64,000 nt of DNA from Bacillus sp. FJAT-45037 (GTDB lineage: Bacteria; Bacillota; Bacilli; Bacillales; Bacillaceae_D): positions 2,306,267-2,370,266 of the forward strand of contig NZ_KZ454938.1 in assembly GCF_002797325.1 (NCBI RefSeq), read 5' to 3'. Both the position numbers and the translations under genes were made by a program. Positions 1 to 64,000 of the stretch are shown one piece after another (position 1 is the stretch's first letter; each line of letters opens with the position of its first letter). The notes under the pieces were generated by a model. It saw only the letters and a list, made by a program, of their open reading frames with translations, searched no databases and was not told the DNA's origin.

Positions 1-476
1 GATGCAATTCTTGCTTTAGCATCCTCAATACCAGCTTTGTCACGCTGAACAAGGCGCTCTAATTGTGTTTGTGAATCAACATACACAAGCAACACTTTAT
101 CAACAAGGTGAAAGAGATCACTTTCAAACAAAAGCGGAATATCAAAAACAATCGTCTTATTACCTGATGCAAGGTATTTTTCTTTCTGAGCTTGCATCGC
201 GTCCCTGACAGCCGGATGAACAATAGCATTTAATGCCTTGCGTTCTTGTTCATCATTGAAAATAATTGCCCCTAGTTTCTTGCGATAAATCGCTCCAGAT
301 TCATCGACGATACCCTCACCAAAATGTGAAACAATTTGTTTGTAAGCCTCTTCGCCAGGTTCAACTACTTGCTTAGCAATTAAATCGGCATCGACAATGG
401 GGTAACCCCACTCACGTAACCAATTTGCAACCGTTGACTTTCCACTGCCAATTCCACCCGTTAAACCAATTAACAT
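1..476 (-). CDS. coaE: Dephospho-CoA kinase CoaE (C-terminus cut by window edge)
   Basis: Last step of coenzyme A synthesis: phosphorylates the 3'-hydroxyl of dephospho-CoA with ATP in the cytoplasm. The ATG at 474-476 opens a frame that runs off the left edge with 158 codons visible. The Walker A loop GGIGSGKS is at residues 7-14 and the substrate-lid motif VDAD at 28-31, as usual for the family (full length about 200 residues, so roughly 40 C-terminal residues lie outside the window). It follows ytaF by 18 bases and is probably the last visible gene of a polA-mutM-ytaF-coaE unit. Nothing unusual is seen apart from the artificial truncation. Confidence 0.95.
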   Translation of the reverse strand, partial: MLIGLTGGIGSGKSTVANWLREWGYPIVDADLIAKQVVEPGEEAYKQIVSHFGEGIVDESGAIYRKKLGAIIFNDEQERKALNAIVHPAVRDAMQAQKEKYLASGNKTIVFDIPLLFESDLFHLVDKVLLVYVDSQTQLERLVQRDKAGIEDAKARIA

Positions 477-494
477 AGATTATCCATATCCTTT

Positions 495-1130
495 CTACAA
501 ACTAAAAATACCAAGAACAATTAAAAGAAAACCAGGAATAAATGAAAACTTCTTAATGACTTTTGATTCAGAGAATCTGAAACCACTCTTCATCCCAAGT
601 GTTACAAACAAAGCACTCATCAATGCGACGCTTACTGCCATAGGTATTGGGGGAAAGCCAATTAAGGCCGCCCCAATTCCCGCACCAAACGCATCGAGTG
701 ATAAGGCGATTCCAAGCAAGATTGCCTCTCTTCCTGTAATCGTCCCTGAATTATCAATGTCAGCCACCATCGGTTTTCTTAAAATACGAATCACAACACC
801 AAACAGTTTAATTTCAAAATTCAAAATAATTTCATCTTCTTTTGTTTTTTCCGTTGCCTTAGCCGGACGATACACTTGGTACAACGCCCATGCCCCAATG
901 AGGATTAAGATGATCCCACCGATTGAACCAGCCACATCTCCTGGTAAGGTCCGCTCGATCATCGTCCCGAATGCCATAGCTACTAAGATTGATGTCGCCG
1001 AGCAGCAAGCGATAAAAAGTAACGATTTAAAAGGCAGCTTCATTTTCCGTAGTCCATACGTCAATCCAACACCAAAACTATCTAAGCTTACTGCTAGAGC
1101 AAGCGCAAGTAATGAAAGAATCTCGACCAT
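495..1130 (-). CDS. ytaF: Sporulation membrane protein YtaF (MntP-like fold)
   Basis: A 211-residue polytopic membrane protein. Each half carries a hydrophobic block with an Ala-Leu-Ser-Leu-Asp motif (LAVSLDSFGVG near residue 13 and IALSLDAFGAG near 142), an internal duplication typical of the MntP/YtaF manganese-exporter-like superfamily. A soluble acidic stretch (residues 85-130) separates the halves. In B. subtilis the orthologue is a sporulation membrane protein; transport of manganese or another ion is inference from the fold. The start is the ATG preceded by GGGAGGAG. It lies between mutM and coaE in the same orientation, as in B. subtilis. Confidence 0.9.
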   Translation of the reverse strand: MVEILSLLALALAVSLDSFGVGLTYGLRKMKLPFKSLLFIACCSATSILVAMAFGTMIERTLPGDVAGSIGGIILILIGAWALYQVYRPAKATEKTKEDEIILNFEIKLFGVVIRILRKPMVADIDNSGTITGREAILLGIALSLDAFGAGIGAALIGFPPIPMAVSVALMSALFVTLGMKSGFRFSESKVIKKFSFIPGFLLIVLGIFSL

Positions 1131-1193
1131 CTTGATAAGCTCCTCCCACCTAAACGATACGATAGTATATGGTAAGGGCCTATCCGATGTACA

Positions 1194-2018
1194 TTAGTTT
1201 TGGCAAACAGGACAAAAATGCGTACCACGACCACCGACGACCGTTTTTACAATCTCCGTTCCGCAGGCTTGGCATGGTTCATTCGTACGCCCATACACTA
1301 CGAGCTGCTGTTGAAACATGCCCATCTCACCTTGACCATTCACATACGACTTAATTGAGCTACCACCAAGCTTGACCGCCTCAGATAATGTCGCCACAAT
1401 TTCATGATGCAATTTACCGAGTTCTTCATCTGTTAGCGACTGGGCAAGACGTTCTGGATGTAGACGCGCTCTAAATAAAGCTTCATCAACATAAATGTTT
1501 CCAAGTCCTACCACTGTTTTTTGATCGAGCAAGACAACTTTTATTTTTCGATTCGTTTTAGAAAAGGCCTGTTTCAAGTGCAGGGTGGTAAACTGTTCGG
1601 AAAACGGCTCAACACCTAGTTTTGCTAATGGAAGGACCTCGTTCTCTTGACCTCGTGGGAAGATATGCATCGTTCCAAACTTCCTTACATCTTGATAGCG
1701 TAATTCGGTTCCATCTGTAAAATGGAAGATCACATGTGTGTGTGGTGGCCATTCGTCATCGGCGTTATAAAGTCCGTATCGTCCCTCCATTCGCAAATGA
1801 GAGATCATTACGACATCATCTAATTCAAACAAGAGAAACTTCCCTCTTCTGTTGATCTCTTGGATGGTCTGTCCTTTTAACAGGACCTCAAATTCCGCTG
1901 TATCATCAGGTTGCTTAATAATATTAGCCCAATTAATCGTTACATAAGATATTGTCTTTCCAAGGACAAGCTTTTCTAATGAACGTCGAACCGTCTCTAC
2001 CTCTGGCAATTCAGGCAT
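1194..2018 (-). CDS. mutM: Formamidopyrimidine-DNA glycosylase (Fpg/MutM)
   Basis: Base-excision repair enzyme that removes 8-oxoguanine and formamidopyrimidines and nicks the abasic site. The 274-residue protein has the expected length. Pro2-Glu3 of the PELPEVE start form the catalytic N-terminus, so the initiator methionine must be removed. The lysine in RRGKFLLF (about residue 59) is the beta-turn lysine. A C-terminal zinc finger is complete (Cys249, Cys252, Cys269, Cys272). It starts 12 bases downstream of the polA stop, so the two are very likely co-transcribed, coupling oxidative-damage excision with gap filling. Confidence 0.96.
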   Translation of the reverse strand: MPELPEVETVRRSLEKLVLGKTISYVTINWANIIKQPDDTAEFEVLLKGQTIQEINRRGKFLLFELDDVVMISHLRMEGRYGLYNADDEWPPHTHVIFHFTDGTELRYQDVRKFGTMHIFPRGQENEVLPLAKLGVEPFSEQFTTLHLKQAFSKTNRKIKVVLLDQKTVVGLGNIYVDEALFRARLHPERLAQSLTDEELGKLHHEIVATLSEAVKLGGSSIKSYVNGQGEMGMFQQQLVVYGRTNEPCQACGTEIVKTVVGGRGTHFCPVCQN

Positions 2019-2030
2019 CTTTTTCTCTCC

Positions 2031-4658
2031 TTACTTCGCATCATACCAAGAGTCACCCGCTGAAACATCCACCTTTAATGGAACAGCCAACTCTAAAGCC
2101 TCTTCCATGACTTTCGGTACAAGCTTCATCATTTGATCATACTCACTTGGTGGGACTTCAAAGATTAATTCATCATGCACTTGTAACAATAATTTACTCT
2201 CGAGTCCTAATGAATCAAGCTGATCAGCCATTTCAACCATTGCTTTTTTTATAATGTCAGCAGCGGTTCCTTGAATAGGCGTATTCATCGCAGTTCTTTC
2301 TGCAAAACTACGTTGATTAAAGTTACGGCTTGTCAGCTCAGGCAAGTAACGACGTCGATGCAACAGAGTCGATACATACCCTTTCTCACGTGCCTCTTCT
2401 ACAATATTTTCCATATAATCCTTCACACTTGGATAACTCTTAAAGTAGCGCTCGATAAATTGTGCAGCTTCTTTTCGGGTGATGCCTAGATTTTGAGACA
2501 ATCCGTAATCACTAATGCCATACACAATCCCAAAGTTTACGGCTTTTGCACTTCTACGCATGTTGGACGTTACGTCTTCTTCTTCAACATGAAACACATC
2601 CATCGCCGTTTTTGTATGAATATCCAAGTCCTCTTTAAAGGCGGAAATTAATTTTTCATCATTAGCAATATGTGCAAGGACTCTGAGCTCAATTTGAGAA
2701 TAATCGGCAGCTAGTATTTTCCACCCCACTTTAGACGGAATGAACGCTTTACGAATCTTTCTTCCTTCTTCTAAACGAATAGGGATGTTTTGTAAGTTTG
2801 GATCAGTCGAACTTAACCTCCCCGTTTGAGTAAGTGCTTGATTAAAACGAGTATGGATCTTTCTCGTATCTTCATGCGTGACTTTTAGCAATCCTTCGAT
2901 ATACGTCGAGTTTAACTTTCCGAGTTGGCGATAATGCAAGATATGTTGAATAATCTCATGCTCACCTGCTAGCTTGTCTAATACATCCGCTGAAGTGGAA
3001 TAACCCGTTTTCGTTTTCTTAATAGGAGGGAGTTCTAGCTTTTCAAATAATACTTCGCCAAGTTGTTTAGGAGAATTGATGTTAAACGACTCCCCAGCAA
3101 GATCATGAATGTCTTTTTCTAATTTAGCGAGCCTCTCTTCTAGATCGGCACCAATGTCTTTCAGTTGATCAACATCGACCCTTATTCCCTCTGTTTCCAT
3201 ACGACCAAGCACTACAGACAGTGGCATCTCTAGCTCTTTAAACAATTCCAACTGTTCATTTTTATTTAACTCTTCTTCCATCTTTTCTTTGAGCTGATGG
3301 ATCACTTCAGCTTTTCGAACAAGGTGTTCAGCAAGCACATCTTGATCAGGCACTTTGCGTTTTGCCCCTTTTCCATACACTGCTTCGTCTTGTTGAATCC
3401 TGCTCGCTCCCTTACGACTTGCAATATCTTCAAGATCATGTGAGGAATGAGATGGATCAAGGAGGTAAGATGCCATCAATAAATCAAAATCTACCCCATC
3501 AAGTAGGACATCTTTCCATCCAAGAACAACAACACCACGCTTAGCGTCAAGGAGCCACTTCTTTTTCGTCTCATCTTTTGCCCATTCCACAAATAGATCA
3601 GACTTTAAAGCAACCTCAGTCGGAATGAAGTAACGCCCTTCTTTATGTACAAGTCCAAAGCCTAAAATGTCCGCTTGGTGATAGTTTTCTTCTAAAACTT
3701 CAATGATCATTGCTGCGGGAGAAACAAGATGTTCTGCCTTGATCTCCTCTAACACTTCATACGTCACTTCCTCAAGTGGCGTATCATCAACTAGCTCGCC
3801 TGAATCAAATTGATTCACTAATGATTTAAACTCTAAATCTTTAAAGAGAGAAACGACTTTTTCTTCGTTATAGTCTCCAAAAGCCAATTCTTCAAGTGTT
3901 CCTTCATATGGCACTTCGGTATAAATCGTTGCAAGCTCTTTACTCATTAATGCTTGTTCTTTGTTATCAGCAAGCTTCTCTTTAAGTTTCTTTCCTGATA
4001 TCTCATCAATCGAATCTAATACTTTTTCAATCGTACCGAATTGCTTCAATAATTTTAGAGCGGTCTTTTCACCTACTCCCGGTACACCCGGAATATTATC
4101 CGAACTATCTCCCATTAAGCCTTTCATATCAATGATTTGAATAGGCTTAATGCCATACTTCTCATCGATCAATGCTTCATCATATGCTTCAACATTGGTA
4201 ATCCCTTTTTTCGTCAGTGCTACCGTCACTTGATCCGAAACAAGCTGCAGTAAATCTTTGTCCCCTGAGACCACTTTCACTTCCCATTTTTCTTTCTCCG
4301 CTTGTTTAGCAAGCGTTCCGATAATGTCATCAGCTTCATAATTATTAAGCTCAAATCGTTTAATGTTAAACGCATCTAATAACTCTCTCAGAAGTGGAAA
4401 TTGCTCCGATAATTCTGGTGGCGTTTTCTGACGCCCTCCTTTATATGAATCATAGGTTTTATGACGAAATGTCGTTTTTCCTGCATCAAATGCCACGAGC
4501 ATATGTGTTGGCTTTTCTTCTTCAATGATTTTAAGGAGCATGGTTGTAAACCCGTAGACAGCATTGGTATAAACGCCTTTATCATTATTTAATAAAGGCA
4601 AGGCAAAAAAGGCGCGATAGGCAATACTATTTCCATCAATTAATACAAGTTTCTTCAA
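2031..4658 (-). CDS. polA: DNA polymerase I
   Basis: Repair and Okazaki-fragment polymerase. Order of domains: 5'-3' nuclease (about residues 1-290, beginning KKLVLIDGNS), an exonuclease-like middle domain, and the polymerase domain with motif A DYSQIELRVLAH and motif C QVHDELIFEVP. In the middle domain the acidic DxE of proofreading enzymes is replaced (IIEVLEENYH region), as in other Bacillus Pol I, so proofreading is probably absent. I place the start at a TTG (4656-4658) because GAGAGGGG lies about 9 bases upstream and the product then begins like its homologues (875 aa). An in-frame TTG 36 bases further upstream has no ribosome-binding site and overlaps a -10-like TACAAT. Confidence 0.95.
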   Translation of the reverse strand: MKKLVLIDGNSIAYRAFFALPLLNNDKGVYTNAVYGFTTMLLKIIEEEKPTHMLVAFDAGKTTFRHKTYDSYKGGRQKTPPELSEQFPLLRELLDAFNIKRFELNNYEADDIIGTLAKQAEKEKWEVKVVSGDKDLLQLVSDQVTVALTKKGITNVEAYDEALIDEKYGIKPIQIIDMKGLMGDSSDNIPGVPGVGEKTALKLLKQFGTIEKVLDSIDEISGKKLKEKLADNKEQALMSKELATIYTEVPYEGTLEELAFGDYNEEKVVSLFKDLEFKSLVNQFDSGELVDDTPLEEVTYEVLEEIKAEHLVSPAAMIIEVLEENYHQADILGFGLVHKEGRYFIPTEVALKSDLFVEWAKDETKKKWLLDAKRGVVVLGWKDVLLDGVDFDLLMASYLLDPSHSSHDLEDIASRKGASRIQQDEAVYGKGAKRKVPDQDVLAEHLVRKAEVIHQLKEKMEEELNKNEQLELFKELEMPLSVVLGRMETEGIRVDVDQLKDIGADLEERLAKLEKDIHDLAGESFNINSPKQLGEVLFEKLELPPIKKTKTGYSTSADVLDKLAGEHEIIQHILHYRQLGKLNSTYIEGLLKVTHEDTRKIHTRFNQALTQTGRLSSTDPNLQNIPIRLEEGRKIRKAFIPSKVGWKILAADYSQIELRVLAHIANDEKLISAFKEDLDIHTKTAMDVFHVEEEDVTSNMRRSAKAVNFGIVYGISDYGLSQNLGITRKEAAQFIERYFKSYPSVKDYMENIVEEAREKGYVSTLLHRRRYLPELTSRNFNQRSFAERTAMNTPIQGTAADIIKKAMVEMADQLDSLGLESKLLLQVHDELIFEVPPSEYDQMMKLVPKVMEEALELAVPLKVDVSAGDSWYDAK

Positions 4659-4713
4659 CGTTTTTGGCCCCTCTCTAGACGCAATATTCTTCAATCATTG
4701 TAGCATAATGGCC

Positions 4714-4750
4714 ATAAAAAAAGAAAAGTCTCGCCTAACGGAGACTTTTC
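4714..4750 (-). terminator. Rho-independent terminator of hflKC
   Basis: A perfect 10-bp stem (GAAAAGTCTC with GAGACTTTTC) and an 8-base loop are followed on the minus strand by a T-rich tract. It separates hflKC from polA. Confidence 0.9.
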
Positions 4751-4767
4751 TACTTCTTGCTAAGTTC

Positions 4768-5700
4768 TTAATCAATGTAGCCCATTAAAATTCTTGCATA
4801 TGGTGAGTCCGCTGGTAAAACAATGACCGTATCATCACCAATTGTTGTTTCGTACGAGTCTAGAGTACGATATAGTTGATAGAACTCAGGATCACGACCG
4901 AAAGCATCATTATACACAGATGCCGCTTCTTCTTCGCCTTCCCCCTCGATCACTCTTGCATCAGCTGTTGCTGTTGCGACAATCTCTTTAACTTCACGAT
5001 CAGTATTCGCTTTAATACGGTTCGCCTCAGCATCCCCTTGAGATAAATACTCTTGTGCCGTTGATTGACGTTCTGAAATCATCCGACGAAACACCGCTTC
5101 TTCATTCTCCTCTGGCAGATCTGTACGCTTCATCCGTACATCCGTTAAAATAATTCCATAATTATTGCGCTCTAATGCTTCATTCACTCGCTCACGAACG
5201 AGTTCATTAAAGCTACCTCTTGAAGACTTCTCTTCATTAATAATCTCATCAAAATTCAATTGACCTAGTTCAGCACGAATCCCTGAGAAAATGAGTTCTC
5301 CCATAATAGCTTCCGCTCGTTCAATCGTGGTGGCATTGGCAATCATCAATTGAGGATCTTCAATACGCCACAATGCATAGTGGTCAGCCAGCATTCGCTT
5401 TTTATCGAGTGTATTAATTTCAGCAGGTGGAATATCATAAACCATTTGATATCTTGGTAATGTCGTCACTGATTGAATAAATGGTAACTTATAAGTTAAA
5501 CCTGGTTCATCAACGACACGAACAACACTACCAAACTGACGAACGACTTTGTATTCTCCTTGTTCGACAATAAACAAGTTACTAATGATTGTAGCCACAA
5601 TGGTCACTAAAATAACTCCGACCGCAATTAGCTTGAGATATTTTCTCCAATCCTCACTCGGACGGCGTTCATTTAAATCAACAATGTTTTCGTCACTCAT
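4768..5700 (-). CDS. hflC: SPFH/band-7 protease modulator HflC
   Basis: A 310-residue membrane-anchored band-7 protein. It has one N-terminal transmembrane helix (about 22-46) after a short charged N-terminus, then the SPFH domain (GEYKVVRQFG onward) and a coiled-coil tail rich in Ala-Glu-Arg (about 200-260). HflC normally pairs with HflK in a large ring that modulates the FtsH protease and membrane-protein quality control. The ATG overlaps the hflK stop in a TAATG arrangement, which indicates translational coupling. B. subtilis 168, to my knowledge, lacks this pair between polA and phoR, so its presence here is lineage-specific. Confidence 0.9.
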   Translation of the reverse strand: MSDENIVDLNERRPSEDWRKYLKLIAVGVILVTIVATIISNLFIVEQGEYKVVRQFGSVVRVVDEPGLTYKLPFIQSVTTLPRYQMVYDIPPAEINTLDKKRMLADHYALWRIEDPQLMIANATTIERAEAIMGELIFSGIRAELGQLNFDEIINEEKSSRGSFNELVRERVNEALERNNYGIILTDVRMKRTDLPEENEEAVFRRMISERQSTAQEYLSQGDAEANRIKANTDREVKEIVATATADARVIEGEGEEEAASVYNDAFGRDPEFYQLYRTLDSYETTIGDDTVIVLPADSPYARILMGYID

Positions 5701-6656
5701 TAGTTACTCCCTCCTTCTGCCGCTTCTGGGCGTCGTTCAATTGGACGGATTGGCAAGTAGTTTACCGTATCACTGTTACTATCCATAATATAGATTTCCG
5801 TATCAGGTAGAACTCGGTCAAGCGTTTCAAGCACAAGACGTTGACGGGTTACCTCTGGGTTGACTACATATTCACTATAGATTGAATCAAACAATGCTGC
5901 GTCCCCTCTTGCACGCTCAATTCTCTCAACTTTTGTTCCTTCCGCTCGGGAAATGATTGCATCCTTTTCCCCTTCAGCTTCGTTCATCTTCTGATTTCTG
6001 TATTTGTTCGCTTCATTAATCTTCGTTAAACGTTCCTCACGGGCATCTGTTACGTCGGTAAATGCACGACGAACTTCCTCCGTCGGTAGCTCTACATCTT
6101 GTAATTTTACATCTTGTATACTAATTCCGATTTGGTACACTTCTAGTAGTTCAATTAGATTTTCAAACACTCTCGCTTCAATTTCAGGCCGTTGATCCGT
6201 TAGAGCCTCGTCAATACCAGAACTACCAATCACTCCACGTAACGCTGCTGAAGTCGCACTATATAGCAGGGCTCTTGCATCTTCTGTGCTATATAAATAT
6301 TGCTCTGGATCTGTGATTCTCCATTGAACAGCCAAATCAGCAAAAAGAATATTTTCATCTCCAGTAATCATCTTGGCTTCATTCGTGAATTCAACGACTT
6401 CTCCGTCTTGTTCACTGTAACCTACTTGAAGATTGTAAGTACCTCTTGATAAAATTTCAACGCGTTGAATCGGCCAAGGCATTTTAAATTTCAGACCTGG
6501 CTCTGTCACTGTCTCATCCACTTTCCCAAATGTGATTAGTGCAGCTTGCTCGGATTCATCGACTATGTACCAGCCTGTAACAAGGAATAACCCAAGTATC
6601 GCGATACCAATCATCGAGACAAACCCAACAACTAATTGTTTAATTGTCATAACCAT
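5700..6656 (-). CDS. hflK: SPFH/band-7 protease modulator HflK
   Basis: A 318-residue partner of HflC with one N-terminal transmembrane segment (about 10-30), a band-7 domain beginning near residue 33 (DESEQAALITFGKVDETV) and an Arg/Glu-rich coiled coil (about 195-260). The start ATG is preceded by GAGGGGGA at good spacing. Upstream on the minus strand there are two AT-rich -10-like hexamers (TATAAT near 6690-6697 and 6765-6771), so the pair probably has its own promoter. The role in FtsH modulation is family knowledge and is not visible in the sequence. Confidence 0.9.
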   Translation of the reverse strand: MVMTIKQLVVGFVSMIGIAILGLFLVTGWYIVDESEQAALITFGKVDETVTEPGLKFKMPWPIQRVEILSRGTYNLQVGYSEQDGEVVEFTNEAKMITGDENILFADLAVQWRITDPEQYLYSTEDARALLYSATSAALRGVIGSSGIDEALTDQRPEIEARVFENLIELLEVYQIGISIQDVKLQDVELPTEEVRRAFTDVTDAREERLTKINEANKYRNQKMNEAEGEKDAIISRAEGTKVERIERARGDAALFDSIYSEYVVNPEVTRQRLVLETLDRVLPDTEIYIMDSNSDTVNYLPIRPIERRPEAAEGGSN

Positions 6657-6834
6657 CCCCCTCTAATAAGTGTGTACTTTCTATACGAGAACATTATAAA
6701 TAAAGATTCAAAAACTACAAAAGAATGTAGCATTGTCAAAAAAAATTATAAAATCCTCTATCATTATAGTATACATTGATCGTAAACTGGAGAAAAAATT
6801 GTAAATAAAGAGTAATTAATCGCGGATGTGTTGA
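6657..6834. other. Intergenic region upstream of hflK, probable hflKC promoter
   Basis: This AT-rich stretch contains no gene. On the minus strand it has two TATAAT-like hexamers, each without a convincing -35. No protein or RNA was recognised here. The sRNA candidate lies immediately beyond it. Confidence 0.4.
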
Positions 6835-6881
6835 AGGAAAAAAGAAGAAAGACGAAAGCTAAGGGGAGCTTTCGTCCTTCT
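6835..6881 (-). terminator. Strong terminator of the putative Pho-controlled transcript
   Basis: On the minus strand, AGAAGGACGAAAGCT pairs over 15 bp (one G-U) with AGCTTTCGTCTTTCT around a CCCCTT loop. A TTCTTTTTT tract follows. It lies about 165 bp beyond the phoR stop and upstream of hflK. Confidence 0.85.
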
Positions 6882-6965
6882 AAGGGGATGTAAATCAACG
6901 TGCACAAGCTTAACTAAGTGGGATGAGCACTTAAAAGGCTTGCTTGGCATTGATGAAACCGTTCA
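6840..6965 (-). ncRNA. Putative PhoP-activated small RNA downstream of phoR
   Basis: A self-contained transcription unit of about 125 nt is inferred from three visible parts. These are a four-repeat Pho box (6987-7025), a TACACT -10 (6972-6977) placed so that the box covers -22 to -60, and a strong intrinsic terminator (6835-6881). No reading frame in the interval has a ribosome-binding site. The C-rich string TCCCCTTAG occurs twice, once single-stranded and once in the terminator loop; C-rich loops are typical of Gram-positive sRNAs that pair with Shine-Dalgarno sequences. Expression and targets are inference. The alternative is that this is the 3' untranslated end of the phoPR mRNA with its terminator. 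Confidence 0.45.
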
Positions 6966-6971
6966 GTCTTT

Positions 6972-7025
6972 AGTGTAGACGATCTACATTAAGGAGAGAT
7001 GAAAAGAATGTAAAAGTATTGTAAA
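6972..7025 (-). promoter_or_regulatory. Pho box (four 11-bp-spaced repeats) with -10 TACACT
   Basis: Read on the minus strand, the hexamers TTTACA, TTTACA, TTCATC and TTAATG are each separated by exactly 5 bp. This matches the B. subtilis PhoP~P site, TT(A/T/C)ACA repeats every 11 bp. Two repeats are perfect and two match at 4 of 6 positions. TACACT follows at the distance expected of a PhoP-activated promoter that lacks a sigma-A -35. An inverted repeat TGTAGA-CGA-TCTACA overlaps the -10. Confidence 0.6.
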
Positions 7026-7043
7026 ATTTTCTAAAAAAACGTA

Positions 7044-8822
7044 TTAGCCCCACTCTTTGTTTCGAGTGCGTAAAAATGCAATCGTAAACACCGTCCCTTG
7101 TCCAGGCTTACTTTCCACGGCTATTTTCCCGTGATGAGCTTCCACAAGATGCTTGACGATAGCTAAGCCTAACCCTGTTCCTCCCGAATTGCGACTACGG
7201 GCGCGATCGACTCGATAAAACCGTTCGAATATTCTTGGTAACTCCGATTGCTCAATTCCAATCCCGTTATCTTGAACCATTAATCGAATATACTTTTCAT
7301 CGCCCGTCACGTGAACGTCAATTTTTCCTTCTTGAGGGGTGTAATTAATCGCATTGCCAATTAAATTAATGACAACTTGCTTTAAACGTTCTTTATCACC
7401 ATCCATCACTAACGGGCTTTCACAAGTTAGATGAAGAACGATATTTTTTTCTTCGGCTTTATGTCGAAGCAGCTCGACACCTTCTTCGACTACTGTCGCA
7501 AAATCCGCGCTTCCCCAATTCAAGCTGAAATAATGCTGTTCTAGCTTAGATAGTTCCAATAAGTCTTGAATTAAACTTTGTAATCTTTCACTTTCATTAT
7601 AAATAATTTTTAGGAATTTCTCTGAGTATGTCGGGTCATGCATAGCTCCATCAAGTAGTGTCTCTGAAAAACCTCTTATCGAAGTAATTGGTGTTTTTAA
7701 TTCATGGGAGACATTGGCGACGAAATCTTTACGAACTTGCTCTAGCTTTTTCAACTCAGTGATATCATGCAAAACAAGAGCAATTCCCTTCATTCTTCCA
7801 TGTTCACTTAAAATAGGGGCTGCATGCACATCAAAGTGTTTCACATCAAGCCCTACTAAAAGTTGAATTTGTTCTTGATGTCTATTTTCCGTAATGAAAA
7901 TCGTCTGGACCACCTTCACCAGTTCTTTAGAAGGGAGCACTTCATGATACAACTGATTCATCCAAATATCGGCATTTGCTTCAAAAATATCATGACACAT
8001 TTGATTAATTAACGAAATATCGCCTCTGGGATTAATAAAAATCAAGCCACTCGCCATGTTATCAATTAAAGTTTCGAGGCGTTCTTGTTGAGCTTCATGA
8101 CGTTTAGTGATCTGTTCAAGATTGTATGCTAATACATTCATTGATCTTGTGAGTTTACCCACTTCATCTTGTTTCCCTTCAAATGTTCTCGCTTGAAAAT
8201 TCCCTTCCGCAAGTTCAATCGCGACTTCAGATGCATTCTCAATGGGTCGAATCATTTCATTAGCAATTCGATAAGTGATCGTTCCGATAACCGTAAAGGC
8301 AATGGTGAAGCTAATAAGAAGAATCCACCAAATCGTTTCATTTAATTTATTTATCGTTTTTGTTTCCATTCCAAGACGAAGGTAACCGGTCTCTCCGTTA
8401 CTAAGTTCATATGACACCGCATAATAGAGTAATTCTTGGTTGACCGTATCACTAACTCGTACCTCTGCTCTTTGATGTCCTTCTTTAACCGCTATAATCT
8501 CAGGACGATCGTTATGATTCTCTAATTGACTAGGATTATTGGTAGCAGATTCTCCAATCACCGTTCCGTCTTCTGCAATGATTGTTACTCTTGCATCCAA
8601 TCGTTCACTAACTTTTACAGCATACTGCTGAAGTTCTGATTGGCTGTCTTCAAAAGATCCAAGTGTTAAAGCTACAAGCTCTGCTTCTTTTTCAAGACGA
8701 TCGGTTAAGTGGTTCTCATAGATATTTCCATAAACCTGTCCGATCACAAGTCCGAGGCTAGCCATAACAAAAAGAGTCACACTTAATATGGCAAAAACAA
8801 GTCTAAACTTTAGCTTATGCAT
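7044..8822 (-). CDS. phoR: Phosphate-starvation sensor histidine kinase PhoR
   Basis: A 592-residue membrane kinase that phosphorylates PhoP when phosphate is limiting. Layout: transmembrane helix about 7-28, extracytoplasmic sensor about 30-165, second helix about 166-186, HAMP, PAS (around 250-350), HisKA with the phospho-acceptor His in NVSHELKTP (about residue 370), then the HATPase with N-box NLIGNAINYT, DNGIGIE and the GGTGLGLAI G-box. It overlaps the phoP stop by 8 bases and has no good ribosome-binding site of its own, so translation is probably coupled to phoP. The organisation matches B. subtilis. Confidence 0.95.
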   Translation of the reverse strand: MHKLKFRLVFAILSVTLFVMASLGLVIGQVYGNIYENHLTDRLEKEAELVALTLGSFEDSQSELQQYAVKVSERLDARVTIIAEDGTVIGESATNNPSQLENHNDRPEIIAVKEGHQRAEVRVSDTVNQELLYYAVSYELSNGETGYLRLGMETKTINKLNETIWWILLISFTIAFTVIGTITYRIANEMIRPIENASEVAIELAEGNFQARTFEGKQDEVGKLTRSMNVLAYNLEQITKRHEAQQERLETLIDNMASGLIFINPRGDISLINQMCHDIFEANADIWMNQLYHEVLPSKELVKVVQTIFITENRHQEQIQLLVGLDVKHFDVHAAPILSEHGRMKGIALVLHDITELKKLEQVRKDFVANVSHELKTPITSIRGFSETLLDGAMHDPTYSEKFLKIIYNESERLQSLIQDLLELSKLEQHYFSLNWGSADFATVVEEGVELLRHKAEEKNIVLHLTCESPLVMDGDKERLKQVVINLIGNAINYTPQEGKIDVHVTGDEKYIRLMVQDNGIGIEQSELPRIFERFYRVDRARSRNSGGTGLGLAIVKHLVEAHHGKIAVESKPGQGTVFTIAFLRTRNKEWG

Positions 8823-9546
8823 TGATATGCGGCTCTTCTAACTTGTAGCCTAAACCTCTAATGGTTTTAATGTAAATCGGCTTCTTAGTATTTGGTTCAA
8901 TTTTCTCTCTAAGATGACTAATATGGACATCAACAATTCGCGTATCCCCAACAAACTCATAATTCCAAACAGCATTTAGGAGTTGGTCTCTCGTTAATAC
9001 GCGACCTTTATGATTAGCCAAATAAAGGAATAATTCAAATTCCTTAGGCGTTAGGTCTAAAGTCTTTTTGCTTACTTGCACTTCATAATTATCTGGGTAT
9101 ATGTCTACATCTCCAATTGAGATGACACTTTCATGAGTTGGTTGTTCTTCTAATGTCGCGGTCGTCACTTCTGATACCTGTTGTGATCGCCTTAATATCG
9201 CTCTCACCCTAGCAACGACTTCTCTTGGGCTAAATGGTTTTGTCATATAATCGTCTGCTCCAAGCTCTAAACCTAGTACTTTATCAAATTCGTCATCTTT
9301 AGCAGTTAGCATTAAGATCGGCGTCATTTTTTTCAGCTGCCTTAGTTGCTTACAAACATCTAATCCGTCCATTTTCGGTAACATGAGGTCAAGCACTATT
9401 AAATCAAATGGTTCATTTTTAGCTAAGTTTAAACCTTCTTCGCCATCTGAGGCGACAGCTACTTCAAACCCTGACTGCTCTAAATTAAATTGTAATAATG
9501 TTGCAATAGACTCTTCATCATCAACTACTAAAATACGTTGTGCCAT
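8815..9546 (-). CDS. phoP: Phosphate response regulator PhoP
   Basis: An OmpR/PhoB-type regulator that controls the phosphate-starvation regulon. The N-terminal receiver has the acidic pair in VVDDEES, the phospho-acceptor Asp in LIVLDLMLP (about residue 53) and the conserved Lys in MTKPFSP. The C-terminal winged helix (about 145-240) has the recognition helix VDVHISHLREKI. The ATG at 9544-9546 is chosen because the in-frame GTG 15 bases upstream lies inside the ribosome-binding site GGAGGG. That gives 243 residues. The operon continues into phoR. Confidence 0.96.
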   Translation of the reverse strand: MAQRILVVDDEESIATLLQFNLEQSGFEVAVASDGEEGLNLAKNEPFDLIVLDLMLPKMDGLDVCKQLRQLKKMTPILMLTAKDDEFDKVLGLELGADDYMTKPFSPREVVARVRAILRRSQQVSEVTTATLEEQPTHESVISIGDVDIYPDNYEVQVSKKTLDLTPKEFELFLYLANHKGRVLTRDQLLNAVWNYEFVGDTRIVDVHISHLREKIEPNTKKPIYIKTIRGLGYKLEEPHINA

Positions 9547-9646
9547 TTTCTTACCCTCCACTCTCTACGTTCATGTAGAGTTAATCGTCCAAACGGCTCC
9601 CCTTACTTCAATCGAAACAAATTAGTACTCATCCCTTTTCAACCTT

Positions 9647-9655
9647 AGTATACCA
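9647..9655 (-). promoter_or_regulatory. Extended -10 promoter of phoPR
   Basis: On the minus strand TGG-TATACT forms an extended -10 without a recognisable -35, about 100 bases upstream of phoP. A small hairpin (CTCTAC with GTAGAG) lies in the leader just before the ribosome-binding site. Confidence 0.45.
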
Positions 9656-9713
9656 AAATTTTAGGACATGTCGTCATTAATTTGCCCTACAATCTTGTAT
9701 CTACATATCAGCT

Positions 9714-9757
9714 GAATAAAAAAAGCTTTTCTAGACTAATATGGCCAGAAAAGCTTT
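9714..9757 (-). terminator. Terminator of mdh
   Basis: An 11-bp stem (AAAGCTTTTCT with AGAAAAGCTTT) followed by a T-tract on the minus strand, directly after the mdh stop. Confidence 0.88.
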
Positions 9758-9764
9758 ATTAACA

Positions 9765-10712
9765 TTATTCGTTTGGCGGTAAAGCTTCCATTACGTTGCG
9801 TATGGATTGAACGGATTTTGCTAATGCTTCTTTTTCAGCATCTGTTAAATCTAACTCAATGATCTTCTCTATTCCATCTCCACCCAGAATCGTTGGAACT
9901 CCTGCATAAAGATCTTCATACCCATACTCGCCTTCTAGATATGCGATTGTTGGGATAACACGTTTCTTATCCTTAATGATCGCTTCCACCATTTGCGCAA
10001 GTGCAGCAGCTGGAGCATAGTATGCACTACCATTACCTAGTAGCCCAACAATCTCACCGCCACCTTTACGCGTACGCTCTACAATTTCATCAATACGCTC
10101 TTTTGAAATTAACTTCTCAAGTGGCACACCGCCTGCTGCAGAGTAACGGATTAGAGGCACCATATCATCACCGTGACCGCCAAGAACAAAACCAGTAATA
10201 TCTTCTACTGAAAGATTCAATTCTTGAGCAACGAATGTACGGAAACGAGCCGTATCAAGCACACCAGATTGACCGATTACACGATTTTTAGGGAATCCAG
10301 ATTCTTTATAGACAGTGTATGTCATCGCATCTGCAGGATTTGTTAAGACGATGATGTAACAGTTAGGAGAGTGTTTAACCACTTCTTTCGTTACAGCTTT
10401 CATAATCCCAGCATTTGTGCTAACTAAGTCATCACGGCTCATACCAGGCTTACGAGCAATACCTGCTGTAATAACAACAACATCAGAATCTTTCGTATCT
10501 TCATAGTTCGACGTGCCAGAAATGTTTGAATCTACACCTTGAACAGGAGTTGATTCAAGCATATCTAATGCTTTTCCTTTTGTTGGCCCCTCTAATTGTG
10601 GGATATCAACTAGTACGACGTCTCCTAATTCCTTTTGAGCAACCATTAATGCGGTTGTTGCCCCTGTAAAACCTGCTCCAATTACTGATATCTTTCTACG
10701 TTTAATCGCCAT
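9765..10712 (-). CDS. mdh: Malate dehydrogenase (NAD)
   Basis: Interconverts malate and oxaloacetate in the TCA cycle. The 315-residue protein is LDH-like. It has the Rossmann loop [10 protein letters not shown] near the N-terminus, [15 protein letters not shown] for substrate and cofactor binding, the LTNPAD motif, and the active-site His in [10 protein letters not shown] (about residue 178). It is the third gene of the citZ-icd-mdh series, but a 238-bp dispersed repeat lies between it and icd. mdh may therefore depend on read-through or on RNA processing. The ATG has a moderate ribosome-binding site (GGGAGT). Confidence 0.96.
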
Positions 10713-10771
10713 ATCGATTCACTCCCAGCTTTGATTTTGAAGAATCTTTATTGAGAACAAATAAAATGAAA

Positions 10772-11009
10772 TGAGGCTGGGACAAAGTATTTTAACTTCT
10801 AGAATTACGAACATTACTGGTGCGGCTTATGTAAACCGCTCCTGAAAAATACTTCGCTTTTCGCGGGAAGCTGGTGAGCCTCCTCGTGCTTCGCACTGTG
10901 GGGTCTCACCGCTGCTTTTCATCCCGCAGAAGTCTACGTATATTTCATCCGCTAAATTAGCGCTTCGTTCGTATCCTGAGTTAAACACTTTAGTTATGTC
11001 CCAGCCTCA
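10772..11009. repeat. Dispersed palindromic repeat, full-length copy 1
   Basis: Perfect 13-bp terminal inverted repeats (TGAGGCTGGGACA at 10772-10784, TGTCCCAGCCTCA at 10997-11009) enclose a long imperfect palindrome. The centre (10863-10927) begins GCGGGA and ends TCCCGC, with an inner GGTGAG...CTCACC and a GTGC-TTC-GCAC tip. The CTCCTGAAA-ATAC-TCGCT segment is shared with copies at 48473-48619 and 63804-63954. No reading frame is present. It lies between icd and mdh, within the operon. Confidence 0.85.
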
Positions 11010-11020
11010 CTTAGTGTGGA

Positions 11021-12289
11021 TTAAAGGTTCTTGATTAATTCATCAGCAAAGCCTGAACATTTGACTTCTTTTGCGCCGTCCATAAGACGAGCGAAGTCAT
11101 ATGTTACTACTTTACTAGCAATTGTTTTATCCATAGAGCCCATGATCAGGTCTGCTGCTTCATTCCAACCAAGGTGACGAAGCATTAATTCTCCTGAAAG
11201 AAGAACAGATGAAGGGTTCACTTTGTCTAGTCCAGCATATTTAGGTGCTGTACCGTGAGTCGCTTCAAAAATTGCATGACCTGTATCGTAGTTAATGTTC
11301 GCTCCTGGTGCGATACCGATTCCACCAACTTGTGCAGCTAGCGCATCTGAAATGTAGTCACCATTTAAGTTCATTGTTGCAACGACATCAAACTCTTTCG
11401 GACGAGTAAGAATTTGTTGTAGGAAGATATCCGCAATAGAATCTTTTACGATAATTTTGCCTGCAGCCTCAGCCTCAGATTGTGCTTTATCAGCCGCTTC
11501 TTTACCTTTTGTTTCAACAATTTTATCATATTGAGCCCAAGTGAATACTTTATCACCGAATTCACGCTCAGCCAATTCGTAACCCCAGCTCTTAAACGCA
11601 CCTTCAGTAAACTTCATGATGTTTCCTTTGTGTACTAACGTTACGCTCTTACGGCCTTCATCAATTGCATACTGGATAGCCGCACGAACTAGTCGGTCTG
11701 TTCCTTCCTGTGATACAGGCTTAATACCAATACCTGAAGTCTCAGGGAAACGAATTTTGCTTGCTCCCATTTCATCACGTAGGAATTTGATTAACTTTTT
11801 CACTTCATCAGAACCCTCTTGATATTCGATCCCTGCATAAATATCCTCAGAGTTTTCACGGAAAATAACCATGTTTGTATCTTCAGGACGTTTAACAGGT
11901 GATGGTACTCCGTCAAAATAACGAACTGGACGAAGACATACATATAAATCAAGCTCTTGACGTAATGCAACGTTTAAAGAACGAATCCCGCCACCAACTG
12001 GTGTTGTAAGAGGTCCTTTAATAGCTATCATGTATTTACGAATAGCATCTAATGTTTCTTCTGGTAACCAGCTACCCGTTTCATTGAACGCCTTCTCACC
12101 AGCTAAAATTTCTTTCCATTCAATTTTCTTTTCGCCATTGTATGCTTTTTCTACTGCAGCATCTAATACGCGTGATGCCGCTGCCCAAATGTCTGCACCA
12201 GTTCCGTCACCCTCGATATAAGGTACGATTGGATTATTAGGCACATCTAAAACTCCGTTATTTACTTGAATTACTTCTCCGTTTGACAT
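11021..12289 (-). CDS. icd: Isocitrate dehydrogenase (NADP)
   Basis: Oxidative decarboxylation of isocitrate to 2-oxoglutarate with NADPH formation. The 422-residue length is the bacterial homodimeric type. Visible motifs are IEGDGTG near the N-terminus, the substrate loop [12 protein letters not shown] (about 100-112), the [10 protein letters not shown] segment, and the metal-binding LNGDYISD and GTAPKYAG loops. The start ATG follows a GGGAGGTAA site. It lies 122 bases after citZ and is probably co-transcribed with it. A 10-bp hairpin without a T-tract (12378-12400) sits between them. Confidence 0.97.
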
Positions 12290-12377
12290 GTTACATTACC
12301 TCCCTAGAATTATAAAAACTTAAAGTATTTTTCACTTGCATTAAATCAGATGAAACTTGTCCATTCAAAGCTTATGT

Positions 12378-12400
12378 ACAAGGAGCAATCTGCTCCTTGT
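12378..12400 (-). other. T-tract-less hairpin between citZ and icd
   Basis: A perfect 10-bp inverted repeat (ACAAGGAGCA and TGCTCCTTGT) with a 3-base loop directly follows the citZ stop. The minus-strand sequence after it has no run of T. It is more likely an mRNA stabilising or processing element than a terminator. Confidence 0.55.
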
Positions 12401-12411
12401 TCCGCTAAAAT

Positions 12412-13527
12412 TTAGCGTTGGCCAATCGGAATAAACGTTTGTTTTCCTGGTCCCACATACTCTGCACGTGGACGAATTAGTCGGTTGTCGCTATACTGCT
12501 CAAGGATATGAGCTAACCACCCTGATGCACGGCTCACTGCAAAGATCGGCGTGAACAAGTCATGTTTGATCCCAAGACTATGGTAAACACTAGCAGAATA
12601 AAAATCAACATTCGGCAATAAACCTTTTTCGCCTGTAACCATATCTTCAACCTTTAATGACATTTCATACCATTTTGATTCGCCAGTGATGGTTGTCAGC
12701 TGTTTAGACATTTCACGTAAGTGCTTCGCACGTGGGTCACCATTCTTATACACACGGTGACCAAAGCCCATAATTTTCTCTTTGTTATCTAGAGCTTTAC
12801 GGATATAAGGTTCTACATTCTCTACCTCATCAATATCCATCAACATCGACATAACGGCTTCATTCGCTCCACCGTGAAGAGGTCCTTTTAACGCGCCAAT
12901 CGCAGCTGTAATACCTGAATAGACATCAGAAAGAGTCGCTACACAAACACGTGCAGTAAACGTTGAAGCATTCAACTCGTGGTCTGCATGTAGGACAAGT
13001 GCCTTATTAAATGCATTGACAGCAACCTCGTCTGGCTCTTCACCATTTAGCATATAAAGGAAGTTTGCTGCAAAACCTAAATCCTTACGTGGAGCAACAG
13101 GTTCTTTCCCCTCACGAACTCGAGAAAACGCTGTCACAATTGTTGGGATTTGTGCCTGAATCTTTAATGCTTTTAGGCGATTGGCGTCATTCTCCATCAC
13201 ATCAGCATTTTCATCAAATAATGCGAGACTTGAAATAGCTGTACGTAGGGCAGCCATTGGATGAACTTCATTGATTGGATATGATTTCATCTGCTCAATG
13301 ATAGCTTGTGGAATCTCAGCATGGCCTGCTAGTTCCTCTGTAAATGAACGTAATTCTTGTTCTTTAGGCAGACGACCATTCCAAAGCAGATAGATAACCT
13401 CTTCAAAGCTCGCATTATCCGCTAAATCGTCAATATCGTACCCTTGGTAGGTTAAGACACTCTCAATAATCGAACTAACACTTGATGTCGTTGCAACAAT
13501 ACCTTCTAAACCACGAGTTGTACTCAC
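12412..13527 (-). CDS. citZ: Citrate synthase (type II, Bacillus CitZ)
   Basis: Condenses acetyl-CoA and oxaloacetate, the entry step of the TCA cycle. The 371-residue length is typical of the Bacillus enzyme. Active-site signatures are HGGANEAV (about residues 219-226), GFGHRVYKNGDPR (about 256-268) and the C-terminal arginine region RPRAEYVG. The start is a GTG preceded by AAAGGAGAG, and the product then begins STTRGLEGI as in homologues. A sigma-A promoter and cre-like sites lie upstream. Confidence 0.96.
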   Translation of the reverse strand: MSTTRGLEGIVATTSSVSSIIESVLTYQGYDIDDLADNASFEEVIYLLWNGRLPKEQELRSFTEELAGHAEIPQAIIEQMKSYPINEVHPMAALRTAISSLALFDENADVMENDANRLKALKIQAQIPTIVTAFSRVREGKEPVAPRKDLGFAANFLYMLNGEEPDEVAVNAFNKALVLHADHELNASTFTARVCVATLSDVYSGITAAIGALKGPLHGGANEAVMSMLMDIDEVENVEPYIRKALDNKEKIMGFGHRVYKNGDPRAKHLREMSKQLTTITGESKWYEMSLKVEDMVTGEKGLLPNVDFYSASVYHSLGIKHDLFTPIFAVSRASGWLAHILEQYSDNRLIRPRAEYVGPGKQTFIPIGQR

Positions 13528-13565
13528 GTTAATCTCTCCTTTTCCCTATTATCATTTTCGCCTTC

Positions 13566-13579
13566 GGTAAATGCTTACA
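13566..13579 (-). promoter_or_regulatory. Candidate cre site in the citZ leader
   Basis: Minus strand TGTAAGCATTTACC resembles the CcpA consensus TGWAANCGNTNWCA at most positions. It lies downstream of the citZ promoter, where CcpA would block transcription. B. subtilis citZ is known to be CcpA-repressed. Confidence 0.4.
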
Positions 13580-13636
13580 TTTCCATTTAAACCACTTATG
13601 TAAGCGCGCTATGTAGGAAGGGTGTACACAAGCACC

Positions 13637-13665
13637 ATTATAAACATCATTCACAGTTTTGTGAA
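13637..13665 (-). promoter_or_regulatory. Sigma-A promoter of citZ
   Basis: Minus strand TTCACA, 17 bp, TATAAT. The -35 is one arm of an inverted repeat TTCACA-AAAC-TGTGAA, a possible repressor site. Confidence 0.65.
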
Positions 13666-13684
13666 CGTTTTACAGACATTTTCA

Positions 13685-13698
13685 TGAAAACATTTTCA
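13685..13698 (-). promoter_or_regulatory. Cre-like palindrome upstream of the citZ promoter
   Basis: TGAAAACATTTTCA is close to the symmetric cre TGAAAGCGCTTTCA and lies about 20 bp upstream of the citZ -35. Confidence 0.35.
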
Positions 13699-13744
13699 AA
13701 TGATTACTAATTTAGTATTCTGATATCTTAGGCTGTTGGTCGGC

Positions 13745-14218
13745 TTAGCCGCCCAAATTCGTAAAGAATTGTACAACCCTCATTGCCGTATATGCAATAC
13801 CAGCACCAATTAACGGACCGACAGCTACTCCTCCAAATAAGGCTACAGCTAAAATCGTGCCAAAAACGAGAGCCGTTGTAATATGAGGATCACTTTTCAA
13901 TAGATCGATTCCACTTGCTGCAATGATCGCTACGAAAATACCTGATGCAAGTGCTATCCAAGCATAGGAAGATCGCACAGCTTCACCGAGTTGTTTAAAA
14001 CCAATCTCTCCAGTAACGATAGGTGTTAAAACCGCTATCGTTATAATAGTGACTCCGATGTTAATGCCTTTTTGTTGGAGGAGAGGAAATAACTTATCTC
14101 CTAGCCCGACCCACTTTATTATAAGCAGTAAACTAACAGCCACGAGTAAGGATTGATTTTTAGCAAAAAGGGCAATAGCAAGCAAAATGAGCATAAATAA
14201 AGTTGCTTGTGAAAACAA
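13745..14218 (-). CDS. ytwI: UPF0756 (DUF441) membrane protein YtwI
   Basis: A small integral membrane protein with four hydrophobic segments and the family hallmark SDPHITTALVFGTI...VAVGPLIGAGIAY in its C-terminal half. Its function is unknown. I place the start at the TTG at 14216-14218 because the product then begins MFSQATLF like its relatives (157 aa). A TTG 12 bases upstream directly abuts the AGGAAGG ribosome-binding site, so the exact start is uncertain. Its position between citZ and pyk is conserved in Bacillus; ytvI, found here in B. subtilis, is absent. Confidence 0.85.
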   Translation of the reverse strand: MFSQATLFMLILLAIALFAKNQSLLVAVSLLLIIKWVGLGDKLFPLLQQKGINIGVTIITIAVLTPIVTGEIGFKQLGEAVRSSYAWIALASGIFVAIIAASGIDLLKSDPHITTALVFGTILAVALFGGVAVGPLIGAGIAYTAMRVVQFFTNLGG

Positions 14219-14310
14219 GTTTGTACCCAACCTTCCTCATTAGCAATTCTCCTTTACTATAACATAGTTTTGAAAATTCCGCCATGTTCAAGCCTCGAAC
14301 AACGCTCGGT

Positions 14311-14347
14311 ATAAAAGTAGAAAACCACTAACAAATTTGTTAGTGGT
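14311..14347 (-). terminator. Terminator of fxsA
   Basis: A 26-bp perfect palindrome (13-bp arms AACCACTAACAAA and its complement) immediately after, and touching, the fxsA stop codon. TTTTCTACTTTT follows on the minus strand. Confidence 0.8.
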
Positions 14348-14742
14348 TAACGTTTAGACATGATGATGAAATTTCCATTTTTTATCATTTTATTGAAGAC
14401 GGAAAGCAAAAATCCTTTCGCTATACCTCTTGTTATTGGAATCAGCAAGAAAAATCCAATCGCATCTGTAATGAACCCAGGCGTAAGCAACACTACGCCA
14501 CCAATCAAAATACAGACTCCATCTAACATAACGCTACTAGGAAGCTGACCTTGACTTGTTTGAAGTTGAGCTAGTCGAATCGCTTGCAGTCCTTCTTTTT
14601 TAGCAAGCCACGCTCCTAGTACACCTGTGAATATAATTAAGCCAATAGTTGGCCAAACACCTAGAGTATTTCCTGAAAGAATGAGAACCGCAATCTCTAG
14701 AGCCGGAACGATAATAATGAGTAGCAGTAATATTTTAAACAT
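14347..14742 (-). CDS. fxsA: FxsA family membrane protein
   Basis: A 131-residue membrane protein of the FxsA family, named for overproduction that eases phage exclusion in E. coli. Its physiological role is unsettled. The N-terminal PALEIAVLILSG helix, the second helix ending in GAWLAKKEGL, and the hairpin GGVVLLTPGFITDAIGFFLLIP are all diagnostic. The C-terminal tail is basic. It lies 91 bases downstream of pyk beyond the pyk terminator. Confidence 0.9.
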   Translation of the reverse strand: MFKILLLLIIIVPALEIAVLILSGNTLGVWPTIGLIIFTGVLGAWLAKKEGLQAIRLAQLQTSQGQLPSSVMLDGVCILIGGVVLLTPGFITDAIGFFLLIPITRGIAKGFLLSVFNKMIKNGNFIIMSKR

Positions 14743-14790
14743 CGTTCTCCCCTTTTATAAACAGTAATTTGAATTACTCAGAGCTTTATA

Positions 14791-14822
14791 ACAATAAAAG
14801 AGAGAAGGAAATCCCTTCTCTC
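14791..14822 (-). terminator. Terminator of pyk
   Basis: A 9-bp stem (GAGAGAAGG with CCTTCTCTC), a 5-base loop and a TTTTATTGTT tract on the minus strand. Confidence 0.85.
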
Positions 14823-14833
14823 CCTATTCTTAA

Positions 14834-16588
14834 TTATAGTACACTCGCATGTCCTCTGTAAATGTCACCACGAGCACCATCAACGGTAATTTCTTCCCCA
14901 TCTTCAAAGAGGTTCAGAGCGTTTTCTACTCCAACGATAACTGGTGTGCTTAAGCTAATTCCAACAACGGCAGCGTGAGAAGTTAATCCACCTTCTTCAG
15001 TAATAACTGCTGCAGCTTTTTCAAAAGCAGGAATCATATCTTTATCTGTGCTGTAAGTTACAAGAATATCGCCTTCTGTTACTTTTTGGTTTGCTTCTTC
15101 TGCATTTTGTGCGACAACCACTTTACCTGAAGCTGTACGGCGGCCAATTCCTTGTCCTTTAGCAACAACTTCGCCAATGACATGCACTTTCATTAAGTTC
15201 GTTGTGCCTGCTTCACCAACAGGAACACCAGCTGTAATAACAACGAGATCTCCTTGCTCAATTTGACCAGCAGCTACAGCCGCATTGACTGTCGTATCGA
15301 GCATTTCGTCTGTCGTTTGAGCTGTTTGACCCAAAATCGGGAACACACCCCATACAAGGCTTAATGTGCGCATAACACGTTCGTTACTAGTTACAGCAAT
15401 GATTGGAGATTGTGGACGATACTTCGCTACTACTTTAGCCGTATAACCACTCTCTGTTGCTGTAAGAATAGCAGCTGCGTTTAAATTGAATGCAGCATGT
15501 GCAACCGATTGACTAATTGCACTTGTAATCGACGGACGCGTTTCTTTCGTATGCTTTGAAAGGATCTCTTGGTAATTTAATGCTGTTTCTGCACGAGATG
15601 CAATGTTATTCATCGTTTGAACAGATTCCACTGGGTAATCCCCTGCTGCGGTCTCACCAGATAACATGATTGCATCTGTACCATCAAAGATCGCATTGGC
15701 CACATCACTTGCTTCAGCACGTGTTGGGCGTGGGTTACGTTGCATCGAATCAAGCATTTGCGTTGCCGTAATAACTGGTTTTGCTACGACATTACATTTT
15801 TTAATAAGGTCTTTTTGTACAAGCGGAACTTCCTCTGCTGGAATTTCAACGCCAAGGTCCCCACGAGCAACCATTACACCATCAGAAACTTCAAGAATTT
15901 CGTCGATGTTATCGACACCTTCTTGGTTTTCAATTTTAGGGATGATTTGGATGTCTGCTGCTTCATGTTGCTCAAGTAGCTCACGAATCTCAAGAACATC
16001 AGCCGCACGACGCACAAATGATGCGGCGATAAAGTCTACGCCTTGTTCGATACCGAATTTGATATCTGCTGTATCTTTTTCTGTGATCCCAGGTAAAGCT
16101 ACACTGACATTTGGTACGTTTACCCCTTTTTTATTTTTAAGTGTTCCAGTATTTAAAACTTTTGTCTCGATTTCATTCTCTTTCACTTCGACCACTTCTA
16201 GTCCAATTAAACCATCATCCAATAAGATTTTTGAACCTGGAGTAACATCATTGACAAGACCAGGGTATGTAATTGAAATCTTTTTATCATTTCCAACTAC
16301 CTCGGTCATAGAAAGTGTTAAGCGATCTCCAGCTGTTAATTCGGCTTTACCACCTTCTAATGTTTGCGTGCGAATTTCTGGACCTTTTGTATCCAGTAGA
16401 ATCGCAACTGTTTTCCCAGTACGTTTTGAAGCTTCACGGATGCTTTTAATACGTGCACCATGTTCCTCAAAATCACCGTGTGAGAAGTTAAGTCGGGCAA
16501 CGTTCATACCTGCTTCAATCAATTGAACCAATGTTTCTACCTTTTCACTTGCTGGACCAATCGTACATACAATCTTCGTTTTACGCAT
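14834..16588 (-). CDS. pyk: Pyruvate kinase with C-terminal PEP-utiliser domain
   Basis: Final ATP-yielding step of glycolysis (PEP to pyruvate). The 584 residues include the TIM-barrel core with ARLNFSHGD, the catalytic [10 protein letters not shown] segment and [10 protein letters not shown], the C domain, and an extra PEP-utilising mobile-domain-like tail (about 480-584, [14 protein letters not shown]). That tail is characteristic of Bacillus and Geobacillus pyruvate kinases. The tail histidine is present (SHAAV). pfkA ends 46 bases upstream of its start, so pfkA-pyk is an operon. Confidence 0.97.
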
Positions 16589-16633
16589 GTTCTGCCTCCT
16601 GAAATGTGTTGTTCTTTTATTTTGTATAATAAA

Positions 16634-17662
<1,029 letters not shown>

Positions 17663-17768
17663 TTATCAATCTTGTTCAAAAAGGTGCTGTATGGTATCCA
17701 CCTATTATCATGCTCTCAATTAAAAAAAATACCACTTAAACGTACGGAATACAATACAGTTGCTTCCA

Positions 17769-17806
17769 AAATAAAAAGTGCTTTCTAAGGAGTAGAAAGC
17801 ACTTTT
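17769..17806 (-). terminator. Terminator after accA
   Basis: A 13-bp perfect stem (AAAAGTGCTTTCT with AGAAAGCACTTTT), a 7-base loop and a T-rich tail on the minus strand. Confidence 0.92.
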
Positions 17807-17808
17807 GC

Positions 17809-18786
17809 CTATACTAAGGCATTGGTATCGGTTACAAAGGTAAATTGTCCGATTTTTTTGTATTTTTGATAACGTTTATTTACAAGCTCACTTTTGGATA
17901 ACTGATCCAATTCTTCCAATGAAGAGGAAAGGGCGCGACCGATCGCTTCGGCTTGATTTTTAAGGTCACGATGAGCCCCACCTTTTGCCTCACGAATAAT
18001 GTCATCAATGACCCCAAGTTCTAGTAAGTCAGGCGCGGTAATCTTCATCGATTCAGCCGCTTTCTTTGCAAGCGTTGCATCCTTCCATAGTAGAGCAGCT
18101 GCTCCTTCTGGTGAAATGACCGAATACGTTGAATTCTCCAACATGAAAATACGGTCTCCAATGCCTAACGCGAGTGCTCCACCACTTCCGCCTTCACCAA
18201 TCACTACACAAATCACTGGGACGGTTAAACCCGCCATTTCAAAGAGATTTCTCGCAATCGCTTCACTCTGGCCACGTTCTTCAGCTGCCATACCCGGATA
18301 AGCCCCTTTTGTGTCTATAAAACATATGATCGGGCGGTTAAATTTTTCAGCTTGTTTCATAAGGCGCAGCGCTTTTCTATAGCCTTCTGGATGGGGCATA
18401 CCGAAATTACGATGGATATTTTCTTTCGTATCTTTTCCGCGCTGATGGCCAATCACAGTCAGAGGTCTCCCCTCATACTTAGCGATCCCACCTACAATAG
18501 CTGCATCATCGCCATATACGCGATCTCCGTGCATTTCTAGAAAGTCGGTAAACAGATGCTCGATGTAATCCAGAGTCGTTGGACGTTCGCTATGTCTCGC
18601 AATTTGGACACGCTCCCATGGTTGGAGGTTCCCGTAAATTTCTTTTTCTAATTGCATAAGACGAGCCTCAAGTTTCTCAATCTCATCACTTAGGTCAATC
18701 TCTTTTTCATTAGTAAATGTTTTAAGCTCCGAGATTTTATCTCGCAATTCAACAATTGGCTTCTCAAAAACTAAGTCACTTGCCAT
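17809..18786 (-). CDS. accA: Acetyl-CoA carboxylase carboxyltransferase subunit alpha
   Basis: With AccD it transfers the carboxyl group from biotin to acetyl-CoA, making malonyl-CoA for fatty acids. The second of two close ATGs (18784-18786) is chosen because AAGGAGG then sits 9 bases upstream. It gives 325 residues, matching the usual length. The crotonase-like core is visible in [32 protein letters not shown] and [12 protein letters not shown]. The accD stop lies 14 bases upstream of the start, and the ribosome-binding site occupies that gap. Confidence 0.96.
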
Positions 18787-18800
18787 CTTCATACACCTCC

Positions 18801-19649
18801 TTACACATGTTGATGAATGTCTAGTATCGTTGTTAACACTTCTTTCATTTCTTTACGAGACACAACACGATCTAGTTGACCATGCTTTAATAAAAATTCT
18901 GCTGTTTGAAAATCATCGGGTAACTCTTGTCTAATTGTCTGTTCTATAATACGTCTACCCGCAAAGCCAATTAGTGCTTTGGGTTCTGCAAAGTTATAGT
19001 CGCCGAGTGATGCGAAGCTAGCTGATACACCTCCTGTGGTTGGGTGCGTCATAATGGAAATAAATAATCCACCATTTTGACTTAGCTTTTGCAAAGCAGC
19101 ACTTGTCTTCGCCATTTGCATTAAACTTAAGATTCCTTCTTGCATACGAGCTCCACCTGAAGCTGAAAACAATAGAAATGGATAGTTTTTTTCAATAGCT
19201 GCCTCAATGGCTCTTGTAATCTTCTCCCCTACGACAGAGCCCATACTGCCCATACGGAAGCGTGCGTCCATTACCGCCACAACTGCCGGGAAACCGTTAA
19301 TATCGCCTTCACCGGTCACTACAGCCTCGTTTAAATCGGTTTTTTCACGATCCTTGGCAAGCTTTTCTTCATAATCAGGAAAATCTAATGGGTTTTTCCC
19401 GATCATCAATTTATCATATTCAACAAAACTTCCGTCGTCTAAGAGACTATTGAGTCTTTCATAGGCCGTCATACGGTGATGATGACCGCATGAGTGACAA
19501 ACAAGAAGATTCTTTTTTAATTCTTTCGTGTACATAATCGTCCGACAAGATGGACATTTTGTCATCAAGCCTTCTGGTACATCTTGTTTTGCACGTTCTG
19601 ATGGAATTGTGGCATATCGCTTCTTTTTCGTGAATAAATCCTTAAGCAT
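18801..19649 (-). CDS. accD: Acetyl-CoA carboxylase carboxyltransferase subunit beta
   Basis: Zinc-binding partner of AccA. The four-cysteine zinc ribbon is complete (Cys32, Cys35, Cys51, Cys54). The crotonase fold follows, with [20 protein letters not shown] and [13 protein letters not shown] motifs. The length is 282 residues. It is preceded by GAGGTGCAGAA before the ATG. It lies 85 bases downstream of the GntR regulator with no terminator between, so accDA may be read from the malic enzyme promoter as well as from its own. Confidence 0.95.
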
Positions 19650-19734
19650 TTCTGCACCTCACTAGCTTAAGAGTCATATTTTTTAGAGCTTATGATCGCT
19701 TGTGTACAAGTAGTACAACCTTTTCTTTTAAGAG

Positions 19735-20400
19735 CTAAAATCTACTATTATGCAAATGTTCGCGCATTGCTTGAAGTGCTTCATCCAAGTTTCGATCTCT
19801 TATAGCCGTCACGATCGCTTCGTGCTCTTGAATCGAAACACTCGGCCTTCCTTCTCTTGCTAACGATTGCTTAATCGCGGCTTTATTGTATTCAACAAGC
19901 GCAATCCAGATGTTTAGTAAGAGTCGGTTACTACAAGCTTCAACAATGGTTTTATGGAACAAATAATCTTCCTCTACCGGAAAATCACCGTGCTCCCACT
20001 CTTCTTTCGAACGATCAATTAAGTGCTGCAATTGTTCTAGTTTTATATCGTCGATTCGTTCAAACGCTAAACGCAACGCTTCTAATTCTACAATTCGCCT
20101 TGTTTCTGCCAAATCCTGCTGCGCCGCCTCGTCTTTTAGTAAAAAAGAAAGGATAATGCTAACTAAACGATGGCTATTTACAGGTTTTACAAACGTTCCT
20201 TCGCCTCTTCTTGTCTCGATTAAATCTAGTAATTCTAAGGCTCTAAGCGCTTCACGAACAGAGGAGCGACCGACATTTAATCGGTCGCTTAGTTCTCGTT
20301 CAGAAGGAAGTCGATCTCCTTCGGTCAAATCATCTTCTTTCATGATTTCATTGATCTTATTAATAACTTCAATATAGACCTTAGGTTGTTGTGATGACAT
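19735..20400 (-). CDS. FadR-subfamily GntR transcriptional regulator
   Basis: A 221-residue regulator. The N-terminal winged helix has the GntR signature LPSERELSDRLNVGRSSVREALRALELLDLIETRRGEGTF split around residues 27-70. The C-terminal all-helical FCD ligand domain contains the metal-site pattern around DYLFHKTIVEACSN and the final EHL-HNSRF. FadR-type regulators of this class usually bind an organic acid (lactate, pyruvate, malate or similar). It lies between malic enzyme and accD, which suggests control of this carbon-flux operon. A TGGTC-T-GACCA operator fits its subfamily at 21752-21762. The ligand is unknown. Confidence 0.88.
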   Translation of the reverse strand: MSSQQPKVYIEVINKINEIMKEDDLTEGDRLPSERELSDRLNVGRSSVREALRALELLDLIETRRGEGTFVKPVNSHRLVSIILSFLLKDEAAQQDLAETRRIVELEALRLAFERIDDIKLEQLQHLIDRSKEEWEHGDFPVEEDYLFHKTIVEACSNRLLLNIWIALVEYNKAAIKQSLAREGRPSVSIQEHEAIVTAIRDRNLDEALQAMREHLHNSRF

Positions 20401-20431
20401 GAGTCAATTCACCTCAATCCATTCTTACTGC

Positions 20432-21682
20432 TTATTTATCTTTTCCGATAATCGCTAATTGACGAGTTTTCTCAGCTATTTGCTCTGGGTCAACTTTAAT
20501 TCTTGCCACACCAGTCTCCATCGCTGTTTTTGCTACAGCAGCTGCTACAGCTGGAGCGACACGAGGGTCAAATGGGGCAGGAATAACATAATCTGCTGTT
20601 AAATCCGTCTCAGCGACTAAATCTGCAATTGCATAAACCGCTGCTACTTTCATCTCTTCGTTAATGTGTGTTGCACGAACATCAAGCGCTCCACGGAAGA
20701 TTCCAGGGAAAGCAAGGACATTGTTAACTTGGTTAGGGAAGTCTGAACGGCCTGTCCCAATCACTTTTGCTCCTGCTGCTTTTGCTAATTCTGGCATGAT
20801 TTCCGGAACAGGATTTGCCATCGCAAAAATAATTGGATCTTGATTCATGCTCTTGATCATCTCTTCGTTTAGAGCACCTGCCACAGATACACCGATAAAT
20901 ACATCTGTGCCTTTGATCACATCTGCCAAATTACCTTCTAATCGATCACGATTTGTAAATTTAGCTACTTCTGCTTTTACATCATTCATTCCGTAAGGAC
21001 GACCGTCATAGATTGCCCCTTTAGAATCACACATAATGATGTCACGAACGCCCATGCGTTGCATAAGTTTAATGATCGCAATCCCAGCTGACCCTGCTCC
21101 GTTTGCTACGACTTTTATTTCAGACATCTTTTTGCCAGTAATCTTCAGAGCATTAATTAAGCCTGCAAGAGTGACAATCGCGGTCCCGTGCTGATCGTCA
21201 TGGAAAACAGGGATGTTTGTTTCTTTTTTTAGTCGTTCTTCAATTTCAAAACAACTAGGTGCCGCAATGTCTTCTAAGTTCACTCCGCCAAAAGTGGGTT
21301 CCATCAGCTTTACTGTTTCAACGATTTTATCAACGTCTTCTGTACGTAAGCAGATTGGGAAGGCATCTACCCCTGCAAATGATTTAAACAAGACTGCTTT
21401 CCCTTCCATAACAGGTAGAGAAGCTTCTGGTCCAATGTTTCCTAATCCAAGGACAGCTGTACCGTTACTTACAACAGCCACCATATTGCCTTTCATTGTA
21501 TATTCATAAACAGATTCAACATCTTCAAAAATCTCTTTACAAGGCTCTGCTACTCCTGGTGAATACGCTAAGCTTAAGTCACGAGCATTTTTCACAGGTA
21601 CCTTTGATTTAGATTCTAATTTCCCTCGATTGACACGATGCATATGAAGCGCTTCTTCTCTTGTTGTTGGCACAGCAAACAC
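20432..21682 (-). CDS. ytsJ: Malic enzyme (YtsJ type)
   Basis: Oxidative decarboxylation of malate to pyruvate. The 416-residue short bacterial form has the Tyr-containing SLAYSPGVAEPC, the Lys region GKAVLFKSFAGVDAFPICL, the metal motif LEDIAAPSCFEIE with HDDQHGTAIV, and the nucleotide-binding loop ANGAGSAGIAI. In B. subtilis the YtsJ enzyme prefers NADP and supplies NADPH. Cofactor preference cannot be read with certainty here. It is the first gene of a unit with the GntR regulator and accDA. Confidence 0.93.
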   Translation of the reverse strand: MFAVPTTREEALHMHRVNRGKLESKSKVPVKNARDLSLAYSPGVAEPCKEIFEDVESVYEYTMKGNMVAVVSNGTAVLGLGNIGPEASLPVMEGKAVLFKSFAGVDAFPICLRTEDVDKIVETVKLMEPTFGGVNLEDIAAPSCFEIEERLKKETNIPVFHDDQHGTAIVTLAGLINALKITGKKMSEIKVVANGAGSAGIAIIKLMQRMGVRDIIMCDSKGAIYDGRPYGMNDVKAEVAKFTNRDRLEGNLADVIKGTDVFIGVSVAGALNEEMIKSMNQDPIIFAMANPVPEIMPELAKAAGAKVIGTGRSDFPNQVNNVLAFPGIFRGALDVRATHINEEMKVAAVYAIADLVAETDLTADYVIPAPFDPRVAPAVAAAVAKTAMETGVARIKVDPEQIAEKTRQLAIIGKDK

Positions 21683-21751
21683 TCTCCTTTAAGTCGGTAA
21701 GCAAACCGTTTTTTTATTTTTTCTAGACTAAACTAATTTCTTTTTAAAAAT

Positions 21752-21762
21752 TGGTCTGACCA
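21752..21762. promoter_or_regulatory. Operator-like palindrome TGGTC-T-GACCA
   Basis: An odd perfect palindrome inside AATTGGTCTGACCACC closely resembles the TGGTNNNACCA operators of FadR-subfamily GntR regulators such as PdhR and LldR. It lies about +10 to +20 relative to the malic enzyme promoter, suited to repression. The adjacent GntR gene is the obvious candidate to bind it. Confidence 0.6.
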
Positions 21763-21778
21763 CCTGAAATCATTCTCA

Positions 21779-21807
21779 ATTATATACAAAACTATATTAA
21801 TCAACAA
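21779..21807 (-). promoter_or_regulatory. Promoter of the malic enzyme operon
   Basis: Minus strand TTGTTG, 17 bp, TATAAT. The -10 is perfect and the -35 weak. Confidence 0.5.
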
Positions 21808-21875
21808 GGGGAGATTTCGTAAAAACCGATCCTTATCAGCTTTTATTATGAAAATCCCGTTACTCAAAAAATTGC

Positions 21876-24800
21876 TTATTTTAGTACCACTCGATCTTTT
21901 CCTAACTTGCTGATTAGTTCCTGCATGCATGTATTACTCGGTCCGACACGGAAAGATTCTTGAAGCTGAATCGTTTTTTTATGACTTTGTAAGTAGACGA
22001 TCACATTTGTTTGACCTTGATCGTCATGAAGGAGTTCCTTAATTGATTCAAACTGATCTTGATCTTCTACCTTTAAATAAAGGGCAGGGACGCGCTTTGG
22101 TGGGTTTGTAATAGATTCGACCGTTACACATTTCTCTAAGACAAATTGCAATCTCCCTCTTGATTCGTCCACCTTCCCCTCCATAAATAGAAGTGCTCCT
22201 TCTTTTAATACTTTTGTATACTGCTTCCATTCACGTGGAAAGACAGTTACTTCGCATTGACCTGTCTCGTCTCCCATTTCCATAAAGGCCATCGGATCCC
22301 CTTTTTTTGTCGTGATTTTTTTTACAGCAGATACAAGTCCAGCAATTCGTGGGTGCATAGATTTCATATCAGAAATCTCGACTATTGGTGTACGATCGAA
22401 CTTCTCTAACACCTCACTCACTTGTTCAATCGGGTGACCAGACAGGTACAGTCCTATCGCTTCCTTTTCAAATATAAGCTTTTCCTGAACCGTTAATGGC
22501 TCTACTCGTTCGTAGTCTGGTGACTTTACGTCAATGGTAAAGAGCCCTTCTGACTCATTTTGAAAGGTTTGCACTTTTTCTGCAAATTCATACGCTAAAT
22601 CTAGCGAATAAAGCAACGTAGCTCGATCTTCTCCAAACTCATCCAGCGCACCAGACTTAATCAAATTCTCTGTCGCTCTTTTATTTACAAGACGTTGATC
22701 CACTCTTACACAGTAATCGAATAGATCTGCAAAAGGCTTTTTAGATGAGAGCTCAACAATATGCTTAGCTGCTTGAACACCTACATGACTAATAGGCAAT
22801 AATCCAAAACGAACAGCATCTTTTTCTAAGGAGAAGAGTAACTGACTTTTAGATAGTGTCGGTGGAAGAATCTCGATTTCACTTCTCTTCATCTCAACTA
22901 GTAATTCCTTCAATTTCAATGGCGTATTCCACACACTTGAGAGTAGAGCCGTAAAAAATGCGAGTGGGTAATGAGCTTTTAAATAGGCTAGTTGATAGCT
23001 TATCATGCTATAAGCGACCGCATGACTTCGGTTAAAACCGTAGTTGGCAAAGCGCTCGATCAAGTTGAAAATCTGCTGGCTTACTTTTTCTTCATAGGAT
23101 TTCTGTTTTGCACCAGTTATAAACCTTTCACGACTTCGGTCGAGTTCTTGCTTATTCTTTTTACTAATCGCCCTACGTAAGGAATCGGCTTCAGCAAGCG
23201 TAAACCCTGCCATCTTGACAGCAATTTTCATAATTTGCTCTTGGTAGACGATGACACCATATGTTGAACCGATAATTTCTTCAAGGTCTGCATGCAACAG
23301 ATTGATCTTTTTTTCTCCGTGCTTTCCTGCTACATACTGATCAATAAATTCCATTGGACCTGGTCTGTACAAGGCATTCACTGCAACAATATCTTCAAAT
23401 TCCGTCGGTTTTAAAGAACGCAAGGCCTGTCGCATTCCACTCGATTCTAGTTGAAACACTCCTGTGGTGTCTCCGGCAGTAAGTAAACGATAGGTTAATT
23501 CATCTTGAAGAGGAAGTTCTAATACGTTGATTTTCTTTCCTGTTTGATTCTTTATAATCGCGACAACTCGCTCAAGCAACGTTAAGTTACGCAACCCAAG
23601 AAAATCAAATTTCACTAGGCCAACATCTTCTACTACTCCCATCGTTGCTTGTGTAAGCACAACTTGACCTTGTCCTTTTTGTAAGGCTACGAGATCGGTT
23701 AACGGGCGTGGACTAATCACGACACCTGCTGCATGGGTGGAAACATGTCTAGGTAAACCCTCAATCGCTTGAGCAATCGTTACGAGTCTTTTCGCTTCTC
23801 CTTCCATCAATTGACGAAGCTCCGCCTCTTGTTCGAGCGCTTTTTTTAATGTCATATTAGGAGCAGATGGAATAAGCTTGGCTACTTTTTCTACGAGAAA
23901 CGCATCAACAGCCAGCGCCTTCCCTGTATCTCTAATCGCAGCTTTAGCCGCTAATGTCCCAAATGTTGCAATTTGTGCCACACGATCCTGTCCATATTTT
24001 TGCTGAACATACTCAATCACCTCATCACGCCGATGATCTGGGAAGTCGATATCAATATCAGGTAAAGAAACTCGCTCCGGGTTTAGAAAACGTTCAAACA
24101 ATAATCCGTACTTCAATGGATCCACATCAGTGATGTACAAAACGTACGCAACCAATGATCCTGCGGCCGACCCTCGTCCTGGACCAGTCATCATCTGACG
24201 CCCTCTTGCATACTTCATAAAATCAGACACGATCAAAAAATAATCATCAAAGCCCATTTGGTGAATAATCGACAGTTCATGTTCTAAACGTTGCATGATT
24301 TGATCTGTTTTTTGATTCCCAAATCGCTTCCCTACCCCTTCAAAACAAGCAGCACGAAGAGCTTTTTTTGTATCTTGTTCTTTTGTAAAAGGATAAGAGG
24401 GTAAGTACCGTTTATCTAAATCTAGTTCCACTCTACACTTTTTATCAATCTCTTCTAAACCGTGTAACACCTCTTTAAAATCGGTGAATAACAGGCTGTA
24501 TTCGTCTTTGGGCTTTAGGTAGTAAGATCGTTCTTTGTCACCTAGGTCCGCAAGCTGAATCGTTTCGCCAAGACGAATAGCTCTAACTGTCGCATAAGCT
24601 TCGTAATCCTCTTTGTTGGTGAACCACACTGGAGTTGACCCTGTGACTTTTAATCCACGTTCAGCAGCAAAACGACAAATCATGCGCCAATGAGTAAGAT
24701 CATGATCGCGATCACCGGATAGATCGATATACCAATCATCCTTTTGCTGTATTTGAATCCAACGTTGACACCATTCGATCGCTGCTTGTTCTCTTCCCTC

Positions 24801-25208
24801 GCGAAGGAGCTGTTGGATTGACCCGGCGTCATATGACAAAATGACCACGCAATCATCTAGTAGAGGCAATAATTCCGTTGATTGTAGCTCTCGTTCTTTT
24901 TCAGCTTTCATCTGCACCATAGTAGAGATATGTAATAAGTTCAGGTAGCCGTTATGGTTTTTGGCAAGAAGTCGTAGTTTAGCCGGTTCACCTACGTCGC
25001 TTGTTTCAATCTGCACTTCCAAGCCAATAATCGGCTTAATACCTGCTTTTGTGCATGCTTGATAAAACGGAATCGCTCCATACATAACGCCTTTATCGGT
25101 TAAAGTAAGCGATTGATACCCTCTTTGTTTAGCATGATACACAAGTGCTTCTATTCGATTGGTTGATGAGAGTAAACTATACTCACTATAGACATGAGTT
25201 AATAACAA
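21876..25208 (-). CDS. dnaE: DNA polymerase III alpha subunit, DnaE type
   Basis: The second replicative polymerase of Gram-positive bacteria, which extends RNA primers before PolC takes over. Order of domains in 1110 residues: PHP (about 1-200, THVYSEYSLLSS start), polymerase core with LPDIDIDFPDHRRDEV (catalytic acids about 385-395) and GPGRGSAAGSLVAYVL, helix-hairpin-helix, OB fold near 970-1050 (PRIAGLVSAVKKI), short tail. Several PHP metal ligands appear altered (THVYSEYS in place of HxHxxYS), so the PHP is probably not an active nuclease. The start is an ATG preceded by GAGAGGGGA. Confidence 0.95.
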   Translation of the reverse strand: MLLTHVYSEYSLLSSTNRIEALVYHAKQRGYQSLTLTDKGVMYGAIPFYQACTKAGIKPIIGLEVQIETSDVGEPAKLRLLAKNHNGYLNLLHISTMVQMKAEKERELQSTELLPLLDDCVVILSYDAGSIQQLLREGREQAAIEWCQRWIQIQQKDDWYIDLSGDRDHDLTHWRMICRFAAERGLKVTGSTPVWFTNKEDYEAYATVRAIRLGETIQLADLGDKERSYYLKPKDEYSLLFTDFKEVLHGLEEIDKKCRVELDLDKRYLPSYPFTKEQDTKKALRAACFEGVGKRFGNQKTDQIMQRLEHELSIIHQMGFDDYFLIVSDFMKYARGRQMMTGPGRGSAAGSLVAYVLYITDVDPLKYGLLFERFLNPERVSLPDIDIDFPDHRRDEVIEYVQQKYGQDRVAQIATFGTLAAKAAIRDTGKALAVDAFLVEKVAKLIPSAPNMTLKKALEQEAELRQLMEGEAKRLVTIAQAIEGLPRHVSTHAAGVVISPRPLTDLVALQKGQGQVVLTQATMGVVEDVGLVKFDFLGLRNLTLLERVVAIIKNQTGKKINVLELPLQDELTYRLLTAGDTTGVFQLESSGMRQALRSLKPTEFEDIVAVNALYRPGPMEFIDQYVAGKHGEKKINLLHADLEEIIGSTYGVIVYQEQIMKIAVKMAGFTLAEADSLRRAISKKNKQELDRSRERFITGAKQKSYEEKVSQQIFNLIERFANYGFNRSHAVAYSMISYQLAYLKAHYPLAFFTALLSSVWNTPLKLKELLVEMKRSEIEILPPTLSKSQLLFSLEKDAVRFGLLPISHVGVQAAKHIVELSSKKPFADLFDYCVRVDQRLVNKRATENLIKSGALDEFGEDRATLLYSLDLAYEFAEKVQTFQNESEGLFTIDVKSPDYERVEPLTVQEKLIFEKEAIGLYLSGHPIEQVSEVLEKFDRTPIVEISDMKSMHPRIAGLVSAVKKITTKKGDPMAFMEMGDETGQCEVTVFPREWKQYTKVLKEGALLFMEGKVDESRGRLQFVLEKCVTVESITNPPKRVPALYLKVEDQDQFESIKELLHDDQGQTNVIVYLQSHKKTIQLQESFRVGPSNTCMQELISKLGKDRVVLK

Positions 25209-25358
25209 GCCATATCCCCTCTCTTTTCCTTCACTTTTCCGATTCTATTTAACAATCATTTTAATAACGATTAATTCGTTGGTCTTCTGTTCTTTTTCCA
25301 TTATACATCTTCATGCCTTACTTTCATTTCTGATCTGCTTGTAGAAAATGAATTTCAC

Positions 25359-25387
25359 GCATATTTTCCATCCCTTTCCTATAGTAT
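25359..25387 (+). promoter_or_regulatory. Candidate sigma-E promoter of ytrHI
   Basis: GCATATT, 14 bp, TATAGTAT resembles the sigma-E elements kmATATT and CATACAMT at the normal spacing (-10 matches 5 of 8). B. subtilis ytrHI is known to be mother-cell expressed under sigma-E. Confidence 0.4.
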
Positions 25388-25432
25388 ATACAAACGACTA
25401 GGACAACCCACGTAAAGATTGGAGGAATCAAT

Positions 25433-25771
25433 ATGGATCGTGACCTTCTCGCAAATTTAATCATTGACTACTTCGTTGCTTTTGGCGTGATTGTAGGTGG
25501 TGCGATTATCGGTGGGATTGGCGCCTTTCTTATAGGCAAGCCCCCCTTATCTGTGATGTACAATCTAGCAGGCAGCTTAAAAATCTGGGCCATCGTCGCT
25601 GCGATCGGTGGAACATTCGATGTGATAACCAATATTGAACGTGGACTTTTTGAGGGGACGCATGATGATATTTACCGAACATTATTTCTTATTTTTGCAG
25701 CTTTATGTGGCGCTCAAACAGGCACAAAACTGATTCAATGGATTGTAGGAGGCGAGCAATTACCGTTATGA
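25433..25771 (+). CDS. ytrH: Sporulation membrane protein YtrH
   Basis: A 112-residue membrane protein of the YtrH family, needed for efficient sporulation in B. subtilis. A glycine-rich first helix (VIVGGAIIGGIGAFLIG, about 20-36) and two further hydrophobic segments are visible. GGAGGA precedes the ATG. The stop overlaps the ytrI start in an ATGA arrangement, implying coupled translation and function in the same mother-cell process. The biochemical role is unknown. Confidence 0.92.
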   Translation: MDRDLLANLIIDYFVAFGVIVGGAIIGGIGAFLIGKPPLSVMYNLAGSLKIWAIVAAIGGTFDVITNIERGLFEGTHDDIYRTLFLIFAALCGAQTGTKLIQWIVGGEQLPL

Positions 25772-26274
25772 GAATTCCTCCATACTATCAACGTCCAAGT
25801 TGGCAACGTTTTTTTGCCGGCATAATCATAGGGGTGATTCTCGGTTGGGGTTTCTTTCTTTATCAATACGGTGTCATTTACGAAGGTTTAATGTTAAAAC
25901 TATCCGAACAAGAAGTAACGATCCAAAACCAAACGAGAACGATTGAGGAGTTACGCAGTCAACAAAAAGAAGAAAACGAAGAAAACCAAAAAAACTTAAC
26001 TGTCCAAAAGATTGAAATTCATTTTACCAACACACAGAAACTAAAATTAAATCAGCTCACACTCTTTGAGTTGCAGCAACAAGCGTTAGAAGAACTGACG
26101 TTTATTGAACGGAAAAACCTTGCGTCCGTTGCCGAAACGAAAGATTTATTGGTTCGCACTCTAGAAAATAAAGTGTTTGAAGTAGGGGATCATCGGCTCC
26201 AGCTAGAGGTTGTGTATGTGTTTATGTGGACAAACGTACAAATCGACGCAAGAATCGTCCCTGCTAGCACGTAA
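25768..26274 (+). CDS. ytrI: Sporulation membrane protein YtrI
   Basis: A 168-residue protein with a short basic N-terminus, one transmembrane helix (about 13-33, FFAGIIIGVILGWGFFLYQYG) and a coiled-coil stretch of Glu/Gln/Lys (about 45-80) before a compact C-terminal domain. The ATG at 25768 overlaps the ytrH stop by 4 bases, which decides the start. YtrI in B. subtilis is a sigma-E sporulation protein of unknown mechanism. No terminator is evident immediately after the stop. Confidence 0.9.
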   Translation: MRIPPYYQRPSWQRFFAGIIIGVILGWGFFLYQYGVIYEGLMLKLSEQEVTIQNQTRTIEELRSQQKEENEENQKNLTVQKIEIHFTNTQKLKLNQLTLFELQQQALEELTFIERKNLASVAETKDLLVRTLENKVFEVGDHRLQLEVVYVFMWTNVQIDARIVPAST

Positions 26275-26333
26275 TCTTAACAGTTTTGAGAACATTTTAT
26301 AAACTCATCACAAAATTTGATACTTTACTGTAT

Positions 26334-26366
26334 ACTTATATGTAACATTAAAAGTTACATATAAGT
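26334..26366. promoter_or_regulatory. 13-bp perfect inverted repeat before a small gene
   Basis: ACTTATATGTAAC, 7 bases, GTTACATATAAGT ends 4 bases before the AGGAGG of the gene at 26385. It overlaps a TATACT -10-like hexamer. No T-tract follows, so it is not a terminator. It could be a repressor operator or an RNA hairpin close to the ribosome-binding site. Confidence 0.7.
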
Positions 26367-26384
26367 AACTAGGAGGCTGATACT

Positions 26385-26603
26385 GTGGACGTGACAGGTA
26401 AAGAAATGGTTTTAAGCCGTAAAGCGATGGCCCTAAAGAAAGTAGAAAAGATTAAAGCTGGTTTGTCAGCATTCGCCGAATCAAAAGAAGTGTCAGAAAT
26501 GATTCGTAAACAATTGGCTAAAGAAGGCATTGCAGTTAGTGAGGATGTAACCGAAGTGGGGTCTTGGTTTATCCCCGAAAAGAAAGCAGCCGACAGTGAG
26601 TAA
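26385..26603 (+). CDS. Small conserved-looking hypothetical protein
   Basis: A 72-residue soluble, Lys/Glu-rich, mainly helical protein with no membrane segment. It uses a GTG start with a strong AGGAGG 8 bases upstream and ends before a clear terminator, so it is a well-delimited monocistronic gene. I do not recognise a domain. By position (between ytrI and nrnA) it may correspond to the small ytzJ-type gene of B. subtilis, but this is only positional. The conspicuous inverted repeat upstream suggests specific regulation. Confidence 0.75.
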   Translation: MDVTGKEMVLSRKAMALKKVEKIKAGLSAFAESKEVSEMIRKQLAKEGIAVSEDVTEVGSWFIPEKKAADSE

Positions 26604-26630
26604 AGAGCATACAGTTCACCACCATAAATA

Positions 26631-26665
26631 GCGGATCCTTCCATTTGGGGAATCTGCTTTTTTTG
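26631..26665 (+). terminator. Terminator of the 72-aa gene
   Basis: AGCGGATCC pairs with GGAATCTGCT (one G-U, one bulge), followed by a run of T. Confidence 0.75.
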
Positions 26666-26768
26666 TATAGGTCCACAACTAACAGTTCTTCTTCGCCTCT
26701 TCATCAATTCAGCTTCTGATCGTCCATCCGTTCTTTTCTTATGCATAAATGGGGCTCTATACAGTAAG

Positions 26769-27025
26769 TCAACACAATTTTTTGTAACGAAATGGTGCAA
26801 AAGACGCAATGGCCGCCGTGATCAAAACAACAATATTCATTACAGGACTAACAAAACCAGACCGGACAGGGGCATCCCCAATCACTAAACCACCTACAAT
26901 CCCATCGTAATCTCTATCATAAAAGCATCCATAAAGGTAAGAAAAGGTACTCCTTCGTATGACCCTGCAATAGAAAGGGCAAATATAGTCGGGATTATAC
27001 CCACGTGAAATGTAACTATGGCACG
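26769..27025 (-). pseudogene. Remnant of a GerA-family spore germination protein (A subunit)
   Basis: Two minus-strand frames read as consecutive parts of a GerAA/GerKA-type protein. The first contains TFHVGIIPT, SIAGSYEGVPFLTFMDAF and MIEIT. The second contains GIVGGLVIGDA and SGFVSPVMNIVVLITAAIAS. In intact proteins a segment of about 15-20 residues (the LREAGVRLP-PVGQ region) separates them. Here the frames join directly with a shift, so an internal deletion occurred. The N-terminal and C-terminal parts are missing. It is too short to function. Confidence 0.8.
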
Positions 27026-27212
27026 ATATATTTTTTATAAAAACTCAACTTCTTATTACCTTGACACCGAAAGCCGAATTTAGTTCTTTGTCAGCAATAA
27101 TCGTAATAAATAATTGAAAATCCAGATTAATTTCTCCTATAATTAGTTTATGAAATAGGTAACTTAGAACCAGTTAACACATTTAAATATGTACAATGTT
27201 TAGGAACTTGAA
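27026..27212. other. Decayed intergenic sequence without a recognisable gene
   Basis: AT-rich sequence between two gene remnants. A minus-strand frame of about 43 codons (around 27040-27170) carries DFQLFITIIADKELNSAFG but has no start or ribosome-binding site. I do not recognise it. Confidence 0.4.
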
Positions 27213-27427
27213 TCAACGTGAATGTTCAATTTGCTTCATCCCTATAACATCGACGTCGAAGCCGTTCTCCATAGAAATGTGTCGAGGCAGTTTACTGGCT
27301 AAAGATTCATCCATAAATCTATTTTTAAAGGCATCAGTTTAGGTAATCAATTCTTCACTGACACGTAGTATATTTGAATTCTTTTGAAGTGCTTTTATCT
27401 CTTTAGCTGAAAATGTTAATTTCTCAT
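27213..27427 (-). pseudogene. Remnant of an IS3-type transposase helix-turn-helix protein (OrfA)
   Basis: Read on the minus strand from a preserved AGGAGATAAC-ATG, the frame (after one shift near the start and one internal TAA) gives LTFSAKEIKALQKNSN, RVSEELIT, TDAFKNRFMDESLASKLPRH, then MENGFDVDVIGMKQIEHSR and a stop. The ENGFDVDVIGM segment and its context match the HTH N-terminal protein of IS3-like elements common in Bacillus. No OrfB or terminal repeats are seen, so it is a fragment. Confidence 0.7.
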
Positions 27428-27462
27428 GTTATCTCCTAATCCCTATATAGTGAAATTTAAGT

Positions 27463-27516
27463 ATATAAAAATACCTGCAGATAAAACACTCTTTTTCAAG
27501 TGTCTTAACTACAGGT
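27463..27516 (-). terminator. Terminator of the tasA-like gene
   Basis: An 18-bp stem with one mismatch (ACCTGTAG...GACACT paired with AGTGT...CTGCAGGT) and a TTTTTAT tail on the minus strand. Confidence 0.88.
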
Positions 27517-27591
27517 ACCATTTTATTTAGCAGTTCCTCTTTTAACAGATTAGATCATAATATAAATAAAGTATTTAAATTAATAATCTTA

Positions 27592-28395
27592 TTAGTTCGC
27601 ATCAACTTGAGAGAGTGAAATATCAAAACTTACATCTAACTTCGCGTTTTGGTATTCGTTCCCAGCAGTTTCATCTAATTTTGCTCCATATAATACAAAA
27701 ATACTGTTTGAAGTGCCGCCAGTTCCTACGTTTAATTTTGGTTCTTCATCAAATAGTTCAACAGTATTACTTAAACTATCTTCGGAAACCACGAAAGCTA
27801 CTGCGTTACCTTTTTCCAGATTATTTCCTGCTGATGTGAGAATTTGAGCTTTCTCTTCATCGGTAGCCCCTTCTAGAATTGGGTAAACCCATAAACCTAG
27901 ATCATGATAAAACTTTCCGAACTCCTTTCCCCAATAAGGAGACTCATTGCCATTCAGGTGCCCTTCTAAAACAGATAATGATCGATTTTTTTGCTGGTTA
28001 CCAAACCACCCTGGACCTTGCACAGGACTATTGAAGACGAACATAGCTCCTTGATTGTACTTTTCTAATGACGCCTCACTATTAGGATCATGTTTTGGAT
28101 CTGGAATCAAAGTTGAGTTGAAAATAGCTTGAAGTTTTACAGGTTCGGTTGACCGGTTCTTAAATTCTGTCCATTGACTAAAAGCAACTCTAGAAGGAGC
28201 CATATTGTCAAACTCACCTTTATTTACTTTCATGTTAAATACTTGTGATTCTGGAGTAATCTCAATAACTGAATTTGTAATTTCTCCACTCACTACAGCA
28301 TTACTTGTAAACCATGAAAACGTTCCGAATCCTGCCCCGATCACTATTGCACCTGCTAATGCTGTACCTAGTAAAGCTTTTTTTGTCTTTTGCAT
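27592..28395 (-). CDS. TasA/CalY (camelysin)-family secreted matrix protein
   Basis: An intact 267-residue exported protein. The N-terminal signal (basic MQKTKKALL, hydrophobic core to about residue 25) is followed by the family-type FSWFTSNAVVSGEITNS and a beta-rich body ending in DVSFDISLSQ. TasA and camelysin proteins form amyloid-like fibres of the biofilm matrix. The family is exported with a dedicated SipW-type signal peptidase, whose gene directly upstream is broken here. The ATG at 28393-28395 has GAGGAG 10 bases upstream; a TTG two codons earlier is less likely. It has its own terminator. Maturation must rely on another peptidase if the protein is made. Confidence 0.85.
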   Translation of the reverse strand: MQKTKKALLGTALAGAIVIGAGFGTFSWFTSNAVVSGEITNSVIEITPESQVFNMKVNKGEFDNMAPSRVAFSQWTEFKNRSTEPVKLQAIFNSTLIPDPKHDPNSEASLEKYNQGAMFVFNSPVQGPGWFGNQQKNRSLSVLEGHLNGNESPYWGKEFGKFYHDLGLWVYPILEGATDEEKAQILTSAGNNLEKGNAVAFVVSEDSLSNTVELFDEEPKLNVGTGGTSNSIFVLYGAKLDETAGNEYQNAKLDVSFDISLSQVDAN

Positions 28396-28495
28396 GTTCA
28401 ACCGACTCCTCTATGTGTTTTATTGTTTTATAGACGTTTGAAGCGAAGGCAATTCTAAGTCTTCACGCGCCATTCCCCCTCTCGTGGAGATAAAC

Positions 28496-29039
28496 TTAAC
28501 TTACTAGTTTATCCGACTGTCCTTCATTTCTCTTCTTTTCCCCTCCAATCATGTCTATCAGTTGGAATATTCCGATAACAACGGCCGAAAGGATAGGCAA
28601 TGCGATAAGTACAAAGAAACCAACTGGTCCTGTAAGAAATTGAGCATAATATCCTGCATTAGGAATAATATGTATCTTAACTCCCAATATCGCATCTCTA
28701 GGTTTATCGATGTTATCTCCTTGTGCTCGGTACACCATTTGCCCACTTACATCATTTCGCTCAATGGCTCGATGTGTGACTAAAATACCGTCGAGATGTG
28801 TATACGTGATGACATCTCCAACCAACGGATCAATGTTTTCACTGATGCAGCCGACATCCCCCTCATCGGATGTCGGCTGCATACTATTTGAAAGAACGGT
28901 TAATGATTTTGTAGCAAAAAAAACTTGGGGCTTGTACTACATCTCCCTCTGCGCTAATCACCGAATAGGTGACGGCACCCGCAGCAATAGCCATAATAGC
29001 AAGCGTTTAAGTGGATATATATTGAATCCATTTACCCAA
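28496..29039 (-). pseudogene. sipW: sipW-type signal peptidase, broken by a stop and a frameshift
   Basis: A TTG start with a good GGAGG opens KWIQYIST, but codon 11 is TAA (29007-29009). The frame then continues with LAIMAIAAGAVTYSVISAEG and VVQAPSFF. An 8-T tract (28916-28923) shifts the frame before SLTVLSNSMQPT, the catalytic-serine box. The remainder (GDVITYTHLDG, the THR catalytic-histidine box, a C-terminal membrane helix) is open to 28496. The segment after MQPT reads SDEGDVGCIS, unlike relatives, and coincides with one arm of a 15-bp perfect inverted repeat. SipW processes TasA-type precursors. An ATG at 28882 would give only the C-terminal 128 residues without the membrane anchor or serine box. 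Confidence 0.85.
28845..28882. repeat. 15-bp perfect inverted repeat inside the sipW pseudogene
   Basis: ATGCAGCCGACATCC (28845-28859) and GGATGTCGGCTGCAT (28868-28882) are exact complements around an 8-base loop. They lie within the codons just after the catalytic serine. No T-tract follows on either strand. Confidence 0.95.
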
Positions 29040-29089
29040 GCGCTCTCCTCCTTTCGTCAAAATCTCTATAGCGAATTTCCTATAACTTC

Positions 29090-29118
29090 ATTGTACGTTA
29101 AATGTACGTGATTATCAA
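29090..29118 (-). promoter_or_regulatory. Sigma-A promoter of the sipW-tasA unit
   Basis: Minus strand TTGATA, 17 bp, TACAAT. The spacer and -10 carry a direct repeat, ACGTACA-TTTA-ACGTACA, a possible regulator site. The promoter is intact although sipW is not. Confidence 0.7.
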
Positions 29119-29175
29119 TATTTATTTAAAAAATGTTTTTCAATTTTATTCCAAAAATTTTCGCGCTGATTGTCG

Positions 29176-29467
29176 AAAGTGTAAAACATTGATGAGTTTT
29201 ATCTGTTGCTGAATAAAATTCAGTGCAGAACCATTATTCTCGCCGTGCTTAATGGCTTAAAGGATAATTCGTACCCAGTCTTCATCTAAGTTAATCTCTT
29301 TATCTTCTCCATAAATTAAATGTACATTAGGAATTTTCAATTGATTTTAAAACTGCATCATTATTTGAATCGAAGGATTCTTTTCTGAGTTCGATTAAAG
29401 ATATTGACTCTAATTTACGATACAAAGAGATTCTTTCACCGAAATTACTCGTTGTCCTGCTTTTCAT
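29176..29467 (-). pseudogene. SinR-like regulator remnant
   Basis: From an ATG at 29465-29467 the minus strand encodes NFGERISLYRKLESISLIE, which matches the first helices of the SinR Xre-type HTH. The frame then degenerates. A second frame gives NVHLIYGEDKEINLDEDWV, RIIL, a TAA, then AIKHGENNGSALNFIQQQ, which resembles the C-terminal dimerisation domain shared by SinR and SinI. The middle of the HTH is deleted. In Bacillus SinR represses the sipW-tasA operon, so this is the local regulator of the neighbouring module, now dead. Confidence 0.65.
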
Positions 29468-29645
29468 GTTCCTCCACCTTCGTTTCACTAACATGCAGTG
29501 GAGTAAGTTCTTTTACCTTTGAATTCACAATGTGTGGTGCCTCTTTCACTTTAGTCTCAACCTCTTCTAATTCCAGTTCATCTGCACCTACTTTTTCTAC
29601 TTCAATCTCCTCATGTATTTCTATATGGATACCTTGACTAGGCAT
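29445..29645 (-). other. Short acidic open frame of doubtful coding status
   Basis: A 66-codon frame rich in Glu, Val and Lys (MPSQGIHIEIHEEIEVEKVG start). It has no ribosome-binding site and is preceded immediately by a TAG. It overlaps the SinR-like start. It may be the tail of a lost gene of the same module, and I do not recognise it. Confidence 0.2.
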
Positions 29646-29663
29646 CTATATAGAGAATGAATA

Positions 29664-29694
29664 AACAAAAAAAGAGGGGGAAGATCCCGCCTCT
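29664..29694 (-). terminator. Terminator of nrnA
   Basis: GAGG...GGGA with TCCC...CCTC (one bulged base), followed by seven T on the minus strand. Confidence 0.75.
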
Positions 29695-29772
29695 CTGTTA
29701 ATTAACATAAGCATTTTGTAGTGAAAACTGTTTGTACATTAAAAGTCGTTTTAGTCAGTTATTCTTATCTAC

Positions 29773-30714
29773 TTATTTCTTGCTTGCTTGAAGTAATTTC
29801 TCAATTACTGTACTCGCTTCTTCCCAACTATACACCGTCGCCCCAGAAGCCATTGGATGACCTCCACCATCATGTTCTGCTGCAATCGTATTAATGACAG
29901 GCCCTCTTGAACGAAGCCTGACACGAATTTTTTCCTCGTCCTCGACAAAGAATACCCACGTCTTCAATCCGTCTACATCCGAAAAACAATTCACGAGTTT
30001 CGAGGACTCACTCGATGTCACGTCAAAACGAATGAGATCTTCCTTTGTCAGCTTCATCACACCGACGACTCCTTCTATCACTTCAAAATGTTGTAATACA
30101 TGCCCTTCAAGTCTCGTCATTTTCAACTCGCGCTTATGTAATTGACTGTAAAAATTATTTTGATCAAATCCAACCTCGAGTAAGACACTCGTTCGCTGCA
30201 TCGTTTTAGCGGTTGTGTTATTGTAGCGAAAACGACCTGTATCGCCAACAATTCCTGCATAAAGAAGGGTGGCACTCTCTTGATCTAAGACGAGTTGATG
30301 ACGCTCAGACTGTTGGTACAATTCAACGATCATCTCACTCGTTGAACTAGCTGTCGTATCCACCCAAACCATATCACCGTATGGCTCTTCATTCGGATGA
30401 TGGTCAACCTTGATTAATTTACTTCCTAGGTTGTATCGTTTGTCACTAATTCGATCTGTATTTGCTGTATCACACACAATTACTAGGGCGTCTTGATATG
30501 TTTCATCCTCCACAACATCCATCTTTCCCAAAAATTGAAGAGACGGCTCTTCTTCTCCCACTGCATAAACCGATTTCTCAGGAAAAGTGCCAACTAGCAA
30601 TCGTTTCAAACCTAATTGAGATCCTAATGCATCAGGGTCTGGCCTTTCATGTCGGTGAATAATGATCGTTTTAGCTTGTTCAATTTCGTCTAAAATCGAA
30701 TAAATCATTGTCAT
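29773..30714 (-). CDS. nrnA: NrnA: nanoRNase and pAp phosphatase (DHH/DHHA1)
   Basis: Degrades 2-5 nt RNAs and dephosphorylates 3'-phosphoadenosine 5'-phosphate. The DHH domain carries the metal motifs HRHERPDPDALGSQ (about residues 19-32), VCDTANTDR (about 84) and the DHH in KVDHHPNE. The DHHA1 domain ends with GGGHPMASGA. 313 residues, normal for the family. The ATG follows AAGAAGG. Transcribed divergently from ytpI, as in B. subtilis. Confidence 0.95.
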   Translation of the reverse strand: MTMIYSILDEIEQAKTIIIHRHERPDPDALGSQLGLKRLLVGTFPEKSVYAVGEEEPSLQFLGKMDVVEDETYQDALVIVCDTANTDRISDKRYNLGSKLIKVDHHPNEEPYGDMVWVDTTASSTSEMIVELYQQSERHQLVLDQESATLLYAGIVGDTGRFRYNNTTAKTMQRTSVLLEVGFDQNNFYSQLHKRELKMTRLEGHVLQHFEVIEGVVGVMKLTKEDLIRFDVTSSESSKLVNCFSDVDGLKTWVFFVEDEEKIRVRLRSRGPVINTIAAEHDGGGHPMASGATVYSWEEASTVIEKLLQASKK

Positions 30715-30752
30715 AGCTTCGGCCTTCTTTCTAAAATGTCATCATAGTTTCA

Positions 30753-30780
30753 TGATTCGTTCACTAGCATTTACGAATCA
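30753..30780. promoter_or_regulatory. Inverted repeat between nrnA and ytpI
   Basis: TGATTCGT, 12 bases, ACGAATCA in the divergent intergenic region. It is a possible operator with no known binder. A TACAAT hexamer (30790-30795) downstream may be the ytpI -10. Confidence 0.35.
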
Positions 30781-30824
30781 CACACGCTACAATAATGATA
30801 GCATATGAAGGAGGAACTTGTATT

Positions 30825-31112
30825 ATGGACAAAATCATGACCATTATTATTGTCTTTTCAGGCGTCTTTTTTATTTATAATAAAATTAAAACATGGCGTA
30901 CACCAGAATCACTTTTAAAACGAATCTATCAAACAAAAGCGAATATCTCAATCGGCTTCTTCCTTGTGGCTGTCAGTATTAATTTACTTTACTCCCCTCG
31001 TAGTACCGTTGATGTCGTCGTTGGGATTGCGTTTCTTATCTTAGGAGCGGTGAATGTCGTTTTAGGGTATAAAGCATACCGTCATTATATCCCTCAATTC
31101 AAAAACCAATAA
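30825..31112 (+). CDS. ytpI: YtpI family membrane protein
   Basis: A 95-residue integral membrane protein with three hydrophobic stretches: about 3-19 (IMTIIIVFSGVFFIYNK), 37-55 and 60-82. The C-terminal tail is basic. GGAGG lies about 8 bases before the ATG at 30825, which is preferred over an earlier in-frame ATG. The position between nrnA and ytoI is conserved in Bacillus. Function unknown. It ends in a strong bidirectional terminator shared with ytoI. Confidence 0.85.
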   Translation: MDKIMTIIIVFSGVFFIYNKIKTWRTPESLLKRIYQTKANISIGFFLVAVSINLLYSPRSTVDVVVGIAFLILGAVNVVLGYKAYRHYIPQFKNQ

Positions 31113-31118
31113 GCGCTA

Positions 31119-31156
31119 TAAAAAGGGTCTCGGCATTTTTGCCGAGACCCTTTTCT
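31119..31156. terminator. Bidirectional terminator between ytpI and ytoI
   Basis: A 14-bp perfect stem (AAAAGGGTCTCGGC with GCCGAGACCCTTTT) and a 6-base loop between convergent genes. Confidence 0.93.
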
Positions 31157-32464
31157 TTATTCAATCAGTTGAGCCATCATAAGTGCTTTCCCTACAATTT
31201 TGCCGTCTTGGAAGATCTCTACATCAATCTTTCCATGTTTTCTCCCAATCTCAAGGATTCGAGGCTGGATCACCAACCGGCTTTCAATTTGTACAGGCTT
31301 AATAAAATAGAGGGTGATATTTTCTACAACTAGATCACCTTTTTTATATTTTCGCATAATACGACTTCCTGCTTCTGTAACAAGTGTCGTCAAGACGCCG
31401 TAGGATATCGTTCCAAGTTGATTCGTCATTTGTGGCGTCACTTCACACTCATACGAATAACCTTCTTCCATAGCGTGTTCTTCAATTCGACTCGTCACCG
31501 TATCTTCAATCGTTTCACCTACATGTGGCTGCTTTTGAATCATCTGTAGTGCCTTTAATACATCTTGACGACTAATGACACCAATTAAACGGCGCTGGCT
31601 ATCGATAACTGGCAACAACTCAATACCTTCCCACACCATCACATGCGCGACCGATGCCACCGATGTTCTTTCATTCACAGTAATGGGGTTTTTCGTCATC
31701 ACTTTATAAATCGGTGTCTGCTTCGTTGCGCCAAGGACATCCTTCGCCGCCACCATTCCCTGAATACGCATTTGCTCATCAATGACAGGGTAGCGACTAT
31801 GTCCTGTCTTTGTATTTAAGTCATGCCACTTTTCCACCGCATTAGCTATTGTCATATAATACGTGTCTTGAAGCGGGATGAGGATATCATCAACTAAAAT
31901 AATTTCCTTTTTAATCAACTGATCATAAATCGCTCGGTTAATCATCGCAGCAACTGTAAACGTATCATAGCTTGTTGAGATCACTGGAAGCTCCAGCTGA
32001 TCAGCAAGCTCGATCACTTCATCACTTGTATCAAACCCACCAGTGATCAAAACAGCGGCTCCTGCTTCTAAAGCTAGTTTATGACCTTGATAACGATTAC
32101 CTACAATAAGTAAGTTACCAGCCTCTACATACCGCATCATCGCATCGAGCTTCATCGCACCGATAACAAAACGGTTTAGCGTCTTATGCAACCCGTCTCT
32201 TCCGCCAAGAACTTGTCCATCGACGATGTTAACGATTTCTGCATACGTTAATTTTTCAATGTTTTCTTTTTTCTTCTTCTCGATCCGAATAGTTCCAACA
32301 CGCTCAATCGTACTAACTAAGCTTTGATTTTCAGCTTCCTTAATGGCACGATATGCCGTTCCTTCACTCACATGTAGCGCTTTTGCAATTTGGCGTACAG
32401 AGATTTTCCCGCCTACTTCTAAGTTCGTTATGTATTCTAAAATTTGCTCATGCTTTGTAGCCAT
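31157..32464 (-). CDS. ytoI: YtoI: HTH-DRTGG-CBS-hotdog regulatory protein
   Basis: A 435-residue cytosolic multi-domain protein. Order: winged helix-turn-helix (about 1-65, RQIAKALHVSEGTAYRAIKEA), DRTGG domain (about 75-180), two CBS repeats (about 185-310) and a thioesterase-like hotdog domain (about 320-430, IVGKALMMAQLIE end). CBS pairs usually sense adenine nucleotides, so it is probably a ligand-responsive regulator, but no target is known. The ATG at 32462-32464 is preceded by GGAGG; an upstream GTG lies inside the ribosome-binding site. Confidence 0.88.
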   Translation of the reverse strand: MATKHEQILEYITNLEVGGKISVRQIAKALHVSEGTAYRAIKEAENQSLVSTIERVGTIRIEKKKKENIEKLTYAEIVNIVDGQVLGGRDGLHKTLNRFVIGAMKLDAMMRYVEAGNLLIVGNRYQGHKLALEAGAAVLITGGFDTSDEVIELADQLELPVISTSYDTFTVAAMINRAIYDQLIKKEIILVDDILIPLQDTYYMTIANAVEKWHDLNTKTGHSRYPVIDEQMRIQGMVAAKDVLGATKQTPIYKVMTKNPITVNERTSVASVAHVMVWEGIELLPVIDSQRRLIGVISRQDVLKALQMIQKQPHVGETIEDTVTSRIEEHAMEEGYSYECEVTPQMTNQLGTISYGVLTTLVTEAGSRIMRKYKKGDLVVENITLYFIKPVQIESRLVIQPRILEIGRKHGKIDVEIFQDGKIVGKALMMAQLIE

Positions 32465-32570
32465 GATAGCCTCCACACATTCATTCTATCAGCTGTACCT
32501 AAAGTATTCTGGCAAACTGTACTAGCACCATTATAAAGCTGATGGAATACAGTATCAAGGCTATCTTGGA

Positions 32571-32810
32571 TTATCCTCGTAGTTTCGCACGTTGTGGCTT
32601 TGATACAGATGCAACTTTAACCATTCGTACAGGTTTCTTTTTCAGCGAAACAAGGCCATATAAATTACCTCCAATGACGAGAAAACAAAAAACAAACCAA
32701 CTCCAGGCAAAAGCCCCTGCTAGCCCACTCGCTTGAAAAGGCAAATGCGAAAGACTATAAACCATCAACGTACTGGCAATTAGTAAACTTAAAAACAAAC
32801 GCTGTTTCAT
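32571..32810 (-). CDS. Small two-helix membrane protein, unknown
   Basis: A 79-residue protein with two hydrophobic segments (about 5-22 and 34-53, SWFVFCFLVIGGNLYGL) and a basic C-terminal tail, which should face the cytoplasm. A GGGGGAA site precedes the ATG at 32808-32810. I do not recognise the family. Neighbours are ytoI downstream and ytkL upstream, in the same orientation. Confidence 0.65.
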   Translation of the reverse strand: MKQRLFLSLLIASTLMVYSLSHLPFQASGLAGAFAWSWFVFCFLVIGGNLYGLVSLKKKPVRMVKVASVSKPQRAKLRG

Positions 32811-32862
32811 TTCTGTTTCCCCCATTTATCACAAGTGTCTACTAGTACTATATGAACGATAG

Positions 32863-32901
32863 TAAAAAAAAGACCAAGCAAGGGACGCACCTCACTTGAT
32901 C
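32863..32901 (-). terminator. Terminator of ytkL
   Basis: A 12-bp stem with G-U pairs (GATCAAGTGAGG with CCCTTGCTTGGTC) and eight T on the minus strand. Confidence 0.82.
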
Positions 32902-32915
32902 AATTAATTTTTTAT

Positions 32916-33599
32916 TTAAATATCCAATGTCTCTCCGACTTCCAAGACTTTCCCTTTTTTTCCTGACAGATTATCAGCAAATTCATGTGGATCTTGCTCA
33001 ATCACTGGAAATGTATTGAAGTGAATGGGAACGACTTGCTTCGCTTGTAGCCATCCCGCAGCAATACTTGCATCTTCTGGACCCATGGTGAAATTATCTC
33101 CAATTGGAATAAATGCAACATCAATCAGATTGCGTTCACCAATCAGTTTCATATCGGAAAATAGTGCGGTATCTCCGGCATGATAGATTGTTTTCTGTTC
33201 AGCTGTAAATAGGATTCCAGCTGGCATACCTGTATAAATAATATTCTGATTCTCTTCATCTGTATAAGCTGATCCGTGAAATGCTTGAGTTAATTTCACT
33301 GTTCCAAATTCGAATGTATGCGCACCACCGATATGCATTGGGTGTACATTCACTCCTTGCCAACCAAGGTATGTAGCGAGTTCAAATGGCGCAATGACTA
33401 AAGCGTTGTTACGTTTAGCGAGTTCGACCGTGTCGCCTACATGATCATTATGTCCATGGGTTAAGAGAATGATATCTACTTCCAGCTCACTCGCCGACAG
33501 ATCGGTTAAGTCGTTCCCGGTAATGAATGGGTCAAAGATGACTCTAGTTCCTTTTGTTTCTATTAATACAACTGAGTGTCCATGATAACTTATTTTCAT
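32916..33599 (-). CDS. ytkL: UPF0173 metal-dependent hydrolase YtkL
   Basis: A metallo-beta-lactamase-fold hydrolase of unknown substrate. The metal motif [11 protein letters not shown] (about residues 50-60), a downstream [11 protein letters not shown] and the C-terminal PIHFNTFP histidine are all present. The ATG at 33597-33599 is 8 bases after AGGGAG and gives 227 residues, the usual length; an upstream GTG would add three residues. Its local gene order is conserved. Confidence 0.92.
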
Positions 33600-33662
33600 T
33601 CTTTTCACTCCCTTAGAATCTATCTACCTCATGAATTATACAATGACAACATCAAATCCTGC

Positions 33663-34517
33663 TTAATTATTTGTTTCTCTGTTCACATCAAAGAACGTCT
33701 GTTTTTTCACTCCAGCCGTTTCAGTCACATAAGAAGCTTCAATTACCGCCCCGCGATCAACCGACATCACGACCTCTTTTAACTTTGGGTACATAAACCG
33801 ATTCGTAATACAATAAATAAGCATTCGTTCATCTCCTGTATACCCACCTTGCCCATATAAAAAAGTGATTTGAACATCTAATTCTTCAATTAACTTAGCG
33901 CCAACTTCATGAGGAGCGTCTGAGATAATCATCACCGATTTCCCTTGATTTAAACCATCTAATACAAAATCAATCAACTTAGAGACAATATAGAAAACAG
34001 CGACACTAAACATCGCTTGCTCGAGTGAAAAGACAAAAGCAGCTCCTGTCAAAATGATGGCATTGATCGCCAACAAGAATGTACTAATTGGTATATGGAA
34101 CTTTTTTTGTAACCAGATCGCAATCATCTCTGTACCGTCTACAGCTCCACCTGCTTTAACAACAAAACCTACCCCAAGACCGAGCATCAAACCACCATAT
34201 AGCACAATTAACACCTCAGAGGATGTGATGGCTTGCATCGGCGCAAGAAGGGTTAAGGAGATCGTTGTTACCACATTGGCATACAGTGTCCGAATAACAA
34301 AACGTTTCCCCATAAGTCTTCCACAAAAAATAAGAGTAGGAATATTTAGTACGAAATAAATAAGCCATATCGGTAAATCAAATAACGCATGCCCCATAAT
34401 TGCAAGAGCCGTCACGCCTCCATCGACTAAACTATTAGGCGCTAAAATCAATTCTAAACCTGCTCCTACGATAATGGCTCCGACCGTCAAGAGTAAATAA
34501 TCTATCAGTTTCTTCAT
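33663..34517 (-). CDS. YitT family membrane protein (DUF161/DUF2179)
   Basis: A 284-residue protein with five to six transmembrane helices in the first 175 residues. These carry the conserved LAPNSLVDGGVTALAI and KAGGAVDGTEMIA motifs (internal duplication). A cytosolic DUF2179 domain follows (about 195-275, RGAVIEASYV). Bacillus has many paralogues (YitT, YpjC, YvjA and others) of unknown transport role. The ATG is preceded by AAGGAGAAA. Confidence 0.88.
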   Translation of the reverse strand: MKKLIDYLLLTVGAIIVGAGLELILAPNSLVDGGVTALAIMGHALFDLPIWLIYFVLNIPTLIFCGRLMGKRFVIRTLYANVVTTISLTLLAPMQAITSSEVLIVLYGGLMLGLGVGFVVKAGGAVDGTEMIAIWLQKKFHIPISTFLLAINAIILTGAAFVFSLEQAMFSVAVFYIVSKLIDFVLDGLNQGKSVMIISDAPHEVGAKLIEELDVQITFLYGQGGYTGDERMLIYCITNRFMYPKLKEVVMSVDRGAVIEASYVTETAGVKKQTFFDVNRETNN

Positions 34518-34648
34518 CCATTTCTCCTTATCCGCTTATAAATCTATTTTATCATAAAGAGAATATTTTGAAAGAGAAGTAGTTACTGGGGACTACTTTG
34601 CAACAACGATTCACTTGGTCCATTCGTTGCAGAAAATGAAATCGACTT
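34518..34648. other. Intergenic sequence, nothing recognised
   Basis: Upstream region of the YitT gene. It is AT-rich, with no gene or clear regulatory element seen. Confidence 0.4.
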
Positions 34649-34678
34649 AAAAAAAGAGCCCAGAAAAATCTGAGCCCT
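34649..34678 (-). terminator. Orphan terminator after a gene remnant
   Basis: A 9-bp stem (AGGGCTCAG with CTGGGCTCT) and seven T on the minus strand. It lies directly after a short coding remnant (34687-34749). Confidence 0.78.
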
Positions 34679-34686
34679 ATCATCAC

Positions 34687-34749
34687 CTTAGATTTTCTTA
34701 ACAAATTCACTTTTAAGCTTCATCGCTCCAAAGCCATCAATCTTACAAT
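34687..34749 (-). pseudogene. C-terminal scrap of an unidentified gene
   Basis: About 21 codons in frame (YCKIDGFGAMKLKSEFVKKI then TAA) stand directly before a good terminator, without a start or upstream frame. It looks like the end of a gene whose body has been deleted. The family was not identified. Confidence 0.3.
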
Positions 34750-34792
34750 AAAAAATTCATTGATTGACTCAGGTCTATTTTAGGAGGGAACT

Positions 34793-34822
34793 AAAAAAAG
34801 ACTACTGAAGCAATCAGCAGTC
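34793..34822 (-). terminator. Terminator of the 128-aa secreted protein gene
   Basis: A 9-bp stem (GACTGCTGA with TCAGTAGTC) and seven T on the minus strand. Confidence 0.82.
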
Positions 34823-34833
34823 CATTCAATCTA

Positions 34834-35220
34834 CTACGATTGGTTCCATACCCAAGTTATTAGCCGGTCCTCTTCATTCATGTATCGGATATCAATTTTT
34901 TCTACTTTTGGATAGATGCGTTTTACTTTTTGAACGATCTCATCAATGTTTGACTCTTCCTCTAGCTCAATCGTTGTGATGAATTCACTCACTTTAACCT
35001 TAGCTTCCTCACCTCTTATGACACGATTCCCATATTCAAACTCGTACGTACTAGGATTATCATATTCGTACTCGTAAGTGACTCCCCCTTCGATAATGGT
35101 TACGCGCAATGAATGGGCCGTCATAGTATGAGCTGCACTTATCGGTGTAGCCATCACCATCCATATAAGTATAAAAAGTAAACTATAAATGAACGCTTGT
35201 TTTCTTTTCAACACCATCAC
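34834..35220 (-). CDS. Secreted or membrane-anchored hypothetical protein
   Basis: A 128-residue protein with a clear signal peptide (basic MVLKRKQAF, hydrophobic core about 10-26, likely cleavage after ATPISAA). The acidic mature part has a Tyr/Glu-rich beta stretch (YEYEYDNPSTYEFEYG, about 49-64) and a C-terminal segment with KVKRIYPKVEKIDIRY. No family is recognised. GGTGATGG precedes two possible ATGs one codon apart. It has its own terminator and lies beside the SDR gene. Confidence 0.7.
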   Translation of the reverse strand: MMVLKRKQAFIYSLLFILIWMVMATPISAAHTMTAHSLRVTIIEGGVTYEYEYDNPSTYEFEYGNRVIRGEEAKVKVSEFITTIELEEESNIDEIVQKVKRIYPKVEKIDIRYMNEEDRLITWVWNQS

Positions 35221-35269
35221 CTCTTTTACTTACTATGTGAAGGAAGGTGGAAAATTATACAAAAAAACT

Positions 35270-36028
35270 CTAGCGGTAGCGGTGGATCACATCTACCCCT
35301 CCAGTCACCTCAACAACAGTCCCTGTCACCATATCTGCATCCTCTTCACATAAAAACAATACCGTTCGAGCAATATCTTCCCCTGTGCCAGAACGACCGA
35401 TTGGTGTCTCAGAATCCGGATGCTCTCTCGCTTGTTGAATCGTTGCTTCCTTCATCTCTCCTAATATATTACCAGGACAAACCATATTTGCCGTAATCCC
35501 GTATTCGGCCTCTTCAATTGAGATCGTCTTCATAAGTGAGACAAGTCCTACTTTTGCAGCACCATAAGCCGAGCGGTAAATCCAACCTGGTGCACTATTA
35601 GCCCCTTGGAAGCCGTACATCACAATGCGACCATATTGTTGCTCACGCATAATTGGGACAACCTTTTTTAGTAAATGATAGACCGCACTCAAGTTTCCCT
35701 CAATCATTTCGTACCATTCCGCTTCTTCGTAATCAACGAGCTTTTTACGCTCAAAGACATAGGGCCCAGCGTTATTAATGAGTAGATCGATTTTGCCAAA
35801 ACGATCGGTTGTTTCTATTACAACACGTTCAATATCTTCCTTCTTAGTGACATCTGCTTGGATAAATTGCAGACGCTCATGTGCCTCTTGCCAACGCTGT
35901 TTGATCTTTTCGACCGCTTTAAGGTCGCTTCTATATGTAACAGTAACGGAATAGCCTTCTTTCAACAATGCTTCTGTGACCTGAACACCTAATCCTTTAG
36001 AACCAGCCGTAATTAATGCATGTCTCAT
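35270..36028 (-). CDS. ytkK: Short-chain dehydrogenase/reductase (YtkK-like)
   Basis: A classical SDR of 252 residues. The cofactor loop ITAGSKGLG is near residue 6, NNAG near 86, and the catalytic Tyr/Lys pair is in YGAAK (about 153-157). The basic residue YRSD after the second strand suggests NADP. The protein resembles 3-oxoacyl-ACP reductases. The substrate is unknown. The ATG at 36026-36028 is preferred because GAGGGG precedes it; an upstream TTG is less likely. Confidence 0.85.
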   Translation of the reverse strand: MRHALITAGSKGLGVQVTEALLKEGYSVTVTYRSDLKAVEKIKQRWQEAHERLQFIQADVTKKEDIERVVIETTDRFGKIDLLINNAGPYVFERKKLVDYEEAEWYEMIEGNLSAVYHLLKKVVPIMREQQYGRIVMYGFQGANSAPGWIYRSAYGAAKVGLVSLMKTISIEEAEYGITANMVCPGNILGEMKEATIQQAREHPDSETPIGRSGTGEDIARTVLFLCEEDADMVTGTVVEVTGGVDVIHRYR

Positions 36029-36106
36029 TAAGTATTCCCCTCTCAAATCAAGCTCTTTTCCTTGATCATACTATGTCCTTTCATGAAAGTAAAAAGACTC
36101 GCCTGA

Positions 36107-36150
36107 ACAAAAAAAACACGCGCACTACATTTCATGTAGTGGCGTGTTTT
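36107..36150 (-). terminator. Terminator of the 57-aa gene
   Basis: AACACGCcACTACAT with ATGTAGTGcGCGTGTT around a short loop, followed by eight T on the minus strand. Confidence 0.88.
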
Positions 36151-36152
36151 CA

Positions 36153-36326
36153 CTAGCTAAGTTGCTCCTCATTTGAGCTCTCTTCTTGATCGTTTTGCTG
36201 ATTCTTTTGAGGCTGTTTTGAATGTGTCTCATTTGTGCCTGCATAATAGGCATTCATGACTTGATCATGGACAGCATTCACACCTTCCTCGTCATACATC
36301 GAACCTGTTAACTTATGCTCTTTCAT
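36153..36326 (-). CDS. Small DUF4025-like protein (57 aa)
   Basis: ATG at 36324-36326 with GGAGAG 9 bases upstream; stop TAG at 36153-36155. The product begins MKEHKLTGSMYDEEGV and contains VHDQVMNAYYAGT, a pattern I associate with the small DUF4025 (YozQ-like) proteins of Bacillus. The C-terminal half is a Gln/Asn/Glu-rich low-complexity tail. It lies between argH and the SDR gene with its own terminator. Function unknown. Confidence 0.7.
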   Translation of the reverse strand: MKEHKLTGSMYDEEGVNAVHDQVMNAYYAGTNETHSKQPQKNQQNDQEESSNEEQLS

Positions 36327-36388
36327 GCGAAATCACTCTCCCTAATTGGCTTGTATTTCACATGTAGTATGCACTTGTTTAGGATCAT

Positions 36389-37792
36389 TTATGTTACTGA
36401 AACCGCACCTTCTTCTCCAGGCTGTAACAAGTTTTCTGCTTTTTTAATAGCGGATCGCACTTGATTAAATCCAGTTCCACCAGCACTGTTTCGACGCTCG
36501 ACAACGGTCTTAGGTTGGAGAACGGTAAAGATATCTTTTTCAAATAAGTCACTTGCCTTCTTATAATCATCCATCGACAAGTCTAACAAGTAGACATTTG
36601 CTTGAATAGCCTGTAAAACAAGCTTCCCCACAATCTCATGTGCCTCGCGAAATGGCATTCCTTTTGTGGCTAAATAATCGGCTAGCTCTGTTGCATTTGA
36701 AAAATCTTGATGAACAGCCTTCTCCATCGTTTCTGATTTAACTGTCATTGTTTCAATCATTCCAGCAAAAATTTTTAATGAACCTTTCACGGTTTCAACC
36801 GCATCAAACATGCCTTCTTTATCTTCTTGCATATCTTTGTTATACGCAAGAGGCAATCCTTTTAGAACGGTCAATAAAGAGAACAAGCTCCCGTAAACGC
36901 GACCTGTTTTCCCGCGAATCAATTCAGCCATATCTGGGTTTTTCTTTTGCGGCATAATACTACTGCCTGTGGCAAAACTGTCATCCATCTCAACAAATTG
37001 AAACTCTTGAGACGACCACAAAATTAACTCTTCACACAATCTTGAAAGATGCATCATTAACGTCGCTGAAGCACTCAAAAATTCAAGGATAAAATCACGG
37101 TCACTAACCGCATCTAAACTATTTTCATATAGTCCATCAAATCCTAACAATTCCGCTGTATATTGACGATCAATCGGAAATGTCGTTCCAGCCAACGCTC
37201 CTGCACCAAGCGGTGAAATATTCAATCGCTTTAAACTATCTTGATAGCGACTATAATCACGTTCAAGCATCCAAAAGTATGCGAGTAAATGATGTGCAAA
37301 TGAAATCGGTTGTGCTCTTTGAAGATGAGTATATCCTGGTACCAGTGTTTCGACATGCTGCTTCGCTTGATCTAATAGGGCAGTTTGTACCGATTTCACA
37401 GCCTCCATAATCTCTAATGTTTCGTGTCGTAAGTACATATGCATGTCTGTTGCGACTTGGTCGTTACGACTGCGTCCTGTATGCAACTTACCACCGACTG
37501 GTCCAATCTCATCAATCAAGAGTTTTTCAAGATTGAGGTGAATGTCTTCATTCTGAACAGAGAATATCAACTCACCTGCCTCCGCTTTCTTTTGCAACGT
37601 TTTAAGGCCTGTTTGAATTTGCTCCACTTCATCCATCGGGAGGATTCCACACTTTCCGAGCATCGTTACATGGGCCAAACTCCCCGTGATATCTTCGTGG
37701 ACGAGTTTCTGATCAAAACCGATCGATGCACCAAATGCATCGACCCATTCACTTGCTGATTTTGTAAAACGTCCTCCCCATAACTTACTCAC
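36389..37792 (-). CDS. argH: Argininosuccinate lyase
   Basis: Last step of arginine synthesis (argininosuccinate to arginine and fumarate). The GTG at 37790-37792 is chosen because GAAGGAGG lies 10 bases upstream and the product then starts [10 protein letters not shown], as in homologues (467 aa). The fumarase-superfamily signature [12 protein letters not shown] and the [12 protein letters not shown] motif are intact. The start overlaps the argG stop in a GTGA arrangement, so translation is coupled. Confidence 0.96.
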
Positions 37793-39000
37793 AGTTTGAC
37801 TTCCTCCTTCTTTTTGTTCACCATGCTGTGTACTTTCGTCGGTAATCCCCAAAGTGAAATAAAACCGACTGCCGCATTATGATCAAATTCATCGTCTTTT
37901 GTATATGTTGCTAGCTTCTCATTATATAAAGAGAACTCTGATTTCCGTCCTTCGACAATCGCATGTCCTTTAAATAGTTTTACACGAACGACACCCGTGA
38001 CAGATTTTTGTGTTTCTTTTAAAAACGCAGCAATCGCAGGTTGAAGCGGCGAGAACCATAGCCCTTCATAAATTAATTCTGTGAATTTCTTTTCAACAAC
38101 TGGCTTAAAATGAGCAACTTCTTTAGGAAGAGTTAAATCTTCTAACTCTTTATGCGCTTTAATTAATGTCATCGCACCTGGACACTCATAGACCTCACGA
38201 GATTTAATTCCAACAAGACGGTTCTCGACATGGTCAATACGTCCAACCCCATGTTTGCCTGCTAGTTGATTCAAAGCTAGAATTAATTCATCTAATGGAT
38301 ACGCTTTACCGTCTAAGCTAATTGGTACACCTTGTTCAAATTCAATCTCAATGATATCGGCTATATCTGGCGTGTTCTCAAGTGCAGCTGTTAACTCATA
38401 TGCGCCCTCAGGTGGCGTTGCCCAAGGATCTTCAAGGACCCCACACTCATTACTACGTCCCCATAAGTTCTGATCAACAGAGTACGGATTATCTAAATCA
38501 ACTGGAATTGGAATGTTATGTTGTTTCGCATAAGCAATTTCTTCATCACGTGACCAACCCCACTCACGTACTGGGGCCAGCACCTCTAGGTCAGGATTTA
38601 GAGCTTGAATTGACACTTCAAACCGAACCTGGTCGTTCCCTTTTCCCGTGCACCCATGTGCAACCGCATCGGCACCAGTTTGTGCGGCAATCTCTACTAA
38701 TTTTTTCGAGATAAGCGGACGAGACAATGCCGAAACAAGTGGATATTTTTGTTCATATAATGCATGAGCTTGCAGAGCAGGAAGCACAAAGCCTTCTGCA
38801 TATTCTTTCTTTGCATCAATTGTATAAGATTGGATCGCTCCTACTTTTAAAGCTTTCTCTTTTATAAAGTCTAAATCTTTACCTTCGCCAACATCTAGGC
38901 CAACAGCAATAACATCATAGCCTTTATCTGCTAACCACTTGATTGCAACCGAAGTATCTAACCCGCCTGAATATGCTAATACAACCTTTTTGTTTTTCAT
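37789..39000 (-). CDS. argG: Argininosuccinate synthase
   Basis: Joins citrulline and aspartate using ATP. 403 residues, with the PP-loop-like [14 protein letters not shown] at residues 9-22, [14 protein letters not shown] (about 116-129) and the [14 protein letters not shown] segment. The ATG is preceded by GGGGGAAT. It is the first gene of the argGH operon, with arginine-box-like sequence upstream. Confidence 0.97.
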
Positions 39001-39047
39001 TTTTTATTCCCCCCTATATGAATATTAATACCGAAAGTATTATTTTT

Positions 39048-39066
39048 ATGCATAAATACGTATAAA
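39048..39066 (-). promoter_or_regulatory. Candidate ARG box upstream of argG
   Basis: ATGCATAAATACGTATAAA resembles the degenerate TNTGAATWWWWATTCANW-type sites of AhrC/ArgR and lies 48-66 bases before argG. A -35/-10 pair (TTGTCA, 17 bp, TAAAGT on the minus strand) lies further upstream. Confidence 0.3.
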
Positions 39067-39239
39067 ATGAGGTGAATCAATTTTGAATTCGCCTGTATAA
39101 AACCAAACAATTAACTTATTAATATACATAACACTTTATCAACGATTCTTCATTTTGACAAGAGTTTTTCAAAAAAATTTTTAGTTTTATGTTCAAAGTT
39201 ACACAACTTCGTTACAATAAAAAGAAAGGAGTGGTCGAT

Positions 39240-39560
39240 ATGAATGTAGAATTCATGTATGATCAAAGGCTTCACATACATTTACCCGTTCTTCATACTA
39301 GCTGGGACAACCTTGATTCTGACACACAAGGATATGTGTTAGAGAAGTGGGAAGAAAGTAGAGGAATCATTCCTGATCGAGTGAAAGAGCTAGAGATCGT
39401 AATCAATAAGAAACAGGCTGCCTTAGAGTCTGAAATGAATTTTGAACAGTCATGTATAATAAATAGCGAGATCTCTGAATTTGCTTCTAAGATTAATGAT
39501 CTATGGATTTGGTTTAGACTAGATCTCTCTCTTTCAGCACAACAAAAAAGCTCGCCTTGA
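39240..39560 (+). CDS. Hypothetical protein, 106 aa
   Basis: A soluble protein with an acidic, helical body (coiled-coil tendency about 40-75). AAAGGAG lies 8 bases before the ATG at 39240, which decides the start; an earlier in-frame ATG has no ribosome-binding site. I do not recognise a domain. It is the only plus-strand gene between ytpI and the NAD kinase. Its last codons and stop form part of the terminator hairpin of the convergent EcsC gene. Confidence 0.7.
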   Translation: MNVEFMYDQRLHIHLPVLHTSWDNLDSDTQGYVLEKWEESRGIIPDRVKELEIVINKKQAALESEMNFEQSCIINSEISEFASKINDLWIWFRLDLSLSAQQKSSP

Positions 39561-39579
39561 TGCCTAGATCAAGACGAGC
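39544..39579 (-). terminator. Terminator of the EcsC gene, overlapping the convergent gene end
   Basis: A 12-bp stem (GCTCGTCTTGAT with ATCAAGGCGAGC, one G-U) and six T on the minus strand. The hairpin includes the stop codon of the 106-aa plus-strand gene. Confidence 0.85.
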
Positions 39580-39589
39580 CTGTTCTGTT

Positions 39590-40426
39590 TTACCGATCGA
39601 TTCGTTCAATTAATAATCTTTTTTGATAGAATTTATGTGCTACTTCAATAACTTGTTGAGACAGTCGATAATTCAGACCTGCACCGACAGCCATACCAAT
39701 AAGAGGTAATCCTTGAATCATTTTTTTTCGAAGCATCGTAATGACAAAGCTTTTCGCAATTTGTCTGACGAAATGTTGTAGCCATTCTGGTTCAATTACT
39801 TCTCCTTCTCCCCCGTAAAAGACATCCTCTACATTATGTCCTTCTAGATCCGACCATAGCTTGTCCCAATGATGCGCTTGGAATGCTTTTGGTAAAGTTG
39901 CTAGGTGGAATAATTTTAAGGCGATCACCATCTCGTCGGGACGTTTTAAATCATAGCCATAAATACAAGCTATCTGTTGGATTGAACGCAAGTTAATGGC
40001 CACGGCTGCAGGTAAGTCGGCAGCTAGAAGAAACATCCCTCCCATCCCTGTCAATCCGCCTTGTGATAGTGATAACAATCGCTGCTTAGCCATCAATTGC
40101 TCGGTCATATAATTGAGTTGTTCCATCGATAAATCCCGCATATCAGAACTATCCACCACTGCGGGATCAAACACTTGCGCATATTGAATGATTCTCTTCT
40201 TTACCTCTTCATGAGACCTGGTATTTTGTAACCAGGCATGTAAATGAATAAACAAATGATCAAGTTGACGTACAACCTTCTCTTTACGAGTTGGACCTAA
40301 CTGCTCAAATAACTTATCAGACCATTTTAAATACGTATATTCTACATCCGTCGGTTCATAGTCAAAATATGTTCTTTCCCATTCTCGTATAGACTCTAGA
40401 CGATGTTGCTCTTTGCTCTTTGTCAT
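39590..40426 (-). CDS. EcsC family protein
   Basis: A 278-residue EcsC-domain protein. The hallmark is the central Gly-rich, hydrophobic LSQGGLTGMGGMFLLAADLPAAVAIN region (about 135-160, broken here for length), then RSIQQIACIYGYDL. A second hydrophobic patch, IQGLPLIGMAVGAGLNY, follows near 240. EcsC is encoded with the EcsAB ABC transporter in B. subtilis, but this paralogue stands alone. Function unknown. It lies 32 bases downstream of the YhaM-like gene and is probably co-transcribed with it. Confidence 0.85.
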   Translation of the reverse strand: MTKSKEQHRLESIREWERTYFDYEPTDVEYTYLKWSDKLFEQLGPTRKEKVVRQLDHLFIHLHAWLQNTRSHEEVKKRIIQYAQVFDPAVVDSSDMRDLSMEQLNYMTEQLMAKQRLLSLSQGGLTGMGGMFLLAADLPAAVAINLRSIQQIACIYGYDLKRPDEMVIALKLFHLATLPKAFQAHHWDKLWSDLEGHNVEDVFYGGEGEVIEPEWLQHFVRQIAKSFVITMLRKKMIQGLPLIGMAVGAGLNYRLSQQVIEVAHKFYQKRLLIERIDR

Positions 40427-40458
40427 CGTTACTCACCTTCTTCTGCTATCTTTTCTAG

Positions 40459-41403
40459 TTATGATTTAGGATGAAACATTTTCCGCTTAAAAAGTGGTGA
40501 ATAGACCCACTCTTCTTCTGTTCTTTCATGGAGCATCTCAATTGCATGCAGCTTTGTATTCAGCTGTTTAAGAGACGCAAATAAGATAGCCTCTGCTGTT
40601 TTTTCTGATACCGCACTCCCATAGCCAGTTTCTACTTCGCCATTTTGACTCAAAAGAAGATGCTTCAATGCTATTACTTCTACATCATTCTCTGAAATTC
40701 CTGCCTCTCTCGCGGCATCATTAATCATCTCAATGCCAAGTACTAGGTGACCCATTAATTCACCGCTCGTCGTATAATCAGGAGCCACAACATCACGCAA
40801 TGCTTTTGTTTTACCAATATCAGATAACATACATGCAGTAAGGACTAGATCACGGTTCACATAAGGATAAAGTGGCAACAACTGATACGCTGCTTGAGCG
40901 AGTTGCACAATTTGGTGTAGCAACCCTGCATAGTACGCATGATGATACATCTTTGAAGCAGGCAATGTCGTTATCCGTTCTCGCACTTGACGCCTAGAAA
41001 ACAATTGTTTCATGATCGTCCGTAAAATTGGAGACGTGATTTCCTCCATCATCATTCGCAATTCTTGCCATAAATCTTCCCGCGAAATTCCTCTTCTCGA
41101 AATAAGCTCACTCACCAACACATCATCTTCAGGTGTGACTAGACGAACGCGAGACAGTTTTAACAACTTTTTTTGTTTATAGGTAACAACAACACCTTCT
41201 CCTTTAATCAACACTTTTGGCTGGAGTTGCTCCTTTTGTTCTAGTGTAAGGTCCCATAACTGAGCTGGGACGAGCTCTAAATTCCGTTCAAGCAATAGCG
41301 TTGCGTACTCACTTCCGTTTGAAGCTTGCCTGAACTCGCGCTCTCGAATTAAAAAGAAGTCTGTCACCTTCTCCCCATCTTGCGCCTCTAAAAATAGAGC
41401 CAT
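40459..41403 (-). CDS. YhaM-like OB-fold/HD protein with lost metal ligands
   Basis: 314 residues, exactly the length of the 3'-5' exoribonuclease YhaM. The N-terminal OB fold (about 1-90, with AQLWDLT) is followed by an HD-type helical domain. The first histidine pair is kept (HH154-155), but the HD signature reads SDIGK (Ser194-Asp195) where YhaM has HDLGK. LSHHG reads LSQNG (253-254), and the final Asp of the IDNLDAK segment is replaced (LKQLNTK, about 278-284). It is therefore probably a catalytically dead paralogue, perhaps a nucleic-acid-binding regulator. The ATG has GGGGGAG 5 bases upstream; a further upstream in-frame start is unlikely. Confidence 0.8.
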   Translation of the reverse strand: MALFLEAQDGEKVTDFFLIREREFRQASNGSEYATLLLERNLELVPAQLWDLTLEQKEQLQPKVLIKGEGVVVTYKQKKLLKLSRVRLVTPEDDVLVSELISRRGISREDLWQELRMMMEEITSPILRTIMKQLFSRRQVRERITTLPASKMYHHAYYAGLLHQIVQLAQAAYQLLPLYPYVNRDLVLTACMLSDIGKTKALRDVVAPDYTTSGELMGHLVLGIEMINDAAREAGISENDVEVIALKHLLLSQNGEVETGYGSAVSEKTAEAILFASLKQLNTKLHAIEMLHERTEEEWVYSPLFKRKMFHPKS

Positions 41404-41502
41404 AGCCGCTCCCCCTCTAACTTCTTTCTCATTGTCTATATGTACTCTTAACTGTCTATCTATATGATAGCTTGTTTTGAGGCATGAAGTAAAATGTATG
41501 GA

Positions 41503-41544
41503 TATAAAAATAAGCACTGCTCACAATCGATGTAAGCAATGCTT
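41503..41544 (-). terminator. Terminator of ackA
   Basis: A 13-bp stem with G-U pairs (AAGCATTGCTTAC with GTGAGCAGTGCTT) and ATTTTTAT on the minus strand. Confidence 0.85.
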
Positions 41545-41556
41545 GTAGTTATTGGA

Positions 41557-42744
41557 TTATTGAGAAAGACGCACTGTATCACGTGCAATCATAACTTCTT
41601 CATTCGTTGGGATAATGATTACTTTAACTGGTGAGTGAGGGTAGTTAATAAACGCCTCTTTCCCACGTACTTGGTTAAGAGCTGGATCCCAGTAAACGCC
41701 CATGAATTCTAAGCCTTTTAATACACGCTCACGAATCACGTCACTGTTTTCACCAATACCAGCTGTGAAGATGATCGCATCGACGCCACTCATACGTGCT
41801 GCGTAAGAACCGATATACTTATGAATACGTGATGTGAACACTTCAAGAGCTAGCTCCGCGCGCTCATTACCAGCTTCTGCTTCACTTTCGATGTCACGTA
41901 GGTCACTTGAGAAACCAGACACACCGAGAAGTCCACTTCTCTTATTTAGAGTGTCAAGAACACCTGTTGCATCTTGTCCTGTTTTTTCCATAATGTATGG
42001 AATTAAAGCAGGGTCAATGTTACCAGAACGTGTTCCCATTGTCACACCTGCAAGTGGTGTGAAGCCCATTGATGTATCGATTGATTTTCCACCTTCAATA
42101 GCCGCAATACTTGCACCATTACCAAGGTGACAAGAAAGTAAGCGAAGTTGTTCAATCGGACGATCTAATAATTCAGCAGCACGCTCTGATACATACTTAT
42201 GAGATGTTCCGTGGAAACCATATTTACGGATTCCAAAATCAGTATAGTATTCATATGGCAAGCTATATAAGAAAGAGCTCTCAGGCATTGTCTGATGGAA
42301 CGCTGTATCAAATACCGCTACAGCTGTAACATTCGGTAATACTTCTTTGAATGCACGAATTCCAACTAGGTTCGCTGGGTTATGAAGAGGCGCTAATTCA
42401 GACATCTCATCAATTCCTGCTAACACTTCGTCTGTAATTAATACTGAATCGTTGAACTTCTCTCCACCATGTACTACACGATGACCGATTCCATCGATTT
42501 CATCAAGAGATGAGATGATGTTTAATCCAGTTAATTTTTCAAGTAGGATTTTTACAGCTACTGAGTGATCTGGAATATCTGTTGTCTCTTTATGCTTTTC
42601 TCCATTTACTTCAATTGTAAATACACCGTCACCAAGACCAATACGCTCAACTAAACCTTTTGTTAATACTTCTTCTTCAGGCATTGTTAGTAATTGGAAT
42701 TTTAATGATGAGCTACCAGCATTAATCGCAATAATTTTCGCCAT
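41557..42744 (-). CDS. ackA: Acetate kinase
   Basis: Makes ATP and acetate from acetyl phosphate in overflow metabolism. 395 residues of the ASKHA fold: N-terminal [21 protein letters not shown], the phosphate loop [23 protein letters not shown] and [13 protein letters not shown]. The ATG follows GGGAGCTGTC. Upstream are a good promoter and cre-like sites, consistent with the CcpA activation known for B. subtilis ackA. Confidence 0.97.
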
Positions 42745-42812
42745 GTTAAGACAGCTCCCTTTTCCTTCGATTTATTTCATTTGACTATCATACTTGATAT
42801 CAATACCTTTCC

Positions 42813-42841
42813 ATTTAAGCACCCTGAAAATACCTTTTCAA
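42813..42841 (-). promoter_or_regulatory. Promoter of ackA
   Basis: Minus strand TTGAAA, 17 bp, TTAAAT, about 70 bases before the start codon. Confidence 0.6.
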
Positions 42842-42862
42842 GTAAAATCGCCAAATTTCGTC

Positions 42863-42906
42863 TTGTTTCGCTTAAATTCTTTATATTCAGATTTGAAACC
42901 GCTTTA
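42863..42906 (-). promoter_or_regulatory. Two cre-like sites upstream of the ackA promoter
   Basis: AAAGCGGTTTCA (within 42893-42906) and TTTAAGCGAAACAA (42863-42878) resemble the CcpA consensus around AA-CG. The nearer one lies at about -60, the position used for CcpA activation of B. subtilis ackA. Confidence 0.4.
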
Positions 42907-42954
42907 TTGAAGGTTCAGTTTGTCAGGTGAACCATACAACGAGCTAACATTCCC

Positions 42955-42998
42955 AAAAAAAGCCTGTTGCTACGAAATTATAGCAACAGGCTTTTTTT
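42955..42998 (-). terminator. Terminator of ytxK
   Basis: A 12-bp perfect stem (AGCCTGTTGCTA with TAGCAACAGGCT) flanked by A- and T-runs on the two sides. Confidence 0.93.
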
Positions 42999-43994
42999 CT
43001 ATAGTCCTAGCTCTTTTTCAAACCATTTATTGATCTGGTTCATCATGTCACTCAATGCATCTTTTTTTCCAAATGAAGGCAATTCAGCTAATAACGCTTG
43101 CTTAGGTTGCTTCACATCTTTTCCTTGTTTTTGAAGCATTAAAATACTTTTTCCATGCTTTTCTGATGTAAACATCGTTTTCGGTAATTGGAGCAACCCA
43201 TGTATGCTCGTATGCTCCTTTAAGTAGGCATGAAGCTTCGGAGCTTGCTCACTTTCAAATAAGAAATTAGGGATGACAAAAAATAAGAAGCCACCCTCTT
43301 TCACACGATTAATACCTCGCTCAATCATCAAGTGATGAATGTAAGAGTGCCCCTCATCAGCTTTTAAATCATACTCTTTTGCAATAGTGTCATGTGGGTA
43401 ATAACCGATGGGTAGGTCCGTGACGATAAGGTCGACCTCAGGAAATTCAATTGGCTCTATACTGTCCTTGTGGAACAACTCCATTTCAATTTCTTGCAAG
43501 TTCGAGCTGACAAATGCCAGTTTTAATAACGTTTCATCGACTTCGAATCCGAAGCCTTTTGCCGGGTTGGCTGATTGGTTTAACAAAGCTGTTGCAAGAT
43601 TTCCAGAACCAGCGGCTAAATCAAGCATCGAATAGCCCTCTTTTTTACTAGCTGTGACTTTATTCACTAAGTAACTTAAGAATAGGCATACAGCATCTGG
43701 GGTCATCGAATGATTCGGCTGAGTTGCGCCTTTCATCCCTTTTAATACTGTTAATTGATAGGCTTTGCGGATATCCTCTTTTGATAGCTCTTCAAGGGAC
43801 ACCTCTTGAATGAGATCACGTAGTTGGTCTTTTACTTCTTGAGTAACTACTTGAACAACGTCTCCTTGGAATAGGTTCTCTCCCATTTCAGCTAAACCTT
43901 CAAGATAGGTAAACGACTCTTTCTCCTCAAGCAAAGTAGCTCCTTTGTCCAAACATCGAAAGAGCTCTTCCATTTTCGAATTCATTATACTCAT
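42999..43994 (-). CDS. ytxK: Class I SAM-dependent methyltransferase YtxK
   Basis: A 331-residue N6-adenine-methyltransferase-like protein. The SAM motif MLDLAAGSGNLATALL is near residue 120. The catalytic NPPY-type motif reads TDLPIGYYPHD (about 190), as I recall for YtxK. The N-terminal 80 residues are helical. Its substrate (DNA, RNA or protein) is unknown. The start at 43992-43994 is chosen by AGGAG 9 bases upstream. It lies between tpx and ackA, as in B. subtilis. Confidence 0.9.
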   Translation of the reverse strand: MSIMNSKMEELFRCLDKGATLLEEKESFTYLEGLAEMGENLFQGDVVQVVTQEVKDQLRDLIQEVSLEELSKEDIRKAYQLTVLKGMKGATQPNHSMTPDAVCLFLSYLVNKVTASKKEGYSMLDLAAGSGNLATALLNQSANPAKGFGFEVDETLLKLAFVSSNLQEIEMELFHKDSIEPIEFPEVDLIVTDLPIGYYPHDTIAKEYDLKADEGHSYIHHLMIERGINRVKEGGFLFFVIPNFLFESEQAPKLHAYLKEHTSIHGLLQLPKTMFTSEKHGKSILMLQKQGKDVKQPKQALLAELPSFGKKDALSDMMNQINKWFEKELGL

Positions 43995-44012
43995 CACTTT
44001 CAACTCCTATTT

Positions 44013-44052
44013 AAAAAAGGGCCACCTACTATAAAGCATAGGATTGACCCTT
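44013..44052 (-). terminator. Probable terminator of tpx
   Basis: An interrupted stem (AAGGG..CA..CCTAT with ATAG..GGTG.CCCTT) and a TTTTTT run on the minus strand, overlapping the ytxK upstream region. Confidence 0.55.
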
Positions 44053-44064
44053 GATCTAGCATCA

Positions 44065-44565
44065 TTATTTTGCTTCTTTAGCAGCGTTAATTGCCGCTTC
44101 GTAATCTGGGTGATTCGTCGCCTCAGATACATATTCAGCATATGTTACAACGTCATTAGAATCAATAACGAAAACAGAACGAGCTAATAAACGAAGCTCT
44201 TCGATGGCCACACCAAACGCTTGTCCAAACGATAAGTCACGGTGATCTGATAATGTTTGAACATTTTCAATTCCTGCCGCTGCACACCAACGCTTTTGTG
44301 CAAATGGTAAATCAACGCTAACCGTTAAAACTTCCACATTGCCAAGTGAAGCTGCTTCTTCATTGAACTTACGTGTTTGCTGGTCACATACTCCAGTATC
44401 GATCGATGGAACGACGCTAATTAAACGAACCTTGCCTTTTGTATCAGCTAACGTTACTTCAGATAAATCATTTGCTAACACCTTAAAATCTGGTGCTACT
44501 GCTCCCACCTTTACTTCTTTACCAAGTAAAGTAACAGGGTTTTGTTTAAATGTAATTTTCGCCAT
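44065..44565 (-). CDS. tpx: Thiol peroxidase Tpx
   Basis: An atypical 2-Cys peroxiredoxin that reduces hydrogen peroxide and alkyl peroxides with thioredoxin. 166 residues, with the peroxidatic Cys60 in [12 protein letters not shown] and the resolving Cys in RWCAAAG (about residue 94). The N-terminal [11 protein letters not shown] hairpin is typical. GGAGGA precedes the ATG. It is monocistronic or co-transcribed weakly with ytxK. Confidence 0.96.
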
Positions 44566-44670
44566 GGTTTATCCTCCTAATCGTCTCTCGATTATGTACG
44601 TATTCATCATACACGAGCAGAAGATAAAAATTCAAGTAACAACCTTAGATCTCTACACTTGGTAAAGCAC

Positions 44671-44699
44671 AAAAAAAGAATGGGGGGAACCCATTCTTT
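44671..44699 (-). terminator. Terminator of ytfJ, overlapping its stop codon
   Basis: A 10-bp perfect stem (AAAGAATGGG with CCCATTCTTT) and seven T on the minus strand. The last ytfJ codon lies within the hairpin. Confidence 0.9.
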
Positions 44700-45168
44700 A
44701 AATTGGTGGTTGATCTTGTCGCTGTTGATACTGGGTATTCGGTGTATGTGTTTGATGGGTTTCTTTTTGTGTCGTATCCATCTTCATCATTTGTTGAATC
44801 TTGTCTACGACTTGAGGGGCAAAATCGAGAAGTTTTTCATAAAGATGTGTACTACTATCCAGATGGACCATTTTCACACCCGAACTTCCTACTACTAAAA
44901 ATGCAATTGGGGTAATTGATACACCACCACCGCTACCGCCACCAAACGGGTGCTTATCCGCATGACCTTCTGAGCTAGATGGACGATGTTGCTCGATCAC
45001 AAATTCACTACCACCAGCAGCAAACCCGAAGCCCACTTTAGAGACAGGCATAATAACGCTCCCATCAGGGGTTTCTACAGGGTCACCGATGATCGTGTTT
45101 ACATCGACCATTTCTTTCAAATTCTCCATAGCTGTCTTCATTAACCCTTGAATCGGATGATCAGACAT
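44698..45168 (-). CDS. ytfJ: Spore protein YtfJ (GerW family)
   Basis: A 156-residue GerW-family protein required for germination responses in B. subtilis. The conserved core MENLKEMVDVNTIIGDPVET is followed by VGFGFAAGGSEF, the glycine-rich FGGGSGGGVSITPIAFLVV, and a Gln/Thr-rich tail. It has no signal peptide. It lies 21 bases after ytfI, which is expected to be in the same sporulation operon. GGAGGGA precedes the ATG. Confidence 0.92.
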   Translation of the reverse strand: MSDHPIQGLMKTAMENLKEMVDVNTIIGDPVETPDGSVIMPVSKVGFGFAAGGSEFVIEQHRPSSSEGHADKHPFGGGSGGGVSITPIAFLVVGSSGVKMVHLDSSTHLYEKLLDFAPQVVDKIQQMMKMDTTQKETHQTHTPNTQYQQRQDQPPI

Positions 45169-45189
45169 TTCTATTCCCTCCTTTATTTG

Positions 45190-45855
45190 TTACATGCTTT
45201 GCTCGACGGATGGACCTGTATTCGACTTAGGCCTACGTCTCCAATGCATAACGATCAAAAGACCTACAAAAATAGCATGCCCGATCCGAAACGTAAACAT
45301 GCAAGAAAAATAGGTACGAGAAATCATTCCTTGAAAATGAGGGGTAATAGAGAGATCTGGCATCCTATGTACCTTTACATGATTGGCAATCAATCCGTAG
45401 AATGATCCCTTTAGTGCCCATAACAGACCCGTCACTGAACCTGTTGTAGCAGCATCGCCTATGCCAATTTCTGAGTACCAATGAAATCGGTACAGGTGAA
45501 TATGTCTACAAAAACGTCTAATGATTCGGTTTAAGCCAATGATATGTCGAAACCATCTTTCCGCTAAGTGAATGTCATGCATAATCGTTTGCACAGTGAT
45601 TTTTTTATCTTTCTTTGTTTTATGTCCTCCCACACTCTCCTCTTCCTCAACCACAATGGCAGGAGATTCTTCATTAATTTTTATTAACGGGGCTTCAAAG
45701 GTATACACTCTCATCCACCATACATGCACGGCTACCTCAAGTAAATCATCATCCTTTATATGTTTGTAGGTGATGTCGACTTTCACCTTCGTGATAAACA
45801 AAAGAATCATGAGTGCGAGCAAACATCCTACGATACTAAGAAACCAAATCATCAT
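45190..45855 (-). CDS. ytfI: DUF2953 protein YtfI
   Basis: A 221-residue protein with one N-terminal transmembrane helix (about 4-25) and a second hydrophobic segment near the C-terminus (about 190-205). The central HIHLYRFHWYSEIGIGDAATTG region is the DUF2953 signature. It is paired with ytfJ in Bacillus genomes and is sporulation-associated. Function unknown. The ATG has AAGGAG upstream. Confidence 0.88.
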   Translation of the reverse strand: MMIWFLSIVGCLLALMILLFITKVKVDITYKHIKDDDLLEVAVHVWWMRVYTFEAPLIKINEESPAIVVEEEESVGGHKTKKDKKITVQTIMHDIHLAERWFRHIIGLNRIIRRFCRHIHLYRFHWYSEIGIGDAATTGSVTGLLWALKGSFYGLIANHVKVHRMPDLSITPHFQGMISRTYFSCMFTFRIGHAIFVGLLIVMHWRRRPKSNTGPSVEQSM

Positions 45856-45904
45856 AAACTCCTTTATGGAAATAAATAGTTAATGATTCTATCGTTTCCT
45901 CGAA

Positions 45905-45944
45905 CAAAAAAAATAAACCTACCTAATTTCTTAGGCAAGTTTAT
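45905..45944 (-). terminator. Terminator of yteJ
   Basis: A 14-bp stem with G-U pairs (ATAAACTTGCCTAA with TTAGGTAGGTTTAT) and eight T on the minus strand, overlapping the yteJ stop. Confidence 0.9.
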
Positions 45945-46509
45945 CGTCTTCTCGGTCGTGTTCATGAATGACATATGAATTGGCAACCATATCGTGTAAT
46001 CCTTGTTTTTTCGATGTAAAGGCTACTGTAATATAGAGTACATATAAGAGTGCAAAGGACTGATGAAGGACTCTTCCTACGCCTTCACGAAAGATCGTCG
46101 CTCTCCAGCTCAGTAACGCGCCATCACGTGTTACCACTTTTAAACCAAACACCATTTTTCCAAGTGTTGCTCCATAATATTTCGTCATAAGCGCAAAATA
46201 GACAAAGAAAAATAGCGCTGAAACAAATAAATCAATCACACTATACATCGATCCGAGGGTATAACGAATATCTGTTAAATTCAAGATCGGTCCAAGTAAG
46301 AGCCAACGAATACATAAGAGAATCAGGCTATCTAAACTAAACGCCCAAAGTCTCATCCAAAACCCCGCATAGCGCACTGGTAAAGGTTGAACCTGTCTCG
46401 CTACTTGTTCCTGTTCTTTCACTCCTTGTCTTTCTTGCATCTCTTGTCGCTCTTGTAACAATCGACGGTTGCGAGGGCGAGACCCACGACTTATCATCAC
46501 TTGATCCAT
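45931..46509 (-). CDS. yteJ: RDD family membrane protein YteJ
   Basis: A 192-residue RDD-domain protein. The Arg-Asp-Asp analogue is in RYAGFWMRLWAFSLDSLILL (about 48-67). There are three transmembrane segments, and the GATLGKMVFGLKVV motif lies near 115-128. The basic, Gln/Arg-rich N-terminus is cytosolic. In B. subtilis yteJ follows sppA in an operon that protects against bacteriocins. Here its start is 12 bases after the sppA stop, consistent with coupling. Confidence 0.9.
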   Translation of the reverse strand: MDQVMISRGSRPRNRRLLQERQEMQERQGVKEQEQVARQVQPLPVRYAGFWMRLWAFSLDSLILLCIRWLLLGPILNLTDIRYTLGSMYSVIDLFVSALFFFVYFALMTKYYGATLGKMVFGLKVVTRDGALLSWRATIFREGVGRVLHQSFALLYVLYITVAFTSKKQGLHDMVANSYVIHEHDREDDKLA

Positions 46510-46521
46510 CGAGATCCCTCC

Positions 46522-47520
46522 CTACTCTGTGTATAAATATTTTAACGTCGGAGCACGTCGCTCTGTTAATAATTGTTCTATCCCATGCCACTCATTATTT
46601 CTGACTAGTAGTTGTTGCATAGACATCGTAAACATATTAAAGATTCCTGTATCCGCCTCATATTTGACAGCTGAATAATTCCCACCAAGGTCTTCTCTCA
46701 TCATTGAAATCGTATCATCAAGGTTTCCTAACTCGTCAATTAGATCAACTTCCAATGCTTGTGTTCCACTATAAATACGTCCATCAGCTAGTTGACGAAC
46801 TTCACTGTCAGACATGTCTCGACCCTCTGAAATAATGCGGACAAATTCATCATACGACTCATCAATTAAAGACTGCAAAATTGCACGATCGCCCTCTGTC
46901 ATTTCACGCGTGGGTGACATAATGTCTTTATACTCACCACTTTTTATCGTATTGAATGTCACTCCGTAATTTTCTGCTAATCCAGTAACATTAATCGATT
47001 CCATAATGACACCGAGAGAACCTGTAATGGTTTGCGGACTCGCAACAATCTTATCAGCTGGTGCTGCTATGTAGTACCCACCTGAGGCAGCCATACTTCC
47101 CATTGATACATAGACCGGTTTATCGTATTCTTGTTGAGCTTCTAAAATTTTATCATAAATTTCTGCACTTTCGACGACTCCACCACCAGGAGTGTTTACA
47201 CGAAGGATAATTCCTGCTGTTGAAGCACTTTTGGCTGCGTGTTCAATTTGAGAAAGGAATTTCTGATGTCTGTATCCTTGTGCATCAAAAAGACTAACCG
47301 AATCGCCTGTATCTTGAATCACCCCGTTTAATTCTAAGACAACAATCGACTCTCCGAATTCATCCCCCTCATCAATGACACGTTCTGCCCATCCTTGTTC
47401 ACTTGAACCAAACATACTTTCCATATTTGCCCCTGCCTGAGAGGTCGCAACATTTACACCTACTGATGCAACGACGAGCATTAAAGCTGCGATTAAAGCT
47501 AACCAACGTTTTCGACTCAT
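46522..47520 (-). CDS. sppA: Signal peptide peptidase SppA
   Basis: A 332-residue membrane-anchored serine protease (S49 family) that cleaves remnant signal peptides and is linked to lantibiotic resistance in B. subtilis. It has one N-terminal membrane helix (about 6-28). The nucleophile Ser lies in SMGSMAASGGYYIAAPADKI, with the general-base Lys later in the core. The ATG at 47518-47520 is preferred, with AAGGAG 7 bases upstream. Transcribed divergently from the NAD kinase gene. Confidence 0.94.
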   Translation of the reverse strand: MSRKRWLALIAALMLVVASVGVNVATSQAGANMESMFGSSEQGWAERVIDEGDEFGESIVVLELNGVIQDTGDSVSLFDAQGYRHQKFLSQIEHAAKSASTAGIILRVNTPGGGVVESAEIYDKILEAQQEYDKPVYVSMGSMAASGGYYIAAPADKIVASPQTITGSLGVIMESINVTGLAENYGVTFNTIKSGEYKDIMSPTREMTEGDRAILQSLIDESYDEFVRIISEGRDMSDSEVRQLADGRIYSGTQALEVDLIDELGNLDDTISMMREDLGGNYSAVKYEADTGIFNMFTMSMQQLLVRNNEWHGIEQLLTERRAPTLKYLYTE

Positions 47521-47657
47521 TGTCCCACTCCTTAATAATGTTCCTTTGATTGTTTTGCTAGACAAAGGTTATGATAACATAGAACACTGTTAAAATTCAT
47601 ATCTAAAGGAATTGATTTCCTTAAATTCTCACTTAACAAAATGAAGGGATGATCAGT

Positions 47658-48455
47658 ATGCTACCGAGAAAAAATCTTTACTTCTTCTACAAACAAACAC
47701 CTGAAATGAATGATGTCGTCACCCCGTTAAAGGAACTTGCTGAAGAAAATGGTTTTCACCTAGTTGAATCCATTAATGAAGCAAATATTATCGTCAGTGT
47801 GGGAGGAGATAATGCGTTTTTACAGGCAACGAGAAAAACAGGTTTTCGCGATGATTGTTTATACATAGGGGTCAATACAGATCAACTAGGCTTCTACACT
47901 GATTTTACAGTAAATGATGCTGATCGTATGATTGAAGCGATGAAACATGAAGAGCTAGAAGTAAGACGTTACCCTATTCTTGAAGTAACCGTCAATAATG
48001 AAAAACCGATTTATTGCTTAAATGAATGTTCAATCCGCTCAAACATCATTAAAACATTTGTTATTGATGTTGTGATCGATGATTTCCATTTTGAAACATT
48101 CCGCGGAGACGGAATGATTGTCTCTACTCCGACTGGAAGTACAGCTTATAATAAATCTGTCAGAGGGTCGGTTATTGATCCAACATTACCTTCTATGCAA
48201 GTAAGTGAGCTTGCATCGATTAACAACAATCAATTCCGCACACTCGGAAGCTCGTTTGTGTTGGGTAAAGATCGTAGGTTACTCTTAGAGGTTATTCAAG
48301 ATGGGAATGATCACCCTATTATCGGCGCAGATAACGAAGCGCTCAGCCTTACCCACGCGAAACAAATTCAGATTAAATTAGCCGATCGACAAGTAAAGGT
48401 ACTAAAACTCAAAACAAACTCCTTCTGGCACCGTGTGCAGAGAAATTTCTTGTAA
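47658..48455 (+). CDS. nadK: NAD kinase (YtdI type) with altered GGDG motif
   Basis: Phosphorylates NAD to NADP. 265 residues, closely resembling the second Bacillus NAD kinase (YtdI, NadF-like). The hallmark GGDG reads VGGDNAFLQ (Gly49-Gly50-Asp51-Asn52), so the catalytic Asp is kept but the following Gly is Asn. The NE motif (CLNECSIRS), RGDGMIVSTPTGSTAYNKS and the IIGADNEALS end are present. The ATG at 47658 has AAGGG at 9 bases; an earlier ATG abuts the ribosome-binding site. Confidence 0.9.
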   Translation: MLPRKNLYFFYKQTPEMNDVVTPLKELAEENGFHLVESINEANIIVSVGGDNAFLQATRKTGFRDDCLYIGVNTDQLGFYTDFTVNDADRMIEAMKHEELEVRRYPILEVTVNNEKPIYCLNECSIRSNIIKTFVIDVVIDDFHFETFRGDGMIVSTPTGSTAYNKSVRGSVIDPTLPSMQVSELASINNNQFRTLGSSFVLGKDRRLLLEVIQDGNDHPIIGADNEALSLTHAKQIQIKLADRQVKVLKLKTNSFWHRVQRNFL

Positions 48456-48472
48456 CATCAGCCGTTGCTCGT

Positions 48473-48619
48473 AAAAAGAGGATAGAGAAAAGGATTTAAC
48501 CTAAAATCCGAACAAAGCATTAGTAGTGTAATGAAGCCACTCCTGAAATACACTCCGCTAAGTCTGTGCATTGTTCGGATTCTTGCTGATGAAAACACTT
48601 TCGGCCCATCCTGTTTTTT
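48473..48619. repeat. Dispersed palindromic repeat, short copy 2
   Basis: It shares CTCCTGAAATACACTCCGCT and an 11-bp inverted repeat (AATCCGAACAA with TTGTTCGGATT) with the copies at 10772 and 63804, and its reverse complement aligns along its length with the third. The ends are weakly inverted (AAAAAGAGGATAG; CATCCTGTTTTTT). It lacks the GCGGG-type central hairpin. It lies between convergent nadK and ytcJ. Confidence 0.7.
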
Positions 48620-48639
48620 ATACTCCTATTATTTAAAGC

Positions 48640-50238
48640 TTATTCAACGTTGTAATCATACATGATTGTATTATCAACAACAGTCTTGATTACTTTTGCA
48701 TCAAGGGCCCTGTCTGCTGGTTGTGTAAATAAGTCAATATCCAGAACCGTAAAATCAGCCACATACCCTGGAATAATAAACCCGCGCTCATCTTCCTTTT
48801 CGATCGCCTTTGCACTGCCTAATGTAAATAGTTGCACCGCTTCAAACATCGTTAATTTCTGATCTGGGAGATATCCAGCATGTTGTTCTCCAGGTCTTTT
48901 CCGTGTGACTGCCGCATGAATACCAAGTAACGGATCAACCGGTTCAATCGGGGCATCAGATCCCCCCGCACACCGCAGTCCAGAATCAAGTAACGTCTTC
49001 CAAGCGAAGGAATACGACATCCGTTCTTCTCCTAATCGTTCCATCACCCAAGGGAAGTCCGCCGCGACAAATCGAGGTTGGATATCCAATACAACAGGTA
49101 GTCTCTTTAATCGCTCTAGCAGCTCCGCACTAACGACTTGAACATGTATCAATCGATCTACTCCTGTTTGACAAGGATGTATCTCAATCGCCTCTAACGC
49201 CATGCTAAGAGCTTCATCGCCAATCGTATGAATCGCTACAGGCATATTATTTGCTCTCGCTTTTTTAACAAGGCGATTCAGTTCTTCTTGTTTGTGCATC
49301 GCTACTCCATTTGTACGTGGATCATCTGTGTAGGGATGTTGCAAAAGTGCCGTTCGACCACCTAACGCTCCATCTGCAAAAATTTTCATGGCCCCTAACT
49401 CTATAAAGGAATTAACGGCTCCTCTCGCATACCCTGTTTCTTTCATTTCTTCCATTGCTTCATGATGGACAAGAAGATGAGTTCGGAATTTCGTGTCTTT
49501 ACCATCAATCACCGATTGAAAAGCATCTAGTGTCTTTTTAAATCCTCCGTAATAATGAAGGTCTTCGCTATGACCTCCGACCAATCCGAGTCGAAGCATG
49601 TCTTTTGTTGCTGTTTGTAACGCTCGTTTCAAATAATCATCTGAAACTGTAGGGATTACTTTTTTCACTAACTCTGTGGCTGCATCGAGTAAATACCCGG
49701 TTGGTTCTCCGTTGGCATCTCGGACGATCACTCCACCTTCAGGATCTTGCGTATCCTTGTTGATCTCCGCAAGCTCCAAGGCCTTCGTATTAACTAAAGC
49801 AGCATGTCTGCAAATGCGTGTTAAAAACATAGGATGATGCTGCGAAATTTCATCTAGTTCCAGTCGATGAAAGATCTTACGGTCGATAAAATTGTTTTCA
49901 TTCCAGCCCTCAGCAAATACCCATTCACCTATGGGGGTTCCCTTCACTTTATCTTCTAATTGTTGATACATCTCTGTTGCTGAGAACGTATTTGATACAT
50001 CTAACCGAATCAGACGCTCTCCATGACCAACCATATGTAAGTGACTATCAACAAACCCTGGGTACACATATTGCCCCTCAAGATCCACTTCCTCTTCGAT
50101 TGTCTCACCATACTGTGCGATTAACTCTTCTTTTGAACCGGTTGCGACAATCACACCACTTTCTACATAGAGAGCTTCAACGTGTTCTTGTTCTTCTTTC
50201 ATCGTAAAAAAAGTACCGTTCCACCAAAGCGTATTCAC
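48640..50238 (-). CDS. ytcJ: YtcJ family amidohydrolase
   Basis: A 532-residue metal-dependent amidohydrolase (amidohydrolase_3 type). Metal ligands are visible in PGFVDSHLHMVGHG (HxH, about 58-71), the carboxylated-Lys region, AIHTIGDEAL and GGSDAPIEPVDPLLGIHAAVTR near the C-terminus. The substrate is unknown. The GTG at 50236-50238 has GGGAGG upstream and matches the usual family start. Upstream in-frame starts would prefix a non-conserved, Cys-rich stretch. Confidence 0.88.
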   Translation of the reverse strand: MNTLWWNGTFFTMKEEQEHVEALYVESGVIVATGSKEELIAQYGETIEEEVDLEGQYVYPGFVDSHLHMVGHGERLIRLDVSNTFSATEMYQQLEDKVKGTPIGEWVFAEGWNENNFIDRKIFHRLELDEISQHHPMFLTRICRHAALVNTKALELAEINKDTQDPEGGVIVRDANGEPTGYLLDAATELVKKVIPTVSDDYLKRALQTATKDMLRLGLVGGHSEDLHYYGGFKKTLDAFQSVIDGKDTKFRTHLLVHHEAMEEMKETGYARGAVNSFIELGAMKIFADGALGGRTALLQHPYTDDPRTNGVAMHKQEELNRLVKKARANNMPVAIHTIGDEALSMALEAIEIHPCQTGVDRLIHVQVVSAELLERLKRLPVVLDIQPRFVAADFPWVMERLGEERMSYSFAWKTLLDSGLRCAGGSDAPIEPVDPLLGIHAAVTRKRPGEQHAGYLPDQKLTMFEAVQLFTLGSAKAIEKEDERGFIIPGYVADFTVLDIDLFTQPADRALDAKVIKTVVDNTIMYDYNVE

Positions 50239-50337
50239 TTCGCATTCCTCCCATCCATTCGTTTCAATTCTTCTTTTTTCATTGATACTATCCTGACAGA
50301 AAACGTGTAAAGTTGCAATCTGTAGGCATTTACATAA

Positions 50338-50369
50338 GAAAAAGCACAACTATCGTAGCTGTGCTTTTC
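50338..50369 (-). terminator. Terminator of ytcI
   Basis: A 12-bp stem with one imperfect pair (AAAGCACAACTA with TAGCTGTGCTTT) and a TTTTTC tail on the minus strand. Confidence 0.85.
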
Positions 50370-50411
50370 TTCCATTCTGTTCGAGCGCTCGCTCAATTCC
50401 AAGACAACATT

Positions 50412-52004
50412 TTATGCGTTCGCATGCTTTTGTTTTTCTTGTTGGCGAAGCTCGATCCGTCTAATTTTACCTGATGTTGTTTTAGGTAATTCATTCACGA
50501 ATTCAATTTTTCTAGGGTATTTATAAGGTGCCGTCATCACTTTCACGTGCTCTTGAAGCTCTTCAATCATTTGATCTTTCTTAGCGTCATCAGGGTTACG
50601 TAGCACAATAAATGCTTTGACGATATTTCCACGAATTTCATCTGGACTTGCAACGACTGCGCATTCTCTAACAGCACTGTGCTTTGTTAAAGCATCTTCT
50701 ACTTCAAAAGGTCCAATCGTGTAACCAGAGCTAATGATGATGTCATCACTACGTCCTTCAAACCAGAAGTAACCATCTTCATCTAATTTTGCTTGGTCAC
50801 CCGTGATATAGTAGTCACCTCTATATGCCATAGCCGTTCGTTCCGGATCTTTATAATATTCTCGGAACAACGCAGGTGCACTCTTGTGAACAGCAATATC
50901 CCCTACTTCACCAGCCTGAACTGGCGCTCCATTTTCATCAACGATGGTCACTTCATTACCTGGAGTTGGTTTTCCCATAGAACCAGGCTTGATTTCCATT
51001 CCTTGAAGAGTACCAATTAACAATGTATTTTCTGTTTGGCCGTAGCCATCGCGTACATTAACGTCGAAAGCACGCTTAAATGTTTCAATCACTTGACGGT
51101 TTAATGGCTCCCCAGCAGATACTGTGCTTCGTAATTCAGGTAGTTTGTACTTTTCAATCGTTTCAACCTTTGCCATCAAACGATACTCTGTCGGTGTACA
51201 GCAAAGAACATTGATCTTCTCGTCTTCTAAGCGCTGTAAGTAGCCCTCTGGCTCAAATCGACCGTGATACACATATGCAGTTGCCCCTACTCCAATCGTT
51301 GAAAGGAACGGGCTCCAAATCCATTTCTGCCATCCTGGCGCTGCCGTTGCCCATACTTTATCGCCTGCTTGTACATCAAGCCACATTTTTGATGCTACTT
51401 GAAGATGTGCATATGCCCAACCGTGAGTATGTACAACAGCCTTAGGATTTCCTGTTGTTCCTGATGTGTACGGGAGAAAAGCAAGCTCGTCCCTTTTCGT
51501 TTCTGCGCCTTCATAGTAATCGCTTTCATTTTTTGCTTCAGCAACAAGATCCACCCATCCGTCCATCGCTTCACCGATAATTAATTTTGTTTCAAGAGTC
51601 GGTGTCGAGTTTTCTAATGATTGAATTTCGTCTGTAAAACCAGTAAATGCAATAACTGCTTTAGCCTCTGCATGATTAATGCGATACGCTAAATCCTTTG
51701 CACGTAACATTTCTGAACACGGGATAATAACTAGACCTGCTTTTAAACAAGCTAAGTATGAGTAATAGGCTTCAGGAACTCTCGGTAAGATAAGTAATAC
51801 CTTGTCTCCTTGTGTTAGTCCTTGGCTTCTCATAGCATTCGCAAATTGGTTTGTTTGTGCTACTAATTCTGGATACGTAATGATGCGGCGGTTATTCTTA
51901 TCATCTGACCAATCGATGGCCACCCGGTCTTCATCTTTTGCGAAGCGTTCTACTTCATGAGCTAAATTGTAAACCTCAGGTGCAATAAGTTGTTCTCGTT
52001 CCAT
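50412..52004 (-). CDS. ytcI: Acyl-CoA synthetase (acetyl-CoA synthetase-like YtcI)
   Basis: An adenylate-forming acyl-CoA ligase of 530 residues. Core motifs: LPYTSGTTGNPKAVVHTH (P-loop, about 168-185), DGYGQTENTLL, YITGDQAKLDEDGYFWFEGRSDD and the catalytic C-terminal Lys in LPKTTSGKIRR. The SGYTIGPFEVE segment resembles medium-chain acyl ligases more than true acetyl-CoA synthetases. The substrate is uncertain. GGAGGAGG lies 7 bases before the ATG at 52002-52004. Confidence 0.9.
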   Translation of the reverse strand: MEREQLIAPEVYNLAHEVERFAKDEDRVAIDWSDDKNNRRIITYPELVAQTNQFANAMRSQGLTQGDKVLLILPRVPEAYYSYLACLKAGLVIIPCSEMLRAKDLAYRINHAEAKAVIAFTGFTDEIQSLENSTPTLETKLIIGEAMDGWVDLVAEAKNESDYYEGAETKRDELAFLPYTSGTTGNPKAVVHTHGWAYAHLQVASKMWLDVQAGDKVWATAAPGWQKWIWSPFLSTIGVGATAYVYHGRFEPEGYLQRLEDEKINVLCCTPTEYRLMAKVETIEKYKLPELRSTVSAGEPLNRQVIETFKRAFDVNVRDGYGQTENTLLIGTLQGMEIKPGSMGKPTPGNEVTIVDENGAPVQAGEVGDIAVHKSAPALFREYYKDPERTAMAYRGDYYITGDQAKLDEDGYFWFEGRSDDIIISSGYTIGPFEVEDALTKHSAVRECAVVASPDEIRGNIVKAFIVLRNPDDAKKDQMIEELQEHVKVMTAPYKYPRKIEFVNELPKTTSGKIRRIELRQQEKQKHANA

Positions 52005-52125
52005 AATCATCCTCCTCCATAATTTAACCGTACTTCGCTTGCTAGCAGAACTTAAACTTCTGCCCTCCACATCATTATACAGAATAAAATGATTTTTTTG
52101 AATATTATTTTAGAAAGTTCACAAA

Positions 52126-52159
52126 ATAAAAAAAGAGGACGGATAATCCGTCCTCTTTT
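52126..52159 (-). terminator. Terminator of sspA
   Basis: A 12-bp stem (AAAAGAGGACGG with CCGTCCTCTTTT) around a 5-base loop, with T-runs on the minus strand. Confidence 0.92.
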
Positions 52160-52175
52160 CAGCCATATTATTTAA

Positions 52176-52379
52176 TTATTGTTGGTGTCCTTGGAATTGT
52201 TGTTCAGCCATTTGAACAAGACGTTTTGTGATTTCACCACCTACAGATCCGTTTGCACGAGCTGTAGCATCAGGTCCTAATTGTACACCAAACTCAGAAG
52301 CGATTTCATATTTCATTTGGTCAAGTGCTTGTTGTACTCCAGGTACGACAAGTTGGTTTGAGCTGTTGTTGTTAGCCAT
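52176..52379 (-). CDS. sspA: Alpha/beta-type small acid-soluble spore protein
   Basis: A 67-residue SASP that coats and protects forespore DNA. The germination-protease cleavage site lies in [13 protein letters not shown] (about residues 24-36), and the second conserved block is [18 protein letters not shown] (about 46-63). The N-terminus is Asn/Ser-rich. AAGGAGG lies 8 bases before the ATG. A near-consensus forespore (sigma-G) promoter lies upstream. Confidence 0.97.
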
Positions 52380-52403
52380 GTGTCTCACCTCCTTCTGTAC
52401 TAA

Positions 52404-52434
52404 TAGAATGAGTCACATGTCTACTTTACATGCA
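52404..52434 (-). promoter_or_regulatory. Sigma-G promoter of sspA
   Basis: Minus strand TGCATG, 18 bp, CATTCTA. The -10 fits CATnHTA exactly and the spacing is typical for sigma-G. Confidence 0.75.
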
Positions 52435-52497
52435 TCAATTTATATGGTAATTAATGAGAAGGTTTACAATTAGGACACTGCACGCAACTTATCGATG

Positions 52498-53706
52498 TTA
52501 AAACAGATCATCAATGTCTTTTGAAGCTTTTTCAACGCTAGTAATTTGGATCGATTCTGTGCGGTTGACTGCATCATTGACATAATGCTCCACATCTAAA
52601 TATTTCTCGAACTTATTAGCATGCTCACGTTTAGGACGTGTTTTTGAGTCTGTTGGTAAGAAGATTGTGCAGCAGTCCTCAAATGGTAAGATCGAAGTTT
52701 CATACGTATCAATCTTTTTTGCGATCTCAATCACTTCAAGCTTGTCCATCGTAACTAGCGGTCTAATGATTGGCAAGTTGGTCACTTCATTGATTGTGTT
52801 CATGCTGTGAAGAGTTTGACTTGCTACTTGGCCTAAACTTTCCCCAGAAGCAATTGCTAAGATTCCACGTTCATTAGCAATTCGTTCACTAATTCGTAGC
52901 ATCATTCTTCTCATTAGAGTCATTTGGAAATTGCTTGGTGCTTCCTTGTGTAAATGCTGTTGTAATTCTGTAAACGGCACGAGATGTAAACGAATGCTCG
53001 ATCCGAATTTCGTTAACGATTTAGCTAAGTCCATTACTTTTTGCTTCGCTCTTTCATTCGTATAGGGCGGGCTGTGAAAATGAATCGCTTCGATTTTTGC
53101 TCCACGCTTCATCGTTAAGTATCCTGCAACAGGGCTATCAATTCCGCCTGATAGCATTAACAACACTTTCCCACCCGTTCCAACTGGTAGTCCACCGGCA
53201 CCTGGGTATTGACCGAACGTCAAATACGTCGCAGTCTCTCGAACTTCGACACGAATATTTAGGTCTGGATGATGAACATCCACCGTTACCTCTTCTGACT
53301 GGCTTAACACATAACCACCAATCATTTGGTTGAGTTGTTGAGAATCAAGAGGGAATTGTTTGTATGCGCGGCGAGAAGTAATTTTAAACGTTTTGATTCC
53401 CGCTATTTGCTGTTCTTGTAATATACCCAATGCCGCTTGTTTCATCTCATCTACATCATTTTCAACTTTTAATGCGAGGCTAAATGAATGAATTCCAAAA
53501 ATGTTTTTCAACTTCTCCATAATCGGTTCATGCTCTTCATCATTCAATTCAATGATGATTCGTCCGTACGTGCGCTTAAATGTAAGTCCTGAAAACGGCT
53601 TTAATGTGTATTTCATATTTTGAAGAAGTTGTTTTTCAAAAAAAGAGCGATTTTTCCCTTTTAATGCAAGCTCTCCAAATCGTATAAGAATATGGTTATA
53701 TTTCAT
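52498..53706 (-). CDS. thiI: tRNA 4-thiouridine synthetase ThiI
   Basis: A 402-residue sulfurtransferase-dependent synthase for s4U8 in tRNA and for the thiazole of thiamine. Order: N-terminal ferredoxin-like region, THUMP domain (about 60-165), PP-loop adenylation domain with [16 protein letters not shown] (about 180-195), and CCTIFLP near 340. There is no C-terminal rhodanese domain, as usual in Bacillus. It starts 1 base after the cysteine desulfurase stop, so sulfur donor and acceptor are co-translated. Confidence 0.95.
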
Positions 53707-53707
53707 T

Positions 53708-54850
53708 TTAATTCCTAACCCCCACTAGTGTTGGTAATAATTTCTTTAGTTCATATAAGAATGTCTCAATGTCTTTCTCTGTTGTTTCATAAGAAAGACT
53801 GACTCGTATAGCTTGGCTCGCCTTATTCGAATCTAACCCCATTGCTAAAAGAACCCGACTAGGCTCAGCAAGCTTTGAAGAACAAGCTGATTTCGTTGAA
53901 ACAAAAATCTTTTTCGAAGACAATGATTGAATTAACACTTCTGGCTTCATCGAATCAACGGAAAAATTAATAATATGATGGGCAACATTCTCATGAGGAC
54001 TGTTTAAAGAAATCCCATCAATCGTTGGCAAACGATGAATTAGCTTAGAGTGTAGCTTCACCAATTGTTTTCTTCCTTCTTTAGCTCTTTCTAACTCCAT
54101 GCGAAGTGCTTTAGCCATCGACACAGCACCTGCAACATGCTCTGTTCCAGAACGCATTTGCATTTCCTGAACGCCACCATGAATTTGTGGCTTTAGTCTA
54201 ACACCTTCTCTAACATATAAAAATCCGCTGCCACGTACACCGTGAAATTTATGAGCAGAAGCCGTCAGAAGATCGACCTTAGCACTTTTTATATTTAATG
54301 GTACTTTTGTTAACCCCTGGACATCATCAACGTGAAATCGAACTTGTGGATACTTCGTTAATAGTTGACCAATCTTCTCAATCGGTTGAATTACACCTGT
54401 TTCGTTATTAACGTGGATGACGGACACTAAGATCGTTTCTTTTCGAATCGCTTGTTCTAACGCTTCAATTGAAACTCTTCCTTCATGGTCGACAGGTAAA
54501 TAGGTAACATCAAATCCGTCACTTTCGAGTTCTTTGTACGTTTCGTAGGAGGAAGCATGCTCAATCTCTGTTGTGATAAGATGTCTGCCTTTCGAACGTT
54601 TATGATACGCTGTTCCTTTAATTGCTAAATTATTTCCTTCAGTTCCACCAGAAGTGAACAGAATCTCCCTTGCTGAGACTACTAAAAGAGAAGCAATGGC
54701 TGCTCTTGCTTTTGACAGCAATCCTTCTGCTTCCATCCCGAGTGTGTGTAAGGAGGATGGATTCCCGAAATAATCGAACGATACTTTTGTATATGTTTCC
54801 AACACTTCTTGATGAGGACGTGTGGTTGAACTATTATCTAAATATATCAT
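53708..54850 (-). CDS. nifZ: Cysteine desulfurase dedicated to ThiI (NifS-like, NifZ)
   Basis: A PLP enzyme that takes sulfur from cysteine. 380 residues. The PLP lysine is in [14 protein letters not shown] (about 195-208) and the catalytic loop cysteine in [10 protein letters not shown] (about 322). The N-terminal [11 protein letters not shown] is typical. In B. subtilis the adjacent NifZ feeds ThiI, and the tight spacing here supports the same pairing. The ATG is preceded by AAAGGAG. Confidence 0.93.
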
Positions 54851-55162
54851 AATGCACGACTCCTTTGGTAATGATGCTCATTCCGTTTACTCGTGTATGC
54901 ATCAATATATCTTAGCACAAAATGTCTAAATGACAAGATGAGAAAAATAAAGAAACAGGCAACTTGATTAATAAATTGATTATTCGTTCTTTTTATAAAC
55001 TATTAAACAATTCATAAGATTTATGATACGATAACCGACGGATAGAACACTTGTCTAAATTCGTCGATTGAGTTTTTTTATTATTCAAAACAAATGACGA
55101 ATTAAGCTGCGCTTTAGACTATACGCCTAGTAAAGGTTCATTAACTATTTGGAGGAATAAAG
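54851..55162. other. Divergent intergenic region upstream of braB
   Basis: 312 bp without a gene. It has an 8-bp inverted repeat (AATTCGTC at 55058-55065, GACGAATT at 55096-55103) separated by 30 AT-rich bases, and a TATGAT (55022-55027) that may be a -10. No T-box consensus (AGGGTGGNACCGCG) is present. Confidence 0.4.
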
Positions 55163-56464
55163 ATGAATAAAACATTACCGACAAGAGATTTAGCTGCATT
55201 AGGCTTTTTAATGTTTGCGCTGTTTCTAGGAGCGGGAAATTTAATTTTTCCACCATTATTAGGACAAGAAGCTGGTGAAGCACTTTGGCCTGCCATTATC
55301 GGATTTCTTGTTACAGGGGTTGGATTACCACTGCTCGCTATTATTGCCGTTTCACAGGTAAATGGTGACTTACATCAATTAGCCAACCGTGTACACCCGG
55401 TCTTCGCCATTATTTTTTCATTTACCGTTTATCTTGCAATCGGTCCTTTCTTCGGAATTCCACGAACAGGTACCGTTGCATATGAAATTGGTGTTGTTCC
55501 ATTTTTACAGGGTGGACAAGCAACAACTGGATCGTTATTCATCTCGACACTTATCTTTTTTAGCATTACGTTTTCACTCGCATTAAACCCAGCAAAATTA
55601 GTTGATCGTGTCGGGAAGATTCTGACTCCACTTTTGATCATTTTAATTGCCATCATCTCGCTACGAGGTATTTTCGCTCCTATGGGCAGTTTCGAAATGG
55701 CCGAAGCGAAATATGCATCGGGTCCTTTCTTCTCAGGCTTCCTTGAGGGCTACTTGACGATGGATACGATTGCCGCACTTGTTTTTGGTATCGTTATCAT
55801 GAATCGATTAAGAGAGAAAGGCATCACCGATCGTGCTCAAGTTCAATCTTTTACCATCAAAGCAGGTATCATTGCGGGAGTTGGACTCTCCCTCGTTTAT
55901 TTATCGCTTGGGTTCCTCGGTGCAAGCAGCGTCTCGACAATTGGACCATTAGATAATGGAGGAGCGATTTTGGCTGCGGTGACTAATACTTTGTTCGGTG
56001 CGACTGGATCAATGATTTTAGCCTTAGTGATTACCTTTGCTTGCTTAACAACATCGATTGGGCTTGTGTCCGCAACAGGTGAATTCTTCGCTAAGCGTTT
56101 TTCATCTGTATCCTATCCAGTCATTATTTTCATTCTATGTGTGTTCAGTTTTACTATGGCAAACCTTGGACTTAGCCAACTGATTGCTGTATCCTTACCT
56201 GTTCTTGTAGCGATTTATCCGATCGCCATCGTCTTAATTATCTTATCGTTCTTCCATAAAATGATCGGTAATCGACGAGCGATTTACATTGGCGCACTTC
56301 TTGGCGCAGGATGTCTTAGCATATTAGATGGTATGGGGACGGCTGGAGTAGACCTTGAATCACTATCATTCTTAGAGATTCTCCCGCTTTATAAAGAGGG
56401 ACTTGGTTGGCTTCTTCCAAGCATACTTGGTGGAATCATCGGGTGGATTGTTTCTAGAAAATGA
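55163..56464 (+). CDS. braB: Branched-chain amino acid:sodium/proton symporter BraB/BrnQ
   Basis: A 433-residue secondary transporter of the LIVCS family with about 12 transmembrane helices. The first begins ALGFLMFALFLGAGNLIFPP, the family signature. A conserved ISTLIFFSITFSLALNPAKLVDR block follows. It takes up Leu, Ile and Val; the coupling ion cannot be read from sequence, though sodium would suit an alkaliphile. GGAGGA precedes the ATG. It ends in a bidirectional terminator shared with ezrA. Confidence 0.93.
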   Translation: MNKTLPTRDLAALGFLMFALFLGAGNLIFPPLLGQEAGEALWPAIIGFLVTGVGLPLLAIIAVSQVNGDLHQLANRVHPVFAIIFSFTVYLAIGPFFGIPRTGTVAYEIGVVPFLQGGQATTGSLFISTLIFFSITFSLALNPAKLVDRVGKILTPLLIILIAIISLRGIFAPMGSFEMAEAKYASGPFFSGFLEGYLTMDTIAALVFGIVIMNRLREKGITDRAQVQSFTIKAGIIAGVGLSLVYLSLGFLGASSVSTIGPLDNGGAILAAVTNTLFGATGSMILALVITFACLTTSIGLVSATGEFFAKRFSSVSYPVIIFILCVFSFTMANLGLSQLIAVSLPVLVAIYPIAIVLIILSFFHKMIGNRRAIYIGALLGAGCLSILDGMGTAGVDLESLSFLEILPLYKEGLGWLLPSILGGIIGWIVSRK

Positions 56465-56469
56465 TAACG

Positions 56470-56525
56470 CACGAAAGAGGCTGTCTCCTAAGTGATGAAC
56501 ACTTACTAGAGACAGCCTCTTTTTT
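56470..56525. terminator. Bidirectional terminator between braB and ezrA
   Basis: A 14-bp stem (AAAGAGGCTGTCTC with GAGACAGCCTCTTT) enclosing an inner TAAGTG...CACTTA hairpin, followed by T-runs. Confidence 0.93.
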
Positions 56526-58220
56526 CTATACTGTTACTTGCTCACTTACTCGTTCTACAAGAGATGAATCATACTCATGAACTGCGTATCTTGCACATTC
56601 AATCGCTTCATCATACTCAAACGCTCTAAATAGTTCTTCTGCTTCGATCATCCCGGCTTTCGCTTTCTCAGAACGATTGCGATATCGGTTCGCATATTGG
56701 ATCACCCGCTCTGCAAGTTGAGCAGATTCTACAGTGTGTTCGATCAGTTGTTCATTCTCATGAATCAGAGCTAATGATTCTTCGACTAACACATTGACTC
56801 TTCCCATTTCTAGAGGTACTTGAGCTAATTGCTTTGCTGCTGAAACAAGCTTATCTTCACTTTTTCCTAAATGCTGAATCACTTCAATTGGTAGGCCAGG
56901 AATATTGCTTTTTTGTAAAGTGCGTCTGCTTTCTAACATCTTCTGTCTTAACTGCCCTAATGTTTCTTTTGCTTTCAATTCATCTTCACGCAAATCCTGC
57001 AAGGCTTGTCTTCCTTTTTCAATATCTATTTGTAGAGCCGAGATCGCCTCATTCCATTCTTCTACCAGATCGAGAATAGATGTGAATGTTTGAGCTTCAT
57101 TTTCAGAAACATCAACGATCACTTGTAATTGCGTCATGACTTCCATCAGTTTCTTCTTCACTCGATCTTGGAAAGCAAGTTCTTCTTCAGCTAGTCGATA
57201 ACTTTGCTGCACATAACTCGTTTCCTCTTCTAGGCCTATGAGTTGATCATCGATATCAGCAATTTGTTCTCTCATTGCGGGAATTGAAGAAACCACCGTC
57301 TGCTTCGCTTCCACTTCCACTTCGAGGACTTCATACATTTGTTCGATTTGATCAATAAGGTTACTAACTCCTTCTTCAATCGATTCAACATCCTCCAAAG
57401 TTGCTACTTTCTTAAGTAGTTCTTCACAATCTGTTTGAATCGATCCGATATGAGTAGTAAATGAAAACGGCTCTAAATGATATCCCGTTTTTATCATATC
57501 TTCTATCCCTTGTGAAAGCTGACGAATTTCTTGAGGAATTGTTGTCTTCAATTGAACAAGTAGTTTCGGAACGACTTCGAGGTATTCATGAAGTTCATCA
57601 ATATCAGTTTTCGCCTGACCAAGAAATTCTCTTGCTTTTAAATAACTTCCTTCATCTGTAGCTTCCTCAAAAGAAACCAACAAATGACGAGCTTCTTCAA
57701 CCCCTCCATCAAACACGTCAATTGAAGTGCCCAATGTACCTCTCCTTTTGAGAAGTTGTTGTTGAAGAGTTTGAAATCTTTCTCGAATCGCACCAATCTC
57801 TGTACTATTTTGTTCAGCACTTAAAATCAGTTGATTAATTTCTTCTACCATGGCTTGTAGCTGATTCTCTACTCCACTGAGTCGCTGTTTTGTTAAGTCA
57901 ATGACTTGTTTTGCTTTTTTGAAACGATATTTGCTGGCGTACTCTTCAATATCAAATAATTGCTCTTCTATGTTTGGCAAAATACTTCCGACAATGTCGT
58001 CCCATTCATTTCGCCATAGATCGAACTTTTCTTCTGTCTCACCTGACATATGTAAATCTTTCACTTTCCCGATCTCACTAGGTATGTCGCGATTTAAAAT
58101 TGTATTTTTCCAGTCATCTAATTTATCGACTTCTTTATAGATGTTTTTCCTTAAAACCATTCCTAAGATAAATAGGACTGTCAACGCTACCACTGCCGTA
58201 TAAATTACATACATCGTCAC
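56526..58220 (-). CDS. ezrA: Septation ring formation regulator EzrA
   Basis: A 564-residue negative regulator of FtsZ ring assembly. One N-terminal membrane helix (about 5-22, IYTAVVALTVLFILGMVL) is followed by a very long spectrin-like coiled-coil rod of Glu, Gln, Leu and Lys that spans the rest of the protein. The C-terminal block with YANRYRNRSEKAKAGMIEAE (about 510-530) is the conserved QNR-type patch. The neighbour order braB-ezrA-hisJ-refZ is conserved. Confidence 0.94.
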   Translation of the reverse strand: MTMYVIYTAVVALTVLFILGMVLRKNIYKEVDKLDDWKNTILNRDIPSEIGKVKDLHMSGETEEKFDLWRNEWDDIVGSILPNIEEQLFDIEEYASKYRFKKAKQVIDLTKQRLSGVENQLQAMVEEINQLILSAEQNSTEIGAIRERFQTLQQQLLKRRGTLGTSIDVFDGGVEEARHLLVSFEEATDEGSYLKAREFLGQAKTDIDELHEYLEVVPKLLVQLKTTIPQEIRQLSQGIEDMIKTGYHLEPFSFTTHIGSIQTDCEELLKKVATLEDVESIEEGVSNLIDQIEQMYEVLEVEVEAKQTVVSSIPAMREQIADIDDQLIGLEEETSYVQQSYRLAEEELAFQDRVKKKLMEVMTQLQVIVDVSENEAQTFTSILDLVEEWNEAISALQIDIEKGRQALQDLREDELKAKETLGQLRQKMLESRRTLQKSNIPGLPIEVIQHLGKSEDKLVSAAKQLAQVPLEMGRVNVLVEESLALIHENEQLIEHTVESAQLAERVIQYANRYRNRSEKAKAGMIEAEELFRAFEYDEAIECARYAVHEYDSSLVERVSEQVTV

Positions 58221-58534
58221 TTGAGGACCCCCTTCTCTAGCTCCTAATCCGTCTTCATCATGAAGGCCTCTGTTATTTGGCTTTGCCTATTACAGTAACC
58301 AGTTCACACCATTCATCATTTCGACCTATCTTGATTTCAGCTTTTTCTTCTTAAATAGACATATTCTATGTAATTGGTTCTCGTTAAAACACGAAAACCC
58401 TTTTAAATGTTACAAAAAAATTCTTTATTCGTATGTACCAGACATGTAATATGATACCATGAAAAAAAGCTTTTGTATGCTTTTTTATCACTGTAACATC
58501 TTCTTAATCAATATGATTTGAAAGGAGTATATTC
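58221..58534. other. Divergent intergenic region between ezrA and hisJ
   Basis: 314 bp without a gene. On the plus strand a TATGAT (58450-58455) may be the hisJ -10. A hairpin, AAAAAAGC with GCTTTTTT (58463-58487), stands just before the hisJ ribosome-binding site and resembles a weak attenuator. A histidine T-box was not recognised. Confidence 0.35.
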
Positions 58535-59359
58535 ATGATTCAATACGATGGACATGTGCATTCGCTTTATTGCCCTCATGGCTCGACAGATACCTTCTCA
58601 CAATATTGCGAGAAAGCGATTCGTTTAGGGTTAAAGGGACTCACATTTGCTGAGCATGCACCGTTACCAAAAGGGTTTATCGACCCTACCCCGACTAAAG
58701 ATAGCGCGATGGACACTCAACACTTATCATCTTACATAGAGGATGTTCAAGCTATAAAAAAAGACTACAAAAACCATTTAGATGTTCGAGTTGGTTTAGA
58801 AGTGGATTTTATTGAAGGGTATGAAACCGAAACAACTGACTTTCTGAATGAATATGGTCCTCTACTCGATGACAGCATTTTATCCGTTCACTTTTTAAAA
58901 ATTGATAACGCCTATTATTGTCTTGATTACTGCCCTGATACTTTTGCCCATTGCGCGCAGTTGGTTGGTTCGGTTGATGATCTATACCATCGCTATTATC
59001 AAGTTGTGGCGCGTTCTATAAACGCAAACCTAGGTTTCTTCAAGCCCACTCGAATAGGTCACTTAACTCTTTGTCATAAATTCAAAAAAAAATACCCCGC
59101 AAGTATTTCATATGGCGAGGAAATTCACACTCTTCTTGATCTAATAAAAGATAAAAACTATAGTATCGATTACAACGGTGCCGGTACGCTAAAACCATTA
59201 TGCGGACAAACTTATCCACCTCAAGACATTGCTGCATTGGCTAGACGATTGAAAATCCCGTTAATCTACGGGTCTGATGCTCATCAAGTTAAGGCGATGA
59301 ATGCCGGCGTGGACTCAATCATTGATACCTCGTACTTAACTACACCTTCCAAGTATTAA
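58535..59359 (+). CDS. hisJ: Histidinol-phosphatase HisJ (PHP family)
   Basis: Dephosphorylates histidinol phosphate in histidine synthesis. A PHP-fold enzyme of 274 residues. The N-terminal metal motif DGHVHSLYCPHG (about 4-15), LTFAEHAPLP, GLEVDFIEGY, ILSVHFLK and the C-terminal YGSDAHQ are complete. AAAGGAG precedes the ATG. Its stop overlaps that of the convergent refZ gene by 4 bases, so the two mRNAs overlap at their 3' ends. Confidence 0.94.
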   Translation: MIQYDGHVHSLYCPHGSTDTFSQYCEKAIRLGLKGLTFAEHAPLPKGFIDPTPTKDSAMDTQHLSSYIEDVQAIKKDYKNHLDVRVGLEVDFIEGYETETTDFLNEYGPLLDDSILSVHFLKIDNAYYCLDYCPDTFAHCAQLVGSVDDLYHRYYQVVARSINANLGFFKPTRIGHLTLCHKFKKKYPASISYGEEIHTLLDLIKDKNYSIDYNGAGTLKPLCGQTYPPQDIAALARRLKIPLIYGSDAHQVKAMNAGVDSIIDTSYLTTPSKY

Positions 59360-59997
59360 TTGATTCGTACTTTGACTCGGTTGGTTTGTGTTGGTGTATA
59401 ACCACACAAACACAAATCAATCCAATTAGTTAGATGTTCCATGTATCGCTTGATGAAATAAGATTCAGTCGTTGATAATTGGTAAAGTTCCCTTATATAT
59501 TGCGGAGAACAAAAAGGCATCGTAATCATACTTCTTAATTGGATCAAAGGGAAATCGATAGGCTGCTTAATAAAAATCCCTTCTTTCATACCGCGTCTGA
59601 CCATTTTTTCAAAATCATGTTTTTCCTTTTGTAAATAAGTCGTCATAAGTTCTCGAACGAGTACGGAGTCCATTGTCATTTCACGGTGGACCATCCTTGC
59701 TAAATGGTAGTGGTTTTGTTGGTAATACAGTAAAGACTGACTAACTAAGAGCAATTGCTCTCTAACGTCGATCCTCTTTGGTTGTTCAGGGATCGTCATC
59801 GCCTTTAAATATCCTTCAAGAAATTGAGTCATTAATTCCTCAAATAAGCCCTTTTTTCCACCAAAGTAATATGAGACGAGAGCAATGTTTACATTCGCTT
59901 GTTCGGCAATATGTCTGACAGATGTTCCGTGATAGCCTTGAGTATAAAATAAACGAGCAGCTGCTTCCTTCATTTTTTCCCGTGTCGCTTCACTCAT
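59356..59997 (-). CDS. refZ: TetR-family regulator RefZ (regulator of FtsZ)
   Basis: A 213-residue TetR-like protein. The N-terminal HTH is in GYHGTSVRHIAEQANVN and the following ALVSYYFGGKKGLF (about 20-50). The C-terminal helical domain is rich in Tyr, Met and Arg. In B. subtilis RefZ binds motifs near the origin and modulates FtsZ positioning during sporulation. I did not find a convincing RefZ site here. GGGGGAG precedes the ATG. Confidence 0.88.
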   Translation of the reverse strand: MSEATREKMKEAAARLFYTQGYHGTSVRHIAEQANVNIALVSYYFGGKKGLFEELMTQFLEGYLKAMTIPEQPKRIDVREQLLLVSQSLLYYQQNHYHLARMVHREMTMDSVLVRELMTTYLQKEKHDFEKMVRRGMKEGIFIKQPIDFPLIQLRSMITMPFCSPQYIRELYQLSTTESYFIKRYMEHLTNWIDLCLCGYTPTQTNRVKVRIN

Positions 59998-60225
59998 ACA
60001 ATCTCCCCCTTACATAAACTCTCGCAATTACTATAGAGTTCGAGCTAAGATGGGCGGAAACCTGTTAGAAGCGTTCGACATCTACAGGAAACCTTTCTAC
60101 ATAATCTATCAGAAAAAAGCTATTCTTCTCATGAGTTGACAAATCTCCGTGCATTATCTTTTGATATCTAGTTTCTTATCCTGTAAACTGACAAAAAAAT
60201 GATACTTATTATAGGAGATGGTTAC

Positions 60226-60705
60226 ATGTTCAATCAACAAGCTTATCAAGGTTCTATAGATACGAAATACAATTTAGTAATTAAACAATTGCATGCCCTT
60301 TTAGACGGAGAGAAAGACTCCATCGCTAATCTATCGAATGCATGTGCGTTACTTAACCAATTTTTAACCGATGTCAATTGGGTAGGTTTTTATCTACTTA
60401 AGGAAGATGAACTAGTCCTCGGGCCTTTTCAAGGTTTACCAGCATGTGTCCGAATCCCACTCGGTAGAGGCGTGTGTGGAACAGCTGCTCAAAAGATGGA
60501 AACCTTGTTAATTGATGATGTTCATGCATTCCCTGGTCACATCGCATGTGACGCGGCCTCAAGGTCAGAAATCGTGATCCCGATAAAGAAAGATGGACGC
60601 TTAATCGGTGTCCTCGATATTGACAGTCCCTCACTAAACCGTTTCACACAAGAAGACAAAAAGCACCTCGAAGCTTTCGTAGAAGAATTAGAGAGACATT
60701 TGTAG
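60226..60705 (+). CDS. ytsP: Free methionine-(R)-sulfoxide reductase (GAF, YtsP)
   Basis: A 159-residue GAF-fold fRMsr. The three conserved cysteines are present: Cys74 (GLPACVRI), Cys84 (GRGVCGTAA) and Cys108 (HIACDAAS). The enzyme repairs free Met-R-sulfoxide using thioredoxin. The ATG at 60226 has AGGAG upstream; an in-frame ATG 27 bases earlier has none. It ends in a 15-bp hairpin that also contains the end of the convergent cyclase gene. Confidence 0.93.
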   Translation: MFNQQAYQGSIDTKYNLVIKQLHALLDGEKDSIANLSNACALLNQFLTDVNWVGFYLLKEDELVLGPFQGLPACVRIPLGRGVCGTAAQKMETLLIDDVHAFPGHIACDAASRSEIVIPIKKDGRLIGVLDIDSPSLNRFTQEDKKHLEAFVEELERHL

Positions 60706-60715
60706 AGAACCTAAG

Positions 60716-60753
60716 AGAAGAGGCGTAAAACATTCCTATTTTACGCCTCTTCT
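60716..60753. terminator. Bidirectional terminator between ytsP and ytrP
   Basis: A 15-bp perfect stem (AGAAGAGGCGTAAAA with TTTTACGCCTCTTCT) and an 8-base loop. The final codons and stop of ytrP lie in one arm. Confidence 0.92.
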
Positions 60754-62639
60754 TTCTGTTTATTCTCTTCTTGTTGAACATAAACTTGATTCTTTCCTGC
60801 TCTTTTTGCAGCATATAAACCGTCATCAGCATCCTTGACCAATTCCATGATCGTCATTGCTTCATTTGAGTGATGCCAATATGATACCCCGCAAGAAATC
60901 GTTACATAAGGTGTCGTTTTTTCAGCTACCACTTCAACGATACGAGTAGCAATTTTCTTGGCGATACTTACATCTACACGAGGCAAGTAAACCGCAAGTT
61001 CTTCCCCACCCCATCTTGCAGCGATGTCTTCTTCTCGGATATTTTGTTTCATAATATCCGCTACTTGAACAATAATTTCATCGCCAATTTGATGACCATA
61101 GCTGTCATTGACTAACTTAAAGTTATCAATATCGAATAAAAGATACGCGCCAAATGCATCTGTTTTAATGGATTCATTAATTTTCTGATCTAAATAGTTT
61201 CTCGAGTAAAGATCTGTTAGATGATCTGTAATCACAAGCTTCTCTAACTTCTCATGCAACATCGCATTTGTAAAAGCTAAGGTCGAATGATGAACTAGAG
61301 ATTGAAGCAATTTAAAGTGATCATAACTAAAACGGTATGCTTTAGGGTGTAGAACAATAACAACTCCAATTAAGTCTCCACTTTGTATCATCGGAACAGC
61401 GAGCAAGGTTCGGAATCTTATATGGCTATAAAAGGCATGATTGAGGGAATCTCCTATAAACTGTGGTTCACGTTGATTTTTAATCTCAATAAACACACGA
61501 TCTAGAGTATCTAGGAAACTTGAATCTTCAAACACCGGCGTGCTACCCTTTAAGACCTTAATCCCACCGTCTTCTTCAAACAAGAAAAAGCCTACTTGCT
61601 CTGCTCCAAAAGAAACGACGATCTGCTTTGTCATATAGCTAATCGTATCTTTTAACCTAAGGTGCGTATTTAATTGATGAGAGGTTTGATTAATCAGTTG
61701 TAAATCTTGATTTAAATTTCTTGACTGCTGATACAGTTCTGCATTTTCCAACGCATTCCCACCCGTGTCTGCTAACATGTTAATAAATTCAATATCATGC
61801 TTTTGTAACGTTCGGTCTACTTGAGGAGAGCCCATTTCAATAACTCCGTATACTGCTTGCTTTCCACGCAAAGGTGCAAACAACTGTAGTTCATGTTCTC
61901 CACGCTCAATCTGCAGTTCCCCTTTTAAGTAAGCATGTTCAGCTATTCGATTCTCGTTGTCAATTCCATACATCAAAGGTTTGATTGATAGGTCGGAATC
62001 AACTTCCCACTCATGTGATAGATATAGTTGAACAGACCAGCTTGGAAAGACTTGCTCAAGTGCTGTAATAATCTGTTTTAACACTTCACCAATATCCATT
62101 GAACTATGACATTTTTTTGTTACTTGCATGAGGATGTTTCGTTTTAACCAAATACCCTCAACTTTTTCACGTTCATGTGCCTCGGCAAGCAATGATTGCA
62201 TCGCATCATTTGGCAATAAGCTAGCAGCAAAAGAATTCGCTTGTTCTTTTAAATTAAACGTATGAATGATAAAGCCATATCTTTGATCTTTTTTTGAGAG
62301 GGGAACACAGACGTTCCACTTCACTTGATCTGTTAATATTGCTTCATGAACGAGAGAAAATGGTTCTACCTCGCTATCGACTTTCACTAAATGATTGATC
62401 CACTCGTAACTGAAAGATTTCACTTCTTCCATTTCATTCACACAAGCTAATTTTAATCGATCACCCTTTTTAACATAGACTGAAACCGACTCAATTTCAT
62501 TCTCTTGTCCAATCCTTTGAGCCATTCGCTGATAAGCAGATACTAGTGGTCTGAAATTGATTTCATACTTTGATTCGGCTAACCAATCTTCTACATTCAT
62601 TTTCCGTGTCGCTACCTTTTTATCTAAATGCTCCATCAT
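60741..62639 (-). CDS. ytrP: GAF-GGDEF diguanylate cyclase (YtrP)
   Basis: A 632-residue cytosolic signalling protein with no membrane helix. One or two GAF domains (about 150-300 and 310-455) precede the GGDEF domain (about 470-620). The active-site motif is RWGGEELAVYLPR (GGEEL variant of GGDEF, normally active). Five residues upstream an RxxD inhibition site (REED) is intact, so it should make c-di-GMP and be feedback inhibited. It neighbours ytsP and rpsD, as in B. subtilis. Confidence 0.92.
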   Translation of the reverse strand: MMEHLDKKVATRKMNVEDWLAESKYEINFRPLVSAYQRMAQRIGQENEIESVSVYVKKGDRLKLACVNEMEEVKSFSYEWINHLVKVDSEVEPFSLVHEAILTDQVKWNVCVPLSKKDQRYGFIIHTFNLKEQANSFAASLLPNDAMQSLLAEAHEREKVEGIWLKRNILMQVTKKCHSSMDIGEVLKQIITALEQVFPSWSVQLYLSHEWEVDSDLSIKPLMYGIDNENRIAEHAYLKGELQIERGEHELQLFAPLRGKQAVYGVIEMGSPQVDRTLQKHDIEFINMLADTGGNALENAELYQQSRNLNQDLQLINQTSHQLNTHLRLKDTISYMTKQIVVSFGAEQVGFFLFEEDGGIKVLKGSTPVFEDSSFLDTLDRVFIEIKNQREPQFIGDSLNHAFYSHIRFRTLLAVPMIQSGDLIGVVIVLHPKAYRFSYDHFKLLQSLVHHSTLAFTNAMLHEKLEKLVITDHLTDLYSRNYLDQKINESIKTDAFGAYLLFDIDNFKLVNDSYGHQIGDEIIVQVADIMKQNIREEDIAARWGGEELAVYLPRVDVSIAKKIATRIVEVVAEKTTPYVTISCGVSYWHHSNEAMTIMELVKDADDGLYAAKRAGKNQVYVQQEENKQKEEA

Positions 62640-62915
62640 TTACTTATTCACCACCAATTACCAGATATATGAACACATTGTTTATGGTTTAGCTACGTTC
62701 TTAGTAAAAAGATAACAAGTATGGACTTATTCACCACTTATATTAGGATAAAAGATTCACATTTGAAATATCCAACGTAAATTAGATAGGTAATTATTAC
62801 TCTGATTATAATTCAAATACATTTTCTTTTCTATAATTTACCACGAAAAACATTACAAAAATTTACGACAAAACTCTTAACAATTTGTCAAAAGACATCA
62901 TCAACATAAATGACC
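62640..62915. other. Divergent intergenic region between ytrP and rpsD
   Basis: AT-rich sequence with no gene. The ytrP promoter should be here but no clear -35/-10 pair was identified. Confidence 0.35.
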
Positions 62916-62944
62916 TTGACTTCTCTCACTAACAAAGATATACT
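62916..62944 (+). promoter_or_regulatory. Sigma-A promoter of rpsD
   Basis: TTGACT, 17 bp, TATACT, close to consensus, about 200 bases before rpsD. Confidence 0.85.
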
Positions 62945-62950
62945 AGACTT

Positions 62951-63147
62951 TGTGTGAAATAGGACAGCCAAGGTAAGCTTAATATGTCGGTTTCATTTTG
63001 TTCCTCGATAAGCGGCTGTAAAATCGAGGTGCATCACGTAACTTCTAGCTGTCGAAGCGAAGATGCATGAAGGCAGAATGACCATGTTAAGGGATTACCC
63101 AACGGTTGTTATTTTGCAACATCAAAATAACAAGGAGGAGTCTTATT
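62951..63147 (+). promoter_or_regulatory. rpsD leader with RBS-adjacent hairpin (S4 autoregulation)
   Basis: A leader of about 195 nt. It ends in an 11-bp perfect hairpin (TTGTTATTTTG at 63106-63116, CAAAATAACAA at 63123-63133) whose right arm reaches into the AAGGAGG ribosome-binding site. Earlier hairpin-forming segments (CCTCGAT with ATCGAGG) are also present. B. subtilis S4 represses its own leader, so the same is inferred here. Confidence 0.6.
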
Positions 63148-63750
63148 ATGGCTCGTTACACAGGTCCATCTTGGAAATTATCTCGTCGTTTAGGGGTTTC
63201 ACTAAGCGGTACTGGGAAAGAATTAGCAAAACGTCCGTACGCTCCAGGGCAACACGGTCCAAACCAACGTAAAAAATTATCGGAATACGGTCTTCAACTT
63301 CAAGAGAAGCAAAAGCTTCGTCACATGTTTGGTGTGAATGAGCGTCAATTCCGTCGTATCTTTGATGATGCTGGCAAAATGCCTGGTATCCACGGTGAAA
63401 ACTTCATGATTCTTCTTGAGTCACGTCTTGATAACCTTGTTTACCGTATGGGTCTTGCTCGTACTCGTCGTGCTTCACGTCAACTTGTAAACCATGGTCA
63501 CATCGTAGTTGATGGAGGTCGCGTAGACATTCCTTCATACCGCGTGAGGCCTGGTCAAACAATCTCTGTTCGTGAAAAATCACGTGACCTAAGCGTTGTT
63601 AAAGAAGCTTTAGAAGGAACTGATTTCGTACCTGGATACGTAACTTTCGATGCTGAGAAGCTTGAAGGTACATTCAGCCGTCTTCCTGAGCGTTCTGAAC
63701 TTCCAGCTGAAATCACAGAAGCTCTTATCGTTGAGTTCTACTCTCGTTAA
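63148..63750 (+). CDS. rpsD: Ribosomal protein S4
   Basis: The 30S assembly-initiating protein. The ATG at 63148 follows AAGGAGG and gives 200 residues, starting [15 protein letters not shown] as in Bacillus. An S4 domain (about 90-150) has the [20 protein letters not shown] region. The Cys-free N-terminal zinc-less form is seen, as expected for B. subtilis S4. It also regulates its own synthesis. Confidence 0.98.
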
Positions 63751-63762
63751 TCGCTTGATTTG

Positions 63763-63791
63763 GAACCTGACTTTTGTCAGGTTCTTTTTTT
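63763..63791 (+). terminator. Terminator of rpsD
   Basis: A 9-bp perfect stem (GAACCTGAC with GTCAGGTTC), a TTTT loop and eight T. Confidence 0.93.
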
Positions 63792-63803
63792 ACATAAATA
63801 TAT

Positions 63804-63954
63804 AGAAGAGACTAGGACACAAAGAATGTTTAACTAAGAATAGGAACAATGCAAAAACCCAGCGGAGTATATTTCAGGAGCGATTTATTTACACCCGCAT
63901 TTATTTGTTCTGATTCTTACTAGTTAAAAACACCTTCATCCTAACCTCTTCTTT
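63804..63954. repeat. Dispersed palindromic repeat, short copy 3
   Basis: Shares AGCGGAGTATATTTCAGGAG, GGAACAATGCA and TTGTTCTGATTCTTACTAGTT with the reverse complement of copy 2, with similar spacing. The ends are imperfect inverted repeats (AGAAGAGACTAGGAC; ATCCTAACCTCTTCT). Confidence 0.7.
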
Positions 63955-64000
63955 ATTATCCCTTAATAAGCTTGGCAAATTTGCGTTTTCCAACTTGGAC

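Follow-up and report, generated by a model that had tools for sequence, protein, structure and literature searches.

A putative PhoP-activated small RNA with C-rich segments, conserved behind phoR in Bacillus sp. FJAT-45037 and its relatives

The 64,000-nt stretch of Bacillus sp. FJAT-45037 DNA that was analysed (the window) carries phoP, phoR and hflK on its minus strand, and a predicted RNA gene lies between the last two. The features are listed below in window coordinates.

8815 to 9561, minus strand: phoP, OmpR-type response regulator, the predicted activator
7044 to 8822, minus strand: phoR, the PhoPR sensor kinase (NCBIfam PnpS above cut-off, phosphate-type kinase), upstream neighbour and putative co-transcript
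6987 to 7025, minus strand: Pho box of four direct repeats, TTTACA (7025-7020), TTTACA (7014-7009), TTCATC (7003-6998) and TTAATG (6992-6987), a predicted PhoP~P activation site
6972 to 6977, minus strand: -10 element TACACT, 9 bp past the last repeat
6840 to 6964, minus strand: predicted small RNA, type A, about 120-125 nt (covariance model, 95 bits in the window; fold)
6955 to 6964, minus strand: conserved 5' segment GAACGGUUUC, mostly unpaired
6894 to 6954, minus strand: hairpin 1, variable in sequence and conserved in structure (arm-swap test)
6927 to 6920, minus strand: C-rich loop of hairpin 1, CUCAUCCC
6880 to 6893, minus strand: unpaired linker UUACAUCCCCUUAG, of the C-rich segments the one with the highest conservation (conservation, target complementarity)
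6838 to 6881, minus strand: hairpin 2 and T-rich tail, an intrinsic terminator with a CCCCUU loop (covariation, fold)
6656 to 5700, minus strand: hflK, downstream neighbour

The four hexamers of the Pho box followed each other at exact 11-bp steps, as in the 11-nt repeat rule of Bacillus Pho promoters (PMC4415409). Two sequence marks of a Pho-regulon promoter were found at the locus, namely TTHACA-like hexamers repeated at 11-bp steps and a position of these repeats at about -60 to -22 ahead of a -10. The 5' end of the RNA (about 6964) was placed by the position of the -10 and by GAACGG, where conservation sets in. No -35 hexamer was recognisable at the promoter carrying TACACT (-10 at 6977-6972). 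The initial annotation had read the hexamers, their spacing and the -10 correctly to the letter and coordinate. Its placing of the box at the activation distance was borne out by the 9-bp gap and by the same spacing at the organism's own pstS-type gene.

The four-repeat pattern was matched once in the 64-kb window, against 0.01 expected, and this box was the sole exact match in the whole FJAT-45037 genome. With one mismatch allowed, the genome yielded four more sites, including the promoter of a pstS-type gene (PstS-type phosphate-binding lipoprotein) and a site at a secreted phosphoesterase gene, the domain calls for both being made on partial sequences. The pstS-type promoter showed the repeats, the same 9-bp gap and then TATACT. 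A second genome of the genus gave the same picture: its sole exact match was again the site behind phoR, and its sole one-mismatch match was a pstS-type gene. Because the same pattern retrieves the pstS-type and phosphoesterase genes, the box is tied to the Pho regulon without presupposing this. Among the homologues, the best four-repeat array ended 21-24 nt 5' of GAAC in 48 of 50, and each array, scored against 300 shuffles, beat nearly all of them. The -10 retained TAnnnT, with TATAAT in several homologues.

The predicted RNA folded at -41.1 kcal/mol (z = -7.4), and none of 200 shuffles was as good; for eight homologues, the own sequence among them, z ranged from -4.5 to -7.2. The sequence of hairpin 1 differed among genera and varied by insertions and deletions, and its pairing was nonetheless retained. 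Matching arms paired with a mean of -15.9 kcal/mol, compared with -7.4 kcal/mol for arms swapped between species and -8.4 kcal/mol (sd 0.5, best -10.1) for shuffled segments taken through the same procedure. The terminator has a 15-bp stem (6881-6867/6860-6846) with a T-rich tail; 99.2% of its cells were paired in the alignment, two-sided change was seen in 8 of 10 pairs, and slid controls were 23-56% paired. The stem and tail had been described in the initial annotation, which overlooked hairpin 1 and thus counted one hairpin where there are two. It had also noted that TCCCCTTAG occurs twice (6888-6880 and 6867-6859, minus strand), once in the terminator loop. This stands, and a third C-rich segment, CUCAUCCC, had been missed. 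The RNA therefore carries three such segments, the loop CUCAUCCC, the linker UUACAUCCCCUU and the loop CCCCUU, and they were conserved and mostly unpaired across homologues.

A DNA search of 100 relatives recovered the region spanning Pho box and terminator; three genomes of the same genus matched best, and it was also present in another family. A covariance model (R1), which contained no phoR sequence, was searched in 397 genomes of the order and gave 44 matches, one per genome. Of these, 41 were immediate neighbours of phoR on its 3' side and came from 19 genera and 6 families, as counted from the tables; the context was inspected in two batches (30 of 30 and 11 of 14 behind phoR). Three matches (G410, G298 and G150) were rejected as ordinary or chance terminators. 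Carriers named by the exact-pattern scan included Alkalihalophilus pseudofirmus OF4, A. marmarensis and Halalkalibacterium halodurans, together with Halalkalibacter, Alkalihalobacillus, Alkalicoccobacillus and Alteribacillus species. In A. pseudofirmus OF4 the predicted RNA occupies about 2940845-2940959 of NC_013791.2, minus strand. The RNA body was conserved over 116 model positions, its stems covaried, and the repeats, -10, RNA and terminator were kept as one unit behind phoR in the 41 genomes. The initial annotation had suggested a covariance search in relatives and would have counted poor conservation of the repeats against its reading. The search found the unit, repeats included, so the claim of an sRNA gene of about 125 nt beside its regulator genes largely holds at the level of sequence.

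In genus g7 (L279, L281 and L284), the Pho repeats, GAACGGTCTTAT, GAACGG and a terminator remained behind phoR and the C-rich parts were gone, an apparent decay of the sRNA.

Of the attributes of a trans-acting sRNA, the locus showed an own promoter (recognised by sequence), a non-coding transcript region, an intrinsic terminator and a conserved structure; a base-pairing target had a strong candidate in several genera and none in others. Taken together, the locus is very probably an RNA gene under PhoP control. The alternative that survives best, itself improbable, is that the hairpin is a mere terminator or 3' UTR of the phoPR mRNA, any stable fragment being a by-product. In most genomes phoR and the RNA have no hairpin-T-run between them, and the sRNA terminator should therefore be where phoPR transcripts stop; hairpin 2 probably ends the phoPR message as well, with read-through from phoPR into it. 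However, a terminator requires no Pho repeats, no -10 and no conserved unpaired C-rich segments. In addition, the sRNA unit of L014/L072 (G007) stands about 1.2 kb away from phoR, with another terminator-like hairpin in the intervening DNA, and still has its repeats, -10 and hairpins. The persistence of the intact unit at this distance indicates that it is more than the end of the phoPR mRNA. The insert itself is built of repeats (GATTGAAACGG..AGGTAGTGACTCCC) and contains masked stretches.

It is less probable still that the repeats form a PhoP site serving some other end (as an internal brake, a decoy or a control element for the downstream gene) and that the RNA is inert. PhoP sites may do more than start transcripts, and the variable downstream gene (hflK or polA) ties the conserved element to phoPR. 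This reading leaves unexplained the fixed activation distance to the -10, an architecture shared with the pstS-type gene, and also the conserved, covarying RNA body. Slightly less credible still is a role in cis, as leader or attenuator of hflKC or polA downstream. The RNA does precede these genes, and its C-rich segments are able to pair with GAGGGGGATG, the ribosome site of hflK. However, hflK and polA have promoter-like sequences of their own past the terminator, and the downstream gene changes among lineages while the RNA stays: the loci of relatives lie behind phoR and ahead of hflK, or of polA where hflKC is missing. A small protein or dual-function RNA is the least plausible, since the open frame starting at ATG 6950 (ATGCCAAGC...) in the own genome has no ribosome site, as the initial annotation had stated for all frames between promoter and terminator, runs through the terminator, keeps its start codon in 11 of 50 homologues (3 of the 50 have a start preceded by some ribosome site) and crosses the insertions and deletions of hairpin 1.

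The hflK leaders (window 6660-6725, minus strand; loci L002-L021) carry TGAAAC and, some 16 nt later, CGTA, in the manner of an ECF sigma-W promoter; the own genus has TGAATC in place of TGAAAC. A sigma-A-like -10 was also seen near 6773-6763. GAAACC in these leaders had been considered as a complement of the sRNA 5' end and was dropped, as it belongs to the -35 of the sigma-W-type promoter (TGAAAC-N16-CGTA).

An RNA gene under PhoP control would probably act as follows. Bound to the four repeats in the region from about -60 to -22, PhoP~P would drive a transcript of about 120 nt whose end is set by its own intrinsic terminator. The three C-rich segments would be kept single-stranded by hairpin 1 and the terminator, and they may pair with G-rich Shine-Dalgarno regions and block translation, as conservation and the known sRNAs suggest. 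Masking of Shine-Dalgarno sequences by unpaired C-rich segments is the mode of RoxS/RsaE, FsrA and IsrR (PMC4409812, PMC9410917). A PhoP~P-activated, trans-acting sRNA of the Pho regulon, whose C-rich segments cover Shine-Dalgarno sites, is thus a likely reading of the locus.

Several known RNAs resemble the predicted one. RoxS/RsaE of Bacillus and Staphylococcus likewise has about 100-120 nt, C-rich Shine-Dalgarno-pairing segments and an intrinsic terminator (PMC4409812, PMC5419742). However, the promoter here carries Pho repeats, and place and sequence differ; RF01820 (RsaE/RoxS) had no match in the FJAT-45037 genome at E<=10. IsrR of Staphylococcus, which is Fur-controlled, and FsrA of Bacillus also follow the scheme of a starvation regulator producing a C-rich sRNA (with three regions in IsrR) that acts on ribosome sites and saves the nutrient in short supply (PMC9410917). 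Their nutrient is iron, in contrast to the Pho box and the position beside phoPR seen here. The 3' hairpins of staphylococcal RNAIII also bear C-rich segments beside a terminator, and a second model (R2) weakly cross-matched the RNAIII 3' end; its matches outside the order were RNAIII or chance terminators. RNAIII is about 500 nt long, belongs to the agr locus and is under other control, so the likeness is one of motif only, and RF00503 (RNAIII) had no match in the window. A passage in one account gives sgrS of E. coli as an sRNA gene under a phosphate response regulator, PhoB (PMC4415409), as proposed here. The RNA, the organism and the targets are unrelated. The sgrS gene is not known to be encoded beside its phosphate regulator.

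Ribosome sites complementary to the linker were screened in ten genomes. In the own genus, the screen pointed to a gene whose product has 540 aa, two Na_Pi_cotrans stretches and PhoU domains. The ribosome site AAGGGGATGTAA of this gene is complementary to the linker UUACAUCCCCUU over 12 nt without a mismatch, and over 11 nt in two relatives. Two genomes of the genus had the pattern AAGGGGATGTAR nowhere but in this ribosome site and in the sRNA gene; the FJAT-45037 genome had three further sites, one within another ribosome site. At L389 (G000:C1:1430796-1430807) in the own genome, the AAGGGGATGTAA complement was found in the ribosome site of another protein. Whole-RNA duplex energies were uninformative as a target score, since the hairpin arms find pairing partners everywhere. 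When paired bases were masked outright, the best helix of the own genome was broken up and the target came 9th of 57; an accessibility-weighted score was used instead. By this score the Na/Pi start reached -17.5 in the own genome, against a background of -7.4 (sd 2.6), and beat 56 of 56 starts. It ranked first in 13 of 34 genomes, with the 56 gene starts of the FJAT-45037 window serving as background for all of them.

In other genera, the Na/Pi ribosome site GAAGGGATGAG is complementary to the loop CUCAUCCCUUC, and 9-14 perfect nucleotides pair in the majority of genomes with CAUCCC retained in hairpin 1. Many Na/Pi leaders have a second AGGGGA-type site 20-30 nt upstream, which could take the linker. 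Pairing was no better, or hardly better, than background in several type A lineages (G004, G007, G010, G015, G019, G021, G022, G024, G028, G064 and G109). The Shine-Dalgarno pairing proposed in the initial annotation is thus favoured by conservation and by the Na/Pi candidate and is not matched by better pairing in several lineages. Genus g7, with its seemingly degenerate RNA, has retained the ribosome site GAAGGGATGAG, and the Na/Pi ribosome site was often unchanged where the C-rich loop of hairpin 1 was lost. Its conservation is therefore not due to the RNA alone. The mRNA of the Na/Pi-cotransporter-PhoU protein (YqeW/YjbB type) is the best predicted target, and we give it about an even chance of being a true one, since the scores differ in method. 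Phosphate would be saved if a low-affinity transporter or a phosphate exporter were shut off during starvation. In enteric bacteria the related YjbB is a phosphate exporter (PMC11389368), so repressing the Na/Pi gene under starvation may stop a phosphate leak.

Two further observations concern possible targets and their leaders. In three genomes (L143, L152 and L163), the linker is complementary to AAGGGGATG, the ribosome site of an SR1P-like small protein (MGTIICQxCNKTIxxFEGEKV), which may be a further target. Most of the Na/Pi leaders L217-L268 and L299-L324 carry a 0A (Spo0A) box, TGTCGAA, some 25-50 nt ahead of the start, and sporulation control of this phosphate transporter through the box is possible.

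Most of the inspected genomes without type A had another conserved RNA behind phoR, after TTTACA-type repeats. This type B consists of GAAAACCCCUUCAUCCAAGGAGCC followed by a terminator and is shorter than type A; the candidate transcript would be 65-80 nt long, with its 5' end at GAAAACCCCUUCAUCC, just 3' of phoR. A model for it (R3), searched in the 397 genomes, gave at least about 150 matches at E <= about 1e-9, in at least 24 families as counted from the table. All 49 strong loci inspected lay behind phoR with repeats, and matches above about E=1e-7 were for the most part noise, being terminators away from phoR. Type B paired with the Na/Pi gene over 5-9 perfect nucleotides, not clearly better than with the type A targets. 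At L372, L373 and L377 (family f62), near position 1500, an intergenic ACATGAAAACCCTTACATGAATAGAG with a terminator resembled type B away from phoR.

Searches of Rfam 15 at gathering and permissive thresholds returned only chance matches for the type A locus; nine type B loci had no Rfam match. The literature search, which most subscription journals lay outside, found no description of either RNA, and PhoP was absent from the text of a review of B. subtilis RNAs. Type B may appear as an unnamed segment in B. subtilis transcript catalogues. For these two reasons, the scope of the search and the possible catalogue entry, a strict claim of discovery is not proven. We regard the RNA as a new family of a known kind, and neither type is in Rfam 15.

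Their shared position, promoter and motif suggest common ancestry. We tentatively propose, as an idea that may well be wrong, that both descend from one ancestral Pho sRNA locked 3' of phoR over much of the order, and that the C-rich segments and their ribosome-site targets, notably that of the Na/Pi-cotransporter-PhoU gene, changed together. PhoP would then have an RNA arm that represses genes, beside its direct activation, and closes a phosphate leak at starvation. Nutrient-sparing sRNAs are known for iron, namely RyhB, FsrA and IsrR. If the proposal is true, the RNAs behind phoR would be the phosphate counterpart in dozens of Gram-positive families, and their physical link to phoPR would give a model two-component system a post-transcriptional arm. 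It would offer a way for PhoP~P to repress genes that lack a PhoP site, and it makes a testable claim on phosphate efflux at starvation. If type B occurs in laboratory Bacillus species, a standard host would be directly usable for testing.
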